A DNA stretch of 64,000 nucleotides from Gluconobacter cadivus (GTDB taxonomy: Bacteria > Pseudomonadota > Alphaproteobacteria > Acetobacterales > Acetobacteraceae). Positions 1 through 64,000 of this stretch are shown piece after piece. Each line of letters starts with the position of its first letter. The stretch's first letter is position 1. The position numbers and the translations under genes are program-made. The stretch lies in NCBI RefSeq assembly GCF_015244745.1, contig NZ_JABCQI010000004.1:1-64000 (forward strand), read 5' to 3'. The notes beneath the pieces are model-generated. The model did not search any database. It had not been told where the DNA came from and saw nothing but the letters and a program-made list of their open reading frames with translations.

Positions 1-498
1 GGTCGCGGCCCCTGAATTGAGCCAGTAGGCCACACTGCGTGTATCGGCGAGTTTGGGGAAATTCGAGGTTTTGAGAAGGCCCTGAATATTGGTCGTGGTG
101 GTCATCAGCCCGGCCACAGGTGACGGGCTGCAAAGCCTGGTCCCCAACACATAATTCGTGTCGATATCGGACATCTGCAGTGGTCCGGTCGTCAGGACGC
201 GCTGATTGATAACCGGGTTTTGCAGGCGGCCATTCTGAGTGTCTGCTTTCTTCCCCAGCCAGAACGCAACCGAGTTATCGTTTTCTGTGGAAGGCGCGAG
301 GTTCCGAAGGTTTTCCGTCTGGGTGTAAATTTTCCATGTTGGCATGCTCTGGGCAAAGGCCTGGGAAGCAGCAAGCAGTGACCCCGCAAGAAGCAGCGGA
401 AACAGTCGTATTGTCGGGACCCCAGCCACGTTGCTCAGCAAGGGTGGGCGCCATCTGGAGATGACGATTTTTCGGGCCCGTGTAAAATTCCGGGTCAT
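1..498 (-). CDS. Secreted protein of unknown function, 5' part (runs off the window)
   Basis: Reading the minus strand from the ATG at 498 gives an open frame of 166 codons that continues past base 1, so the C-terminus is missing. An in-frame stop lies at 577-579 and this is the first ATG after it. The N-terminus is basic, followed by a hydrophobic stretch ending in an AFA-Q type signal-peptidase site around residue 51. A GTG at 429 would start closer to the hydrophobic core and may be the true start. I do not recognise the family; the visible mature part is polar with no cysteine cluster. Secretion is inferred from the signal peptide only. Confidence 0.6.
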   Translation of the reverse strand, partial: MTRNFTRARKIVISRWRPPLLSNVAGVPTIRLFPLLLAGSLLAASQAFAQSMPTWKIYTQTENLRNLAPSTENDNSVAFWLGKKADTQNGRLQNPVINQRVLTTGPLQMSDIDTNYVLGTRLCSPSPVAGLMTTTTNIQGLLKTSNFPKLADTRSVAYWLNSGAAT

Positions 499-825
499 GA
501 GACGGTCCCTGTTCTTCAGCTGCAGAGGATTGGCGAGGCCAAAGAAGATGTTACGCTCGCAGGCACGTCGGGTTTTTCAGGACATCCAGTTCGACCCAAT
601 GACCCCGCACGGTCGCCTTGTTCCAACATAGCCGTTCATCGGCCGCGTCGACAGATGACGACTCGCTTGATAACCCCACGAAGGATTGGTCACAGAGTCA
701 CTGCCCGCTCTCTCAGGGCATAGTCTGCGCAAAATGCCGGTCCTAAGGCTGGCAGAGGCGAATGTTCTACCTTGAAGCTGAAAACCAGCTAGAGGTTAAG
801 CATTTGTTTGTGCTGGAAGTGTCTC
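499..825. other. Gene-free stretch between the left-edge gene and tRNA-Cys
   Basis: About 327 bases without a credible gene. The short open frames here lack a Shine-Dalgarno and recognisable content. It should hold the promoter of the minus-strand secreted gene and the 3' end of the tRNA-Cys transcript. I see no clear hairpin with a T-run and no repeats. Confidence 0.5.
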
Positions 826-899
826 TGGAGGTCCGGGCGGGAATCGAACCCACATACGCGGATTTGCAGTCCGCTACATCACCATTCTGCCACCGGACC
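826..899 (-). tRNA. tRNA-Cys (GCA)
   Basis: The minus strand folds as a full cloverleaf of 74 bases. The acceptor stem pairs GGTCCGG with CCGGACC. The anticodon loop CTGCAAA carries anticodon GCA. The T arm contains the GGTTCGATTCC-type loop. The discriminator base is U, as expected for cysteine, and the 3' CCA is encoded. Confidence 0.96.
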
Positions 900-1055
900 T
901 CGACGGAGACAGGCGCTATATCCCTCTTAGAGCCTGACGGGTCAAGACCGATAATTGATCTGCAGAAGGATTTTTCTTCTGCCTTCGAACAGGCTATTAA
1001 GGACTGATTCACATAACGCTGTGATATAATGCAGACTTCAAGAGCAGGAATTCTC

Positions 1056-2513
1056 ATGACTTCAGGATGCAATGGCGCGACGAAACTGACGGCCCCGCTC
1101 GGGCTTGGTCTACTGTCGCTTCTCCTGAGCGGAACTGCTCTTGCACAAAAATACGATGGCAGCGGCTCACCGAATTTCATTCCACATACCCTGCAAGAAG
1201 CGCTTTCAACAGCTTACCTGACCAACCCGACACTTCGCGAAGAACGAGCGCATCTGCGAGCAACTGACGAACAGGTTCCAACTGCACTCGCAGGTTGGCG
1301 TCCGACCGTTCAGACGGGCATGAATCTGACTTATTATGACGGAAGCACAAATTACGCTTCAAGCGGCGGATATCTCGGCAGTTCTCGACGCTACCAGACA
1401 CCCGGCTACACAGGGACCGTCACCATCACCCAGCCGCTTTATCAGGGCGGAAAAACTGTCGCCGGCGTTCACGCTGCAACAAACCAGATCATGGCTGAGC
1501 GCGCTCATCTGATCCAGACAGAGCAGGACGTCTTTACCAATGTCGTCGAAGCCTATGTGGGCATTATTGAAGACGAACAGCTGCTGCAGATCGCGATCAA
1601 CAACGAGCATGTTCTGCAACAGCAGGTCGAGGCAACTCAGGAGCGTTTTCACGTCGGTGAAATCACTCGAACAGATGTTGCACAGGCACAGGCTGCTCTC
1701 GCAAGCGCCACAGCCGAACGACAGCAGGCCGAAGGAACGCTTCAAAGTGCTCAAGCAACATACCTTCAGGCTGTTGGGATTGCAGCATCTCCAAATCTGG
1801 AAGCCCCCCAGCCACTTAACCTGCCCGTACACAGCGAGCAGGAAGCCGTTGGCGTCGCAGTCCAGAACAATCCTCAGGTTGTAAATGCACTCTTCACCGA
1901 GGCGCAGCGCAAGGACAACGTCTCTGTCCAGATTTCCCAGATCATGCCGAAGGTATCCGCAAGCCTGAACTATCAACGTTCCGTCAATCAGGCCTATGGC
2001 GACTCTCTTCAGGACAACAAGTTCGGCGAGATCGAATTTTCCGTTCCTCTTTACCAGGGCGGATCGGAATACGCCTCGATCCGAGGGGCTCGTCAGGATG
2101 CCCAGGCTGCTCATCGGGAAGTTGACGTGCAGCGCAGAGCCGCTCTTCAGAAAGCAGCATCAAGCTGGCAGCAGATGGTAGCTTACAAACAGTCCATTTC
2201 CAGTGATCGCATGGCCATTTCGGCAAACGTCATCGCGCTGGATGGCGTCGAGCGGCAGGCTCTCGTCGGAACGAGCACCACTCTTGCGGTTCTTCAGCAG
2301 CAGCAAACCCTGCTCCAATCCCAGAGAACGCTCGTTCAGCATCTTTCGAACCTCGTGACGTCTTCATACGCTGTCGCTGCTTCGATCGGACGCCTGACAG
2401 CGGTAGATCTCAAGCTGGGCGTCCCGCTTTACGATGAAAAAGCCTATTACAACGCCGTTAAGAACAAGCTCTGGGGCATGAGCGACTACGCGATCAACCA
2501 GCCCGGCCGATAA
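1056..2513 (+). CDS. TolC-family outer membrane efflux protein
   Basis: Outer-membrane channel component (TolC/OEP family) that would pair with an inner-membrane pump for type I secretion or drug efflux. The 485-residue protein starts with a signal peptide (cleavage after about residue 30, ALA-Q). It then shows two related halves rich in Ala, Gln and Glu with heptad-like helices, including the family hallmark YxGG segments (LYQGGKTVAG, LYQGGSEYAS) and an ARVDVAQAQA-like stretch (TRTDVAQAQAAL). The ATG at 1056 is preceded by AGGA at a good distance; an upstream in-frame ATG at 1029 lacks this. No adaptor or pump gene lies next to it, so the partner must be encoded elsewhere. Confidence 0.9.
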   Translation: MTSGCNGATKLTAPLGLGLLSLLLSGTALAQKYDGSGSPNFIPHTLQEALSTAYLTNPTLREERAHLRATDEQVPTALAGWRPTVQTGMNLTYYDGSTNYASSGGYLGSSRRYQTPGYTGTVTITQPLYQGGKTVAGVHAATNQIMAERAHLIQTEQDVFTNVVEAYVGIIEDEQLLQIAINNEHVLQQQVEATQERFHVGEITRTDVAQAQAALASATAERQQAEGTLQSAQATYLQAVGIAASPNLEAPQPLNLPVHSEQEAVGVAVQNNPQVVNALFTEAQRKDNVSVQISQIMPKVSASLNYQRSVNQAYGDSLQDNKFGEIEFSVPLYQGGSEYASIRGARQDAQAAHREVDVQRRAALQKAASSWQQMVAYKQSISSDRMAISANVIALDGVERQALVGTSTTLAVLQQQQTLLQSQRTLVQHLSNLVTSSYAVAASIGRLTAVDLKLGVPLYDEKAYYNAVKNKLWGMSDYAINQPGR

Positions 2514-2542
2514 TTTCAAGCAAAACGGAATATCCGAAATCC

Positions 2543-3067
2543 ATGACTTCTTCTGATTTGAACCAGCACGACACCCATGACGGCGAAGGGATGACGGACG
2601 TTCTGACTTCCATCCGGCGCATTCTTCACGACGATCCCGCTCCGGCTGCGACAACCGAGGAAACGCAAAGCGTGCCAGCACAGGAAGAAGAACTCACGCT
2701 CGACAGCTCCATGATGGTCGCGCCGCCAGCGCCCGCTGTAACTGCGGTGCCGTCTTCGACAGCTTCGCCATCCTCTGACGTGAAGACCATTCCTCCCGCG
2801 GATGCCGAGCAGAGCAAGAACGATCTCATGAATGCCCAGACAGTCGCTGCGGCAGAGCGCTCTCTCGACGAACTGCATGCAGCGTTCAGCGGAACGACTC
2901 CTCTCGCCTCCGATACTGTCATTAGCCGAGGAAGCGGTCTGACCATTGAAGACATGGTTCGCAGTGAAGTGCGCAGCATGGTCCGGACATGGCTGGACGC
3001 ACACCTGCCGTCACTGGTTGAAATTCTTGTCCGTGCAGAAATTGCCCGTCTGCGTCCACGGGAGTAA
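2543..3067 (+). CDS. PopZ-like / DUF2497 family protein
   Basis: A 174-residue acidic protein with the layout of the alphaproteobacterial pole-organising family. It has a short N-terminal helix (about 17-31, DVLTSIRRILHDD), a long low-complexity middle rich in Pro, Ala, Ser and Glu, and a conserved C-terminal helical region (about 132-174) with the GLTIEDMVRSEVRSM and WLDAHLPSLVEILVRAEI segments. In known members the C-terminus drives oligomerisation and the N-terminus binds client proteins at the cell pole. It lies 29 bases after the tolC-like gene and 55 before valS. Having popZ-like and valS side by side is common in alphaproteobacteria. Confidence 0.85.
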   Translation: MTSSDLNQHDTHDGEGMTDVLTSIRRILHDDPAPAATTEETQSVPAQEEELTLDSSMMVAPPAPAVTAVPSSTASPSSDVKTIPPADAEQSKNDLMNAQTVAAAERSLDELHAAFSGTTPLASDTVISRGSGLTIEDMVRSEVRSMVRTWLDAHLPSLVEILVRAEIARLRPRE

Positions 3068-3074
3068 GAAGGGC

Positions 3075-3096
3075 GGTGGAAGAGCATTCTTCCGCC
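3075..3096 (+). other. Stem-loop between popZ-like gene and valS
   Basis: A 9-bp stem (GGTGGAAGA with TCTTCCGCC, including one G-U pair) closes a GCAT tetraloop just after the popZ-like stop. There is no T-run, so it is not a canonical intrinsic terminator. It may stabilise the 3' end of the upstream message or sit in the valS leader. Confidence 0.4.
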
Positions 3097-3122
3097 TGCT
3101 GTACTGACTGTCCTGGATAACC

Positions 3123-5789
3123 ATGCTCGAAAAAAGCTTCGTCCCCGCCGACCATGAAAACGCCCTCTACGATGCGTGGGAGAAAAGCGGCGCTTTCCGG
3201 GCTCACCCCGACAGACCCGGTGAGCCTTTTTCGATCATGTTTCCTCCACCAAACGTCACGGGAACGCTTCACCTCGGTCATTCGCTAAACTTCGTCCTTC
3301 AGGACATGCTGATCCGCTGGAAGCGTCAGGAAGGCTTCAACGTCCTCTGGCAACCGGGAACAGACCATGCCGGAATTGCGACGCAGATGGTTGTCGAGCG
3401 CGCCTTGGACAAAGAAGGCACCAGCAGGACCGCTCTGGGACGCGAAGGTTTTCTCGAACGGGTCTGGGACTGGAAGCATGAATACGGTGGCACCATCGTC
3501 CAGCAGCTTCGCAAACTCGGCGCATCTGCGGACTGGGAGCGTGAACGCTTCACAATGGATGAAGGACTGTCACGCGCGGTCCGTAAGGTTTTCGTCACCC
3601 TCTACAAGGAAGGGTTGATCTACCGCGACCGACGGTTGGTCAACTGGGACCCGAAATTCCGATCTGCCATATCGGATCTGGAAGTAGAGAACCACGAGAC
3701 CAAAGCGTCAATGTGGTACATTCGCTATCCGCTGGAAGACGGCCGAACGATCACTGTCGCCACAACGCGCCCGGAAACCATGCTGGGCGATGTGGCGGTT
3801 GCCGTTCATCCAGACGATGAACGTTATGCCGACATGATCGGGAAAACGGTGATTTTGCCGCTGACGGGACGTCGCATTCCCGTTGTTGCCGATCTGCATT
3901 CCGATCCGGAAAAAGGCACGGGTGCCGTCAAGATCACACCCGCCCATGACTTCAACGATTTCGAAGTCGGCAAACGTCACGATCTGCCGGCCCCTACAGT
4001 TCTCGATGAAACAGCCTGCCTCTGGATCGAAGAAATCCGGCCTGAATTGCAGGATATTGACGGACTGGCTTCAGTCGCATTCGTCGAAACCCTGAATGGC
4101 CTGAGCCGTGAAGAAGGCCGCAAACAGGTCGTCGCCGAACTTGAACGCCTTGAATGGCTGGAAAAAATCGAGCCGCACAAGCTTCAGGTTCCCCATGCAG
4201 AACGTGGCGGAGCCATTGTCGAACCGCGCCTGACGCTCCAGTGGTACTGCGATGCCAAGACGCTCTCCGGTCCTGCGGTTGAAGCCGTCGAAAGTGGAAA
4301 GATCGCCTTCGAACCACGCCAGTGGGAAAACACGTTCCATGCCTGGATGCGCGATATCCAGCCTTGGTGCATTAGCCGTCAGCTTTGGTGGGGGCACCGC
4401 ATCCCGGCCTGGTACGGCTCAGACGGTAAGGTTTACGTTGCTGAAAATGAGCAGGAAGCTCAGGCTCAAGCCGGTGAAGGCGTGAAGCTCTCACAGGATG
4501 AAGACGTTCTGGACACTTGGTTCAGTTCCGCGCTCTGGCCATTCACCACGCTCGGCTGGCCGGACAAAACGGAAGAACTGGCGCGCTATTATCCGACCAG
4601 TGTGCTCGTCACAGGCTTTGACATCATTTTCTTCTGGGTAGCCCGGATGATGATGATGGGTCTGCACTTCATGGACGATGTTCCGTTCCGGACTGTCCTG
4701 ATTCATGGGCTGGTTCGGGACGAAAAAGGGCAGAAAATGTCCAAGTCCAAAGGGAATGGTCTGGACCCGCTGGATCTTGTTGCCGAGTTCGGAGCGGATG
4801 CGACGCGCCTTGCGATCTGTGCGGGGACAGGACCGGGCCGGGATATTAAGCTCGGCCGCAAGCGGGTTGAGGAACATCGCGCATTCATTACCAAACTCTG
4901 GAATGCCGCGCGCTTCCTTGAAATGAACGGGGCGACACCGACGGAAGGCTTTGATCCGGCCAACGTCAAGAGTGCGCTTGGGCGCTGGATCCTGACGGAA
5001 GCCAATGATGCCGTGGCTGAAGCCGGAAGGGCGCTTTCGGCCTATCGTTTCGATGAATATGCCAACTGCTGCTACCGTTTCGTCTGGAGCCGGTTCTGTG
5101 ACTGGTTCGTGGAATTCTCGAAACCCGTCTTTGCTGCGGAGAACGCAGAAACCATTGAGCTACGGGCCGTTAGCGCGCATGTTTTAGGGCTGATCCTGCG
5201 CCTGATGCAGCCGGTTATTCCGTTCGTGACAGCCACACTGTGGAAGGAACTGGGCTATGCGGGGGCTTTTGAAGACAGCCGCTGGCCGGAACCTATGCAG
5301 GTTGAGCAGGCAGATGCGGCCCGTTCGGAACTGGACTGGGTTATTCGTCTGATTGGTGATGTGCGGACCGTGCGTTCGGAAATGAACATTCCGCCTTCGC
5401 AGAAAGCACCGCTTCTACTGCGGGATGCGACTGCGGAAAATCTGGGTCGTGCCCAGACATGGGCGGAAGCCATTGGCCGGATGGCACGGATTTCAGAAGT
5501 TGGCGTTGTGGGAGAGGATGCGCCCCGTAACGCGGCACAGATCGTTCTGGACGAGGCCACTGTTTTCATTCCGCTCGAAGGGCTGATTGATCTGGACGCA
5601 GAGCGGGCACGTCTCGCCAAGGAAGCGACCCGGATCGAGGGCGAAATTCTCAAAGTGACACGCAAGCTGGATAATGCGGACTTCATCGCCCGCGCCAAAC
5701 CGGAGGTCGTGGAAGAAAATCGGGACCGTCTGACGTCATTCCAGAGCGATCTGGATCGCCTCAAAGCGGCTCTGGGGCGCCTTGCCTGA
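3123..5789 (+). CDS. valS: Valyl-tRNA synthetase
   Basis: Charges tRNA-Val with valine in the cytoplasm; class I aminoacyl-tRNA synthetase. The 888-residue protein carries the HIGH-like motif HLGH at residues 50-53 after the PPPNVTGTL segment and the KMSKS loop at 538-542. It has the editing domain between them (TTRPETMLGD) and the C-terminal coiled-coil arm of ValRS from about residue 820 (Arg/Lys/Glu-rich). Its length fits bacterial ValRS. The next gene starts inside its last codons, so the two are probably co-transcribed. Confidence 0.98.
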   Translation: MLEKSFVPADHENALYDAWEKSGAFRAHPDRPGEPFSIMFPPPNVTGTLHLGHSLNFVLQDMLIRWKRQEGFNVLWQPGTDHAGIATQMVVERALDKEGTSRTALGREGFLERVWDWKHEYGGTIVQQLRKLGASADWERERFTMDEGLSRAVRKVFVTLYKEGLIYRDRRLVNWDPKFRSAISDLEVENHETKASMWYIRYPLEDGRTITVATTRPETMLGDVAVAVHPDDERYADMIGKTVILPLTGRRIPVVADLHSDPEKGTGAVKITPAHDFNDFEVGKRHDLPAPTVLDETACLWIEEIRPELQDIDGLASVAFVETLNGLSREEGRKQVVAELERLEWLEKIEPHKLQVPHAERGGAIVEPRLTLQWYCDAKTLSGPAVEAVESGKIAFEPRQWENTFHAWMRDIQPWCISRQLWWGHRIPAWYGSDGKVYVAENEQEAQAQAGEGVKLSQDEDVLDTWFSSALWPFTTLGWPDKTEELARYYPTSVLVTGFDIIFFWVARMMMMGLHFMDDVPFRTVLIHGLVRDEKGQKMSKSKGNGLDPLDLVAEFGADATRLAICAGTGPGRDIKLGRKRVEEHRAFITKLWNAARFLEMNGATPTEGFDPANVKSALGRWILTEANDAVAEAGRALSAYRFDEYANCCYRFVWSRFCDWFVEFSKPVFAAENAETIELRAVSAHVLGLILRLMQPVIPFVTATLWKELGYAGAFEDSRWPEPMQVEQADAARSELDWVIRLIGDVRTVRSEMNIPPSQKAPLLLRDATAENLGRAQTWAEAIGRMARISEVGVVGEDAPRNAAQIVLDEATVFIPLEGLIDLDAERARLAKEATRIEGEILKVTRKLDNADFIARAKPEVVEENRDRLTSFQSDLDRLKAALGRLA

Positions 5790-6663
5790 CTTAAAAACCT
5801 CAGCCTGTCTTGGCGCGGTCACTCTTGCTTTTGTGGCGGGAATGGCGGCAGCCCAGGCACTGCCGGAAGGCCGCAGCCTCGAGAATGCCGTCATAGCGGG
5901 CGAGCATCTCGATGTTTCGGTCTTTCGGCCTGCGTCCTGCCAGATCCGGGCCATCCTGATCGTTCTGGCAGGAAAAGAGCGGAACAGCGCGACATATCGT
6001 GACGACACCATTCCGTTGGCCAGACATGAATGCAGTCTGGTGTTCGCACCTTATTTTTCCATATCCCGTTTTCCCGTCCAGCAATATCAACGCGGGGGGT
6101 TTCCGGTCTCACCACAGAGTATGGTTCCCGCCGCCCTGTATATGAGACCGCTGGAACAGTGGGCCCGCAACGTTTCCAATGAGCGACATGTGCCAATTAT
6201 TCTGGTCGGGCATTCCGCAGGGGCACAGTATCTGGAACGGGTTGCGGCTTATGCCCCGGGGGAAGAGGTCATGACGATCATCATGAATCCCTCCACCTAT
6301 GTCGAACCGGAGACGAATACTGCTGTTCCGTACGGCTTTCGCAACTGGCCCGAAGCGGCCAGCCTGCCAGATCTGCGGCGTTATCTTTCAAGCAATATTG
6401 CCGTCATTCTGGGCGCTGAGGATACGGAAACCTCTTCGGCGACTGAACATCTGGCCGCAGCGGCGGAACAGGGGCGCAATCGTCTTGAGCGGGGGCAGTG
6501 GGCCTATGCGCAGGCCCGGGAACAGGCCGACAAGCTCAATGTTCCGTTTGGCTGGACGATTACGCTTGTCCCGGCAACAGGGCATGCTTCCGCCAAAATG
6601 CTGGCGTCCGCCGAATTGCAGGACGCCGTGGAAAGTGCGATCAGGTCCGCGTCTTCACGATGA
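5782..6663 (+). CDS. Secreted alpha/beta hydrolase
   Basis: A 293-residue protein with a signal peptide (hydrophobic stretch at about 9-26, AAAQA site) and an alpha/beta-hydrolase fold. The nucleophile elbow is GHSAG with Ser145, and a C-terminal GHAS supplies a likely catalytic His268. The substrate is unknown; the family includes esterases and lipases. The start used is TTG at 5782, overlapping the valS stop by 8 bases. The first in-frame ATG (5842) would remove the signal peptide, which argues for the TTG. The 3' end overlaps the convergent ilvD end by 23 bases. Confidence 0.75.
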
Positions 6664-8497
6664 TCTGAGACAGATCGCGGACGGCGCCATGGGCTGCGCT
6701 TGTGGTCATGGCGGCATAAGCCTGAAGGGCTTTCGAGACCACACGCTCCCGGTTGGGCGTCCACGCATCTGCGCCGCGCGCATTCATCCGCTCCCGCCGA
6801 TCGGCGATGTCGGCATCCGAAACGGCGAGATGCAGGCCGCGATTGGGGATGTCGATCTCGATGCGATCGCCGTCCTCGACCAGTCCGATCAGGCCACCTT
6901 CAGCGGCTTCGGGGGACATGTGGCCAATGGACAGACCCGAGCTTCCGCCTGAGAAACGGCCATCCGTGATGAGCGCGCAGACCTTGCCCAGACCTTTGGA
7001 TTTCAGATAGCTGGTTGGATAGAGCATTTCCTGCATGCCGGGGCCACCCTTGGGGCCTTCATAGCGGATGACCACGACGTCTCCGGCCACGATGCGGTTG
7101 CCAAGGATGGCGGCCACAGCATCATCCTGACTTTCGAAGACGCGCGCCGTTCCCGTGAAGGTCAGGATGCTGGCTTCGACACCGGCTGTTTTGACGATGG
7201 CACCGTCTTCGGCGAGGTTACCGTAGAGCACGGCCAGACCGCCATCCTGCGAGAAGGCATGTTCCTTGTCGCGCAGAACACCGGCTTCACGGTCCTGATC
7301 CAGTTCGTGATAGCGGCTGGACTGCGAAAAGGCGTGGACGGTCCGGACGTTTCCAGGAGCGGCCTTGAACAGATGGGCGGCTTGCGCATCCCCGTTCAGA
7401 ATGTCCCACTTTTTCATCGCATCACCGAGCGTGGGCGCATGGACGGTCGGGACGCTCGTATCGATCAGGCCCGCGCGGTCCAGCTCACCCAGAATGGCGG
7501 GAATGCCGCCTGCGCGATGGACGTCCTCCATATGAACGTCGTTCTTGGCCGGGGCGACCTTGCACAGATTGGGCACACGACGCGACAGGCGGTCGATATC
7601 GTGCATATGGAAGTCAACGCCGCCTTCGCTGGCGGCGGCCAGAAGATGCAAAACCGTGTTGGTCGAACCGCCCATGGCGATATCGAGCGTCATGGCGTTC
7701 TCGAAAGCTGCACGCGTGGCAATGCTGCGGGGCAGGGCGGAGGCGTCGTCCTGTTCGTACCAGCGGCGCGCCAGTTCCACGACAAGACGCCCGGCGCTCA
7801 GGAAGAGTTCGCGGCGGTCGCTGTGCGTGGCGAGCAGGGAGCCGTTACCGGGCAGAGACAGGCCCAGAGCTTCCGTCAGGCAGTTCATGGAGTTGGCGGT
7901 GAACATGCCCGAGCACGAGCCGCAGGTCGGGCACGCCGAGCGTTCGATCTGCTCTGATTCGCTGTCTGAGACTTCCGGATCGGCCGCAGCGACCATCGAA
8001 TCAACAAGGTCCAGCTTGCGCGTCACACCCGGGCCGTTGATCTTGCCGGCTTCCATCGGACCGCCTGAGACGAACACGACAGGGATGTTCAGACGCATGG
8101 ACGCCATCAGCATGCCCGGCGTGATCTTGTCGCAGTTGCTGATGCAGACGATGGCATCCGCGCAATGGGCGTTGACCATGTATTCCACGGAATCCGCGAT
8201 CAGCTCACGCGAAGGCAGGGAATACAGCATTCCGCCATGACCCATTGCGATGCCGTCATCGACTGCGATCGTGTTGAATTCCTTGGCAATTCCGCCGACT
8301 TCCTCAATCGCAGACGCCACCAGGCTGCCCATATCTTTCAGATGGACATGGCCGGGGACGAACTGCGTAAAGGAATTGGCAATGGCGATAATGGGTTTGC
8401 CGAAATCGCCATCCTTCATACCCGTTGCCCGCCAGAGCGCACGGGCGCCCGCCATGTTGCGGCCGTGAGTGGTGGTGCGGGAGCGATAGGCAGGCAT
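6641..8497 (-). CDS. ilvD: Dihydroxy-acid dehydratase
   Basis: Fe-S dehydratase of branched-chain amino acid synthesis, converting dihydroxy-acids to 2-keto acids. The 618-residue product matches the Escherichia coli-type IlvD along its whole length: the [18 protein letters not shown]-terminus, [10 protein letters not shown] and [18 protein letters not shown] cysteine motifs that hold the cluster, and DGRFSGG near the C-terminus. The start at 8497 (MPAYRS) fits the family; an in-frame extension of 16 codons upstream looks non-coding. It is divergent from the ester hydrolase gene and convergent with the secreted hydrolase. Confidence 0.97.
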
Positions 8498-8649
8498 GGA
8501 ACAAACTTTCATGACGGAATAAGGCCCTGATCCATAGCGAATCAAACGCGCGGAAGCCAGTGCAGGAAAGATATGAAAACCGGTGCGTGCTGCTCTTGCC
8601 CGAAAGTCTCCGTCCGGTCCAAACTCGGAACAAAGATCAGGAGCCCTTT

Positions 8650-10593
8650 GTGAGACGTCATTTTCTGAGCCTCGGCACAGCTCTGGCCGTAACCTGTCTG
8701 TATGCAGCGCAGGCCGCCGAACCCACTTCCAGCCTGCCGGTCACACCGGACATGATCCAGACTGGCAGCGATATTCCTGCCCATGTCAGCATGCCACCGG
8801 TCGATCGCGACTACATCAAGCGCGACGTCATGATTCCGATGCGCGACGGGATCAAGCTCCATACCGTCATCGTCATTCCCAAAAACGCCAAAAATGCGCC
8901 GATGCTTCTGACGCGCACGCCCTACAATGCCAGCGAGCGCGCCAGCCGCGATGCGGATGCGAAAACCATGCGCGCGCTCCTGCCGCAGGGAGACGACGTG
9001 TTCGTGGATGGGGGCTATATCCGCATTTTTCAGGATATTCGCGGCAAATACGGCTCACAGGGCGACTACGTCATGACGCGGCCCCCGATTGGTCCGCTGA
9101 ACCCGACGAAGACGGATGACACGACTGATGCGTGGGATACGATCGACTGGCTGGTCAAGAATGTGCCGCAGGGGAATGGCCGCGTTGGCATGACCGGGTC
9201 GTCCTATGAGGGCTGGACGGTCGTCATGGCGCTGCTGGATCCGCATCCGGCCCTGAAGGTTGCCTCTCCGGAAAGCCCGATGGTGGATGGCTGGATGGGC
9301 GATGACTGGTTCCATTACGGCGCATTCCGCCAGCCCAGTCTGGATTATTTTGCCGGACAGATGGCAGCCGCAGGCTCCGGCGTTTCGATCGACCGCCCTG
9401 ATGCGGACGACTACACGACGTTCCTTGCGGATGTTTCCACCGGCAATTTCGCGACGAAAGCCGGGTTGGACCAGTTCCCCTGGTGGCGCCGCACAAAAGC
9501 GCATCCGGCTTACGACGCGTTCTGGCAGGATCAGGCGCTGGATCAGCTCATCGTGAAAAAGCCGCTCAAGGTTCCGACCATCTGGGAACAGGGGCTTTGG
9601 GATCAGGAAGACATGTGGGGCGCGATCCATTCCTGGATGAACCTCAAGGCGCACCACACGCAGGTTCCGAACATTCTCGTTATGGGGCCGTGGCGTCATA
9701 GCGGCGTGAATTATGATGGCTCCACGCTCGGCCCGCTGCATTTCAATGGCGATACGGCGCTGTGGTATCGGGCCACTGTCATGCGTCCGTTCTTCGATCA
9801 CTATCTGAAAGACGCGCCCGATCCGCATCTGGACGAAGCCATTATCTACAATACCGGCGAGAATCACTGGGACCACTTCCGCAACTGGCTGAGCGACTGC
9901 GGCACGTCGTGCATGCAGAAGGGCGAGCGCCTGTACCTCCAGCCGGATCATGGTCTTGCGTTCAAGCGCACCTTGCCCGGAACGGACAGCTATGTGGCCG
10001 ATCCGGCGCATCCGGTGCCGTTTGTCGAGCGTCCTTACATGATGGACGGCGATCCGCGCTGGAAACCCTGGCTTGTGTCGGATCAGCGCTTTGCCGAAAG
10101 CCGCCCGGATGTCCTGACCTATGAGACCCCCGTTCTTGATGCTCCCGTCCGGGTTTCGGGCGTGCCGACGGCAGATCTGTTCGCTTCGACCACCGGGACG
10201 GATGCGGACTGGGTCGTGAAGATTATCGACGTCCAGCCCGGCCATACGCCGGACAACCCCAAAATGGGCGGGTATGAACTGCCGATGTCCATGGATATTT
10301 TCCGGGGTCGCTACCGGCAGAACTTTGCCCATCCTTCCGCCATTCCGGCGGGACAGGTGCAGGAATACCACTTCACGCTTCCGGCCATGAACCATGTGTT
10401 CCTCAAAGGGCACCGGATCATGATCCAGATCCAGTCGAGCTGGTTCCCGCTCTATGACCGTAATCCCCAGACCTTCGTGCCGAACATCTTCGACGCCAAG
10501 GCACCGGACTACCGTGCGGCCACGCAGACCATCCACCGGGGCGGCGACCATGCCAGCGCCGTCTGGCTCCCGGTCGTCACGGCAGCACCGTAA
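8650..10593 (+). CDS. Alpha-amino-acid ester hydrolase (CocE/NonD, S15-like family)
   Basis: Periplasmic serine hydrolase that cleaves or transfers esters and amides of alpha-amino acids; relatives from Acetobacter and Xanthomonas act on beta-lactam side chains. The 647-residue precursor begins at GTG 8650, which has CAGGAG six bases upstream. The signal sequence ends near residue 22 and has a twin-arginine-like RRHFL. Motifs: nucleophile Ser185 in TGSSYEG, Asp318 in LWDQED, His350 in WRHSG. Spacings of 133 and 32 residues match, from memory, the reported Ser205/Asp338/His370 of the Acetobacter turbidans enzyme. Acidic residues Glu320 and Asp321, plus Asp residues in GWMGDDW, would form the carboxylate cluster that binds the substrate amino group. 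Confidence 0.9.
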
Positions 10594-10623
10594 TTCATTC
10601 AGTGAACTCGTCAGACAGGTTCG

Positions 10624-10656
10624 GCCTCCCCATATGGGGAGGCTGTCCTTTTAACG
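10624..10656 (+). terminator. Intrinsic terminator after the ester hydrolase gene
   Basis: A perfect 20-base palindrome at 10624-10643 (arms GCCTCCCC and GGGGAGGC around ATAT) is followed by TGTCCTTTT. It lies 30 bases after the stop codon and just before the msrA Shine-Dalgarno, so it should separate the two genes. Confidence 0.75.
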
Positions 10657-10666
10657 GAGCATCATC

Positions 10667-11221
10667 ATGACGACCCCGTCTTCCAGCCTGTCCTCCATTC
10701 TCCTTGGCGCAGGCTGCTTCTGGTGCGTCGAGGCCGTCTTTACGGGCCTGCGCGGCATCATTTCGGCTGAGCCGGGCTACGCTGGCGGCAGTGTTGAAAA
10801 CCCGAGCTATGAAGACGTCTGCACAGGCCGAACAGGCCATGCCGAAGTTGTGAAAGTCGTGTTCGATCCGGCTGAAATCGGGTTGGAGGACGTACTCCGC
10901 GTGTTCTTCACGACGCACGATCCCACACAGCTCAACCGTCAGGGCAACGATATCGGCACGCAGTATCGGTCCGTTATTTTTGGCGATGCCGCCCAGCAGG
11001 ACACTGCCAGCAAAGTTCTGGATGAAATTACGGCGGAGGGTCTGTGGCCGGAGCCGATCGTCACCTCCATTGAAGGCCCGGTCCATTTCTGGCCCGCTGA
11101 GGAAAAGCATCACGATTATTTCGCCCGCAACCCGCAGACCGCCTATTGTGCAGCCGCCGTGGCGCCCAAGGTTGCCAAGGCGCGCAAGCTCTATCGGGAC
11201 CGTCTCAAACAGCCGGACTGA
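10667..11221 (+). CDS. msrA: Peptide-methionine (S)-S-oxide reductase MsrA
   Basis: Repairs oxidised methionine in proteins and free methionine sulfoxide. The 184-residue protein has the MsrA signature GCFWC at residues 16-20, with Cys17 as the nucleophile, followed by EAVF, GYAGG and the GRTGHAEVVKV and FFTTHDPTQLNRQGNDIGTQY-type core segments. A GGAG sits seven bases before the ATG. It is preceded by a terminator, so it probably has its own promoter or depends on read-through. Confidence 0.96.
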   Translation: MTTPSSSLSSILLGAGCFWCVEAVFTGLRGIISAEPGYAGGSVENPSYEDVCTGRTGHAEVVKVVFDPAEIGLEDVLRVFFTTHDPTQLNRQGNDIGTQYRSVIFGDAAQQDTASKVLDEITAEGLWPEPIVTSIEGPVHFWPAEEKHHDYFARNPQTAYCAAAVAPKVAKARKLYRDRLKQPD

Positions 11222-11272
11222 CAGGCGCGAGGCGCTTTGTCATGGCGCATTTTTCGGATAACGTGACAAACC

Positions 11273-12655
11273 ATGACAGAAACTCCCGCCTTTCCCACGC
11301 TCCGTACCCGTCAGGCCCGCTACGCAGCGGGCGTGGCACTCCGCAAAACCGTCAAGCGCAGCAGCCACGCTCTCTGGACGCCTCCAGCCACACGGCCCGA
11401 TCCGATCGGAATTCTCCTGGAGCAGGGAAAGAGCCGGATTGCGGACCTGCTTCCCATCCGCCATCAGCGCATGAAAGCGTCGCCCTTCGCATTCCTGCGT
11501 GGTGCCGCGGCCATTATGGCCTCGGACCTGTCCTTCACACCCGCGACCGGGATCCGTGTTCAATCCTGCGGGGACTGCCATCTCGATAATTTCGGCTGCT
11601 ACCCGTCTCCGGAAGGGCTGCCCGTTTTCGATATCAATGATTTCGACGAGACGGCACCAGCGACATTCGAGTGGGATCTCAAACGTCTGGCAACCAGCCT
11701 TGTACTGGCCGGGCGCGAGGCGTCCTTGTCTGAAAAGCACTGTCGCCGTCTGGCCGTTTCCGCCGTCCGGCAGTATGTCGAAGAAATTGCGCGCCTGTCG
11801 GAATTGACGCCGCTTCAGGCCTGGAATGTGCGGATTGATCTGCGGGCCGTCATAGACGGCATCAAGGACAATACGACGCGTACGGGCATGATGGAGAAAA
11901 TCCAGTCGCAACTTGGCGCTATTTCCGGTCATTTCGGGATGATCGACCCCAAGTCCTCGGTACGTCTGAAGGACCACCCGCCCTTCGTCACGCGCCTGCC
12001 GCAGCATAACGATATCGTTCGTGGCGCCTTTGCGCGCTATGTCAGCGATCTACCGCCCGAGCGCAGGATCGTGCTGGAACGCTATGCACTGCAGGACGTG
12101 CTGTTCAAGGTTGTGGGGATTGGCAGCGTCGGAACGTTCTGTGCGCTCGGACTCTTCACCACAGCGGATCATGAACCGCTGATCCTTCAGATCAAGGAAG
12201 CCCAGACATCCGTGCTTGAGCCCTTTCAGGGCGCTGTGGACCTTCCCAATCACGGGGAGCGCGTCGTGACGGGACAGCGGATCATGCAGGCCAGTTCGGA
12301 CACATTTCTGGGCTGGACCCAGACTACTGGCAAACATACAACGTCCCAGACGGGCCGCAAAGCTGGCGGGGGTCGGGACTTCTATGTCCGTCAGACCAAG
12401 GACGTGCGTCTGGCCATGATTGGCGAGAAAATCGAAAACGCTCTTCTGCCCGAATATGCGGCGTTATGTGGACGCACGCTCGGACGGTCGCATGGCCGAT
12501 CGGCCGATCTTTCGCTGCTGGCGGGTTATCTGGGGAAAGGCCAGTCCTTTGCCTCCGCCATCGCCGATTTTGCGGTTCGTTACGCCGATCAGAGCGAAAA
12601 GGACTGGAAAGCCTTCACGCAGGCGATTGCGGACAAGCGCGTCTGCTGTGCCTGA
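11273..12655 (+). CDS. DUF2252 family protein
   Basis: A 460-residue soluble protein of the DUF2252 family, whose biochemical role is not established. It shows the family's two kinase-like motifs: HLDNFG at residues 103-108 within GDCHLDNFG, and DINDFDE at 120-126. These resemble the catalytic and metal-binding loops of aminoglycoside-phosphotransferase-type folds, so a phosphotransfer role is a reasonable guess only. It starts 51 bases after msrA and may be co-transcribed with it. The convergent ABC ATPase gene ends 3 bases beyond its stop. Confidence 0.88.
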   Translation: MTETPAFPTLRTRQARYAAGVALRKTVKRSSHALWTPPATRPDPIGILLEQGKSRIADLLPIRHQRMKASPFAFLRGAAAIMASDLSFTPATGIRVQSCGDCHLDNFGCYPSPEGLPVFDINDFDETAPATFEWDLKRLATSLVLAGREASLSEKHCRRLAVSAVRQYVEEIARLSELTPLQAWNVRIDLRAVIDGIKDNTTRTGMMEKIQSQLGAISGHFGMIDPKSSVRLKDHPPFVTRLPQHNDIVRGAFARYVSDLPPERRIVLERYALQDVLFKVVGIGSVGTFCALGLFTTADHEPLILQIKEAQTSVLEPFQGAVDLPNHGERVVTGQRIMQASSDTFLGWTQTTGKHTTSQTGRKAGGGRDFYVRQTKDVRLAMIGEKIENALLPEYAALCGRTLGRSHGRSADLSLLAGYLGKGQSFASAIADFAVRYADQSEKDWKAFTQAIADKRVCCA

Positions 12656-12658
12656 GGT

Positions 12659-13972
12659 TTACTCCTCGTTTTCCAGATGGAAGCGGTCGGACTCTTCGTC
12701 ATAGTCGAAGAGTTCGGCATAGCGGGCCCAGCCGATCGCAGTCGTGAGAGTCTGGCGTGCGTAATCAGGTGACATGCTCTCTTCCATCGCTTTGCGGAAA
12801 CGCGCGGCATCCACGACATGACTGGATCGCTCATCCAGCGTGCCGCGGATGGAGCGGAGCAGGGGCAGGTGATGGAGCAATGCAGTCCGCATCAGGTCCT
12901 TGCGGGTGTCGGAATCGCCTTCGACAAAGGCCTGACCATCTGGCGTAAGCAGGATGTCGCCATCTTCCAGTTCCGCCAGATCCAGAAGCTGAAGAGACTC
13001 TCCGAGCGGCAGCAGGTCATCGAGCGTCATCTGAAGCCGCTGCGCCAGTTCCGGCAGATCCGCACGGCCTGACAGCGGTTCGCTTTGCAGGACTTCCATC
13101 AGCCCGACCAGAACCTCCACGGCGAGATCGGGCAGGACGATGGAGAAGGGTGGCAGGCTTTCACTTGAGCCGGAATTTGACTGAACCAGCTCCGCTTCAG
13201 ACACGATCGGAGCACGGCGGGTCATGAGCGTGTAGATCTGATCCACGAAGCGGCGGAAATCCTCGTCCTCACGGTTACGGGGATGGGGAAAGGGCACCGC
13301 AATTTCGTGCGTAACGCGGCCGGGGCTGGAGGAGAAAATGAGGATGCGGTCGCACATCAGGACAGCTTCCTCAATCCCGTGCGTCGCCAGAAGCATGGCC
13401 TTGAGGGGCAGGCGCTTTTCGTCCCACAGCTCGATCAGATCGGTACGGAGGTTTTCCGCACTCAGCATGTCCAGCGCCGAGAACGGTTCATCCAGCAGCA
13501 GCAGCGACGGCTGAAGCGCCAGTGCGCGAGCGAAAGAAACGCGCTGGCTGAGGGCGTCGGACAGTTCTTTCGGATAGGCGTTTTCGTAGCCTTCAAGCCC
13601 CATGACCGCGATGGCAGCATCCGTCATGGCTTCGCGTTCTGCCCGCGGCAGACGGCGCATTTCCAGACCAAGAGCCACATTCTGCCGCAGCGTCAGCCAG
13701 GGAAAGAGCGCACCGGACTGAAAGACGGTCGCCACGCCATCCAGCGGGCCGGTCACGGGCGTGTCCTGCCAGAGCACCTCTCCCGACACCGGCGGCGTCA
13801 GTCCGGCCATGATCCGCAGCAGGGAGGATTTCCCGGATCCGGAACGTCCGAGAAGGCCGAGGATTTCTCCCGTTCTCACATCGAAGCTGATGTGATCGAG
13901 CACGACCAGATCCGTGCTGCTCTCCTTGAGATAGGTCTGGCGACATTCGCGAAGGGACAGGAGGGATTTCAT
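12659..13972 (-). CDS. ABC transporter ATP-binding protein with C-terminal accessory domain
   Basis: ATPase of the nitrate/sulfonate/taurine-type importers. Over 437 residues it has Walker A GRSGSGKS (42-49), a Q-loop in VFQSGALFPW, Walker B LLLLDE (157-162), the LATH switch, and then an extra domain from about residue 280 like the AAA-associated C-terminal domain (PF09821 type) found on some members. The ABC signature is degenerate: LSDAL (137-141) in place of LSGG. It starts 24 bases after the permease stop, in one operon. No substrate-binding protein gene is adjacent, so the substrate cannot be assigned. Confidence 0.88.
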   Translation of the reverse strand: MKSLLSLRECRQTYLKESSTDLVVLDHISFDVRTGEILGLLGRSGSGKSSLLRIMAGLTPPVSGEVLWQDTPVTGPLDGVATVFQSGALFPWLTLRQNVALGLEMRRLPRAEREAMTDAAIAVMGLEGYENAYPKELSDALSQRVSFARALALQPSLLLLDEPFSALDMLSAENLRTDLIELWDEKRLPLKAMLLATHGIEEAVLMCDRILIFSSSPGRVTHEIAVPFPHPRNREDEDFRRFVDQIYTLMTRRAPIVSEAELVQSNSGSSESLPPFSIVLPDLAVEVLVGLMEVLQSEPLSGRADLPELAQRLQMTLDDLLPLGESLQLLDLAELEDGDILLTPDGQAFVEGDSDTRKDLMRTALLHHLPLLRSIRGTLDERSSHVVDAARFRKAMEESMSPDYARQTLTTAIGWARYAELFDYDEESDRFHLENEE

Positions 13973-13996
13973 GGATCTGGAATTTCAGCCTGAGGT

Positions 13997-15640
13997 TCAG
14001 AGGGTATATTTTTGGGCCGCATTCACGGCGAGAGGTTGCAAGATCAGACGGTCGAGCAGCATGGACAGCAGCGTCAGCAGCATCAGGGCAAGGATCTGCG
14101 CGCCCAAGGCCCCGCCGAGCACTTCGGACAGAAGGGTGGCGCCCAGACCGCTATCGGACGGCACGAAAGCCTCTGCCACCATCACGGCATTCCAGACCGG
14201 AACCACAGCCGTCAGCAGGCCGCCGCAGAGTTCGGGGGCGATGGCGGGTAGAAGCAGTCTGCGCCACAGGAGGAAACCTCGCAGTCTCAGGCCGGTTGCG
14301 ACCTGTCGCAGCCCTGAAGGAATGGCCTTTGCCGCATCCATCACTACAATCCCGACCAGCCAGTGTGCGCCCAGAAAAAGCAGCACGATCGCGGAATTGA
14401 GGCCCAGTTCCCGACACAGCGGATAGAGCAGGACAGCCGGAAACAGTCCGCAGGCCGCGACAGCATTTCGGCAGACGTTGCGCAGGGAGGCCCTGCTTTC
14501 GCTGATGAGCAGACCCAAGGGGACCCACACCAGAAGGCACAGGACCAGCGTTCCACAGACATGCGACAGCGTCAGGATACTCTCGGCGAGATCCGATGGA
14601 ACAAGCGGCAGTAAGCCAGCATGGTAGATCGCGTAAACCAGCACAAACAGCGAAAGAACCGGAAAGATCACTCGGGGGAACTCGCGGGAAGCCACGTCCT
14701 GTTCGGGAAGAATGCTCCGGGGGCGCCCGATCCGCCAGTTTCCGATCCAGGCGAGAGCCTCGCCCAGTGTTCCGCTGAACCAGAGCATCGGCTTTGTCCG
14801 CCGCCACACCGTCAGCAGCCAGGACTGGGGGCGAGGGCGCTCCTCCAGAGGGCCTTCCGGCCGGTAACGCTGCGCCCAACCCAGAACCGGACGCATGACG
14901 GCCTGATCGACGAGAAGGATCAGCAGGAGAATGACGAGCGAGATTTCGACGATTCTGAGCGGGTGGTGATCCAGCATGGCGTGAAGAACTGCCGCGCCGC
15001 ATCCTTCATTCGTCCGATGGCTCATCAGCATCATCAGACCTTCCGCGGCCAGAAGGCGGACCCAGAACGCCGGCATGGACTGCATGGCCCTGAAGGTCGT
15101 CAGCGGTACCGCGACAGGAATCTGCAATCGCCAGAAACGCTGCCATCCCGTCATCCGCAGGCCGGTCGCTACCTCGTCGAGGGCGGGTGGGAGCGTGTCT
15201 TCCGCATCCAGAACAGCCGTGACGATCCGCCAGATCATGCTGGAAGCCGCAACCAGAACGATGGTCACGGACGCAGGGAAGACAGCCGCGCAGATCCCGA
15301 TCAGGCCGAGACCCGGAACGGCTCGGGCAACCGAGAGAGCGGGGATCAGGAACGCTCTGAAACGCGGCCACTGACATGCGGCTCCAGATACGAGCAGGGA
15401 GACGACCACAACGGTCATGAGCGACAGAGCAACATGCAGCAGGGTCAGAACTGCGGCGCTCCAGACGCCGACAGAGATACTTGGCAATGCTCTCGATATG
15501 GCAGGAGCCGCCGGAGCGTGCCGAACCACAAGGAGCGCGATTGCGGTGGCACAGAACAGGATCGAAAGCTCGACACCGCTCATGCGCTGGCGCCAGCGAT
15601 GCATGATCCGCAGGGGCATGGCCATCGGGCTGCCCGTCAT
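13997..15640 (-). CDS. Double-domain ABC transporter permease
   Basis: Inner-membrane permease of 547 residues built of two tandem BPD_transp_1-type modules. Each half has several hydrophobic helices and an EAA-like cytoplasmic loop: LDEVATGLRMTGWQRFWRLQIP in the first half and a similar LRQVATGLRLRGFLLWRRLLLP region in the second. One chain would therefore supply the full channel. Taurine/nitrate-type systems usually use a homodimer, so the internal duplication is a departure. It is followed by the ATPase gene. Confidence 0.87.
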   Translation of the reverse strand: MTGSPMAMPLRIMHRWRQRMSGVELSILFCATAIALLVVRHAPAAPAISRALPSISVGVWSAAVLTLLHVALSLMTVVVVSLLVSGAACQWPRFRAFLIPALSVARAVPGLGLIGICAAVFPASVTIVLVAASSMIWRIVTAVLDAEDTLPPALDEVATGLRMTGWQRFWRLQIPVAVPLTTFRAMQSMPAFWVRLLAAEGLMMLMSHRTNEGCGAAVLHAMLDHHPLRIVEISLVILLLILLVDQAVMRPVLGWAQRYRPEGPLEERPRPQSWLLTVWRRTKPMLWFSGTLGEALAWIGNWRIGRPRSILPEQDVASREFPRVIFPVLSLFVLVYAIYHAGLLPLVPSDLAESILTLSHVCGTLVLCLLVWVPLGLLISESRASLRNVCRNAVAACGLFPAVLLYPLCRELGLNSAIVLLFLGAHWLVGIVVMDAAKAIPSGLRQVATGLRLRGFLLWRRLLLPAIAPELCGGLLTAVVPVWNAVMVAEAFVPSDSGLGATLLSEVLGGALGAQILALMLLTLLSMLLDRLILQPLAVNAAQKYTL

Positions 15641-15670
15641 GGTGCGTGCTGTCCTCGTTCCTGATGGAAA

Positions 15671-15695
15671 CCAGAGGTTAAAAAAAGACCTCTGG
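15671..15695 (-). other. Stem-loop downstream of dut
   Basis: Arms CCAGAGGT and ACCTCTGG (8 bp) enclose a loop that on the minus strand is T-rich. It lies about 40 bases past the dut stop and may end the ubiE-coaBC-dut transcript, but the T-run is in the loop rather than after the stem, so termination is uncertain. Confidence 0.4.
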
Positions 15696-15732
15696 AAGTC
15701 TCAAGTGTTTTTTGCATGCCAGCAAGCCAAGA

Positions 15733-16188
15733 TCAGTGGCCGGTGCTGCCAAAACCGCTGTGACCCCGCGCGGTCTCGTCCAGTGTTTCGACTTCCGCCC
15801 ACCGCAGACGGGAAACGGGGGCCAGAACGCCTTGTGCGATCCGGGTACCACGCTCGACCGTAAAGGGTTCGGTGCCCGCGTTCATGACGATGATGCGAAG
15901 TTCGCCGCGATAGTCTTCGTCGATGGTGCCGGGCGAATTGGGCAGGGTAATGCCGTGCTTGAGCGCCAGACCCGAGCGCGGACGGACCTGAAGCTCATAG
16001 GCAGGCGGCAGGGCGATGCACAGCCCGGTCGGCACGAGGACGCGCTCACCCGGAGCGATCGTCAGGGGCGCATCCACAGCAGCCAGAAAATCGAATCCTG
16101 CGGCCCCGGCAGTGGCGTAGGCAGGGAGGGGAAGCCCCTCGGAATGAGGCAGGCGCGTGATGCGCACATCGATCAGGTCTGTCGTCAT
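15733..16188 (-). CDS. dut: Deoxyuridine 5'-triphosphate nucleotidohydrolase
   Basis: Hydrolyses dUTP to dUMP, keeping uracil out of DNA and feeding dTMP synthesis. The 151-residue trimeric-type dUTPase has all five motifs: [11 protein letters not shown] near residue 30, [26 protein letters not shown] and the flexible C-terminal GHSGFGSTG arm. It is the third gene of a minus-strand run after ubiE and coaBC, with 19 bases between coaBC and dut. Confidence 0.97.
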
Positions 16189-16207
16189 GACCCTGTCTTA
16201 CCCCGGA

Positions 16208-17407
16208 TTATGCGCCCTGTGAAAGCGGGTTTGCGAAGAACGCGACAATCCGTTCAACGAGCTGTTCCGCAACGTCTGTCTTGTCCATTTCCGGCCAGCT
16301 TTGCAGACCATGATCGTCGATCAGGCTGACCGTATTGCGCATGGCACCGAACACGCCATGACGGACATCATTGGCCACCAGCCAGTCACATCCCTTACGC
16401 AGACGCTTGGCCTGCGCGTTTTGCAGCACATCGTCCGTCTCGGCTGCAAACCCCACCACAAGGCGCGGACGCTGAGGCGAGCGGCAGAGCGTTGCCAGAA
16501 TGTCCGGGTTTTCCAACAGTTCGAGTGTGGGTGGGCCGTCGCCGTTCTTTTTGATCTTCCCGGGAGCGATGTCTTTCGCCCGCCAGTCACTGACGGCTGC
16601 TGTACAGATAGCGACATCTGCTGGCAGCGCGGCTTCACAGGCGGCGAGCATCTCGCGCGCGGTCTGGACCGGAATGCGGTGTACGCCCTTGGGGACAGGA
16701 ATCGAAACCGGGCCACTAACGAGCGTGACGGTTGCGCCGCGCTTCGCCAGAGTCGCCGCGATGGCATATCCCTGCCGTCCCGAAGAATGGTTTGACAGGA
16801 AGCGCACGGGATCGAGCGGCTCAACCGTTGGGCCTGCCGTCACCAGAACGTGACGTCCGGAGAGGGACTGGTCGGGCGTCAGAAGACGCAGAATCGCATC
16901 GCGGATCACCGGAGGTTCGCTCAGACGTCCGGCGCCGACTTCGCCACAGGCCATGCTGCCCACATCAGGGCTGATCACGGAAACGCCGCGTGCTTCCAGA
17001 ATTTTCAGATTGGCCTGTGTGGCGGAGTGCTCCCACATCCGTACATTCATAGCCGGGGCCAGCAGAATGGGGGACGTGGTCGCGAGAAGCAGTGTGGTCG
17101 GCAGATCATCCGCCAACCCATGAGCCATACGCGCCATAATGTTGGCCGTGGCGGGGCAGACCACGACCAGATCCGCGCTTCGGGCCAAGGCGATATGGCC
17201 GATTTCGCTTTCCTGCGTGGGTTCGAAGAGCGCGTCGTGAACACGCTCGCCCGCCAGCGTTTCAAGGCTGAGCGGCGTGACGAACGCCTTCGCTGCTTCG
17301 GTCATGACGGGCGTGACGGCAATACCATCCGCCCGCAGCAGGCGCACGAGTTCGAGCGCCCGGAACGCCGCGATCCCTCCCGAGACGATCAGCAGGACGC
17401 GGCGCAT
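16208..17407 (-). CDS. coaBC: Bifunctional phosphopantothenoylcysteine decarboxylase / phosphopantothenate-cysteine ligase
   Basis: Carries out two consecutive steps of coenzyme A synthesis. In the 399-residue protein the N-terminal flavoprotein (CoaC) half shows SGGIAA (9-14), the active-site His71 in IGHIALAR, PAMN (118-121) and the flap Cys154 in GSMACGEVGAGRL. The C-terminal CoaB half has VTAGPTVEPLDPVR, AAVSDWR and the KIKK loop. The start at 17407 (MRRVLL) leaves 4 bases after the ubiE stop; a longer in-frame reading upstream runs through ubiE and is not credible. Confidence 0.96.
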   Translation of the reverse strand: MRRVLLIVSGGIAAFRALELVRLLRADGIAVTPVMTEAAKAFVTPLSLETLAGERVHDALFEPTQESEIGHIALARSADLVVVCPATANIMARMAHGLADDLPTTLLLATTSPILLAPAMNVRMWEHSATQANLKILEARGVSVISPDVGSMACGEVGAGRLSEPPVIRDAILRLLTPDQSLSGRHVLVTAGPTVEPLDPVRFLSNHSSGRQGYAIAATLAKRGATVTLVSGPVSIPVPKGVHRIPVQTAREMLAACEAALPADVAICTAAVSDWRAKDIAPGKIKKNGDGPPTLELLENPDILATLCRSPQRPRLVVGFAAETDDVLQNAQAKRLRKGCDWLVANDVRHGVFGAMRNTVSLIDDHGLQSWPEMDKTDVAEQLVERIVAFFANPLSQGA

Positions 17408-17411
17408 GGTC

Positions 17412-18200
17412 TTACAGACGCCAGCCGGAATGGATGGCAGCAATACCACCCGACAGATTGCGGTACTGGACCTGTTCCAGTCCAGCATCACGCATCATCT
17501 GGGCCAGCGTTTCCTGATCGGGGAACATGCGGATGCTCTCGGCGAGATACTGGTAGCTCTCGGAGTCCTTGGCGATGATCTGCCCCATCTTGGGCAGAAC
17601 CTGAAAGGACCACAGATCGTAAATCGGTGCGAGGGCCGCAATCTCGACTTGCGAGAACTCAAGGCAGAAGAAACGCCCGCCCGGTTTGAGGACACGACGT
17701 GCCTCCCGAAGAACTGCCAGCTTGTCCGTGCAGTTGCGCAGGCCAAAGGCAATCGTCACGCGATCAACGGAGCAGTCGGGCAGAGGGATGGCTTCCGCGT
17801 CCACGACACAGACCTCGATCTTGCCGATCAGCCCGGCCTTGATGGCGCGGTCACGCCCAACGGACAGCATGGCGGCATTGATGTCGGACAGGATGGCCGG
17901 GCCACCACCGGCACGCAGCCAGCCGAACGTGATGTCGCCCGTACCGCCTGCCAAATCCAGCAGCTTCATGTTGGGGCGCGGGTTGAGCATCCCAACGAAA
18001 ATGCGCTTCCAGACGCGATGAATTCCCAGCGACATCACGTCATTCATGATGTCGTATTTCCCGGCGACGCTCTCGAACACCTCCCGGACCATCGTCTTTT
18101 TCTGGCCACGCGGGACATTGCGGTAGCCGAAATCGATGGTGTCCTCGACATGTTCGGAGGACTGGAAGGGCGAGGCGTTGTGTTCTGCGCTATCGGTCAT
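17412..18200 (-). CDS. ubiE: Demethylmenaquinone/ubiquinone C-methyltransferase UbiE
   Basis: SAM-dependent methyltransferase of the ubiquinone ring pathway; in an acetic acid bacterium it would serve the respiratory quinone used by the membrane dehydrogenases. The 262-residue protein has the VREVFESVAGKYDIMNDVMSLG N-terminal signature region and the SAM loop LDLAGGTGDI (81-90). The internal AFGLRNCTDKLAVLRE and FFCLEFSQ segments are typical of UbiE. The start at 18200 is set by the divergent mutM start 30 bases away. Confidence 0.96.
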   Translation of the reverse strand: MTDSAEHNASPFQSSEHVEDTIDFGYRNVPRGQKKTMVREVFESVAGKYDIMNDVMSLGIHRVWKRIFVGMLNPRPNMKLLDLAGGTGDITFGWLRAGGGPAILSDINAAMLSVGRDRAIKAGLIGKIEVCVVDAEAIPLPDCSVDRVTIAFGLRNCTDKLAVLREARRVLKPGGRFFCLEFSQVEIAALAPIYDLWSFQVLPKMGQIIAKDSESYQYLAESIRMFPDQETLAQMMRDAGLEQVQYRNLSGGIAAIHSGWRL

Positions 18201-18230
18201 GGGGCAATCGATATATCGTTGAGGCCAGCC

Positions 18231-19064
18231 ATGCCAGAGCTTCCAGAAGTCGAAACCGTCATGCGCGGGTTTCGTGATGCCTTCGAAGGGCATCGAATCA
18301 GCCATGTTTCCGTCAACCGTCCCGATCTTCGATGGCCGTTTCCCGCAGATCTGCGGGAGAAGCTCGAAGGTCAGCGCGTCCTCTCGTTCCGCAGGCGTGC
18401 AAAGTACATTCTCATGCGCCTTGAGGGCGGCTGGAGCATGCTGCTGCATCTGGGCATGTCGGGCCGACTCACGATCGGCAGGGCAGGGACGAATGCGACT
18501 CCGCCAGCCCACGAACATCTGGTTCTGGAGACGGACAGCGGTGCGCGGGCAGGGCTTGTCGATCCCCGACGCTTTGGTAGCGTCGATCTTGTCCGCACAG
18601 GCGAAGAAGAGGATCATCGCCTTCTCGCGCATCTGGGCATGGAGCCTCTTTCTCCCACCATGACAGGACAGGCACTGGCAGAGCTGTTTCGGGGCAGGCG
18701 TACACCGGTTAAATCCGCTTTGCTGGATCAGAAGCTGATTGCGGGTCTTGGCAATATCTATGTCTGCGAAGCCCTGTTCCGCTGCGGCATTCATCCAGAA
18801 CGACAGGCCTGCACGCTGACCAATGTTGAGACGCAGGCTCTTTCAGAGGCCATTCCACAGATTCTGGAGCAGGCGATCGCGTCCGGCGGGTCGTCCCTGC
18901 GCGACTATGTGCAGGCTGACGGCACCAAAGGCGGCTTTCAGGACTTGCATCTTGTCTATGGCCGCGAGGGAGCGCCCTGTCCGAATTGCGGGGATGCCAG
19001 TCCGATCCAGCGCATCACGCAGTCGGGACGTTCAACGTTCTTCTGCCCGACCTGCCAGAAATAA
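18231..19064 (+). CDS. mutM: Formamidopyrimidine-DNA glycosylase
   Basis: Base-excision repair enzyme removing 8-oxoguanine and formamidopyrimidines, with AP-lyase activity. The 277-residue protein begins MPELPEVETV, where Pro2 becomes the N-terminal nucleophile and Glu3 is catalytic. It has the RRRAKYIL Lys region and the helix-two-turn-helix LLDQKLIAGLGNIYVCEALF. The C-terminal zinc finger is CPNC...CPTC. An upstream in-frame extension reads antisense through ubiE and was discarded. It is divergent from ubiE. Confidence 0.97.
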   Translation: MPELPEVETVMRGFRDAFEGHRISHVSVNRPDLRWPFPADLREKLEGQRVLSFRRRAKYILMRLEGGWSMLLHLGMSGRLTIGRAGTNATPPAHEHLVLETDSGARAGLVDPRRFGSVDLVRTGEEEDHRLLAHLGMEPLSPTMTGQALAELFRGRRTPVKSALLDQKLIAGLGNIYVCEALFRCGIHPERQACTLTNVETQALSEAIPQILEQAIASGGSSLRDYVQADGTKGGFQDLHLVYGREGAPCPNCGDASPIQRITQSGRSTFFCPTCQK

Positions 19065-19123
19065 CCGCGGAGGGAAGCGAGGGCGGAAAGATGCCCCCAT
19101 CCTGTGTAAAATGTGCAAAACGC

Positions 19124-19200
19124 TTGACGGGACCCGCCAGAGGGGAGTAGAGGGCGCCAACCATTTACGCGACCAAAACGCAAAGTGAACCGAAAGATCC
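19124..19200 (+). promoter_or_regulatory. Possible rpsT promoter
   Basis: The leader between mutM and rpsT contains TTGACG at 19124-19129, a good -35 match. At a 17-base spacing the -10 would be GTAGAG, a weak match. The call rests mainly on the -35 and on rpsT needing strong expression. Confidence 0.35.
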
Positions 19201-19470
19201 ATGGCAAACACAGCTTCTGCCCGTAAGCGCATCCGTCAGAATGAACGTCGCCGTGAGCGCAACGTCGCCCGCATGTCCCGTATGCGTACGTTCATCAAGA
19301 AGGTCGAACTCGCCATCCAGTCCGGCGACAAGTCCGCTGCTGCGGAAGCCTTCAAGGTTGCACAGCCGGAAATGCAGCGCGCAGCAGGCAAGGGCGTGAT
19401 CGCAAAGAATACGATCAGCCGCAAGCTGTCCCGCCTGTCCGCTCGTGTGAAGGCTCTGGCAACCGCCTGA
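19201..19470 (+). CDS. rpsT: 30S ribosomal protein S20
   Basis: Small basic protein of 89 residues binding 16S rRNA. It begins [21 protein letters not shown] and has the helical core ending in [17 protein letters not shown], as in bacterial S20. It sits directly before dnaA, an arrangement seen in many alphaproteobacteria, and is closed by a strong terminator. Confidence 0.97.
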
Positions 19471-19495
19471 GCTTCACCTTCGGGTTGGAACTGAA

Positions 19496-19529
19496 GAACG
19501 CGCTCCCCTCAAGGAGCGCGTTCTTTTTT
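19496..19529 (+). terminator. Intrinsic terminator of rpsT
   Basis: An 11-bp perfect stem (GAACGCGCTCC with GGAGCGCGTTC) around a 6-base loop is followed by six T residues. It starts 26 bases after the rpsT stop. Confidence 0.95.
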
Positions 19530-19802
19530 GACTGCATCCCGAAACTTTCCCCGAGCGTCTGACCTTGGGTTGCTTATGGGGAACACCCCATGACATCCCG
19601 CTGAACCGTTCGTGTTCCAGCTTGCTTCGGGCAGAACGGACGCCTATCCTGAGCGTTCGACAAAAAAATATCGGATGTCTGGCTCTCCGGGATTTTCCTG
19701 CGTTCCTGATGCAGATTTTCTGTCGAGAGCACAACCGCCCTGCGCGCAGGGACCAACAACTGATGCCCGCGTGCTGCGGGACTGGATATGAAAGGGGGTA
19801 CA
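19530..19802 (+). promoter_or_regulatory. dnaA leader with three small palindromes
   Basis: The stretch should contain the dnaA promoter. It has ATGGGG-AACA-CCCCAT (19576-19591), a perfect 14-base palindrome CCCTGCGCGCAGGG (19738-19751) and a CCCGC/GCGGG hairpin (19766-19780) close to the Shine-Dalgarno. I saw no DnaA boxes like TTATCCACA and no AT-rich unwinding element, so I do not call this the origin. Confidence 0.4.
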
Positions 19803-21227
19803 ATGGTGGAAAACGCTCAGTATCTGGACGCCAGCGCCTCCGCCCCCGGTTCGACGACACCGCTTGAGACCGCCTGGGTCCGCGTTCGTGAGAAACTGAA
19901 GAGTGAGGTTGGCGAGGTCGAATACCGGACGTGGCTCCGGCAGATCGTTCTGGGGCCACTCGACGAAGATGAACTGACTCTTTATCTGCCCACGCGATTC
20001 CTCCGCGACTGGGTTCGCAGCCAGTACGAGGAGCGCCTTCAGACGCTCTGGCGGACTGAGCGCGAAGACATCAAGGGCGTGGAGCTTCAGGTCAAGCGCG
20101 GGCTGCCCGAAGTCCCGGCGGACGACGCAGAAGACTCGGACGATGCAACAGGTCTTTCAAGTGAGACTGCACCGCAAAGCGCTGTGTCCGAGAGCCGGAG
20201 CGATCTGGCCGTCCCTCTCGATCCGCGCTTCACGTTCGACACTTTCATCGTCGGCAAGCCGAACGAATTCGCCTATGCCTGTGCGCGTCGTGTGGCCGAA
20301 AAGCCATCAAGCCCCGGCTTTAACCCGCTGTTTCTGTATGGCGGCGTAGGCCTCGGCAAGACGCACCTGATGCACGCCATCGGCACGGAACTAACCCGCA
20401 CCGGCAAGGTCTCCGTGGCTTATATGTCTGCGGAAAAGTTCATGTACCGCTTCATCGCGGCGATCCGTTCGCAGTCCACGATGGAGTTCAAAGAACAGCT
20501 CCGGTCCGTTGACGTGCTGATGATCGACGATCTTCAGTTTTTAATCGGCAAGGACAACACGCAGGAAGAATTCTTCCATACGTTCAATGCTCTTGTGGAT
20601 GCTGGCCGCCAGATCATCGTTAGTGCCGACAAGAGCCCATCTGACCTTTCGGGGCTTGAAGACCGTCTGCGGACCCGTCTGGGCTGCGGCATGGTCGCGG
20701 ATATCCATGCCACGACCTTCGAGCTGCGCATTTCCATTTTAGAAGCCAAGGCCAAGGCGTCGGGAACGCATGTTCCGTCCAAGGTTCTGGAATATCTCGC
20801 GCACAAGATCACGACCAACGTCCGTGAGCTTGAAGGAGCGCTCAATCGCCTGATCGCCCATGCCGATCTCGTTGGCCGCCCGGTGACACTCGATACGACG
20901 CAGGATGTTCTCAAGGACATGCTGAAAGCCCACGATCGCCGCGTCACGATCGAGGAAATCCAGCGCAAGGTTTCCGAGCACTGGAACATCCGCCTGACAG
21001 ACATGTCCTCTGCCCGCCGTGCGCGCGCCGTCGCGCGTCCGCGTCAGGTGGCCATGTATCTGGCCAAGCAGTTGACGAGCCGCTCGCTTCCAGAAATCGG
21101 GCGCAAATTCGGCAACCGCGACCACACGACGGTGATGCATGCCGTCAACCGCGTCACCGAGCTGATGGATCAGGACGCGTCTTTTGCCGAGGACGTGGAA
21201 CTGCTGCGTCGGATGCTCGAAGGCTGA
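19803..21227 (+). CDS. dnaA: Chromosomal replication initiator protein DnaA
   Basis: AAA+ ATPase that melts the replication origin. The 474-residue protein has an N-terminal domain I ([23 protein letters not shown]), an acidic linker (about 105-135), Walker [10 protein letters not shown] (180-188), Walker [11 protein letters not shown] and the C-terminal DnaA-box-binding helix-turn-helix with the [11 protein letters not shown] signature. The ATG at 19803 has a GGGGG Shine-Dalgarno; an in-frame ATG 15 bases upstream overlaps that site and is less likely. It leads a dnaA-dnaN-recF-gyrB series. Confidence 0.98.
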
Positions 21228-21235
21228 CCTCGACC

Positions 21236-21272
21236 AGCCCCCGATCCCTCTCTTTCCCGAGGGGCGGGGGTC
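21236..21272 (+). other. Stem-loop between dnaA and dnaN
   Basis: CCCTC and GAGGG pair around an 8-base loop, and flanking C5 and G5 runs can extend the stem across an internal bulge. There is no T-run. It may modulate read-through from dnaA into dnaN. Confidence 0.35.
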
Positions 21273-21317
21273 TGCTAGGTTCTCTCAATTAATTCAAGAT
21301 CTTCCCCGAGGCCCGGA

Positions 21318-22442
21318 ATGAAATTCAAGGTTGACCGTACCCTGCTGCAACGGGCTCTGGCGCATATTCATGGCGTTGCGGAAAAGCGGAATACCATTCC
21401 CATTCTGGCCAACGTTCTGATGAGCTTTGAGGGCGATGTTCTGCGCCTGACGGCCACGGATATGGAAATTGCCGTCGTCGAAGATGTTCCCGCCACGGGT
21501 GAGCGGTCCGGCTCCACGACGGTGCCTGCCGCGGTGCTTTTCGAAATTGTCCGTAAACTGCCGGATGGTGTGACCCTTGAGTTCGATCATCAGGACAGCG
21601 AAGCGCCGCTCGCCCTGCGTGCGGGCCGTTATGCCACCAGCCTGAATGTCCTTCCGGTCGACGACTTCCCAGCTATGGTCGCCGGAGATCTGCCGCATCG
21701 TTTCTCGCTTCCCGCAGCAACCCTGCGTGGTCTGATCGACCGCACCAAATTCGCCATTTCGAACGAAGAGACCCGCTATTACCTGAACGGCATCTATCTG
21801 CACGTCGCAGAAAACGGGGCCACCCCGATGCTGCGCGCCGTCGCCACGGACGGCCATCGTCTGGCGCGTGTTGAGACGGATCTGCCCGAAGGCGCGCGCG
21901 GCATGCCGGGCGTCATTATTCCGCGCAAGACCGTCAACGAACTGCGCAAGCTGCTGGATGAAGGAGCAGCCGATCTGGAAGTCTCCCTGTCCGACACACG
22001 CATCCAGTTTCAGGCCGGACCAGTCCTTCTGACTTCCAAGCTGATCGACGGAACCTTCCCGGAATATGAGCGCGTTATTCCGAAGGGCAATGACCGCATC
22101 CTGCGCGTCGGCAAACGTGATTTCGCAGCGGCTGTGGGTCGCGTCGCGGCCATCAGCCAGGAACGGTCGCGTCCGGTCAAACTGTCGGTCACGCAGAACA
22201 TGCTGAACCTGTCCGCCACCAGCCCCGATCAGGGCGTGGCGCATGAGGAGCTGGACGAAAACGCCGTCTCCTACGATGCCGCACCGATCGAAATCGGCTT
22301 TCAGGCGCGTTATCTGACGGACATCACCGATCAGATCGACGTGGAAGTGGAATTCGCATTTTCCGACAGTTCCGCACCCACCATCGTGCGTGACACGGCG
22401 TCGCCTTCGGCGCTGTATGTTCTGATGCCCATGCGGGTCTGA
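21318..22442 (+). CDS. dnaN: DNA polymerase III subunit beta (sliding clamp)
   Basis: Ring-shaped dimer that tethers the replicative polymerase to DNA. The 374-residue protein shows the three repeated clamp domains, starting MKFKVDRTLLQRALAHIHGVAEKRNTIPIL. It has the ETRYYLNGIYLH and ATDGHRLA segments and ends in the conserved LYVLMPMRV. It lies 90 bases after dnaA and is followed 13 bases later by recF. Confidence 0.98.
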   Translation: MKFKVDRTLLQRALAHIHGVAEKRNTIPILANVLMSFEGDVLRLTATDMEIAVVEDVPATGERSGSTTVPAAVLFEIVRKLPDGVTLEFDHQDSEAPLALRAGRYATSLNVLPVDDFPAMVAGDLPHRFSLPAATLRGLIDRTKFAISNEETRYYLNGIYLHVAENGATPMLRAVATDGHRLARVETDLPEGARGMPGVIIPRKTVNELRKLLDEGAADLEVSLSDTRIQFQAGPVLLTSKLIDGTFPEYERVIPKGNDRILRVGKRDFAAAVGRVAAISQERSRPVKLSVTQNMLNLSATSPDQGVAHEELDENAVSYDAAPIEIGFQARYLTDITDQIDVEVEFAFSDSSAPTIVRDTASPSALYVLMPMRV

Positions 22443-22455
22443 ACACGAGCCACGA

Positions 22456-23559
22456 TTGAAACTGACCCGGCTCGCGCTGACGGATTTCCGGAACTATACC
22501 CACAGCGTCTGGACCCCGGATGCCTCCATTCTGGTCCTGACGGGAGAGAACGGGTCCGGAAAGACCAATCTGCTGGAAGCCGTTTCGCTGCTGGCACCCG
22601 GGCGTGGATTACGGGGCGCGTCTCTCCCTGCTATGTGTCGTACGGGAGCCGCGCGGTGGGGCGTTGCGGCGACGCTCCAGTCCGGTCTGGATGAATTCCG
22701 GATCGGAACAGGGAGTGAGTTAAACGAAAAACAGCGCCGGACATTCCGGCTCGATGGGGAAAATATTCGCTCTCAGGCCACGATTGGCCAAAGATTTTCC
22801 TGTGTCTGGCTGACCCCGCAGATGGATCGGCTTTTTCAAGAAGGCTCCAGCGGTCGGCGGCGCTTTCTGGATCGGCTGGTCATGGCGCTCTCTCCCGATC
22901 ATGGTCGCCAGATTGCCGCCCATGACCGCTCGGTTGTCAGTCGGAACAGGGTTCTGGCGGATCGCCCGACCGAGACAGCATGGCTCGCGTCCATTGAAGA
23001 TTCCATCGCCCGCCATGCAGTTGCGGCCTCTGCAGCCCGCCTCGCACTCGTTGAGAGTATGAACGCACATCCATTTGAGAATGATGGATTTTCTGCCAGC
23101 ACATTGCATCTGGACTGCGCTGTTTCGAACCGCCTGACATCTCAACCCGCACTGGACGTCGAAGACTGGATCAGAAACAGTCTTCAGCAGGCCCGAGCTG
23201 AAGATCGGCAACGCGCCGCCACGTCCATCGGGGCGCACAGGGCCGATTTCACCCTTTCGGACACCGCCACGGGACGTCCTGCAGAACTCTCCAGCAGCGG
23301 TCAGCAGAAAGTCATGCTGACCGGCACAATTCTATCCCATGCGCGGCTGATGACACAGGAACGGGGGCAGGCTCCCGCCATCCTGCTGGATGAACCTCTG
23401 GTCCATCTGGACGAAACCCGCCGCTTCGCCCTTCTCGACAGTCTTGAGAAACTGCAGGCCCCCGTTCTGATTACCGGTACGGACCGCACGCCTTTTGCAG
23501 CACTCGAAGGGCGGGCCCAGTTTTTTTCGGTCAGGAATGGAAGCATATCTCCGGCCTGA
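22456..23559 (+). CDS. recF: DNA replication and repair protein RecF
   Basis: SMC-like ATPase that helps load RecA at single-stranded gaps. The 367-residue protein has LTDFRNY near the N-terminus, Walker A GENGSGKTN (30-38), the signature SSSGQQKVMLTG and Walker B ILLDEPLVHLD. The start is a TTG, chosen because the MKLTRLALTDFRNY N-terminus is exactly that of the family and it follows dnaN closely. Confidence 0.96.
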   Translation: MKLTRLALTDFRNYTHSVWTPDASILVLTGENGSGKTNLLEAVSLLAPGRGLRGASLPAMCRTGAARWGVAATLQSGLDEFRIGTGSELNEKQRRTFRLDGENIRSQATIGQRFSCVWLTPQMDRLFQEGSSGRRRFLDRLVMALSPDHGRQIAAHDRSVVSRNRVLADRPTETAWLASIEDSIARHAVAASAARLALVESMNAHPFENDGFSASTLHLDCAVSNRLTSQPALDVEDWIRNSLQQARAEDRQRAATSIGAHRADFTLSDTATGRPAELSSSGQQKVMLTGTILSHARLMTQERGQAPAILLDEPLVHLDETRRFALLDSLEKLQAPVLITGTDRTPFAALEGRAQFFSVRNGSISPA

Positions 23560-23581
23560 CGCATGCCCACCGCTGGCCTAA

Positions 23582-26870
<3,289 letters not shown>

Positions 26871-26883
26871 GCGAGCACTCGAA

Positions 26884-26907
26884 CGAATTGCAATAATCGG
26901 CAATTCG
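26884..26907 (+). promoter_or_regulatory. Perfect 8-bp inverted repeat upstream of glmU
   Basis: CGAATTGC and GCAATTCG flank an 8-base spacer, 67 bases before the glmU start. It is AT-richer than its surroundings and has no T-run, so it looks more like an operator or leader hairpin for glmUS than a terminator. Confidence 0.4.
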
Positions 26908-26973
26908 AAGTGATGACACAGTCTGCGGGCTTCGTTTGACGCGGACCCGTGGTTTGGATACCCCGGGCAGAAC

Positions 26974-28308
26974 ATGACCGACACAACCCATCGCACCACT
27001 GCCATCATTCTCGCTGCGGGCCTCGGCACACGCATGAAATCCCGCCTGCCAAAGGCGCTGCATCGTTTGGGCAACCAGCCCATGATCAATCACCTCATCA
27101 CAACTGCCCGGCAGGTCTTCGATGATGTGGTCGTCGTCACGGGGCCGGATATGCCGGAACTCGAAGAGGCTGTCCGTCCGTTCAGAACCGTCACGCAGGT
27201 CGAACGGCTCGGCACGGCGCACGCAGCCAATGCAGCGCGGGACCTGTTCGGGGATGGGGATATTGCTGTTCTTTATGCTGATAATCCGCTGATTACCGCC
27301 GAGACCATGGAACGCCTGCTTGCGGCCCGTAGAGAGGGTGCCAGTCTGGCGCTTCTGGGAATGCGTCCAGCCGTTCCGGGACGTTATGGCAGGATTGTCG
27401 AAGACCACGGCAAGGTCGTGAAAATCGTCGAGTTCAAGGACGCAACCGAAGACGAGCGCAGCATCACGCTTTGCAATGCTGGCGTCATGTGTGCGGGAGC
27501 GGAGAATTTCCGAAACTGGCTGGAAAATGTTCGTAACGACAACGCTCAGGGCGAATATTACCTGACGGATGTCGTTGAAATGGCAGCTAAAGCCGGTTCA
27601 GTTGTTTGTGTGGAAGCGCCTGAAGAAGAACTGGCTGGCGTCAATTCCCGCTCTGAACTCGCACGCGCCGAGGCAACCCTCCAGACGCGCCTGCGAAATG
27701 CGGCGATGGATGCTGGAGTGACATTGGTTGCGCCGGATACCGTCTTTTTCAGCACGGACACCGTTCTGGAATCTGACGTGACGGTCGAGCCGAACGTCTT
27801 TTTCGGGCCGGGTGTAACGGTCCGTTCAGGCGCGCTTATTCGCGCTTATTCTCATCTTGAGGGCTGCGAAGTTGGAGAAGCTGCGCTGATCGGTCCTTAC
27901 GCCCGGCTCCGTCCCGGAACGGTCTGTGCCGCACAGACGCATGTCGGCAATTTCGTCGAGCTCAAGAACGTGGAGCTGGGCGAGGGCGCAAAGGCCAACC
28001 ATCTGACCTATCTGGGCGATGCTTCGGTCGGACGCGGCACCAATGTCGGGGCAGGGACAATCACCTGCAATTATGATGGCGTTTTCAAACATCGAACCAT
28101 CATCGGGGAACGGGTTTTCGTCGGCTCGGACGCCATTCTCGTGGCTCCCGTAACCATCGGTGACGATGCACTCGTGGGCGCGGGCAGTGTGATTACGGAT
28201 GATGTGCCTGCCGGTGACCTGGCTCTGGGCCGGACGCGCCAAACACTGAAAGCCGGACGCGGCCTTCAGATCAAACAGTCTCTTAAAGCTCGGAAGGAAC
28301 AGGGCTGA
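26974..28308 (+). CDS. glmU: Bifunctional UDP-N-acetylglucosamine pyrophosphorylase / glucosamine-1-phosphate N-acetyltransferase
   Basis: Makes UDP-GlcNAc for peptidoglycan and lipopolysaccharide. The 444-residue protein has the nucleotidyltransferase signature LAAGLGTRMKSRLPKALH near the N-terminus and GEYYLTDVV. A C-terminal left-handed beta-helix has hexapeptide repeats, with the acetyltransferase core GNFVELKN, ANHLTYLGDA and NVGAGTITCNYDG. Its stop overlaps the glmS start by one base (TGATG), so the two are coupled. Confidence 0.97.
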   Translation: MTDTTHRTTAIILAAGLGTRMKSRLPKALHRLGNQPMINHLITTARQVFDDVVVVTGPDMPELEEAVRPFRTVTQVERLGTAHAANAARDLFGDGDIAVLYADNPLITAETMERLLAARREGASLALLGMRPAVPGRYGRIVEDHGKVVKIVEFKDATEDERSITLCNAGVMCAGAENFRNWLENVRNDNAQGEYYLTDVVEMAAKAGSVVCVEAPEEELAGVNSRSELARAEATLQTRLRNAAMDAGVTLVAPDTVFFSTDTVLESDVTVEPNVFFGPGVTVRSGALIRAYSHLEGCEVGEAALIGPYARLRPGTVCAAQTHVGNFVELKNVELGEGAKANHLTYLGDASVGRGTNVGAGTITCNYDGVFKHRTIIGERVFVGSDAILVAPVTIGDDALVGAGSVITDDVPAGDLALGRTRQTLKAGRGLQIKQSLKARKEQG

Positions 28309-30134
28309 TGTGCGGTATCTGCGGTATTGTCGGACACAAGCCTGCCAGCCCGATCGCCTTCGAGGCGCTGCGACGCCTGGAGTATCGCGGATATGATTCT
28401 GCCGGGATCGCGACCCTGACAGCGTCCGGCGATATCGAACGTCGTCGCGCTGCGGGAAAGCTCGATAATCTGGAGCGCGTCCTCAAAGAGCATCCGCTGC
28501 ACGGCACCACGGCCATCGGTCATACCCGTTGGGCAACGCATGGCGCTCCCACCGAAAACAACGCCCACCCCCATGAAGCCGGGCGTGTGGCAATCGTTCA
28601 TAACGGCATTATCGAGAACTTCGCAGCCCTTAAGGAAGAACTGGAAGCGAAAGGGCGTGTGTTTCGGACCGAAACGGATTCCGAAACCGTCGCCCATCTG
28701 GTCGATGACTATCTGGAGCAGGGACTGCCGCCCCGGGAAGCCGCGTTTGCGGCCATCAAGCGACTGGAAGGGGCCTATGCCATCGCCATGATCTTCAAGG
28801 ATCATGAAGGTCTGCTGATTGGCGCCCGTCATGGCGCACCGCTTGCTGTCGGCTACGGTGACGGCGAGATGTTTCTGGGCTCGGACAGCATTGCACTGGC
28901 CCCCATGGCCCGGAAAATGACCTATCTCGAAGACGGGGACTGGTGCGAACTCACAACAGATAGCGTCAGAATTTTTGACATGACCGGCGCTGAAGTCAGC
29001 CGTCCGGTTCAGGATCTCACCTTTATGGCAGGGCAAGTCGGCAAAGATGGCTACCGGCACTACATGGAGAAGGAACTCCATGAACATCCGGTCGCCATCG
29101 GGCAGACGCTGAAACGGATCACGGACCCGGCCTCCAAGCGCATTACGCTACCGCCGATGCCGTTCGATCCGGCGCAGGTTCCGCGCATCACCATCACGGC
29201 CTGCGGTTCCGCCTATTATGCCGGGATGGTCGGCCGGTACTGGCTGGAATCCCTTGCGCGCATTCCGGTGGAAATCGATGTTGCGTCCGAAATGCGCTAC
29301 CGCGAGCCGCCCCAGCCGGACAAAGGCGTGGCGCTGCTGATCTCACAGTCCGGCGAGACCGCGGATACGCTTGGTGTTCTGCGCAGCCTCAAAAAGGCCG
29401 GTCAGAGCATTGTCTCGGTTCTGAATGTCGAACACTCCACAATCGGGCGGGAGAGCGATCTCGTTCTAGGCATGGATGCAGGACCGGAAATTTCCGTTGC
29501 TTCGACCAAAGCCTTCACCGCGCAGCTTTCTGTTCTGGCAGCACTGGCGATCGAATTCGCCCGTGCGCGTGGGACGATGGATCAGGCCCGCGAAGAACGT
29601 CTGACGGCAAGTCTGCTGGATCTGCCGTCACGGGCCGCAGAAGTTTTTACCCGCACCAAGGACATTCAGGCTATGGCCACCCTTGTCGCGCAGGCGCGTG
29701 ATGTCCTGTATCTGGGACGCGGGATTTGTACGCCGATTGCCTTTGAAGGTGCCTTAAAATTAAAAGAAATCAGTTATATCCACGCCGAAGCTTATGCTGC
29801 GGGTGAACTGAAACACGGTCCGATCAGCCTGATCGACCAGACCGTTCCGGTCGTCGCAATTGCCCCCTCCACGATCCTGTTCGACAAAACACTGTCCAAT
29901 CTTCAGGAGGCCAAAGCGCGCGGTGGGCGCATTCTTGTCTTCACCGATGCGGCAGGCGCCAAACGCCTTGAAGGTGTGGCGGAACAGATCGTCATCATGC
30001 CTGATGTAGACGCTTTCGTCGCACCGATCCTGTATGCCATTCCCGTTCAGATGCTGGCCTATGAGGTCGCGCTTCTGAAAGGTACGGATGTGGATCAGCC
30101 GCGCAATCTTGCGAAATCCGTGACGGTCGAGTGA
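28308..30134 (+). CDS. glmS: Glutamine-fructose-6-phosphate aminotransferase (isomerizing)
   Basis: First committed enzyme of amino-sugar synthesis, making glucosamine-6-phosphate. The 608-residue protein starts MCGICGIVG, exposing Cys2 as the glutaminase nucleophile, followed by RLEYRGYDSAG and HTRWATHG. Two SIS domains form the isomerase part (SGETADTLG, ASTKAFTAQL) and the C-terminus ends DQPRNLAKSVTVE as in the family. It is coupled to glmU. I saw no glmS ribozyme in the leader, which is not expected outside Gram-positives. Confidence 0.98.
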   Translation: MCGICGIVGHKPASPIAFEALRRLEYRGYDSAGIATLTASGDIERRRAAGKLDNLERVLKEHPLHGTTAIGHTRWATHGAPTENNAHPHEAGRVAIVHNGIIENFAALKEELEAKGRVFRTETDSETVAHLVDDYLEQGLPPREAAFAAIKRLEGAYAIAMIFKDHEGLLIGARHGAPLAVGYGDGEMFLGSDSIALAPMARKMTYLEDGDWCELTTDSVRIFDMTGAEVSRPVQDLTFMAGQVGKDGYRHYMEKELHEHPVAIGQTLKRITDPASKRITLPPMPFDPAQVPRITITACGSAYYAGMVGRYWLESLARIPVEIDVASEMRYREPPQPDKGVALLISQSGETADTLGVLRSLKKAGQSIVSVLNVEHSTIGRESDLVLGMDAGPEISVASTKAFTAQLSVLAALAIEFARARGTMDQAREERLTASLLDLPSRAAEVFTRTKDIQAMATLVAQARDVLYLGRGICTPIAFEGALKLKEISYIHAEAYAAGELKHGPISLIDQTVPVVAIAPSTILFDKTLSNLQEAKARGGRILVFTDAAGAKRLEGVAEQIVIMPDVDAFVAPILYAIPVQMLAYEVALLKGTDVDQPRNLAKSVTVE

Positions 30135-30212
30135 AGAATTTTCCTATTCGGAGAGCTTATTTTTCATTCATTATAACGGTATGGACCATGAAACACTAAA
30201 AGGGACGTAAAG

Positions 30213-33179
30213 ATGGGTGGAGACGCAATATCCGGAACACCTGCCGGAAATTCAGGCCTTTCCCCCAGCGCCCCCGAAATCGCCCTGCGTGAGGCTTTCG
30301 TCAGAAGGCTGAACGAGCAGGGCTTTGAAGGTGATATCGACCTGCGGGTTTCCTCGCGGCTGATTTCTTCCACCGACAACAGCATTTATCAGCGTCTCCC
30401 GGCTGCGGTCATTCACCCGCACACCGGAGAAGACCTCAACCGGGCCGTGAAAGCGGCTTCCGACGGGGATCTGACGCTCGCAATCCGGGGCGGCGGCACT
30501 GGCACCAACGGCCAGTCCCTGACCGATGGCGTCGTGGTTGACGTCTCACGTCATCTGGACCGGATCCTCGATTTCAATGCCGAAGCAGGCACGGTCACCG
30601 TTGAGCCGGGCGTTATTCTGGCGCGGCTCAACGCCTTTCTGAAGCCCCATGGTTTTTTCTTTCCGCCAACCGTCTCAACCGCTACGCGCGCGACGATTGG
30701 CGGCATGATTGCGACGGATGCTTCCGGCAAAGGCTCACGGATTTATGGCAGGACATCCGACTATATCGAGGCGATGGATGTCGTTCTTGCAGATGGAAGC
30801 GATCTTGCGGTTGGTCAGCTGACTGCTGAAAAGCTGCAAGACGCAATGACCGGAACCGGGCTTGCCGCTCGGGCTTATCGTGAAGTCCATCGGGTCGTCA
30901 CGGAGCGTGCGGAAGAAATCCAGCGCGTTTTCCCGGACATGAATCGTGGTCTGACCGGATACAATCTGCAGAATGTCCTGCTCGAAGACGGGAGCTTTCA
31001 TCTCGCACGACTGCTGGCGGGATCGGAAGGTACGCTTGCCCTGACCAAGAAGATCGTTCTACGCGTCAGACGACTGCCGAAATACCGTCAGCTTATCGTC
31101 GTCCGCTATGCCAGCTTCAATGAGACCCTACGGGACGTCCAGACCCTTTTGCCTGCCAACCCCTCCGCCGTTGAAGTGCTGGATGACCGTGTCCTCGCCA
31201 AGGCCCAGCAGGACGTGACATGGCATGCCCTTGAACGCGTTCTGGGCAATACGTCAACTCTACCGGTCAAGGGCATGAGCTTCGTCGAATTCGTGGGAGA
31301 CGATCTGGAAGTCCTGAAAAAGCAGATGGCTCATGCTGTTGGACTTCTTGAGAGCTCTCCCCATAAACCCATTGATTATAAACCAGTTTCTGATCCAGAA
31401 ATTATTGCGAACCTTTGGACCCTCCGGGAAAAATCCGTGGGACTGCTTGGGCGTCCGGACGGTCACAGGCAGGGTGTTCCTTTCGTCGAGGATACAGCCG
31501 TCCCCCCGGAGGTTCTGCCCGAATATGTCAGCGAGTTCCGCGACATTCTGGATGGGTATGGCTTGTCTTATGGAATGTTTGGACATGCGGACGTCGGATG
31601 CCTGCATGTTCGGCCTTTTTTGGACATGCTGACGGCTGAAGACCGGGCGCTGATCCGTCCAATTTCAGACGCGGTGGCTGAGTTGACGAAGCGTCATGGC
31701 GGTCTGCTCTGGGGGGAACACGGTCGGGGGTTCCGCGGGGAATTTTCGCCGCTGTTTTTTGGAGAAACTCTTTTTGCAGAACTGTGCCGCATCAAGGATG
31801 TCTTTGATCCCAAAGATATTTTCAATCGCGGCAAGCTGGCTCCGGGTGGAGCGGGTTATCCCGTTGACCGGATTGATGGCATCCCCTTCAAGGGCGGGTT
31901 TGACGAGGAGATCACACCTTCGCTGCGTGAATCTTACGGCCTGTCCGTAAGCTGCAACGGCAATGGTGCCTGTTTCAACCGCGAGCCGGACATGGCCATG
32001 TGCCCGTCTTACAAAATTACGAAAGACCGGTCGCAGTCTCCGAAAGGCCGCGCTCTGCTGCTTCGAAGCTGGGCAAGACTGCGCTCTTTAGCGGAAGATG
32101 CTCCTGATCGAGGGATGCTTCCTGCTCTGACAGAAGAGCTCAAGGCCTCGCTGGACACCTGCCTGTCGTGCAAAGCCTGCGCCACGCAATGTCCGATCCG
32201 CGTGGATATTCCGTCCATGCGTTCCAAATTTCTTTCAACCTATTTTCGTGAAAACCGCAGGCCGGTAAGGGATTATATCGTCTACTGGTTGGAACCGCTT
32301 CTGGCGGCAGGACGAACGACTCCCAAGCTCGCCAATCTCATGATGCACAATCCCGCATCGCAAGCCGTTCTATCCAGTCTGGGGCTGGTGGATCTTCCGC
32401 ATCTGCGACCGGCGCGGCTGAAGGCGGGCAGTCAGGTCAACCGGTCGTGGCTGCAACGCAACCGGAGCAATCCGCGCGCTGTCATCGTGATGCAGGATTC
32501 CTTTACCGGCAGCTTTGACGGGGTGCTTGTTGAGAAGGTTCATGCCCTGCTGACGCAGCTCGGGTTCGATGCGAAACTCACGCCTGTCTGGGACAATGGC
32601 AAAGCACGTCATGTTCTGGGGTTTCGCAAAGGCTTCGGCGTGACGGCGCGCGCGACCCTGAAGAAATTGAGGGCATTGGCGGAGTTCGATATTCCTGTCG
32701 TTTCTCTGGATGCAGCAACTGGTCTCATGTTCACGCAGGAATACCGGGAAGTGGCAGGAAACAAGCCGATACCGGCAGTTCTTCCGTTGGAGACTTTTCT
32801 GAGGCAACAGATCGGGCAGGGAGCACTGCAACCGCTTCCGGCCAGTCGCGACAGGCCTCGTATGACCGTGATTTCGCATTGCACGGAACAGGCAGCCCGA
32901 CCGGAAAGCGCCGGAGACTGGGCTTTTGTCCTTCAGCGTTATGGTGTGCCGGTGGAGGCTGGGAAAGCAGGTTGTTGTGGCATGGCTGGTCTGTTCGGGC
33001 ATCAGAAGGAACATGCCGGAATGTCACAGGCTATGTTCGAGCAGAACTGGGCCAGGAAAGTTGAGACACCGGTTCTCGCGACCGGGTTTTCGTGCCGCTG
33101 TCAGACCGAACGCATGGCCGGAATCCGTCCGTCCCATCCTGCAGAAACGCTGATTTCCATTTTGCAGGAACGCTTGTGA
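30213..33179 (+). CDS. FAD-binding and (Fe-S)-binding oxidoreductase, YdiJ type
   Basis: Large 988-residue flavoprotein joining an FAD-linked oxidase module to an iron-sulfur module. This is the layout of YdiJ-type D-2-hydroxyacid (D-2-hydroxyglutarate) dehydrogenases. The FAD domain shows IRGGGTGTNGQSLTDGVVVD and TIGGMIATDASGKGS. Cluster ligands lie in CNGNGAC...MCPSY and CLSCKACATQCP (from Cys650). The C-terminus has a CCG-type motif GCCGMAGLFGHQKEH, as in glycolate oxidase Fe-S subunits. It probably feeds electrons to the quinone pool. The exact substrate is inferred from family only. It stands alone with its own 78-base leader. Confidence 0.88.
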   Translation: MGGDAISGTPAGNSGLSPSAPEIALREAFVRRLNEQGFEGDIDLRVSSRLISSTDNSIYQRLPAAVIHPHTGEDLNRAVKAASDGDLTLAIRGGGTGTNGQSLTDGVVVDVSRHLDRILDFNAEAGTVTVEPGVILARLNAFLKPHGFFFPPTVSTATRATIGGMIATDASGKGSRIYGRTSDYIEAMDVVLADGSDLAVGQLTAEKLQDAMTGTGLAARAYREVHRVVTERAEEIQRVFPDMNRGLTGYNLQNVLLEDGSFHLARLLAGSEGTLALTKKIVLRVRRLPKYRQLIVVRYASFNETLRDVQTLLPANPSAVEVLDDRVLAKAQQDVTWHALERVLGNTSTLPVKGMSFVEFVGDDLEVLKKQMAHAVGLLESSPHKPIDYKPVSDPEIIANLWTLREKSVGLLGRPDGHRQGVPFVEDTAVPPEVLPEYVSEFRDILDGYGLSYGMFGHADVGCLHVRPFLDMLTAEDRALIRPISDAVAELTKRHGGLLWGEHGRGFRGEFSPLFFGETLFAELCRIKDVFDPKDIFNRGKLAPGGAGYPVDRIDGIPFKGGFDEEITPSLRESYGLSVSCNGNGACFNREPDMAMCPSYKITKDRSQSPKGRALLLRSWARLRSLAEDAPDRGMLPALTEELKASLDTCLSCKACATQCPIRVDIPSMRSKFLSTYFRENRRPVRDYIVYWLEPLLAAGRTTPKLANLMMHNPASQAVLSSLGLVDLPHLRPARLKAGSQVNRSWLQRNRSNPRAVIVMQDSFTGSFDGVLVEKVHALLTQLGFDAKLTPVWDNGKARHVLGFRKGFGVTARATLKKLRALAEFDIPVVSLDAATGLMFTQEYREVAGNKPIPAVLPLETFLRQQIGQGALQPLPASRDRPRMTVISHCTEQAARPESAGDWAFVLQRYGVPVEAGKAGCCGMAGLFGHQKEHAGMSQAMFEQNWARKVETPVLATGFSCRCQTERMAGIRPSHPAETLISILQERL

Positions 33180-33287
33180 AAACAGGGCGTTGATAACGAC
33201 ATAGCACCTCTGGACGCGTAGGGCCTGAACTGTAACAGTGTTGCTCGATCTCAAAAGGCTCGTCCTTGCCAGCAGGCCCTGTGGAGT

Positions 33288-33917
33288 ATGAATGTCATGT
33301 CTTCCCTTCCGTCCCAGATTTACGCCGTTGTTGACCAGCCCCGCTGGGTGGAACGGCTTGGCGGAGCCGGACTGCGATTCATCGAACTCTATCTCCGGGA
33401 TCTATCCGAAGAGGACGTTCGGGCGCAGGCTTTGCTGGCTCAGGAACTTGCGGCACGTTTCAATGTGTCTCTCGCGTTGAACCGCTACTGGCAGACTGCC
33501 ATCGAACTGGGTTATGAGTGGCTGCATCTTGGACCGGAAGATCTGGAAACTGCTGACCTGGAGGCGATCCGGACCTCAGGTATCAGATTTGGTATCTCGA
33601 CCCATACCCGTCAGGAACTGGAAACGGCTCTGGCCTGCAAGCCGGATTACATTTCCTTTGGTCCTGTCTGGTCTACGGAGCTTCGGGGCGTGAAGCTGAC
33701 GGGTAGGGGCCTGAAGCAACTGGCGGAATGGCGGGAGCTGTGCGGAGATGTGCCGCTGGTGGCGATCGGAGGCCTCACGGTGCCACGGCTGACGGAGTGC
33801 CTTGAAGCCGGAGCGGATACGGTGGCTGTGATGAGCGATTTCATCGGCCATTCAGACCCGGAAGGGCAGGTCCGGCACTGGCTTGACGCCGTCTCCGAAG
33901 AATCTACCTCAACCTGA
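33288..33917 (+). CDS. ThiE/TenI-like thiamine phosphate synthase family protein
   Basis: A 209-residue TIM-barrel protein resembling thiamine-phosphate synthase: YAVVDQP at the N-terminus, WLHLGPEDL, GISTHTRQEL, DYISFGPVWST and the phosphate loop VAIGGLTVPRL...GADTVAVMSDF. The ND dipeptide usually found before the HLGQ strand, whose Asp helps bind magnesium, reads NR here, so a TenI-like or altered role is possible. No other thiamine gene is nearby. A second in-frame ATG at 33297 is an equally good start. Confidence 0.75.
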   Translation: MNVMSSLPSQIYAVVDQPRWVERLGGAGLRFIELYLRDLSEEDVRAQALLAQELAARFNVSLALNRYWQTAIELGYEWLHLGPEDLETADLEAIRTSGIRFGISTHTRQELETALACKPDYISFGPVWSTELRGVKLTGRGLKQLAEWRELCGDVPLVAIGGLTVPRLTECLEAGADTVAVMSDFIGHSDPEGQVRHWLDAVSEESTST

Positions 33918-33966
33918 AACATACCACCTCGTCTGCGGACGATCTGATGAAAGAGCCGAGACAACG

Positions 33967-36540
33967 ATGATGGTGACAGGACTGGCAGCCGTACTCCTAG
34001 CGCTTGCGTTCCTGCTCACGCTTGTCAGCATCATTCAGCCTCTCGCGAAGCGTCTTGAAATTTCAGAAGCTGTTCTGCTGGCTCTGACGGGGATCGGGCT
34101 GGGGCTGGTTGCGTCTCTGATCGTTCGATCCTCTGCGACCGATCTTCTGGACGGCGCGGCGGAAGCGTTGATCTATTTTCCGGTCAACAGTGAAGCGTTC
34201 CTGCTGATTTTCCTGCCTATTCTGGTTTTTCAGGGGGCGATGGCCATTGATGTGCGCCGTCTGGCCCATGAAACGGCGACAGTCCTTCTTCTGGCGGTCG
34301 TGGCGGTCATTGTGTCCACGGCTACGATCGGCTTTGCGCTTTATCCTTTTGCCAAACAGAGCCTTGTTGTCTGCCTGCTTCTGGGCTCCATTGTCGCGAC
34401 GACCGACCCTTCCGCCGTGGCCGGAATTTTCCGCGAAATCGGTGCTGCGTCTCGCCTGACACGCCTTGTCGAAGGAGAGGCACTCCTGAACGATGCTGCG
34501 GCCATTTCGATCTTCTCGATCCTTCTGGCAGCCGTTACGTCCCATCACCAGATCCATCCGACCGAAGCTTTGATGGACTTCATGACGGCCTTTATTGGGG
34601 CCATCGTAGTGGGGGTCTGTCTGGCGCGCCTGACATTACTGCTGATTGCAGGACTTGGCGGGTCGGCGGCTTCGGAAGTCACGCTGACACTGGCGCTTCC
34701 TTATGCCGTCTATATCCTGTGCGATGAAATGCTCGGCTTTTCGGGGGTTGTGGCAACGGCTGCCGCAGGCTTGACAGTGTCCGCTTACGGGCCGTCCACC
34801 TTCCGTCCGCAGGTCTGGCGTTTTCTGAACGAGATGTGGGAACAGCTCGTTTTCTGGGCCGGTTCGCTCGTCTTCCTTCTGGCGGCCATGCTGGTTCCGC
34901 GACTGCTGATTGGCATGACGAAGTGGGATTTCGTGCTGATCCTGATTGCAAGCGTGGCTGGTCTGATCGCGCGCTCGGCCGTGATTTTTGGTATGTTGCC
35001 CCTACTGGCAATTACGAAGCTGTCGCCACCTGTTCCAAACCCTTTCAAGGCAACGATGGCCTGGGGTGGCATTCGCGGCGCCATCACGCTTGCCCTTGCT
35101 CTCGCCGTGACCGAGAACCAGAGCGTTTCAAGCCCTGTGGCCCATTTTGTCGGTATCATCGCCACGGGCTTCGTTCTCATCACGCTTCTGATCAACGGTA
35201 CGACGCTGCGGGCCTTGGTTTTGTTCTTCAAACTGGATCAGCTTTCCCCTATCGATCAGGCCATCCGCCAGCAGATCGTGGGAATTGGTCTGGGTGAGGT
35301 CGCAGAACGGACGCGGGAACTGTCCGAAGAGCTTGGCTTCAGCGAGCAGACGCGCGCCGGCGTTATCAGCCGTCTCGAACGTCGTGCCGAGAAGGAGAGG
35401 GCGGCCAATAATTTTGAGTCCGCCCTGAGCGACCGTAACCGCGTTAACATTGCCCTGATTACCATCGCCAATCAGGAACGCTCCCTGCTGCTGGACCTGT
35501 TCCGGATTCAGGGACTATCTCGCCGTGTGATGGAAACATTGCTGAGAACGGCGGAATCCATGGCGGATGGCGCCAGACTAGAAGGGCGTTATGGCTATGT
35601 GCGCGCGCTTAAACGGCGTCTTCAACCTTCACTCCGCTTTCGGATCGCGCAGGAACTTCATAGTCGTCTGCATATTGATGAGCCCCTGACGAACTGCATG
35701 ATGGAGCGGTTCGAGATGCTCATCATTGCGCATCTCGTCTCGCTTTCGCTTCAGCGCTTCGTTCGCCAGCGTATGGAACCCACACTCGGTCCGCGTATCA
35801 CGGAAATCGTGGCTGAAGTGCTCGGCCGTCAGCGCAAACTGCTGGATGATGCGCTTGAAACACTTCGCCTGCATTATTCCGGCTATTCCGAAGCTCTGGA
35901 AAGCCGCATCCTGCGGCAAATCGCTCTGCGTCTCGAAGATGAAGAATATGATGCTCTTGAAGCCGACAGCCTGATTTCCGAAGAGCTTCACCGCGAACTG
36001 CATCGTGAGATCGAACGTCAGCGGGCACGGCTTGATGCGCCGCTACGTTTTAATCTGAAAAGCGGCATCGAACAGCGCCTCCGGGCTTTTCCGGCTTTCA
36101 ATGGCGTTCCTGACAGTGTGCTGCAAAAGCTGTCCTCCAAGGTTTCGATGCACTTCGTCTCACCCGGAGAAGTGCTGTTCAAACGGGGCCAGCGCGTTCG
36201 TGTCGTTTACGCTCAGGTCGCGGGGCTGGCTGAAGTCAATCTGGCTGAGCAGGAGATCCTGTTCGGTAGTGGAGATCTGATCGGGGCTGCCTCCGTCATC
36301 CGCAACGACGTCATGCCCGGAACTGTCCGCTCCCTTCAGTTCAGCCATCTACTGGCCATTCCGCGACCGGTTTTCGAAAAGCTGATCCGGGATTACCCCA
36401 TCGTTCAGCGCCTTATTATCCAGCGCAGCAAGAAAAGGGCAGACGGACTTCTGATGCCTGTCACAGTCCGCACGCTGGACGGAGACGCGATCTCAACGGC
36501 CTCCGCCGCAGAGATGCGCCATCTGGTTTCGCCGCCTTAA
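33967..36540 (+). CDS. CPA1-family Na+/H+ antiporter with C-terminal cNMP-binding-like domain
   Basis: Inner-membrane cation/proton antiporter of 857 residues. The first ~430 residues hold about 12 hydrophobic helices with the CPA1 signatures TTDPSAVAGIFREIGA, EGEALLNDAAAI and WGGIRGAITLALAL. A long charged helical region follows, then a domain at about 690-810 like cyclic-nucleotide-binding domains (VSPGEVLFKRG). The phosphate-binding cassette is not typical (FGSGDLIGAASVIRND), so nucleotide binding is doubtful. The ATG at 33967 is preferred over an upstream frame that overlaps the ThiE-like gene. The stop shares TTAA with the convergent POT gene. Confidence 0.88.
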   Translation: MMVTGLAAVLLALAFLLTLVSIIQPLAKRLEISEAVLLALTGIGLGLVASLIVRSSATDLLDGAAEALIYFPVNSEAFLLIFLPILVFQGAMAIDVRRLAHETATVLLLAVVAVIVSTATIGFALYPFAKQSLVVCLLLGSIVATTDPSAVAGIFREIGAASRLTRLVEGEALLNDAAAISIFSILLAAVTSHHQIHPTEALMDFMTAFIGAIVVGVCLARLTLLLIAGLGGSAASEVTLTLALPYAVYILCDEMLGFSGVVATAAAGLTVSAYGPSTFRPQVWRFLNEMWEQLVFWAGSLVFLLAAMLVPRLLIGMTKWDFVLILIASVAGLIARSAVIFGMLPLLAITKLSPPVPNPFKATMAWGGIRGAITLALALAVTENQSVSSPVAHFVGIIATGFVLITLLINGTTLRALVLFFKLDQLSPIDQAIRQQIVGIGLGEVAERTRELSEELGFSEQTRAGVISRLERRAEKERAANNFESALSDRNRVNIALITIANQERSLLLDLFRIQGLSRRVMETLLRTAESMADGARLEGRYGYVRALKRRLQPSLRFRIAQELHSRLHIDEPLTNCMMERFEMLIIAHLVSLSLQRFVRQRMEPTLGPRITEIVAEVLGRQRKLLDDALETLRLHYSGYSEALESRILRQIALRLEDEEYDALEADSLISEELHRELHREIERQRARLDAPLRFNLKSGIEQRLRAFPAFNGVPDSVLQKLSSKVSMHFVSPGEVLFKRGQRVRVVYAQVAGLAEVNLAEQEILFGSGDLIGAASVIRNDVMPGTVRSLQFSHLLAIPRPVFEKLIRDYPIVQRLIIQRSKKRADGLLMPVTVRTLDGDAISTASAAEMRHLVSPP

Positions 36541-37964
36541 AGAGCCGGGGGTAGGGTCTCTTTTTCGGGAGCCAGCAGATCGCGGAACCGGAGCGCACAG
36601 AACCCAAGAATGACCGCCGCCAGCAGAGCGGCTCCAGAGTGTAGCAGCCAGAACGAAACGTCGGAAATACGACCCAGAAGTGTTGCGAGCTTTCCAATCA
36701 GAAGATTGGAGAGAAACAGATGCAGCGAAAAGCAGGCCACGAGGATGGTGTTGACGCTCACGGGAGCAGCCCGGGAAAAAAGGGCCATTCCGATCGCATA
36801 ACTCATCGAAAAGCCGATATCATTAACGATGTGAAAGGCCAGCCCCCAAAGCAGGCTGACTTGATGTAGGCCCGGGCTGATCCATGAGCCCAAAGCCAGC
36901 AGCAGGGGACCGAATGCCCCGATAAAAGTGCCGAGTGCGACTTTCGTAATCTCGGAAAGATCCTGCCGCCGCCGGGAATAGGCTTTCCAGAACCACAGGA
37001 CAGCCACAGCACATAGGGTACTGATGAAGCCGTCCAAGGAAATCAAATCGCTGACCGGCATTTCGTGCCCCAAAAGACGAAGCTGGAAATGCTCGCGTCC
37101 CCAGAGCAGATAACCGTCAAAAATTTCGGAGTTCGGGACAGCTCCAACTGCCATAACCGGCACAAGCGCCAGAAGCAGCCATACCGTCTTTTTTTCCTGT
37201 GACGTCAGGGCAGGGCGTGTGCGTTTTGAAATGTTCGCATCATGAGGCTTCAGATGGACGGTAAGGTCAGAGGCAGGAAGCCAGCGGCGCCCGAAAAGAT
37301 AGACGACGAGCCCGATCAGCATACCAACGCCCGCGGTCAAAAAACCCCAGTGCCATTCGATCTGCGCCAGGCTTGCACATAATATCGGCGACACGATGAC
37401 GGCAACCTGAAGTCCCATCATATAGATCTGATAGGCGTCCGAACGTCTCCGGTCATCCAAGGCATAAAGCGCGCCAACCTGCGCCCTCAATCCTCCGGCC
37501 ATGCCAAGACCTGCGAGCAGAAAACCCAGTGCCAGCACGAAACTCCAGTCGAATGACAGCAGGAAATGGCCCACCGTCATCAGAACCGCTCCAAAGAGAA
37601 TTGTGCGTGTCTGACCAAGGACACGGTCCGCCAGAAAACCGCCGATGAGGGGAGTGGCATAGATCAAGGCCAGAAAAAGCCCTGTAATGGCTCCAGCCAG
37701 AGCTCTCGGCCCGACTGGCGCATATAAAGCCGAGACAAACGCCTCAAGCGGCGCCAGACCAAATACATGTCCGGAATGGTCAGGCTGAAGCAGATGGTCC
37801 GTGAGATAAAGCGCAAGGATGGCCTGCATGCCATAAAGCGAAAATCCGACCCAGCCCTCCGTCAGTGTTAACACCCACAACCCGATGGGATGCCCCCAGA
37901 GTTCACGTTGTCTTGAGGGAGCAAACGGTTCGATGACGGGGGAAGCAGGAAGGATCTCGGTCAT
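36537..37964 (-). CDS. POT/PTR-family (MFS) peptide transporter-like protein
   Basis: A 475-residue membrane protein with about 12-14 helices. The first-helix region reads EGWVGFSLYGMQAILALYL, aligning with the POT motif ExxERFxYYGM. However, the second Glu and the Arg are replaced by Val39 and Gly40, leaving only Glu36. The GGFLADRVLGQTRTILFGA loop matches the family motif after helix 2. Known POT proteins couple di/tripeptide uptake to protons through ExxER, so transport mode and substrate here are open. It is convergent with the antiporter, and its 5' side faces the repeat-bearing stretch. Confidence 0.82.
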   Translation of the reverse strand: MTEILPASPVIEPFAPSRQRELWGHPIGLWVLTLTEGWVGFSLYGMQAILALYLTDHLLQPDHSGHVFGLAPLEAFVSALYAPVGPRALAGAITGLFLALIYATPLIGGFLADRVLGQTRTILFGAVLMTVGHFLLSFDWSFVLALGFLLAGLGMAGGLRAQVGALYALDDRRRSDAYQIYMMGLQVAVIVSPILCASLAQIEWHWGFLTAGVGMLIGLVVYLFGRRWLPASDLTVHLKPHDANISKRTRPALTSQEKKTVWLLLALVPVMAVGAVPNSEIFDGYLLWGREHFQLRLLGHEMPVSDLISLDGFISTLCAVAVLWFWKAYSRRRQDLSEITKVALGTFIGAFGPLLLALGSWISPGLHQVSLLWGLAFHIVNDIGFSMSYAIGMALFSRAAPVSVNTILVACFSLHLFLSNLLIGKLATLLGRISDVSFWLLHSGAALLAAVILGFCALRFRDLLAPEKETLPPAL

Positions 37965-38032
37965 GCAGCCTCAGTGATGCAGGGGAGGAAGATCCTGCGT
38001 AACGGCAGAAACCCACGGAGGTAAAGAGGAGA

Positions 38033-38154
38033 GATGCCTATGGCAAAATGCCATCATCTAGCCGTAGTGGCATTTTGCCATAAGATCGCCAGCCCAAAGT
38101 TTTCTAGTGGCAAAGTGCCACAAATCTTATTCATGGCACTTTGCCATAGGCATC
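38033..38154. repeat. Nested inverted-repeat element, 122 bp with 22-base ends
   Basis: The ends 38033-38054 and 38133-38154 are inverted copies of GATGCCTATGGCAAA(A/G)TGCCAT, matching at 21 of 22 positions. Inside lie two more copies, so four 13-mers TGGCA-N3-TGCCA sit at 38041-38053, 38068-38080, 38108-38120 and 38134-38146. The first pair and the second pair are each in inverted orientation, 26-27 bases apart. Each 13-mer is nearly self-palindromic. The element is flanked by AGA on both sides, which could be a short target duplication or chance. Confidence 0.9.
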
Positions 38155-38230
38155 AGATCAGTCACCAAGAACGCGATCTGCATCTCAAAAATCCGCTTCA
38201 AAGGCACCGAAAATCTGGGGCAATGGTGTT

Positions 38231-38250
38231 CCGTGGCATTTTGCCATAGG
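38231..38250. repeat. Fifth copy of the TGGCA-N3-TGCCA repeat
   Basis: TGGCATTTTGCCA at 38234-38246 with following TAGG. With the flank it matches, in inverted orientation, 17 bases of the leftmost copy (CCTATGGCAAAATGCCA). It stands about 90 bases beyond the main element. Confidence 0.9.
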
Positions 38251-38531
38251 GATAAATTTGAAATCCGATGGGTTCAATGCGCTGGGCACAAGTTGAAAGA
38301 CTTGAAATCCAACATGAATCAGAGGCGGGATCTGCAATACATATATGTCGTATAAGATATATTATGCCAACTTATATATCTGGGAACTCTAAATTTCTGA
38401 CTTTTTTGTGAGAACACATCCTATTGTTGCGAAGAATGTCTCAATTCGCGCTAGGAAAAGCGGTGTAGTCCATTTCTGCCGGTGAGAGCACATACTCGAT
38501 CACCGGTATATCCGCGGGAGCGGCTGTTTAT

Positions 38532-40166
38532 ATGTCATCTATGTCCCTGTGCCGCCTGAGTCTTCTGGGAAGCACATTCTGCGTTGCTGTTCTCTCCGCC
38601 CTCCCGACCATCGCACGGGCTGATGATTATACGGAACTGCTCGACATCCTTCGCGCCAAGGGCAGCCTGAGCCGTTCGGAATACAACGTACTGCTGTCAC
38701 ATCACCAGCATCACGCGCACCCCTCGCTGCAACGTGACGACGACGGAGCATCCCCGGCACCCGCACGCCATCGCAACCGTTACATGCGCTATGGACCCCA
38801 GAACGAAGGCAGCAGCCTTGATACTCCACCTGACGTGACGACAATTGCCGCAGTCTCCGCAGCGCGCCGTGCCGCCATGGAAGCCTCGGCCAGCGCACAG
38901 GACGCGCGCAACTCCCTGATGGAAGCACGCAGGACGTATAATCCGGACAGTATCGTGCGCGTGAAGCCCTATGTCGCGGGCAAAGGCGTTACGATCCAAG
39001 CGGGCCAGATCGACATCAACATTTCCGGCTTCGTCAACGCGTACTATACCTATAACAGTCCGAGCGGCGGCCGCCCTGTCGCGGGCGGCGTTTCCACCGG
39101 TAGTAGCGGGTTCGACTCATCTTCCGTCCGTAACGGCCTTCTGCCGGGTGGTCTGATCCTGAAGCTGAACACGGTACAGGAAGGCATCAAGCTGGGCGCC
39201 GTGTTCGGCATGTATCCCGGCATCAACAACAACGACCCCAGCACTTTCAACGCCAATTCCGGTGGCAGCCCGGTGGGCCTTGGAACCGCCGGCCTCGATT
39301 TCCGTCAGGTTTTCATGACTGCGGGAACCGACGAACTCGGTACGGTCAAGCTGGGTCGTGATATTGCGCTGTTTGCGTCCGATGCCATCCTGAACGACGC
39401 CACGCTTCTCAGCGTTGGCAGCACCGGCAGCAACGCCAACCCGGCCAATACGTCTCTCGGCCGCATTGGCGTCGGTTACGTCTATACTGACTGGCTTCCG
39501 CAGATCACCTATATCTCACCGAAATGGAAAGGCTTTCAGGCTTCCGTCGGTGTGATGACACCGCTTGACGAATATAACTTCGCAGGCGGCGGACTTTCTG
39601 CGACGACGACCCAGCACAGCTCGCCCATGCTTCAGGGCAAAGTTACCTATGACGGCAATATTGCCGGCTTCACAACACGCTTCTGGAGCAGCTTCCTCGT
39701 TCAGCATCAGCAGAACCTGACCAGTGCGACCCTTGGCAGCAACAGCCGCAAGGGCACGACGGTTGAGGCTGGCGACGTGGGCGTCAAACTTTCGCGCGGT
39801 CCATTTGAGGGCGTGGCGTATTATTATTATGGCAGTGGCCTTGGCACGACGGGCCTGTTCTTCGACGGTGTCTCGGCGCAGGGGCGCAAGCGTGATTCGG
39901 AAGGCTACTACGTTCAGGCGGCCTATAAGATCCTGCCGAAGCTCAAGGTTGTCGGCAGCTATGGCGTCAGCAATCTCTATCAGGCCCCCGGTGAAGACAA
40001 TCCGTCCATGGTCCGCCGCAACCAGTCGGAAGTCGGAGCCGTCTATTACAACCTGACGGACTGGTTCACGCTTGTGGGCGAATATGCCCATACGGAATCG
40101 GACGCCCACGGCATCGCACATGAGAGCGACCATACGATGTCGGCCGGTGCGATGATGACGTTCTGA
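38532..40166 (+). CDS. Outer membrane porin
   Basis: A 544-residue beta-barrel protein. A signal peptide (cleavage near ARA-DD) is followed by a short helical, His-rich N-terminal region (about 30-70) and an Ala-rich helical stretch (about 100-125) that could form a periplasmic coiled coil or trimerisation segment. From about residue 140 alternating polar/hydrophobic strands begin (GQIDINISGFVNAYYTYN) and the chain ends in Phe (MMTF), as barrel-assembly substrates do. It resembles the Gram-negative porin_4 type of diffusion channel. It is preceded by a long AT-rich leader, suggesting strong or regulated transcription. Confidence 0.87.
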   Translation: MSSMSLCRLSLLGSTFCVAVLSALPTIARADDYTELLDILRAKGSLSRSEYNVLLSHHQHHAHPSLQRDDDGASPAPARHRNRYMRYGPQNEGSSLDTPPDVTTIAAVSAARRAAMEASASAQDARNSLMEARRTYNPDSIVRVKPYVAGKGVTIQAGQIDINISGFVNAYYTYNSPSGGRPVAGGVSTGSSGFDSSSVRNGLLPGGLILKLNTVQEGIKLGAVFGMYPGINNNDPSTFNANSGGSPVGLGTAGLDFRQVFMTAGTDELGTVKLGRDIALFASDAILNDATLLSVGSTGSNANPANTSLGRIGVGYVYTDWLPQITYISPKWKGFQASVGVMTPLDEYNFAGGGLSATTTQHSSPMLQGKVTYDGNIAGFTTRFWSSFLVQHQQNLTSATLGSNSRKGTTVEAGDVGVKLSRGPFEGVAYYYYGSGLGTTGLFFDGVSAQGRKRDSEGYYVQAAYKILPKLKVVGSYGVSNLYQAPGEDNPSMVRRNQSEVGAVYYNLTDWFTLVGEYAHTESDAHGIAHESDHTMSAGAMMTF

Positions 40167-40169
40167 TCT

Positions 40170-40205
40170 TGAAGGATCGGGCAATGCGCCCTGCCCGATC
40201 CTTCA
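40170..40205 (+). terminator. Perfect 14-bp stem-loop after the porin gene
   Basis: Arms TGAAGGATCGGGCA and TGCCCGATCCTTCA close an 8-base loop directly after the porin stop. No T-run follows on the plus strand (AAAAACATG comes next), so it may act as a transcript stabiliser or a barrier to the next gene rather than an intrinsic terminator. Confidence 0.5.
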
Positions 40206-40210
40206 AAAAC

Positions 40211-40708
40211 ATGAAAATATTTTTCGTCTGCCTTTTGTGCTCCCTGTTTGTGTTTCATCGACGGGGTGCAGCACAACCTCGCCCCGACATACAGGACGTC
40301 ATAAAGACGAAGCTCGGATTATCCCACTATCAGGGAGCAGAAGTCGCGCTGGATGCAACAGGTCAGACGCAGCAATATCTTGTCTATTCCCGGGACAACA
40401 GATGGTGTGGAGCAAGTGGTGGCTGCACACTTTTCATTCTCACAGGGCATGCAGGCAAATGGAAACTTCTGTCACGCATGACACTGGTTCATCTGCCGGT
40501 TCGTATCCTGCCCGTTCTGTCTCATGGCTGGCACGATCTCGAAATTTCCTATTCTGGACAGTTGCCAGATGGGCACCCTGCCCTCGTCCTAAGCCGCATG
40601 CGGTTTGACGGAAAACGATATCCGCTCAATCCCTCGGTTCCTCCAGCTGAACCACTCCCGCACGCAACAGGGCAGAGTGCTCTCTCACCAGACAGCCCGG
40701 TCCATTAA
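40211..40708 (+). CDS. Small secreted protein of unknown function
   Basis: A 165-residue protein starting at ATG 40211 (MKIFFVCLLC), with a hydrophobic signal sequence to about residue 20 (GAA-Q). The mature part has a WCGASGGCTLF segment whose two cysteines may form a disulfide. I do not recognise the family. Its start lies 5 bases after the strong stem-loop behind the porin and lacks a clear Shine-Dalgarno, so expression may be low or dependent on the hairpin opening. A frame extension back to 40169 would run through the hairpin and is not favoured. The stop shares TTAA with the convergent MBL gene. Confidence 0.65.
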   Translation: MKIFFVCLLCSLFVFHRRGAAQPRPDIQDVIKTKLGLSHYQGAEVALDATGQTQQYLVYSRDNRWCGASGGCTLFILTGHAGKWKLLSRMTLVHLPVRILPVLSHGWHDLEISYSGQLPDGHPALVLSRMRFDGKRYPLNPSVPPAEPLPHATGQSALSPDSPVH

Positions 40709-41502
40709 GCCTGAAGTTCGAGAACCATTCCGTCATAGGCAGGCTCAACACCCTCGGGCAGCGTCTTGCACAAGGTCTGATAGTCCATGTCCGGGCCCAT
40801 ATGGGTCAAAATGACGTGCTTCACCCCAAGCCGCTCGCGCCATTCCAGCACGCGTTCCAGCCAGGCATGGGCTGGGTGCGGATCGTACTGGAAACAGTCC
40901 ACAATCCAGGTCTGCACCCCTTCGAGTAGCGACAGGGTCTCGTCCGAAAGTGTTTCGACGTCTGTGCTGTAGGCAAAATTACCGCAGCGTACGCCCAGAG
41001 ACGTGATCCGCCCGTGACGCTGTTCGAAAATCTGAGCGTTAAGTCCGGGAAACGAAATCGTCTCTGCGGCCTGCACGATCCGTTCATCGAAGACCGGCCG
41101 ATAGAAGTCGGGGCCCTTCCAGGGCGCGAACGCATAGGCATAGCGCAGGCGCAGTTCTTCAAGCACATCCTGTGTCGCCAACAATGGCAGCGGCGTTCCG
41201 ATCACGCGGTTGATGGCGCGCAATTCGTCCAAACCGCCGATGTGATCGCTATGCGGATGTGTATAGAGGACCGCATGAACATGGCTCAGACCACAATTCA
41301 GCATCTGATCCCGAAAATCCGGCCCTGAATCCACAAGAAGCCGAAACCCGCCCTCACCTTCGATCACGATTGAGGAGCGGGTGCGACGGTTGCGCGGTTC
41401 GGCGGGGTCGCAGGCGCCCCAGATCCCCGTCTGTGGTCCCTCCTCGCCCCCAATCATCGGAACGCCAGCGGAGCCGCCACATCCAAGGATCGTCACCTTC
41501 AT
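40705..41502 (-). CDS. MBL-fold metallo-hydrolase (PhnP-like)
   Basis: A 265-residue metallo-beta-lactamase-fold enzyme. It has LGCGGSAGVPMIGG at the N-terminus, the metal motif THPHSDHIGG, a later STDVETLSD and ILTHMGPDMDY. The layout is that of PhnP-type cyclic phosphodiesterases and coenzyme-PQQ-B-like hydrolases. The exact substrate is unknown. It overlaps the upstream tatD-like gene by 4 bases (ATGA) and is the last gene of the minus-strand operon that includes metG and tmk. This pairing with TatD is common in alphaproteobacteria. Confidence 0.88.
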   Translation of the reverse strand: MKVTILGCGGSAGVPMIGGEEGPQTGIWGACDPAEPRNRRTRSSIVIEGEGGFRLLVDSGPDFRDQMLNCGLSHVHAVLYTHPHSDHIGGLDELRAINRVIGTPLPLLATQDVLEELRLRYAYAFAPWKGPDFYRPVFDERIVQAAETISFPGLNAQIFEQRHGRITSLGVRCGNFAYSTDVETLSDETLSLLEGVQTWIVDCFQYDPHPAHAWLERVLEWRERLGVKHVILTHMGPDMDYQTLCKTLPEGVEPAYDGMVLELQA

Positions 41503-42284
41503 GCAGCGATCCTCGTGAACAGACGACGGGCGTTTTCAGTCGTAATTCGGGTAATGTCTTCGAGAGAAACGCCGCGCTCTTCTGCCAGACGTGCCGCTGT
41601 ATGAGCAACATAACCCGGTGTGTTGGGCTTTCCGCGTTTCGGAACGGGCGCAAGATACGGGCTGTCCGTCTCAACCAGCAGACGATCTTCCGGCACCATC
41701 CGTGCGACTTCGCGGATTTCCTCGCATTTCGGGAAGGTCAGCAGGCCGGAAAAGCTGATATAGCCCCCCAGTTCCAGAGCCGCTTCCGCCAGTTTTGGAC
41801 CGGACGCAAAGCAGTGAATCAGGAACGGAAATGTGCCCTTCGCATGCTCTTCGCGCAGGATGGCAATCATATCGTCGTCGGCGTTGCGGGTGTGGATAAC
41901 GACCGGCAGCCCCGTCTGGCGCGCAGCCGCGATATGGGTTCGGAACGCGGCATGTTGGGCGGGTTTAGCCTCATCGCCGCTATGGAAATAATCCAGCCCC
42001 GTCTCCCCGATTGCCACGACGCAAGGCGCTTCGGTTTTGGCGACAAGCTCCTCAACCGACGGCAGACGCTCCTCACCCGCATAATCCGGGTGAATGCCGA
42101 TCGCACACCAGATCCGCAGCTCCGGAGTGTCGTGCTGCGTCAAGGCAATCTGGGTATCTGCTTTGGAAAACCGTGTCCCGATCGTGATCATTCCGGACAG
42201 ACCCGCTTCCCGTGCCTGCTCGAAAGCAGGCGCGAGATCGTCAAGCTTGTCCAGATGACAATGCGTGTCGATCAGTCCCGTCAT
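41499..42284 (-). CDS. TatD-family metal-dependent deoxyribonuclease
   Basis: A 261-residue TIM-barrel hydrolase. Metal ligands are visible in DTHCHL at the N-terminus, the GETGLDYF glutamate, VIHTRNADDD, IHCF and ETDSPYLAP. Family members are 3'-5' exonucleases or related hydrolases; the physiological substrate here is inferred only from family. It overlaps metG and the MBL gene by 4 bases at each end, so all three are translationally coupled. Confidence 0.93.
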   Translation of the reverse strand: MTGLIDTHCHLDKLDDLAPAFEQAREAGLSGMITIGTRFSKADTQIALTQHDTPELRIWCAIGIHPDYAGEERLPSVEELVAKTEAPCVVAIGETGLDYFHSGDEAKPAQHAAFRTHIAAARQTGLPVVIHTRNADDDMIAILREEHAKGTFPFLIHCFASGPKLAEAALELGGYISFSGLLTFPKCEEIREVARMVPEDRLLVETDSPYLAPVPKRGKPNTPGYVAHTAARLAEERGVSLEDITRITTENARRLFTRIAA

Positions 42285-43831
42285 GCCTCTTCCTCGACGA
42301 AGCGCGGAAACAGGCCTTCGGGCTTGGGAAGTGTGCGGCCAGCCGGAAGCAGCGTTTCAAGAGCCGCGAATGTCCGCTCGTCGTCCTGCACGCCAAGCTG
42401 CGTGAGCATCTTGTCCATCGTGTCCGGCATGAACGGCTGCAGCATGGTTGCGATCCCGCGGATCATATCCACAAGAACGCGCAACACATCGGCCATTCGC
42501 TCTGGATCAGTCTTTTTCAGAGCCCAGGGGGCCTGACGGTCGATATAGGAATTAGCGGCACGGATGACTTTCCAGACTTCCTCCAGCGCATCGGTAATCG
42601 CCTTGCGCTCGATCTGTTCGGACATGATCGTCGGCAGCAGCGTTGCCATCGCCAGCATGGCCTGATCGTCTTCGGTCAGTGTGCCGCGCGCGGGCAGAAC
42701 ACCGCCCAGATTGCGGGCCACCTGGCTCAGTGTGCGCTGGCACAGATTGCCAAGATCGTTGGCGAGTTCGACATTCGTGCGCGTGATCATGGAGCGGCGG
42801 CTGAAATTGGAATCGCCACCGAACGGCACTTCACGCATCAGGAAGAAGCGCAGCGCATCCAGCCCAAACTCGTCGGCCAGAGCCTTCGGATCGAGGACAT
42901 TGCCGAGAGACTTGCTCATCTTCTCGCCCTCGACCGTCCACCAGCCATGGGCAAACACGCTCTTCGGCAGATCGATGCCAGCCGCCATCAGGAACGCGGG
43001 CCAGTACACGCAATGGAAGCGCGCGATTTCCTTGCCGACGACGTGGATGTCTGCTGGCCAGAACTTCGCGCGGGGATCATCAAGATCAGGATAGCCGACC
43101 GCCGTCAGGTAATTCGCCAGCGCGTCGAACCAGACATACATGACATGGTCCGGATCGTTCGGAACCGGAACACCCCATTTGAAGCTCGTGCGGCTGACGG
43201 ACAGGTCGCGCAAGCCCTGACGCACGAAGCTCTCGATCTCACGACGCGGGCCGACGGGGCCGATGAAATCGGGATTGTCCTCGTACAGCTTCAGGAGGCG
43301 ATCCTGAAAATCGGACAGACGGAAGAAGTAGGACGGTTCCTTGACGCGCTCGACCGGGGCACCGGAAGGGGCCACGAACGTCCCGTCCGGCTTTTTGACG
43401 AGTTCGTCTTCGCCGATGAAGGCTTCATCGCGGGTGGAATACCAGCCTTCATAGGCGCCCAGATAGATATGTCCGTTCGCCGCGACCTTCTCCCACAGCG
43501 CCTTGGCCGCGCCCTTGTGGCGCTCCTCGGTGGTGCGGATGAACTCGTCGGTCGAGATCGCCATGTCCTTCTGCATCTGGCGGAAGGAGGCCGACACCTC
43601 GTCGGCATAAGCCTGCGGGTCCATGCCCTTGGCCACAGCGGTCTGCTCGACCTTCTGGCCATGCTCGTCCGTGCCGCTGACGAACAGGACGTCTTCGCCA
43701 TTCAGGCGATGGAAGCGGGCCAGAACGTCAGCCGCAATAGAGGTGTAGGCATGCCCGATATGCGGAGCGCCGTTCACATAGAAAATCGGGGTCGTGATGG
43801 TGAAGCGCCGCGTCATGTCCACTCGTTTCAT
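42281..43831 (-). CDS. metG: Methionyl-tRNA synthetase
   Basis: Charges tRNA-Met, including the initiator. The 516-residue class I synthetase has HIGH at 24-27 (NGAPHIGHAYT), GTDEHGQKV and KMSKS at 304-308. It is the short type lacking the C-terminal tRNA-binding dimerisation domain. ATG 43831 has AGGG five bases upstream; an alternative ATG five codons later is possible. It starts 15 bases after holB and overlaps tatD by 4 bases. Confidence 0.97.
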   Translation of the reverse strand: MKRVDMTRRFTITTPIFYVNGAPHIGHAYTSIAADVLARFHRLNGEDVLFVSGTDEHGQKVEQTAVAKGMDPQAYADEVSASFRQMQKDMAISTDEFIRTTEERHKGAAKALWEKVAANGHIYLGAYEGWYSTRDEAFIGEDELVKKPDGTFVAPSGAPVERVKEPSYFFRLSDFQDRLLKLYEDNPDFIGPVGPRREIESFVRQGLRDLSVSRTSFKWGVPVPNDPDHVMYVWFDALANYLTAVGYPDLDDPRAKFWPADIHVVGKEIARFHCVYWPAFLMAAGIDLPKSVFAHGWWTVEGEKMSKSLGNVLDPKALADEFGLDALRFFLMREVPFGGDSNFSRRSMITRTNVELANDLGNLCQRTLSQVARNLGGVLPARGTLTEDDQAMLAMATLLPTIMSEQIERKAITDALEEVWKVIRAANSYIDRQAPWALKKTDPERMADVLRVLVDMIRGIATMLQPFMPDTMDKMLTQLGVQDDERTFAALETLLPAGRTLPKPEGLFPRFVEEEA

Positions 43832-43846
43832 AACGCCCTGACCACC

Positions 43847-44770
43847 TCAACTGGCGGAAGCGAGTTCCGCTGCCTGACGGATGGCCTGGGCCTTGTCCAG
43901 ATTGAAGCCTTCGGTCTGGCGTCTCAGCGTATCCAGTTCGGAACACTGCCGCGCCGCCAGATCGGCCTTTGCAAGATCCCCATGTCGCGCTGCCGAGCGC
44001 GCACGGTCTGCCAGTCCCTCGCCTAGCAAATCGCAGAGCAATGCGAAACCTTCCGCTTCTTTTGCAATACGTTCGCTCAGAGCCATGGTTGCCGAAGCAC
44101 GCACCTGTCCACCAAGGATTTCCGCCACAAATGACGCAATCGCCCCGTCCCGATCGTGCGAGAGAAAGAGTGCCCGACCCGGCGATCCATGCGCGCGCGC
44201 CAGCACATCGACAGAAATACCGGGCAAGGCGGCGCGCATATCCGCGTCGGACAGCGCGGACAGCGTGAGCATGCGGCACCGGCTGCGGATCGTAGGCAGG
44301 AGCGCACCCGGAGAAGACGTCGTCAGCAGCAGGACGCAGCGTGGGGGCGGCTCTTCAAGGATCTTGAGCAGGGCGTTGGCTGCGAAACGGTTCAGATATT
44401 CCGCGCCGTCCACGATCACCACGCGCCAACCGCCTTCGGTCGCTGTATGATGCAGGAAGGTTTGCACCGGTCGCACATCTGCTGCCGTGATTTCGCCGCG
44501 CAGACGGCCTTTTTTCTCGTCCACGGCCCGCGAGATTTCCAACAGATCCCCGTGCGTGGACGCCGCGATACGCCGCGCTGGTGCCGAGTCCGGATTTTCC
44601 GCATTCAGCAGCAGCCGCGCCAGACGGAAGGCCAGCGTTGCCTTGCCAATCCCTGCCGGACCGCAGATCAGCCAGGCATGATGGAGCTTGCCGCTGGCCA
44701 GAGCCTGCCGAAACGTCGTTTCCGCCTCGTCATGACCGTACAGACCCAAAGTGTGACGCGGGTCGCTCAC
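43847..44770 (-). CDS. holB: DNA polymerase III subunit delta'
   Basis: Clamp-loader subunit of the replicative polymerase. The 307-residue AAA+ protein has LHHAWLICGPAGIGKATLA (P-loop 37-44), VDGAEYLNRFAANALLKILEEPP and the Ser-Arg-Cys sensor SRCRML, all typical of DnaX/HolB proteins. Zinc-module cysteines are not apparent. It overlaps tmk by 4 bases; the tmk-holB pairing is widely conserved. Confidence 0.93.
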   Translation of the reverse strand: MSDPRHTLGLYGHDEAETTFRQALASGKLHHAWLICGPAGIGKATLAFRLARLLLNAENPDSAPARRIAASTHGDLLEISRAVDEKKGRLRGEITAADVRPVQTFLHHTATEGGWRVVIVDGAEYLNRFAANALLKILEEPPPRCVLLLTTSSPGALLPTIRSRCRMLTLSALSDADMRAALPGISVDVLARAHGSPGRALFLSHDRDGAIASFVAEILGGQVRASATMALSERIAKEAEGFALLCDLLGEGLADRARSAARHGDLAKADLAARQCSELDTLRRQTEGFNLDKAQAIRQAAELASAS

Positions 44771-45411
44771 ACGCCCTGCACCATCAGGCGGTCCTGCACT
44801 GCCCGCAGAAGATCTGCACTGACGGCCTCCGGCGTCTGGGCTGCATCCACGCGTTTCACGCGCGCGGGGTCAGCCGAGGCAATCGCTTCAAATCCGGCCA
44901 GAACGCGCTCGTGAAACGCTTCCGCCTGACCTTCGTAACGGTCCGTCTGCCCGCCCCGAGCACGAAGACGTGCGAGCGCCTCGGCCCGAGGCAGTTCCAG
45001 CATGAGCGTCAGATCCGGCTCGAAATCCACGAGTTTGCGCGCACCATTCAGAAACGCCAGAATCTCGGGCACGCCCTGCCCGACGCCATGGCCCTGATAG
45101 GCAAGCGTCGAATCATGGAAACGGTCACAGACCACGATCTCACCACGCTCCAGAGCGGGGAGAATGGCGTTGTCCAGATGGTCCGAACGTGCCGCCATGT
45201 GCATCAGGATTTCCGCCCGCCAGGACAGATCAACTTTCCCAAACAGCAGCAGGTTGCGGATTTCTTCCGCGCCCGGCGTGCCACCGGGCTCCCGCGTCAG
45301 AAGGACGTTATGCCCCTCCGCGCGTAGGGCTTCGGCCAGAAGGCGGGCCTGCGTGGATTTCCCCGCGCCCTCACCGCCTTCGAGTGTGATGAACAGTCCT
45401 TTTCCAGCCAT
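44767..45411 (-). CDS. tmk: Thymidylate kinase
   Basis: Phosphorylates dTMP to dTDP. The 214-residue protein has the P-loop EGGEGAGKST (11-20), REPGGTPGAEEIR, the DRFHDSTLAYQG motif and the LID region around LRARGGQTDRYE. It is encoded between the carboxypeptidase and holB, with a 4-base gap on one side and a 4-base overlap on the other. Confidence 0.97.
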   Translation of the reverse strand: MAGKGLFITLEGGEGAGKSTQARLLAEALRAEGHNVLLTREPGGTPGAEEIRNLLLFGKVDLSWRAEILMHMAARSDHLDNAILPALERGEIVVCDRFHDSTLAYQGHGVGQGVPEILAFLNGARKLVDFEPDLTLMLELPRAEALARLRARGGQTDRYEGQAEAFHERVLAGFEAIASADPARVKRVDAAQTPEAVSADLLRAVQDRLMVQGV

Positions 45412-45415
45412 GCCC

Positions 45416-46690
45416 TTACTGCGCGGGGCCGTGGCCCAGACGCGTCATGGCGCGGGCGACTAGTCCAAGTTTCGCCACCGATTCTCCGGCCTCAAGCGGG
45501 ACGCGGATATCGGCCATGTTCGGGGCGGAAATCACGAGCGCGCCACAAACCTGCCCTTTCGTTACCGGTGCGATGACCGGCGAGGCATAATCCACGGCGA
45601 TATGCGAGCGCTGCTGCCAGCCGACGGGCAGCGTCATGACGATATCGGCACCGGCGACGAGCGGAACCTGACGGTGTTCGCCCATCCACACGGGTGCGGA
45701 ATCCACGACCTGCCCGCGACGGAACAGCGTGGCGTTCTCGAAATTCGCAAACGCCCAAGACATCAGACGCTCGCCTTCATGGGCGCGCTCGTTGCTCGAC
45801 GCCGTACCGTTGATGACGACGATGACGCGGTTGCCGTTGCGCTTGGAACTGGCACAGAGACCAAAACCGCCCGCATCGGTATGACCGGTCTTCAGGCCGT
45901 CAGCGAGGCCCTTGTCAACCAGCACGTTCCGGTTGCCCTGACGGATGTGGTTGTAGGTGAATTCAAGCTCACCGAAATAATGGTAATATTGCGGGAAATC
46001 GCGGATCAGATGCGACGCCACTGTCGCGACATCGCGGGCCGTCATGTAGTGACCGTCCGCCGGAAGGCCCGTTACGTTGAGGAAGTGCGAGTTCATCATG
46101 CCGAGCTTCGGCGCTTCCTCATTCATCATCGCGACGAAGCGTTCTTCGGACCCGGCGATACCTTCGGCGAGCACGATGCAGGCATCATTGCCGGACTGGA
46201 TCAGCATGCCCTGAATGAGGTCGGACACCAGAACGCTCTGGCCCAGCGGCACGAACATCTTGGAGCCCTGCGTGCGCCAGGCTTTCTCGCTGACTGGCAG
46301 GCTCTGTTCCAGACGGAGACGCCCTGTCGCCAGCATGCCGAACACGATGTAAGCCGTCATCATCTTCGTAAGCGAAGACGGTGCCATACGCTCGTCAGAC
46401 GCCTTGTCGAGCAGGACCGCGCCCGTGTCGTAATCGACAACATAGGCCCAGCGCGCCACGGTATCAAACGGGCCGATCGGCGTGTTCGCGGGCGTTCCAG
46501 CCGGCGCGTCTGCCGCAGGGGCCGCAGCAGCTTTCGCAGCGTGAGCCGCATGGTGGTGCGGGCGGGCAAACGCCTTCAGGGGTCCCGCAAAAGAAGCACA
46601 GGCCGCAATGCCTGCCACCCCACCGAAAAGAGAGCGTCTAGTCCGCACGTTCGTCCCCAGTTCCACGGCCTTCAGACAACGGGCCGTCAT
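45416..46690 (-). CDS. D-alanyl-D-alanine carboxypeptidase (PBP5/6 type)
   Basis: Periplasmic serine peptidase that trims peptidoglycan side chains. With the ATG at 46690 it has 424 residues: catalytic SLTK (Ser106, Lys109), SGNDA as the SxN motif and KTGHTDAGG. A C-terminal PBP5-like beta domain follows. The N-terminus carries RTRRSLFGG plus a hydrophobic stretch, a twin-arginine-like signal, then a His/Ala/Pro-rich linker. A GTG at 46648 has a better Shine-Dalgarno (GGGGA) and may be the true start. The ATG overlaps the rlpA stop by 4 bases. Confidence 0.92.
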   Translation of the reverse strand: MTARCLKAVELGTNVRTRRSLFGGVAGIAACASFAGPLKAFARPHHHAAHAAKAAAAPAADAPAGTPANTPIGPFDTVARWAYVVDYDTGAVLLDKASDERMAPSSLTKMMTAYIVFGMLATGRLRLEQSLPVSEKAWRTQGSKMFVPLGQSVLVSDLIQGMLIQSGNDACIVLAEGIAGSEERFVAMMNEEAPKLGMMNSHFLNVTGLPADGHYMTARDVATVASHLIRDFPQYYHYFGELEFTYNHIRQGNRNVLVDKGLADGLKTGHTDAGGFGLCASSKRNGNRVIVVINGTASSNERAHEGERLMSWAFANFENATLFRRGQVVDSAPVWMGEHRQVPLVAGADIVMTLPVGWQQRSHIAVDYASPVIAPVTKGQVCGALVISAPNMADIRVPLEAGESVAKLGLVARAMTRLGHGPAQ

Positions 46691-47571
46691 TCCACAATGA
46701 TCCGCGCGCCCTCTACCCCGCACAGGCGGGTGTGGTCCAGTGCCGCATCGGCCTGTGCGATGTCGGCATAGGGTCCACCAAGAACGCGCCACTCCAGTCC
46801 CGCACCTTCGGAGGCGTGCAGAACCGTACCGTTACAGCGCAGGGCGACACCTGCCGCTGCTGCATGGCCGGAAAATATTCCCATCAGGACATACAGCCCC
46901 GAGGGCCCCGGACTGCCCTGCATCCATGTCGCAGGCAGCGGCCCAACGCCCACGGATGCTGTCGTCGCGGACGAGTCGTTACCATAGACATGCGAAGACC
47001 CGTCACTGAGCGATGTTTCGCGCACTTCGCCCACTGGTGCGGCAGAAATGCTTTGCGCGACCGGTCTTCCCCCCAGCCCTTCCGCCAGTGTGCGGCTGGC
47101 CACTTCATCTTCAATCACCTCAACGGGTGTATCGGCGGTCATGCCCAGCAGATCGGCCGCTTTCGGAGAGAGTGCGATGATGCGTCCCTGCCCCTCCGGC
47201 CCACGATCCGTCAGCCGGATACGCACGATCCGCCCATTTAGCAGATTGCGGACGCTGACGATCGCCGGGAGCTGGAGCGTCTGATGCGCGCCCGTCATGC
47301 TCTCCGCAGACCAGATTTCCCCGTCAGCGCTCAGGCCGGAAGCAGGCGCTTTCTGGCGCGTCGCCAGACCTGTCATGCGATAATCAAACTGCTCGCTTGG
47401 GTAAAACCATCCCTGTGCGCCATGCCACGCAGCACCCAGTTCGTAATGCGGATGCGCAACAGGCGCAGGTTCGTCGCGGTGACAGGCTCCCAGAACCGGC
47501 AGAAGGGCGAGAACGGCCCCGCAATTACGCAGAAACAATGCCCGTCCCCAGAAGCCCGACGCCCAGCGCAT
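46687..47571 (-). CDS. rlpA: RlpA-like lipoprotein (septal lytic transglycosylase type) with SPOR-like C-terminus
   Basis: Outer-membrane lipoprotein acting on peptidoglycan at division sites in known members. The 294-residue product has a lipobox LGAC near residue 30. A double-psi beta-barrel region follows (VRNLLNGRIVRIRLTDRGPEGQGRIIALSPKAADLLGM), and a C-terminal stretch resembles a SPOR domain. The ATG at 47571 overlaps the upstream transglycosylase gene by 47 bases. A TTG at 47538 would give a more typical short lipoprotein signal and a smaller overlap. Confidence 0.85.
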   Translation of the reverse strand: MRWASGFWGRALFLRNCGAVLALLPVLGACHRDEPAPVAHPHYELGAAWHGAQGWFYPSEQFDYRMTGLATRQKAPASGLSADGEIWSAESMTGAHQTLQLPAIVSVRNLLNGRIVRIRLTDRGPEGQGRIIALSPKAADLLGMTADTPVEVIEDEVASRTLAEGLGGRPVAQSISAAPVGEVRETSLSDGSSHVYGNDSSATTASVGVGPLPATWMQGSPGPSGLYVLMGIFSGHAAAAGVALRCNGTVLHASEGAGLEWRVLGGPYADIAQADAALDHTRLCGVEGARIIVE

Positions 47572-48532
47572 AATAGTCCGACGGGTTGTACCGGCGGATT
47601 ACGTTGAAGTTGTGATAGACCATGAAAGCCTGCGTTCCCGGACCATCGGGCTGCACGACAGCGCCCTTCACGTCCCGGCGCGAGAACGCCGTCCCGTCTG
47701 CCCGGCGCACACCCAGCGCCATCCATTCCCCCAGTGTCCGCTGACGGGTCCGACCGGTTTCGTTTTTGTCGAGCGCTCTGGTGAGGATGATTTCCTGTCC
47801 CCACGGTTCATTGACCTGCCAGCCGGACTTACCGAGATAATTGGCGATGGACGCGAACACGTCTGCTTCGGACGTCCAGATATTGCGCTTGCCGTCTCCG
47901 TCGCCGTCCGCCGCATAGCGCAGATAGGCGCTGGGCATGAACTGCGCCTGCCCCATCGCTCCGGCATAACTGCCGATCATGGCCGCAGGGGCGATATCGC
48001 CGTCATTGAGGATCTGGAGCGCTTTCATGAGCTCGTTGCGGAAAAATGCCGAGCGTCGTCCGTCATAGGCCAGAGTCGCGAGTGCATCGATGACGGAATA
48101 CGTCCCGTCATGCGCTCCAAAACCCGACTCGAGGCCCCAGATCCCCATAACGGCACGGTCGTCGCATCCAAAGCGTGCGCTTACGGGAGACATCACGGAC
48201 TGCTGGGCAGCATAGACGCTCCGTCCCTTTGCAAAGCGCGACTCCGGCAGAACGCGATCGCGATACTGTGCCCAGGTCAGGGTGAACTCCGGTTGGTGGC
48301 GGTCCAGTTTGAGGACGGAGGCATTGGGGGTACGGGTCAGGGCGAGCGCCTGTGAGACGATCGACGGCGCGATCCCCTGTGCCAGAGCCTGCGTCCGGAC
48401 GCTGTCGAGAAAAGCGGCATAACTCTGCGCTGATGTCTGGGAGGCAGCCTGCGCGCTGGCAGAGGAAAGCCCCACTGCGGCGGAACCGGCAACGGAGGTC
48501 AGGGTAACAAGCAGATGACGTCTTTGAAGCAC
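47525..48532 (-). CDS. Lytic murein transglycosylase (MltB family)
   Basis: Periplasmic enzyme cleaving glycan strands of peptidoglycan. From the GTG at 48532 it has 335 residues, a signal peptide ending near SAQA, and the catalytic glutamate Glu135 in GIWGLESGFG. The SLT_2 segments SYAGAMGQAQFMPSAYLRYA and DVFASIANYLGKSGW also identify the family. An in-frame ATG further upstream (48625) adds a Trp/Arg-rich leader that would bury the signal peptide and is not favoured. It heads the minus-strand envelope/replication/translation run and is divergent from the DedA gene. Confidence 0.88.
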   Translation of the reverse strand: MLQRRHLLVTLTSVAGSAAVGLSSASAQAASQTSAQSYAAFLDSVRTQALAQGIAPSIVSQALALTRTPNASVLKLDRHQPEFTLTWAQYRDRVLPESRFAKGRSVYAAQQSVMSPVSARFGCDDRAVMGIWGLESGFGAHDGTYSVIDALATLAYDGRRSAFFRNELMKALQILNDGDIAPAAMIGSYAGAMGQAQFMPSAYLRYAADGDGDGKRNIWTSEADVFASIANYLGKSGWQVNEPWGQEIILTRALDKNETGRTRQRTLGEWMALGVRRADGTAFSRRDVKGAVVQPDGPGTQAFMVYHNFNVIRRYNPSDYYALGVGLLGTGIVSA

Positions 48533-48725
48533 GGTCAGGACCAGTCCCTTACAGGGAGAAATGATAGGGCACACGCTAGCAATCCGCAGCCCGGACCGCC
48601 AGCCTCGCCAGAACTCTGTCAGCACTCTCGCAGAGCATTCGCGCCGAAATATGGCACGGCAAGATTGTCGCGGGCGCGCTGGCGTGCGAAACCGGCGACT
48701 GAATGTTCATGGACTCTCCCCACTC

Positions 48726-49292
48726 GTGATCGCCATCGGCCCCGCCATGGCCTCGCAGCCAGCATGGCTGAAGGCGGCCACAATCATTGTGGGCACCTTC
48801 ATCCTTGAAGACGTGGCAACGGTACTCTCCGCCGTCGCGGCCCGTGCGGGCGAGGTGAGTATTCCGCTGGCTCTGGGTGCGCTCTATTTCGGCGTGGCAG
48901 TCGGAGATCTTGGCCTGTACGGCCTTGGGGCGGCAGGTGCGCGCTGGCCTTATCTCAGGCGCTTTCTGACGCTGCCCAAGCGCGAACGCACACAGGACTG
49001 GTTCAGCACGAATGTCATCCGCATCGTTGCCATTTCCCGTTTCGTGCCCGGCGCCAGGCTTCCGCTCTATACCGCCTGCGGTTTTTTCCACGCGCCGTTC
49101 CTGCGTTTTGCCCTGACCGCAGTTCTGGCTACGCTGGTGTGGACGACATGTCTTTTCCTGCTCGCCATGCGGGTCGGCGGCTGGCTTCTTGCCCATCAGG
49201 GCGGCTGGCGCTGGGCCGGACTGGCGGGGTTTGTCCTGTGTATCGTCGTCGTCGGGCATCTGATCGCCCGTCTCCAGACCGTGAGCAAATAA
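48726..49292 (+). CDS. DedA/VTT-family membrane protein
   Basis: Inner-membrane protein of about 188 residues with four to five hydrophobic segments and the DedA/VTT pattern. It has FILEDVATVLSAVAARAGEV early, GDLGLYGLG, and RFVPGARLPLYTACGFF, the conserved FxPxxR-G region. DedA proteins are lipid (undecaprenyl or phospholipid) transporters or scramblases. The start is uncertain: GTG 48726 is used because the residues before it look non-coding; ATG 48651 would add 25 residues. The ATP-grasp gene follows after 5 bases. Confidence 0.78.
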   Translation: MIAIGPAMASQPAWLKAATIIVGTFILEDVATVLSAVAARAGEVSIPLALGALYFGVAVGDLGLYGLGAAGARWPYLRRFLTLPKRERTQDWFSTNVIRIVAISRFVPGARLPLYTACGFFHAPFLRFALTAVLATLVWTTCLFLLAMRVGGWLLAHQGGWRWAGLAGFVLCIVVVGHLIARLQTVSK

Positions 49293-49297
49293 CAGCA

Positions 49298-50362
49298 ATG
49301 TCCAAGTCAGAAGCCGACCAGAACCCGCTTTCCCTTTTTGAATTCTGGCCCGGTTCCATCTTCTACACGCCCATCGTCCTGTACTGGATCGTCATGGGGA
49401 TCAAATACCGCGATCTCAGCATCTCCACGGCCGCCAATCCGCGCATTGAAACGGGTGGCCTGTGTGGTGAGAGCAAATCGTCCATTCTCGATATGGGGGG
49501 CGCCACGGCGCAGTCCTTCATCGCGCCCTATGCCGTCTTCCGCAGTGGCAAAGGCGCGGACCACCGTGCGCTGGATGCCATGACCCGTAAGGACTTGTCC
49601 TTTCCTGTCGTCATCAAGCCCGATATCGGCTGTAACGGCACGGGTGTGAAGCTCGTCCAGTCCCGTGAACAACTTGAAACGGTTCTGCCGCAGTTCCCCG
49701 ACGATGTGGACATGCTGGTTCAGGAACTCATCACCTATCCCGTCGAGGCCGGACTGTTCTACATCCGCCATCCCGACGAGCCACGTGGGCGCATTACTTC
49801 CATCACTTACAAGGAAGCACCGGTCCTGACGGGCGATGGCGTGTCGACGATCGAGGAACTGATCCTGAGCGACGCGCGCATGAGCCTCGTTCCACAGATC
49901 TACCTGCCGCGCCTTGCAGGTCGGGAAAAGAACGTCCTTGCCAAGGGCGAAGAGATGTCACTGGTTTTTGCGGGCAATCACTGCAAGGGGTCCGTCTTCC
50001 GGGATGGGCGCGCCGATACCACGGATGCGCTGACGGCCCGTCTGGATGCCATCATGCAGGACATCCCGGATTTCCATTTTGGGCGCGTGGATGTGAAAGC
50101 CGCCTCCATCGAAGACCTGCGTCGTGGTGAGAATTTCCGGATTATCGAAATCAATGGCGTCGGGTCTGAAGCCACCCATATCTGGGACCGGCGGACGACG
50201 CTCTGGGAAGCCTATCGCGCCCAGTTCTCCCATTACCGCCAGACCTTCCTGATCGGGGCCGCCAACCGGGCGCGAGGCTGGAAAACGTCCGGCGCGTTCT
50301 CGATGCTGCATTCCTGGCGCAAACAGCGTCGCCTGCTGGCGTCCTATCCTCTGAACGACTGA
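49298..50362 (+). CDS. ATP-grasp family protein of unknown substrate
   Basis: A 354-residue protein with one N-terminal hydrophobic segment (IFYTPIVLYWIVMG, about 18-31). An ATP-grasp fold follows: VVIKPDIGCNGTGVKLV binds the nucleotide, LVQELI follows, and FRIIEINGVGSEATHIWD holds the metal ligands. ATP-grasp enzymes join a carboxylate to an amine, thiol or similar group. Membrane attachment and the tight pairing with the DedA gene suggest action on a lipid or envelope substrate, but this is inference. The start at 49298 is 5 bases after the DedA stop. Confidence 0.82.
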   Translation: MSKSEADQNPLSLFEFWPGSIFYTPIVLYWIVMGIKYRDLSISTAANPRIETGGLCGESKSSILDMGGATAQSFIAPYAVFRSGKGADHRALDAMTRKDLSFPVVIKPDIGCNGTGVKLVQSREQLETVLPQFPDDVDMLVQELITYPVEAGLFYIRHPDEPRGRITSITYKEAPVLTGDGVSTIEELILSDARMSLVPQIYLPRLAGREKNVLAKGEEMSLVFAGNHCKGSVFRDGRADTTDALTARLDAIMQDIPDFHFGRVDVKAASIEDLRRGENFRIIEINGVGSEATHIWDRRTTLWEAYRAQFSHYRQTFLIGAANRARGWKTSGAFSMLHSWRKQRRLLASYPLND

Positions 50363-50374
50363 CGAAAGCGGGCC

Positions 50375-50839
50375 TTACTGGCCCAACTTGCCACCACCGA
50401 AAATATAATTGCTGACCTGCTGCTCCAGAGAGAGCTGATCCTGCGTATCGGTAATCTTGCCCTCGCTGGAGAGCGTCGTGCGGGAATGACCCGGCTGGAT
50501 CTGCAGGGCGTTGTCCGCCGTCATGGTCGGCGCACCGATTCCCACAGCCGTGTCCACCGGAAGATGCAAACGCTGGTCCACCGTAAAAGCGACATCCGCC
50601 ATCTGCGTTCTGGGGTCGAGTTTAATGGACACGACGCGCCCCACCGGAACACCTGCGAGATCGACATTCGCACCCGTATGGAGCCCGTTCGCGGAATTGA
50701 AGGCGGCATGCAGGACGGAGCCCTGAAAATCCGGCCCCTTACGCAGGGCATTGCCGTAAGCGAGGAATGTTCCGGCAATCGCCAGAACCAGACCACTGGC
50801 CAGGATGGCGCCCCCGCGGCCGCTCAATGTTGACTGCAT
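50375..50839 (-). CDS. MlaD-like MCE-domain lipid transport protein
   Basis: A 154-residue protein with one N-terminal membrane helix (AILASGLVLAIAGTFLAYG) and one MCE domain (about residues 38-115: VLHAAFNSANGLHTGANVDLAGVPVGRV). It matches the periplasmic phospholipid-shuttle protein MlaD. The partner ATPase, permease and lipoprotein genes are not adjacent here, so it stands apart from an mla operon in this window. It is convergent with the ATP-grasp gene and divergent from uppP. Confidence 0.85.
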   Translation of the reverse strand: MQSTLSGRGGAILASGLVLAIAGTFLAYGNALRKGPDFQGSVLHAAFNSANGLHTGANVDLAGVPVGRVVSIKLDPRTQMADVAFTVDQRLHLPVDTAVGIGAPTMTADNALQIQPGHSRTTLSSEGKITDTQDQLSLEQQVSNYIFGGGKLGQ

Positions 50840-50997
50840 GCCAGCCTCGCCTTCCCGAAAATCTTGAACAGATCGGGAGTTAGTCCTCCCATGACCGACC
50901 GGTCAAGGCTACATCCGTGGTTGCGTCGATTGTAACCATCGGGCAAGTGATCTCTTTTCCGCCTTTGTAAACGAAGGCTTTCACCGAGACAGGCTCC

Positions 50998-51840
50998 ATG
51001 ACGCTTCTCCAAGCCCTCATTCTCGCCGTCGTCCAGGGAATTACCGAACCCTTTCCGGTAAGCAGCCTTGGTCATGCCGTTCTACTTCCTGCGCTTCTGC
51101 ACTGGGATCTGGATGAGCACGCACCGACATTCCTGCCGTTCCTGACCATGCTTCATGTCGGAACGCTGGTCGCACTGGCGGGTGTGTTCTGGAAGGACTG
51201 GGTGGCTATTCTGACCGGAATGATGGGCCGTCATGGTCGCCACGCCCAGATGGATGCGATTCGGGTCTTCCTGCTCCTCGTCATCGCCACCATTCCCGCC
51301 GTACTGGTCGGCTGGCTTCTGGAGCATCGTCTGCGGAATGTTTTCGGCTCCCCCATCGCTGTCGCGGGTTTCCTGATCCTCAATGGCTTCCTGCTGATGG
51401 CGACTGAGTGGCTCCGCCGCCAGAAAGGCCAGCGCGACCATCGACCCATTTCGACACTCGCTCCAAAAGACGCCGCCATCATCGGCATCTGGCAGTGCCT
51501 TGCCCTTCTGCCCGGCCTGTCCCGCTCCGGTGCCACCATGAATGGCGGTCTTCTGCGGGGTCTGGACCACGAAACGGCCGCGCGCTTCTCCCTGCTGATG
51601 GCCCAGCCCATCGTGCTGGCTGCCACGGTCCGTGAAGCCTGGCAGATGCGCCACATGACGATCTCCCATGATGTCATGGTGCAGTGCGTCGCAGGTGCCA
51701 TCGTCGCCGGAATCACCGCACTGATCTGCTCGCTCCTCATGCTGCGTTTCTTCCGCAACCATGACGGCTGGGCGCTCACACCCTTTGGTGTCTACTGCAT
51801 TGTGGCCGGGGCGTTTTCCGCTGCCGTCATTCTTCTCTGA
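50998..51840 (+). CDS. uppP: Undecaprenyl-diphosphatase (BacA type)
   Basis: Integral membrane phosphatase that recycles undecaprenyl pyrophosphate, the lipid carrier of cell-wall synthesis. The 280-residue protein has about eight hydrophobic helices and the two catalytic regions: VVQGITEPFPVSSLGH near the N-terminus and LLPGLSRSGATM in the middle. The first motif follows the FPVSSLGHA variant rather than LPISSTAH; I recall this in some alphaproteobacterial paralogues. Confidence 0.93.
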   Translation: MTLLQALILAVVQGITEPFPVSSLGHAVLLPALLHWDLDEHAPTFLPFLTMLHVGTLVALAGVFWKDWVAILTGMMGRHGRHAQMDAIRVFLLLVIATIPAVLVGWLLEHRLRNVFGSPIAVAGFLILNGFLLMATEWLRRQKGQRDHRPISTLAPKDAAIIGIWQCLALLPGLSRSGATMNGGLLRGLDHETAARFSLLMAQPIVLAATVREAWQMRHMTISHDVMVQCVAGAIVAGITALICSLLMLRFFRNHDGWALTPFGVYCIVAGAFSAAVILL

Positions 51841-51878
51841 ACTTCCCAGCCGCCGTTTTTCGCGGCACATTACGGATC

Positions 51879-53420
51879 ATGCCAGCATCGATACAATCTC
51901 CTCCTGACGTTTCCGGATCAGGTCGCCGGAAGACCCTTGAACAGGTCCTGTTCGAAAACGATACGAACGGCCTCAAGCGCAGCCTGACGGCGACCCAACT
52001 GGTCATTCTTGGCGTCGGGTCCACGATCGGCGCTGGCATCTATGTCATGACCGGCACGGCGGCGGCCGAATATGCCGGTCCGTCCGTTCTGATCTCTTTC
52101 GTCATTGCCGCCCTCGCCTGCCTGTTCACCGCGTTTTCCTATGGCGAACTGTCTTCGACGCTCCCTGTATCGGGATCGGCCTATTCCTATGCCTATATCT
52201 CAATGGGCGAAAAAGTGGCCTGGATGGTCGGCTGGCTGCTGCTTCTGGAATACGGCATCTCGTGTTCTGCCGTTGCCGCCGGTCTTTCAGGCTATGCCAG
52301 CTCCCTTCTGGGCATCACCGGCTTTCATATTCCTGCGGCTTTGACCCATGCCACACTTCAACCCGTTGCAGGCACGGCTGGAGCGCAGATCAGCGCAGGA
52401 TGGCGCTTCGACCTGATCGGCTTCGTAGCAACGCTTCTCGTCACGGCCCTGCTCGTGCGCGGCATTGAGGAATCAGCCCGCGTCAACACCATGATCGTGG
52501 CGCTCAAGGTCGGCGTTCTGTTCGTCTTCGTGGCGTTTGGGATCGGTGCCATCAATCCGGCAAACTGGCATCCGTTCATTCCCCCCAGCGAAGGTGGGTT
52601 TCATTATGGCGTGCGCGGCATCTTTCGTGCGGCCTCGGTCATTTTCTTTGCCTATGTCGGGTTTGAAGCTGTTTCCACCGCTTCTGCCGAGGCCCGCAAT
52701 CCCACGCGTGACGTGCCGATCGGCATTATCGGAAGTCTGCTGATCTGTACGGTCGTCTATATGATCGTCGCCACGGTGCTGCTCGGGATCGTACCCTATC
52801 GTGAACTCGACGTACCGGATCCGCTCGCAATTGCCGTGAAGATCATGCACACGCCCTGGCTGGCCTTGCTGGTCAATGTTGGGGCCACGATCGGTCTGTG
52901 CTCGGTGCTGATGGGCCTGATGTATGCCCAGTCCCGCGTTTTGCTGACCATCAGCCGCGACGGCCTGATCCCGCAGATCTTTTCCGTCATCCATCCTCAG
53001 CTCCGCACGCCGTGGATCGGCACGATCGTGCTTGGCCTTGTTGTTGCCCTCATCACCGCGACACTGCCGATCGACATCATCAGCGACCTCGTGTCCATCG
53101 GAACAGCGGCTGCGTTTGGAATTGTGTGCTTTACCGTGATCTGGCAACGCAACACACGGCCGGACATTGTTCGCCCCTTCAGTGTCCCGCTGGGCGGTAT
53201 CCGTATCCGCGGGTTCTGGATCGGTACGACACCTGCGCTGGGCATTCTGTTCTGTCTGGTGATGACCATCCCGTTGGTTTCAGACATGGTCAGCGCCGTC
53301 AGAAGCGGCAATCCGGTGCCATTGGTCCTTCTGGTGACCTATCTGGTTCTGGGCGTCGCAACATACGTCTTCTACGGCCGCAGACACTCAAAAATGCGCC
53401 CGGGACTACCTTTAGTCTGA
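51879..53420 (+). CDS. APC-family amino acid permease
   Basis: A 513-residue membrane protein with about 12-14 helices. It starts with a cytoplasmic N-terminus (KRSLTATQLVILGVGSTIGAGIYVMTGTAA) that carries the APC substrate-backbone motif GSTIGAGIY. It has the FxxYxGFEA motif (VIFFAYVGFEAVSTASAEARNP) and resembles the cationic amino acid transporter branch. Substrate specificity cannot be read from the sequence. Its last 9 bases overlap the convergent MscS gene. Confidence 0.9.
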   Translation: MPASIQSPPDVSGSGRRKTLEQVLFENDTNGLKRSLTATQLVILGVGSTIGAGIYVMTGTAAAEYAGPSVLISFVIAALACLFTAFSYGELSSTLPVSGSAYSYAYISMGEKVAWMVGWLLLLEYGISCSAVAAGLSGYASSLLGITGFHIPAALTHATLQPVAGTAGAQISAGWRFDLIGFVATLLVTALLVRGIEESARVNTMIVALKVGVLFVFVAFGIGAINPANWHPFIPPSEGGFHYGVRGIFRAASVIFFAYVGFEAVSTASAEARNPTRDVPIGIIGSLLICTVVYMIVATVLLGIVPYRELDVPDPLAIAVKIMHTPWLALLVNVGATIGLCSVLMGLMYAQSRVLLTISRDGLIPQIFSVIHPQLRTPWIGTIVLGLVVALITATLPIDIISDLVSIGTAAAFGIVCFTVIWQRNTRPDIVRPFSVPLGGIRIRGFWIGTTPALGILFCLVMTIPLVSDMVSAVRSGNPVPLVLLVTYLVLGVATYVFYGRRHSKMRPGLPLV

Positions 53421-54632
53421 CGACATCGACGCACTGCTCATTCCGGGCCCCATATAACTTCCCGGTGGCGGGCGTCCGATCGGGGGCGCCATCTGCTCCC
53501 ATGGGTCCTGCCCGCCCGGACCGGGGGGCATCATGGAAAAACGCGAACGCGGGAGTGCTTCGGGGCATTCATCGCGGATCCGGGCGATGATCTTCTCGCG
53601 AATATCACACCGCAGATCCCAGCTCTGAAGCGCCGTCCGTGCGCTGGCGATGATACGGATGGACATGACATGCGCGTTGCAGTCGGCCACCTGCACGTCG
53701 AACACACGCCCATCCCAAAGCGGGCAGCCCCGCACGATCTCATTCAGCATCTCGCGGATTTTATCCATCGGCGCTTGATAATCGACCCACAGGAATACCA
53801 CGCCGATAATGGCTGCTGAATTATGCGTCCAGTTCTCGAACTGGTTCTCCAGAAAATACGAGATCGGCACGATATGTCGCCTCCAGTCCCAGACACGCAG
53901 CACCACATAAGTCGCGTTAATTTCTTCCACCCAGCACCAGTCGCCATTGATGATGATCAGGTCTTCCATCCGGATCGGCTGCGTCAGCGCAATCTGTACG
54001 CCAGCAATCAGGTTCGTCAGAAGCCCGCGCGCTGACAGGCCGACGATCAGGGACGCCGCACCCGCTGAGGCAAACAGTGACAGTCCGTACTGCTTGACGG
54101 ACGGGAACAACATCAGGGCCGATGCCACCGTTACAATCCCCACCAGAATCTCTGTCAGCCGCCGCAGGACGCGGATCTGCGTCTGGTGCGAACGGATCAT
54201 GATGTCGTCGGTCTGCTCCCGCGATGCGAGGCGGTTGAGATAGACCTCCGTCATGATCCGGAAGACCATGATCGCGGAGAAACCGAAGGTCAGGATCAGC
54301 AGAAACAGCAAAAAGAGCTGAAAGTTATCTTCCTGTGCCGCCGTAAAACCCGTTGCAGCCGGGAGCGCCGACAGCATGGCCAGCAGGGCAACCATCAGCC
54401 GCGTCGGCCTGCGGAGAGACGAAACGATACGCCGGATCAACGCGGCCTTGCGCGATCCTGGGATTTTCAGAAGCTGTGTCGTGACAAGATTGCCGCAATA
54501 GAACGCCAGCACCCCCACTACCACAAGCATCAACACCGAAACGACGGACGCCGGAAGCCAGGTGAAATAGGATCTTATGGCAAACAGGGTGCTGACAAAG
54601 TGCTGCATCACCAGATGAAAGACTCCTTGCAT
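53412..54632 (-). CDS. MscS-type mechanosensitive channel family protein
   Basis: A 406-residue inner-membrane protein with several N-terminal helices. The pore-lining helix and beta domain of the MscS family follow: GAASLIVGLSARGLLTNLIAGVQIALTQPIRMEDLI, then VEEINATYVVLRVWDWRRHIVPISYFLE. The tail (about 370-406) is Pro/Gly/Met/Ser-rich and low complexity. The start is uncertain: AAGGAG lies just inside the given start, so the GTG or ATG eight to nine codons later may be used. Confidence 0.9.
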   Translation of the reverse strand: MQGVFHLVMQHFVSTLFAIRSYFTWLPASVVSVLMLVVVGVLAFYCGNLVTTQLLKIPGSRKAALIRRIVSSLRRPTRLMVALLAMLSALPAATGFTAAQEDNFQLFLLFLLILTFGFSAIMVFRIMTEVYLNRLASREQTDDIMIRSHQTQIRVLRRLTEILVGIVTVASALMLFPSVKQYGLSLFASAGAASLIVGLSARGLLTNLIAGVQIALTQPIRMEDLIIINGDWCWVEEINATYVVLRVWDWRRHIVPISYFLENQFENWTHNSAAIIGVVFLWVDYQAPMDKIREMLNEIVRGCPLWDGRVFDVQVADCNAHVMSIRIIASARTALQSWDLRCDIREKIIARIRDECPEALPRSRFSMMPPGPGGQDPWEQMAPPIGRPPPGSYMGPGMSSASMSSD

Positions 54633-54826
54633 CGAGAGAAACTGGAAAAGCCCTGAAGGCCGGATTGATTGGAAAACCGTGATACCTCAAATGCCACGGC
54701 CGGCCGCAGGAATGCGACCCGTAAAAAACATCTTATTTTATGCCGCATTTTCCTGAACCTAACGTGTTGACACCCGGAAAGATCCCCCTTAAAACCCCGC
54801 CACAACGCCGGTTTGACCGGCAGGAT

Positions 54827-54901
54827 GGCGGTGTAGCTCAGTGGTAGAGCAGGGGAATCATAATCCCTTGGTCGGCGGTTCAAATCCGTCCACCGCTACC
54901 A
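54827..54901 (+). tRNA. tRNA-Met (CAT), elongator type
   Basis: A 75-base cloverleaf with encoded CCA. The acceptor GGCGGTG pairs with CACCGCT (G1-U72 wobble). The anticodon loop AATCATAAT carries CAT. The T arm is GGCGGTTCAAATCCGTC. The first pair is present, unlike initiator tRNA, and the overall sequence resembles alphaproteobacterial elongator Met; tRNA-Ile2 (lysidine type) is a lesser possibility. Confidence 0.93.
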
Positions 54902-54976
54902 TTCTTTTCCTGAAAAATTTGTTTTTTCCTGGCCAAAACGCTGATGCGTGAGGTCATTTCCTGTAGTCTGCGGGAC

Positions 54977-55846
54977 ATGATCAAAAAGCCCCTCGCCGTC
55001 GTGACCATGGTTTATAACGAACCGGAGCATCTTCAGGTCTGGCGGCGTCATTATGGCGCACAGGTTGGGGAAAGCGCTTGTTACATCATCGATCACGGGT
55101 CAGATGACGGGTGTACGACGCATCTGGGACAGGTGAATGTCGTTCGAATTCCCCGCTCTCCCCAAGACGACGAACGCCGCACCCGGGCGGTCGGAAAATT
55201 CTGTGACAGTCTGCTCGAATGGTATGACAGCGTCATCTATACGGATGTGGACGAAATCCTCCTCGCTGACCCCGCTTTCGTCCCGTCCCTGACTGAATTC
55301 GCGCTATTGAACCGAAGCCCCGTGGTCACGGCGACGGGCTTTGACGTCATCCACCGTCCGGATGAGGAAGGCCCGTTCGACTACAGCCGCCCCTTCTCTT
55401 TACAGCGCCGCCATCTCCGCTTTTCGAGCGCGATGTGCAAACCGGTCCTCACCCGCATTCCCATCACCTGGGCTCCGGGTTTCCACTGCTGCGAAGAAGC
55501 GGTTCCCAGCCTCGCCGCACCTCTTTTCCTGTTCCATCTGCGTTATGCTGATCTGGGTTCGGGTCTGGCGCGGCTGGAGCGGACCCGCAGGCAGCCCTGG
55601 GTCTCGGAAGACGTCGGACGTCATCAGCGCCTCGACAATGCGGACTGGGAAAATATGCTGCTTGGAATGGCAGGACTGCCCAGAACGGAAAGCACGCTCG
55701 ACAATCGGGACGCGCGCCTCATGCAGTGGCGCCAGCAGGTCGAGGACAGCACCCAGACGCGCCTGAACGATCTGTACCGCCTTGATCTGCATCTGAGCGG
55801 AACAGAACTCTGGCGCCTGCCAGACCGCTTCGTAGGGCGCGTCTGA
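54977..55846 (+). CDS. Glycosyltransferase family 2-like protein
   Basis: A 289-residue soluble protein with a GT-A-like fold. It starts MIKKPLAVVTMVYNEPEHLQVWRRHY and contains the metal/nucleotide-sugar motif DVD (Asp90, Asp92 in YTDVDEIL) and CYIIDHGSDDG. This resembles the Glyco_tranf_2_4 group (often annotated on capsule or surface-glycan loci). The acceptor is unknown. The ATG at 54977 with GGGA four bases upstream is preferred to an ATG 33 bases earlier. It directly follows tRNA-Met and ends at a bidirectional terminator. Confidence 0.78.
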   Translation: MIKKPLAVVTMVYNEPEHLQVWRRHYGAQVGESACYIIDHGSDDGCTTHLGQVNVVRIPRSPQDDERRTRAVGKFCDSLLEWYDSVIYTDVDEILLADPAFVPSLTEFALLNRSPVVTATGFDVIHRPDEEGPFDYSRPFSLQRRHLRFSSAMCKPVLTRIPITWAPGFHCCEEAVPSLAAPLFLFHLRYADLGSGLARLERTRRQPWVSEDVGRHQRLDNADWENMLLGMAGLPRTESTLDNRDARLMQWRQQVEDSTQTRLNDLYRLDLHLSGTELWRLPDRFVGRV

Positions 55847-55851
55847 GGCAC

Positions 55852-55884
55852 AAAAAAACCGGCTCCTTACGGGCCGGTCTTTTT
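55852..55884. terminator. Bidirectional intrinsic terminator
   Basis: ACCGGC and GCCGGT pair around a short loop. Seven A's precede the stem and CTTTTT follows it, so it can serve both the glycosyltransferase gene and the convergent DUF4167 gene. Confidence 0.85.
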
Positions 55885-55906
55885 AAGGCGCTGAAGACAG
55901 AACGTC

Positions 55907-56389
55907 TTATTCTGCTTCGACTTCCGCCGCACGACGATCATGATCTTCATCGGAGGAACGCTCCGAAGCGTAGTCCCCTTCCTGCTCGGATGACGGGGCC
56001 TCGTCTTCACCACGCTCACCGCGTGCCTCACGACGGTCTTCGTAAGCCCGCTGCCGCTGCTGCTGGCGCTCGTTACGCTCCTGCTGGCTTTTCTCAGCGG
56101 CCTGATTCATGGCGTTGAGAATACGGAAATAATGCTCCGCATGCTGGAAATAGGCTTCTGCAAGAATGCGGTCGCCAGTTCCGGTTGCGTCGCGGCCAAG
56201 CTGGAGATACTTCTCGAACAGCTGCTGCGCCGTACCGCGGACCCTGAGATCAGGCCCGTTACTGTCAAACACATGGTTGCGGTTCAGAGGTGTCTGGGCA
56301 TTGCTACTGCTACGTGACGGCCCACTGCCCGCACGATGATGCCGGCCTCTTATGCGCTTCATATTCATCGACCCGTGATGCACTTTCAT
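55907..56389 (-). CDS. DUF4167 domain-containing protein
   Basis: A 160-residue, highly charged protein. Its N-terminal half holds the DUF4167 core found in alphaproteobacteria (DLRVRGTAQQLFEKYLQLGRDATGTGDRILAEAYFQHAEHYFRI). The C-terminal half is a Gln/Glu/Arg-rich disordered tail. An RNA-linked role is sometimes guessed from the basic N-terminus (RIRGRHHRAG), but none is proven. In-frame ATGs at 56368 and 56362 are equally plausible starts. Proximity to prmC and prfA is typical of the group. Confidence 0.87.
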   Translation of the reverse strand: MKVHHGSMNMKRIRGRHHRAGSGPSRSSSNAQTPLNRNHVFDSNGPDLRVRGTAQQLFEKYLQLGRDATGTGDRILAEAYFQHAEHYFRILNAMNQAAEKSQQERNERQQQRQRAYEDRREARGERGEDEAPSSEQEGDYASERSSDEDHDRRAAEVEAE

Positions 56390-56645
56390 GATGACGTGGA
56401 CCGTTCTGCAAGCACAGAAAGTTCCGACCGCCGCTATCGAAAAAGACGTCTGTCTGTTCCGCTATGGCTGAACCCGGCTCAGCCAGTCTTCCATCGTCAG
56501 TGCAGAATGACGTGAACGATGGGCAAAGATACGCCTGAGAGTGTCTGTAAAACACCTTCAAATTCGTATGCATTGGCTTTAGCCATACCAAGTTCCGTCA
56601 GTCAAGCCAACGGTTTTTCGTTATCTCACGCCATTGTCTGTCTTC

Positions 56646-57491
56646 TTATCCGGGCAAATGCAAAACCAGCGCTCTTTCCACCCCCCCCAGATCTTTCCGG
56701 CGCCCTACGTCCCGCAGTCCGTTTTGCACTCCAAGCGCAGACACGTCGTCGATCTGCCCGATCCCCATCTCAAAGATGGCGTGCCCTCCCGGTACCAGCA
56801 GATCCGGCAGAGCGGCACACAGGATACGATACGCCTCAAGCCCGTCTGGTCCGCCATCAAGAGCCCGCGCGGGTTCATAGCGCACAACTTCGGGCATCAG
56901 ATCCGACAGATCTCCGGTCTCGATATAAGGTGGATTGGAGAGCACGAGATCGAACCGGGCATTCAGGGCTTCCGCCCAGCTTCCGGCGAAAAAAACACTC
57001 CGTTGCTCAAGCCCCGTACGAGCGGAATTGCGTCGCGCCAAAGCTGCTGCCTGAGGAGACAGATCAACGCCCACGCCTGTTGCCTGAGGGTATTCGGACA
57101 GAGCGGCGAGCAGCAGACAACCCGTTCCCGTGCCCAGATCCAGAATGGACAGCGGTGCATCCCGATCAGGGTGGATATCCAGCAATGCTTCGATCAGGGC
57201 CTCGCTGTCGGCACGGGGGATCAGCGTGTCGCGCCCCGTCTCCAGATCCAGTGTCCAGAAACCCGTCTCGCCCGTGATGAACGCCAGAGGCTCCCGATTC
57301 AGTCTGCGCGTCAAGGCCTCTGCGAATCGTGTCTGCTGGACGTCATCCACGCCATCCAGAGACAGCAGCCCTCCCAAATCCCGTCCTGTCGCCCAGCACA
57401 GCAGAAGCCGCGCTTCGCGACGGGCATCTTCGATTCCGACCCGTTCCAGTGCCTGTGAGGCCTCGCGCAAAAGATCATCTTTGGCCATCAT
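56646..57491 (-). CDS. prmC: Release factor glutamine methyltransferase
   Basis: Methylates the GGQ glutamine of peptide release factors, needed for efficient termination. The 281-residue protein has an N-terminal helical domain, the SAM loop ILDLGTGTGCLLLAAL and the catalytic NPPY in LVLSNPPYIETGDL. The ATG at 57491 is used; a TTG two codons earlier is weaker. Its substrate gene prfA lies on the same strand, but a small divergent gene (57522) intervenes. Confidence 0.95.
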   Translation of the reverse strand: MMAKDDLLREASQALERVGIEDARREARLLLCWATGRDLGGLLSLDGVDDVQQTRFAEALTRRLNREPLAFITGETGFWTLDLETGRDTLIPRADSEALIEALLDIHPDRDAPLSILDLGTGTGCLLLAALSEYPQATGVGVDLSPQAAALARRNSARTGLEQRSVFFAGSWAEALNARFDLVLSNPPYIETGDLSDLMPEVVRYEPARALDGGPDGLEAYRILCAALPDLLVPGGHAIFEMGIGQIDDVSALGVQNGLRDVGRRKDLGGVERALVLHLPG

Positions 57492-57521
57492 CTTCAAAGC
57501 GAACCTGCTATAGTTGGTGTC

Positions 57522-57992
57522 ATGACGTCCAAACGTGCATTCCTCTTTTCCGCCCTGATGCTTGGCTGCACCCTCACCCCCGTTCAGGCGCAGTCAGACC
57601 TGTCCAGGGAACTGCCCCCGTCCTTTACGGTAACGGACGAGCGAGCGCCCGAAGAAATTTCGGAAGTCTCGCGCCTCTATCTGGATGGCAATCTGGTTGC
57701 AACATTCAGACTCGGGCTGTCCAAGGCGCATGAGACGCAGACCATCGTGCTGCCGGTTGGCCGTTCCGATGTGGATTACGCCCTGTGCGGGGAAATCACC
57801 ATTGTACGGAATGGCCATCAGGAAACCCATCAGGTGAGCAGCGAGGGGCAGCTCCACCATCCTGAAGGCCATTCCCTCGACGCCGTGGGCAGCAATAATT
57901 TCACGGACTTCTTTCTGGTCGATTACGACGATGCCGCTGTCGCAACCCATCGGCATGGGCGTGCTGCCGTTTGTGCCACACCCAACACCTGA
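57522..57992 (+). CDS. Small secreted protein of unknown function
   Basis: A 156-residue protein with a signal peptide (hydrophobic residues about 5-17, QAQ site near 24). The predicted mature domain is beta-rich (RLYLDGNLVATFRL, QTIVLPVGRSDVDYALCGEITI). Two cysteines (in ALCGEI and AVCATP) could pair. I do not recognise the family. It is divergent from prmC, sits between prmC and prfA, and overlaps neither. Export is inferred from the signal peptide. Confidence 0.7.
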   Translation: MTSKRAFLFSALMLGCTLTPVQAQSDLSRELPPSFTVTDERAPEEISEVSRLYLDGNLVATFRLGLSKAHETQTIVLPVGRSDVDYALCGEITIVRNGHQETHQVSSEGQLHHPEGHSLDAVGSNNFTDFFLVDYDDAAVATHRHGRAAVCATPNT

Positions 57993-57995
57993 AGC

Positions 57996-59057
57996 TTAAA
58001 AGCCTGCGGCAGCGAGCAGTTCCGTCTGTTCTTCCCGGGTCAGGGCGTCGATGATCTCGTCGAATTCACCGCTCATGATCCGGTCGATCTTGTAGAGCGT
58101 CAGATTGATGCGGTGGTCCGTCACGCGACCTTGCGGAAAATTATAGGTCCGGATGCGCTCAGACCGATCACCGGTCCCGACCTGTGATTTCCGATCTGCG
58201 GCCCGCGTGGCATGAAGTTGTGCACGCTCGCGTTCGTAAAGCCGCGCGCGCAGGATCTTCAAAGCCTTGGCCTTGTTCTTGTGCTGGCTTTTCTCTTCCT
58301 GCATCGCCACCACGATCCCGCTGGGCATATGCGTAATGCGGACCGCACTTTCGGTCTTGTTGACGTGCTGACCACCTGCACCGGATGCGCGATACACATC
58401 GATCCGCAGATCGTCGTCATTGATCGTGACATCAACCTCTTCAGCTTCGGGCAACACAGCAACAGTTACGGTCGAAGTATGGATGCGACCCTGGCTTTCC
58501 GTGGACGGGACACGTTGAACGCGATGCACACCGGATTCGTATTTCAGACGCGCGAAGACAGAACGGCCTGAAATGGTCGCCATGCCTTCCTTCAGGCCTG
58601 CGACTTCATTTTCGGAATATTCCATGACTTCGAAACGCCAGCCATTCTGTTCCGAAAAGCGGCGATAGGCATCGAACAGTTCCGCAGCGAACAAACCAGC
58701 CTCGTCGCCACCAGCGGCGGGTCGGATTTCAAGAATGGCGCTGCGTTCGTCAGCCGCATCTTTCGGCAGGAGCGCGAGACGCAGGGCGTGCTGGAGGTCG
58801 GGCAAGGTCGCCTCGATCTCTGCCAGCTCCATCTGCGCCAGTTCACGCATTTCCGGGTCATCGAGCAGGGCCTGCGCCCCGGCTTTCTGCTCTTCCGCGC
58901 TTTTCCAGGCCTGAATGGACGCGACCACCGGTTCCAGTTCGGCATATTCCTGCGACAGACGGGTGAAATCCTCACCCGTCAAATCGCCGGAAGACATCAG
59001 GGCCTGAACTTCCTCTGAGCGTGCGACAATCCGCTCAAGCCTGTCGTCAAATGCCAT
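57996..59057 (-). CDS. prfA: Peptide chain release factor 1
   Basis: Reads UAA and UAG stop codons and releases the finished peptide. The 353-residue protein has the stop-reading peptide motif RVPST (182-186) and the catalytic GGQ at 228-230 in [11 protein letters not shown]. It lies 4 bases after hisS on the same strand. Confidence 0.97.
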
Positions 59058-59061
59058 ACGC

Positions 59062-60309
59062 TCAGGCGCGTCCTGCGCTCAGAAGACGCACCAGATCCGT
59101 GACCGGAACTTCCTGCTGCTCGCGGCTGGACAGATCCCGAAGCTGCACGACATCCTTGGCGATTTCCTCATCGCCCAGAACAATCGCGTGGGACGCGCCG
59201 GACTTCACCACGCGCTCCATCCGCTTTTTCAGATTGCCGCGCGTTTCGATTTCGGCCCTCAATCCCGCAGAACGCAGCGCGCGTGCAATGGACGCAGCCT
59301 TGAGAACAGCCGGATCGCCCATGGGAACCAGCGTAATTCCCGCCGGAAGCTCCGGTGCGCTGTCCAGCAGCATTGCCAGACGCTCAATCCCGCCAGCCCA
59401 GCCAATCGCCGGGATGGCCGGACCGCCCATCTGCTCGACCAGCCCTTCATACCGGCCACCGGCCAGCACGGTGCCCTGAGCCCCGAGCTTCGAGGTCACG
59501 AACTCGAACGCTGTATGGCTGTAGTAATCAAGGCCGCGGACGATGCGCGGGTTTTCAACGAAGTCCACGCCGAATGCCTGAAGGCTGGAGCGGAGCGTGT
59601 CCCAGAACTGGCGGGATTCATCGTTCAGATAGTCCGCGAATGCCGGGGCGTCGTCGAGCAGTTTGCGGTCCTGCTCCGACTTGCTGTCCAGAATCCGCAG
59701 CGGATTGGCTTCAAGCCGGACCCGGCTCTCTTCCGACAGCGCATCGGCATGATCGCGGAAATAGGCGACCAGAGCCTCACGCCATGCCTGACGGCTGGCC
59801 AGATCACCAAGCGTGTTGAGTTCCAGCGTGACGTGATCGCCCAAACCCAGTTCACGCAGGATATCCTGCGCCATGGCAATCGTCTCGGCATCGCGCAGCG
59901 AACTTTCCGCACCGATCAGTTCCGCACCGATCTGGTGGAACTGGCGGTAGCGTCCCTTCTGCGGACGTTCGTAGCGGAACATCGGCCCGTGATAGAACAC
60001 CTTCTGCGGCAGGGACTGCGTCAGGCCATTCGTGACGAGCGCGCGGCAGATCGCCGCCGTGCCTTCGGGTCGCAGGGTGATACTCTCACCGCCGCGATCC
60101 TCGAACGTATACATCTCCTTGGACACGACATCGGACGTCTCGCCGAGCGTGCGCGAAAAGACGCGCGTGTCCTCGAAGATGGGCGTGCTCCATTCCTCGA
60201 ACCCATAGGTCCGCAGAACCCGGCGCGCTGTCTCCACGACATGGTGGTGGCGGCGCATCGTCTCGCCAATGAGGTCGTGTGTCCCGCGAGGGGGCTGAAG
60301 TCCGGACAT
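59062..60309 (-). CDS. hisS: Histidyl-tRNA synthetase
   Basis: Class II synthetase charging tRNA-His. The 415-residue protein starts [15 protein letters not shown] and has motif 2 [21 protein letters not shown]. The histidine-specific segments [12 protein letters not shown] and [13 protein letters not shown] follow, then motif 3 [12 protein letters not shown] and a C-terminal anticodon-binding domain. It shares one base with the ispG stop. Confidence 0.97.
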
Positions 60310-61454
60310 CAGTGCGCTGCCGGGTCCATCTGCTTGGCCGTGGAGGCCTCGACCTTGCCCGCCTCGATGTCTGCGACCTTCTTTTCCACGAGGTCCACAA
60401 TATGCTCGATCATGTCGCCACTCGGCATCGTGTGATCCTGACGACCGGCCGCATAGACCATGTGACGGCCATTGCCGCCACCGGTCACGCCGAGATCGGT
60501 CATCAGTGCCTCGCCGGGGCCGTTCACCACGCAGCCGATGATGGACAGCGTCAGCGGCGTCTTGATGTGCTGGAGGCGATCTTCCAACGTCTGGACCGTC
60601 TCGACAACATTGAAGCCCTGACGGGCACAGGACGGGCAGGAAATGATCTTCACACCGCGATGACGCAGGCCGAGGGATTTCAGGATATCCCAGCCGACCA
60701 GCACTTCTTCTTCCGGTGCAGCAGAAAGCGAGACGCGCATCGTGTCACCCACGCCAGCCCAGAGCAGATTGCCCAGACCGATGGACGACTTCACAGTGCC
60801 CGCACGCTTGGAGCCTGCCTCGGTGATGCCGATATGCAGCGGATGGTCACAGCAATCCGCAAGCTGCTGATAGGCCGCAACCGCCATGAACACGTCGGAC
60901 GCCTTCACGCTGATCTTGAACTCGTGAAAATCGTGATCCTGAAGGATCTTCGCGTGTTCCAGAGCGCTCTCGACCAGAGCTTCGGGGTTGGGTTCGCCGT
61001 ATTTTTCAAGCAGGTGCTTTTCCAGCGAACCGGCATTCACGCCGATGCGGATGGAGCAGCCATAATCCTTGGCGGCGTTCACGACTTCCCGCACGCGCTC
61101 GGCGCTGCCGATATTGCCCGGATTGATTCGCAGGCACGCAGCACCGGCCTTCGCGGCCTCGATGGCGCGCTTGTAGTGGAAGTGGATGTCCGCAACGATG
61201 GGGACGTTCACTTCACGAACGATTTCCGCCAGCGCTTCAGTGCTGGCCTCGTCCGGACAGGAGACGCGGACGATGTCCACGCCAGCCAGTTCGGACAGTC
61301 GGATCTGGTCGATCGTAGCCTGTGCGTCCGACGTCAGGGTGTTGGTCATGGTCTGCACGGAAATCGGGGCATCACCACCGACCGCGACCTTGCCGACATG
61401 GATCTGGCGCGACTTGCGACGTTCGATGTGCTGATACGGACGGTAGCTGCTCAT
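60309..61454 (-). CDS. ispG: 4-hydroxy-3-methylbut-2-enyl diphosphate synthase (flavodoxin)
   Basis: Fe-S enzyme of the MEP isoprenoid pathway; its product feeds quinones and undecaprenyl carriers. The 381-residue protein has VQTMTNT near the N-terminus, [14 protein letters not shown] and the cluster ligands SCPSCARQG plus a third Cys in [11 protein letters not shown]. It heads the ispG-hisS-prfA run. Confidence 0.97.
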
Positions 61455-61545
61455 GATTTACCTCTTCGTGCCCGGTGGAAACCGGAAGCTCTAACGCAGG
61501 GGGCTATATTCAGGAGCACTGAGCCCCCCTGACGGATATAAGGGT

Positions 61546-62796
61546 TTAATGCGGTGGCGACGATTGTTCCAGCGGCTGATGTTCAAGCTGCCGGGCATTC
61601 AGGTCATCGGCCGAAACGTCATGCTCCGGCGGTGGGGTTTTGTGCGGAACGGGTGCCGGAGACGGTTTTGCGGCCACAGGCGGCACGACAGCCGTTGCGT
61701 CCGTGGCGGTTGGTGATGGGAGGGCACTGGGCTGAACCGGAAGCGCCACACCCGATCCGAATGAGCCGGAGCGAATGGCATCGGCCGTCACCTCGACACT
61801 GCGACGGACCTGTCCTTCCCGGCCCAGAGGCGCACTGGTCGCCCCCGCCGTGGTCAGGACTACACCGCCTGCATTGCCGAACGACATGCGGAACGGAGCA
61901 CCCGCGGGATCGCCCTGCCAGCTTTCGCCCGGCTGCATGACGCGCGACATCAGGACGTGCCCGTCCTTGTCACGAACCTGCGTCCAGACGTGCGACAGCG
62001 CCCGCACGACGACAGCCCCTTCTGGAACAGCCGGAGGCAAATCAGTGGCGGGCTGTCCGGGTGTCGAAGTTTTTTCAGGCGCAACGGTCTCAGCCGGGGG
62101 CGTTGGGACAGTTGCATCATCTTCATCAGAAGACGGAGCCGCTGGTACAGCCTGTTCCGGTGCAGACGCAGGCGGATTTTGCGGGGCCGCAACCGTCTGC
62201 ACAGGGCTGGAAATTGTTGGCGGCCCAGCAGGAGTAGGCGACGCAACGACCGGAGCATGAGGCTCGGGCGTGGGTGCGCGTCCGGGCATGACAGAGGCGA
62301 CCTGTGGGGAGGTCGTGGCAGGAGTTGCCGCACCCGGCATCAGTTCTGCCACGGCTGGAACCTGACGCTGCGCCGGGGTGTCGTGTGCCGTAAAACGGTA
62401 CCAGCCGACATAGGCCACAGCCACGACCACCAACCCGGCGCCGACCAGCACGCCGACCGGCAACCCCCGATCCCCTTCGGGTTGCGGGAAAACCAGCTCC
62501 GTCTTGCGTGTCACGGCACCACGCGTATCGCGCCGAAAACGCTCGACCAGCGCGTCCGCATCAAGCTGCATGGCATGCGCGTACGTCCGCAGAAAGCCGA
62601 CGGCGTAAGCCACACCCGGTAGGCCCGAAAGGTCGTCCGCTTCAAGCGCGGCCAGAAGTTTCGGGCGGATTCGCAGCCATTCCGCCACGTCTTCCAGCCG
62701 CCATCCCAGTTCCTCGCGACGCTCGCGCAGCACCTTTCCAACACTGGGCTGGTCAGAAGACTGCGACAACGGGCGGCTGGAGGACGGAGAGGACAT
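61546..62796 (-). CDS. RodZ-like protein (HTH_25 + DUF4115)
   Basis: A 416-residue bitopic membrane protein. It has an N-terminal helix-turn-helix (about 18-90: VGKVLRERREELGWRLEDVAEWLRI), one membrane helix (about 111-133), a long Pro/Ala/Thr-rich linker, and a C-terminal DUF4115-like periplasmic domain (about 255-340: VWTQVRDKDGHVLMSRVMQPGESW). Known RodZ proteins anchor MreB and help set rod shape. The adjacency to ispG is common in proteobacteria. DNA binding by the HTH is not implied. Confidence 0.88.
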   Translation of the reverse strand: MSSPSSSRPLSQSSDQPSVGKVLRERREELGWRLEDVAEWLRIRPKLLAALEADDLSGLPGVAYAVGFLRTYAHAMQLDADALVERFRRDTRGAVTRKTELVFPQPEGDRGLPVGVLVGAGLVVVAVAYVGWYRFTAHDTPAQRQVPAVAELMPGAATPATTSPQVASVMPGRAPTPEPHAPVVASPTPAGPPTISSPVQTVAAPQNPPASAPEQAVPAAPSSDEDDATVPTPPAETVAPEKTSTPGQPATDLPPAVPEGAVVVRALSHVWTQVRDKDGHVLMSRVMQPGESWQGDPAGAPFRMSFGNAGGVVLTTAGATSAPLGREGQVRRSVEVTADAIRSGSFGSGVALPVQPSALPSPTATDATAVVPPVAAKPSPAPVPHKTPPPEHDVSADDLNARQLEHQPLEQSSPPH

Positions 62797-62810
62797 GACC
62801 GGATGATCCG

Positions 62811-63890
62811 TTAGCTGGCAGCGTGAATACGGGTTTCACGCTGCTTTATGGCATCAACGGCCTGCTGCACCAGCGTCGCAAGAATATCGGCGACCGGACG
62901 GATTTCCTTGACCATACCGACGGACTGACCCGCCATGACAGAACCCGTTTCCACGTCCCCTTCGATAACGGCACGACGCAGCGCACCGGCCCAGTAGTGC
63001 TCGATCGAGAGCTGCGCTTCTTCCTTGGTCAGTTCGCCGCTCTGGAACTTCTGAAGTGCTTCGCCCTGAAGACGTGCGTAGCGACGACCACCTTCATTCG
63101 ACAGGCCCCGTACCGGAATGACCGGGAAAAGTTCGTCGAGTTGCACGGTCGTCACGGCATCACGGGCATTGGCGCGCAGGAAAGCCTTCTTGAAGTTTTC
63201 ATGTGCGATGCTTTCCTCGGACGCCGCAAACAGCGTTCCGAGTTGCGCACCCGCGGCGCCCTGCTCCAGATAGGACAGGACGGCATCACCACGTCCAAGG
63301 CCACCAGCCACAAACACCGGCACATCGCGGATATGGGGCAGGATTTCCTGCGCCAGAACCGTCAGCGACACGGGCCCGACATGGCCACCCGCTTCCGAGC
63401 CTTCGATCACGAGAGCCTCGATGCCCATGCGCACCAGCCGCTTGCCCAGAGCCAGAGCAGGCGCAAAACCGATCGCCCGCGCTCCGCCATCGCGGACCTT
63501 GCGGATCGTGGCGCTGTTCGGCACGCCGCCTGCGAGCACGATGTGAGAGACGTTATGCGCCAGACACACGTCCACCAGTCGGTCCAGCTCTGGGTGCATG
63601 GTGATAAGGTTGACGCCGAACGGGCGCTTCGTCATCGCCTGTGTGGCAACGATTTCCTCTTCCAGACGCTCGGGAGACATCGCGCCACAGGCGATAACAC
63701 CAAATCCACCGGCGTTGGAAATGGCCGAGACGAGATGCCGCTCGCTGACCCAGGACATGGCGCCACCAAGGATCGCGACCTCACTGCCCAAGAAATCACA
63801 GCCCGGCTTCCACAGCCGGTCCAGCGTCGCGCGCGCGTCCAGGGCCTCACCCCGGGTCTCGCTCGGAGTCTCGATCAGGGTTTCGCTCAC
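62811..63890 (-). CDS. Nitronate monooxygenase-family (2-nitropropane dioxygenase-like) protein
   Basis: A 359-residue FMN-dependent TIM-barrel oxidoreductase. It shows AILGGAMSWVSERHLVSAISNAGGFGVI, VIEGSEAGGHVGP and VAGGLGRGDAVLSYLEQGAAGAQLGTLFAAS, typical of class I-type NMO or enoyl-ACP-reductase-like relatives. Start is GTG 63890 (MSETLIETP), whose GTGA overlaps the aspartokinase stop by 3 to 4 bases. Substrate remains open within the family. It sits between the RodZ-like gene and aspartokinase. Confidence 0.88.
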   Translation of the reverse strand: MSETLIETPSETRGEALDARATLDRLWKPGCDFLGSEVAILGGAMSWVSERHLVSAISNAGGFGVIACGAMSPERLEEEIVATQAMTKRPFGVNLITMHPELDRLVDVCLAHNVSHIVLAGGVPNSATIRKVRDGGARAIGFAPALALGKRLVRMGIEALVIEGSEAGGHVGPVSLTVLAQEILPHIRDVPVFVAGGLGRGDAVLSYLEQGAAGAQLGTLFAASEESIAHENFKKAFLRANARDAVTTVQLDELFPVIPVRGLSNEGGRRYARLQGEALQKFQSGELTKEEAQLSIEHYWAGALRRAVIEGDVETGSVMAGQSVGMVKEIRPVADILATLVQQAVDAIKQRETRIHAAS

Positions 63891-64000
63891 GCGTCGGCTT
63901 CCTCTTTGGCATCAAGCCCATAAGCCGTGTGCAGCGCGCGCATGGCCAGTTCAGTATATTCGGAATCGATCAGAACCGAGATCTTGATCTCGCTCGTGGA
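63887..64000 (-). CDS. lysC: Aspartate kinase, C-terminal end (runs off the window)
   Basis: The last 37 codons of an open frame entering from the right edge read ISVLIDSEYTELAMRALHTAYGLD, the conserved C-terminal ACT-domain end of aspartokinase, which makes aspartyl phosphate for the lysine, methionine and threonine pathways. The stop TGA is at 63887-63889 and overlaps the next gene's start. Confidence 0.85.
   Translation of the reverse strand, partial: STSEIKISVLIDSEYTELAMRALHTAYGLDAKEEADA

Follow-up and report, generated by a model that had tools for sequence, protein, structure and literature searches.

A palindrome array at a POT transporter gene of Gluconobacter as a putative operator array of a phage-type XRE repressor

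In a 64,000-nucleotide stretch of Gluconobacter cadivus DNA (the window), a cluster of short palindromes lies between the divergent genes for a POT/PTR2 transporter and a presumed porin. What is this cluster for, and what might bind it? A first-pass annotation had offered three readings: a miniature transposable element, a REP/BIME-like repeat, or an operator array for a dimeric regulator. The third reading stood and the two repeat readings fell. We consider it very likely that the five palindromes serve as operators for a P22-C2/434-like XRE repressor, the putative binder, which would act on them in trans.

The palindrome array and its neighbouring genes

Exact TGGCA-N3-TGCCA matches were found at the five starts in Table 1, with start-to-start spacings of 27, 40, 26 and 100, and four of them lie in the 122-bp inverted-repeat element that the annotation had described. 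The two inverted pairs spaced 26-27 bases apart were reproduced, and so was the outer 22-nt inverted repeat with one mismatch (38033-38054 and 38133-38154). AGA was also present on both sides, as claimed (38030-38032 and 38155-38157); in the 15 rows viewed of 21 aligned loci, both borders recur only in the nearest species.

We then compared the number of sites with chance. Allowing up to one mismatch, the window contains 8 motif matches against 3.0 expected, a number reached in 0 of 100 shuffles. The whole 3.29-Mb genome contains 9 exact sites, 5 of them in the array, and a reversed control pattern gave 5. Single 13-mers are therefore near chance genome-wide and only the clustering of sites is remarkable. 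TGGC-N5-GCCA cores averaged 3.9 per interval in 26 orthologous intervals and 0.006 in mononucleotide shuffles of them.

Isolated copies were also seen. A sixth exact copy in the window, TGGCAGACTGCCA at 33489-33501, lies inside the upstream gene region and is probably due to chance or coding constraint; the matching place in G333 has one too (L142:1918). Isolated copies of the relaxed 13-mer outside the two loci described below (for example C7:146233, C4:33489 and one inside a metG-like gene of Neokomagataea) are taken for chance.

An Rfam scan of the window returned two tRNAs only, so no known RNA family lies at the array. The promoter scan of the window interval found no sigma-70-like promoter.

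Table 1 Features of the array, its neighbouring genes and the putative regulator locus. Positions are those of the window unless a contig is given.
Feature	Position	Strand	Basis
POT/PTR2 oligopeptide:H+ symporter gene	36537..37964	-	PF00854, TIGR00924, solved symporters, synteny
Nested inverted repeat, 122 bp	38033..38154	.	Putative operators 1-4; as an element only in this lineage
Putative operator 1, TGGCAAAATGCCA	38041..38053	.	Exact match; upstream of POT, start codon 77 bp away
Putative operator 2, TGGCATTTTGCCA	38068..38080	.	Exact match; centre is the exact reverse complement of that of operator 1
Putative operator 3, TGGCAAAGTGCCA	38108..38120	.	Exact match
Putative operator 4, TGGCACTTTGCCA	38134..38146	.	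Exact match; centre is the exact reverse complement of that of operator 3
Putative operator 5, TGGCATTTTGCCA	38234..38246	.	Exact match
Nearly invariant element, TGTCGTATAAGATATATTATGCCAACT	38346..38372	+	Alignment of 21 porin loci; between array and porin start
Porin gene of the first-pass annotation	38532..40166	+	Secreted 544-aa protein
HTH_3/XRE gene, 130 aa	C9:28155-28547 (same genome)		HTH_3 is the only Pfam domain
Phage head and contractile-tail cluster, about 20 kb (about 19.7 kb)	C9:28571-48290 (L010:8571-18000, L074:1-10290)	divergent from xre	PHROGs

The POT protein matched Pfam PF00854 with 63 bits (cut-off 27) and TIGR00924 with 124.7 bits, slightly below the cut-off of 130.2, and it is similar to solved peptide symporters. 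The 544-aa product on the other side had no match in Pfam or NCBIfam, so "porin" is an untested label given by resemblance. The element between the array and the porin start occurs as a single copy in the genome and is probably the porin's own control region. A conserved TTGTTGCGAAGAATGTC was observed further along from this element.

Conservation of the array and distribution of the motif

Arrays of at least three TGGC-N5-GCCA sites were found in 25 of 26 Gluconobacter and Neokomagataea genomes, always at the POT gene. A POT orthologue (53-100% identity) adjoins the array in all 25 array genomes. The porin orthologue was found in 20 of the 25 genus genomes searched, and in G333, added afterwards; all 21 porin loci have at least three such sites upstream. 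It was missing in 5 of 25. Four of these porin-less genomes (G054, G131, G180 and G307) retain three or more sites, placed between the POT gene and the conserved gene that follows, and in the fifth, G250, the array was not found by strict-motif or doublet search. The retention of the array in the four porin-less genomes suggests that the sites belong mainly to the transporter. We therefore propose the POT gene as the main target of the array. The porin gene is a possible second target, and its case is weaker because some lineages with the array have lost the porin, which has its own nearly invariant element. In G303 (contig C2:496760-498312; L038, L041), the porin was found in two matches covering residues 1-438 and 463-544, perhaps because of a frameshift.

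The orthologous intervals contain 101 TGGC-N5-GCCA sites in 26 intervals, with an A/T-rich centre and a flanking A/T preference. There are 3-5 exact cores per interval, and their number and spacing differ between species. In the alignment of 21 loci, of which 15 were viewed row by row, the palindromes persist while the spacer sequence around them diverges. Outside these genera, Brytella (G079) and Tanticharoenia (G048), names assigned from matching contig positions, have arrays of 5 and 6 sites, respectively, ahead of POT orthologues with about 50% identity.

We also searched the genus genomes with the strict motif WTGGCAWWWTGCCAW. This gave 50 matches in 26 of 26 genomes, with 3 for the reversed control. 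By place, 37 matches were at the POT interval, 13 at the locus of an XRE-family regulator gene, and none elsewhere. The consensus, ATGGC-A-WWW-T-GCCAT, consists of the 4-base half-sites TGGC and GCCA around five A/T-rich bases.

This distribution leaves little room for the insertion of a mobile repeat, whether miniature transposable element or REP/BIME-type, between the POT and porin genes. The inverted-repeat architecture in the window genome is what such an element would predict. However, the annotation's proposed search for copies of the 22-base arm found none outside the array at up to three mismatches in the genome (the arm occurs three times inside it), and the search for empty sites found none among the 21 aligned loci. 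The site numbers in orthologous intervals are graded, and the strict motif occurs at two loci only in 26 genomes. A miniature transposable element was rejected on the missing arm copies and empty sites, and a REP/BIME repeat on the lack of dispersed copies and the two-locus distribution; we regard any mobile-repeat origin as extremely improbable.

The motif was found to co-occur with the XRE gene. Doublets, defined as two TGGC-N5-GCCA within 4-34 bp, were present in 17 of 17 XRE-positive vs 0 of 13 XRE-negative genomes (Fisher 8e-9, with related genomes that are not independent samples), and 48 of 49 doublets were at the POT interval or the XRE locus, with 1 for the reversed control. XRE-negative here means not among the 11 of 150 family genomes matching at E 1e-25, in an output that names part of the unmatched genomes; the membership of the 13 genomes in the sample of 150 was deduced from their recurrence in other family-genome searches. 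In 5 of 7 XRE-positive genomes, 4-6 sites lie upstream of the POT orthologue, as against 0 of 22 XRE-negative genomes with any site there. For two of these 22 (G066 and G145), the POT match starts inside the protein and the promoter falls outside the coverage. Without these two, the comparison is 0 of 20 XRE-negative vs 5 of 7 XRE-positive genomes (Fisher 2.6e-4, the genomes again being related and not independent). In four further XRE-positive genomes (G008, G037, G085 and G149), the POT proteins are all distant ones, and no array accompanies them.

A different dimeric regulator, for example a nutrient-responsive one, could bind the array, with the motif merely resembling XRE operators. G022 and G025 fit this, since both keep the XRE gene and a POT orthologue yet have no array, and XRE binding is itself deduced. 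Together with G250, which is also XRE-positive, these two genomes count against the XRE reading. Against it stand the identical consensus at both places with no third place and the co-occurrence of doublets with the XRE gene. Another regulator is therefore distinctly unlikely.

The XRE gene and the adjoining phage structural cluster

The annotation had correctly stated that no regulator gene is adjacent to the array, because the gene of the likely regulator is found on a separate contig, C9, beside its own operator copies. This gene shares 99% identity with its G. kondonii counterpart, and in the window genome its flanks contain two exact sites and one one-mismatch site. Operators at about -73 and -29 from the xre start codon were found in 26 of 26 genus genomes with one mismatch allowed. 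Among named loci, of which 37 were found and 36 taken (L078-L113, leaving out L114 from Salibacterium at 33% identity), 34 have two exact TGGC-N5-GCCA upstream of xre, across eight genera, and 33 have two exact operators downstream. Gluconacetobacter diazotrophicus has an XRE gene of 62% identity that carries an operator pair at -72/-30, with no terminase or capsid within 10 kb. The motif thus goes along with the XRE gene rather than with phage genes. A further operator doublet lies about 1.2 kb downstream of the XRE gene in Gluconacetobacter diazotrophicus PA1 5 (L042:5362-7045).

The XRE profile matched chains of P22 C2 (7e-5) and the 434 repressor (0.005), and the protein matched the NCBIfam RstR and DicA repressor models below cut-off. 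No sensor domain was recognised in it. With a mean pLDDT of 56.7, its structure model is too poor to count as evidence on its own.

Downstream of xre, the arrangement operator-TTGAC-operator-TTAA is kept in 33 of 36 loci (L010:7922-7980 in the window genome), forming a promoter-like block that reads towards the 3' end of xre. In the window genome, the near operator fills the 17-nt spacer of TTGACC-N17-TAATTT. An operator in a promoter spacer is expected for repression, and this is the best argument for repression over activation. The -10 is weak, and the consensus promoter scan did not list TTGACC-N17-TAATTT. Repression by XRE is what we infer, not what we observed. A 38-aa frame behind this promoter is present in the majority of closely related Gluconobacter loci and absent in other genera, so its coding status is doubtful.

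On its other side, xre is adjoined by a phage structural cluster. A PHROGs scan of all 23 cluster ORFs of at least 90 aa identified terminase subunits, portal, scaffold, major capsid, tail sheath, baseplate and fibre, along with many unknown ORFs and one weak endolysin-like match. Among these ORFs there was no replication gene and no convincing integrase; the one integration-category match was a transposase profile, weak at E 0.003, that hit the small terminase. The large terminase adjoins xre in 35 of 36 named loci from seven genera (Gluconobacter, Neokomagataea, Acidomonas, Tanticharoenia, Brytella, Swaminathania and Asaia); in relatives, the comparison covered the head half of the cluster.

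Across five phage genes, median dN/dS was 0.064-0.139; xre had 0.066 and dnaB 0.040. Mid-gene stops were limited to one portal (L091) and one xre (Asaia prunellae, L113), with the remaining stops near gene ends; stops in dnaB fall in an N-terminal over-extension of the query. Capsid relatives (E 1e-60) were found in 68 of 150 family genomes, as a single copy in 64 of these. All 11 XRE-positive genomes have one, with at least 79% identity, and many capsid rows outside the XRE group have one or two in-frame stops at unchecked positions. The closest named phages by capsid are Komagataeibacter phiKX1 and phiKX2 (66% identity), which are described as induced temperate phages (PMC8566455). From its genes, the cluster looks domesticated under purifying selection and conserved across clades.

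How might one repressor serve both loci? XRE dimers would bind TGGC-N5-GCCA, whose half-site geometry is that of a P22-C2/434-class dimer. They would occupy the operator pairs on both sides of their own gene, across the divergent promoter region of repressor and phage cluster and, downstream, on the second promoter beyond xre, and would repress xre's own promoter and the phage cluster. At the transporter, several dimers would bind, probably cooperatively, in the stretch 77-283 bp ahead of the POT start codon. The bound array would hold the POT transporter down, perhaps the porin too, until the repressor is released. Release would then free the transporter together with the phage cluster, so that peptide scavenging could be switched on together with cell lysis by the cluster. 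If this coupling is true, control of a phage-derived structure is wired together with nutrient import.

The array could also be a titration or looping platform, a decoy or nucleoid site that tunes free XRE for the phage cluster and hardly affects POT. Its 3-6 sites are unusually many compared with the two at xre, and some lie far upstream of POT. However, the array has remained next to POT in different genera and where the porin was lost, which a free-standing decoy would not need, and we find this explanation unlikely. The array is best filed as a putative operator array of a phage-type repressor recruited to a host transporter gene. A candidate regulator, its operator code and a two-locus regulon were obtained here from sequence alone.

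The proposed repressor resembles the P22 C2, phage 434 cI, DicA and RstR class in being a small HTH_3 protein whose gene is divergent from a phage operon, with palindromic operators between and beside the genes. It differs from this class in having no close sequence relative and TGGC-N5-GCCA half-sites, in guarding a cluster without a recognised integrase or replication gene, and in its 3-6 additional sites beside a host transporter gene at another chromosomal place. In another alphaproteobacterium, Caulobacter crescentus, RogA and the Rtr/Cdx XRE factors repress the gene-transfer-agent (GTA) activator genes gafYZ (PMC9632790, PMC10688885). As proposed here, phage-like repressors stand over a domesticated phage cluster. 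RogA is described as LexA-like, 213 aa long, with GGAA-N4-TTCC sites in the gafYZ promoter (PMC9632790, PMC10688885), whereas the protein here has 130 aa, the HTH only, TGGC-N5-GCCA sites and a position beside the structural cluster itself; this comparison of sites is with RogA. RogA-type GTA control was considered and rejected, as Pfam found only HTH_3 with no LexA-like S24-like C-terminal domain and the site is different.

Like RcGTA-type agents, the cluster is a set of head-tail genes under purifying selection in whole clades. Unlike them, it includes a tail-sheath gene, and its capsid relationship is to phiKX1 and phiKX2. The count given by GTA-Hunter is 0 RcGTA-like clusters in 62 Acetobacterales genomes (PMC6821227), so a putative domesticated phage cluster in these industrial acetic acid bacteria stands in an order where the RcGTA-based survey found none. 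The cluster may be a GTA-like system unrelated to RcGTA, known here from genes alone, and is a candidate new GTA-like lineage. A broader and rather doubtful idea is that acetic acid bacteria possess a gene transfer agent of their own, not of the RcGTA kind, whose repressor in the Gluconobacter-Asaia group also keeps a peptide importer locked, so that release would give DNA-carrying particles and lysis in some cells while readying cells for the released peptides. Titles and abstract starts from literature searches on Gluconobacter, Acetobacter or Acetobacteraceae prophage, XRE or GTA mentioned nothing on this regulator or array; those retrieved with the string TGGCANNNTGCCA, in this spelling only, were of eukaryotic papers.

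Inverted pairing of neighbouring sites

The nested inverted pairing described in the first-pass annotation was found to be real and recurrent. Among neighbours at most 45 bp apart, 23 of 50 pairs have five-base centres that are exact reverse complements of each other, and 0 of 50 have centres that are direct copies. With partners shuffled, 7.7 reverse-complement pairs are expected, and 0 of 5000 shuffles reach 23. Beyond 45 bp this matching disappears, with 5 of 42 reverse-complement and 9 direct. Of the 23 exact pairs, 15 are of the common AAAAT/ATTTT type and come from related species, and the other eight are other types in separate lineages, such as AAAGT/ACTTT, GCTTT/AAAGC, TTAAT/ATTAA and AAAGA/TCTTT. 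At the xre locus, the centres of the doublets are not visibly so matched by eye. A plain operator array would not need such pairing. The centres pair beyond what operators need, so the array may have a second role, and the pattern suggests either homogenisation of inverted repeats or a selected hairpin.

In the hairpin case, the inverted pairs would be selected as an RNA structure, attenuator, terminator or DNA cruciform and not only as protein sites. The array strand folds at -64.1 kcal/mol (z -10.5), one terminator-like site was found at 38107-38121, and the excess of reverse-complementary close pairs includes lineage-specific types. Moreover, 14 of 26 segments were more stable than all 60 of their spacer shuffles, a null that is too easy because the narrow mask left the flanks and one-mismatch sites in the spacers. 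On the other side, the more distant neighbours do not match, the number and spacing of sites vary freely among species, most exact pairs are of the one common type in related species, and template-switch repair would homogenise the arms without selection for a hairpin. We consider a selected hairpin rather unlikely.

Template-switch homogenisation explains both the pairing and the 22-nt arms without a new function. This process has been described for imperfect inverted repeats (for example PMC8604942, PMC7202029). As in those quasipalindromes, neighbouring inverted arms here become exact reverse complements; in contrast to them, the arms here are repeated putative protein-binding sites, and the process is a candidate. 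The array thereby offers a natural test case for the homogenisation of inverted repeats of binding sites.
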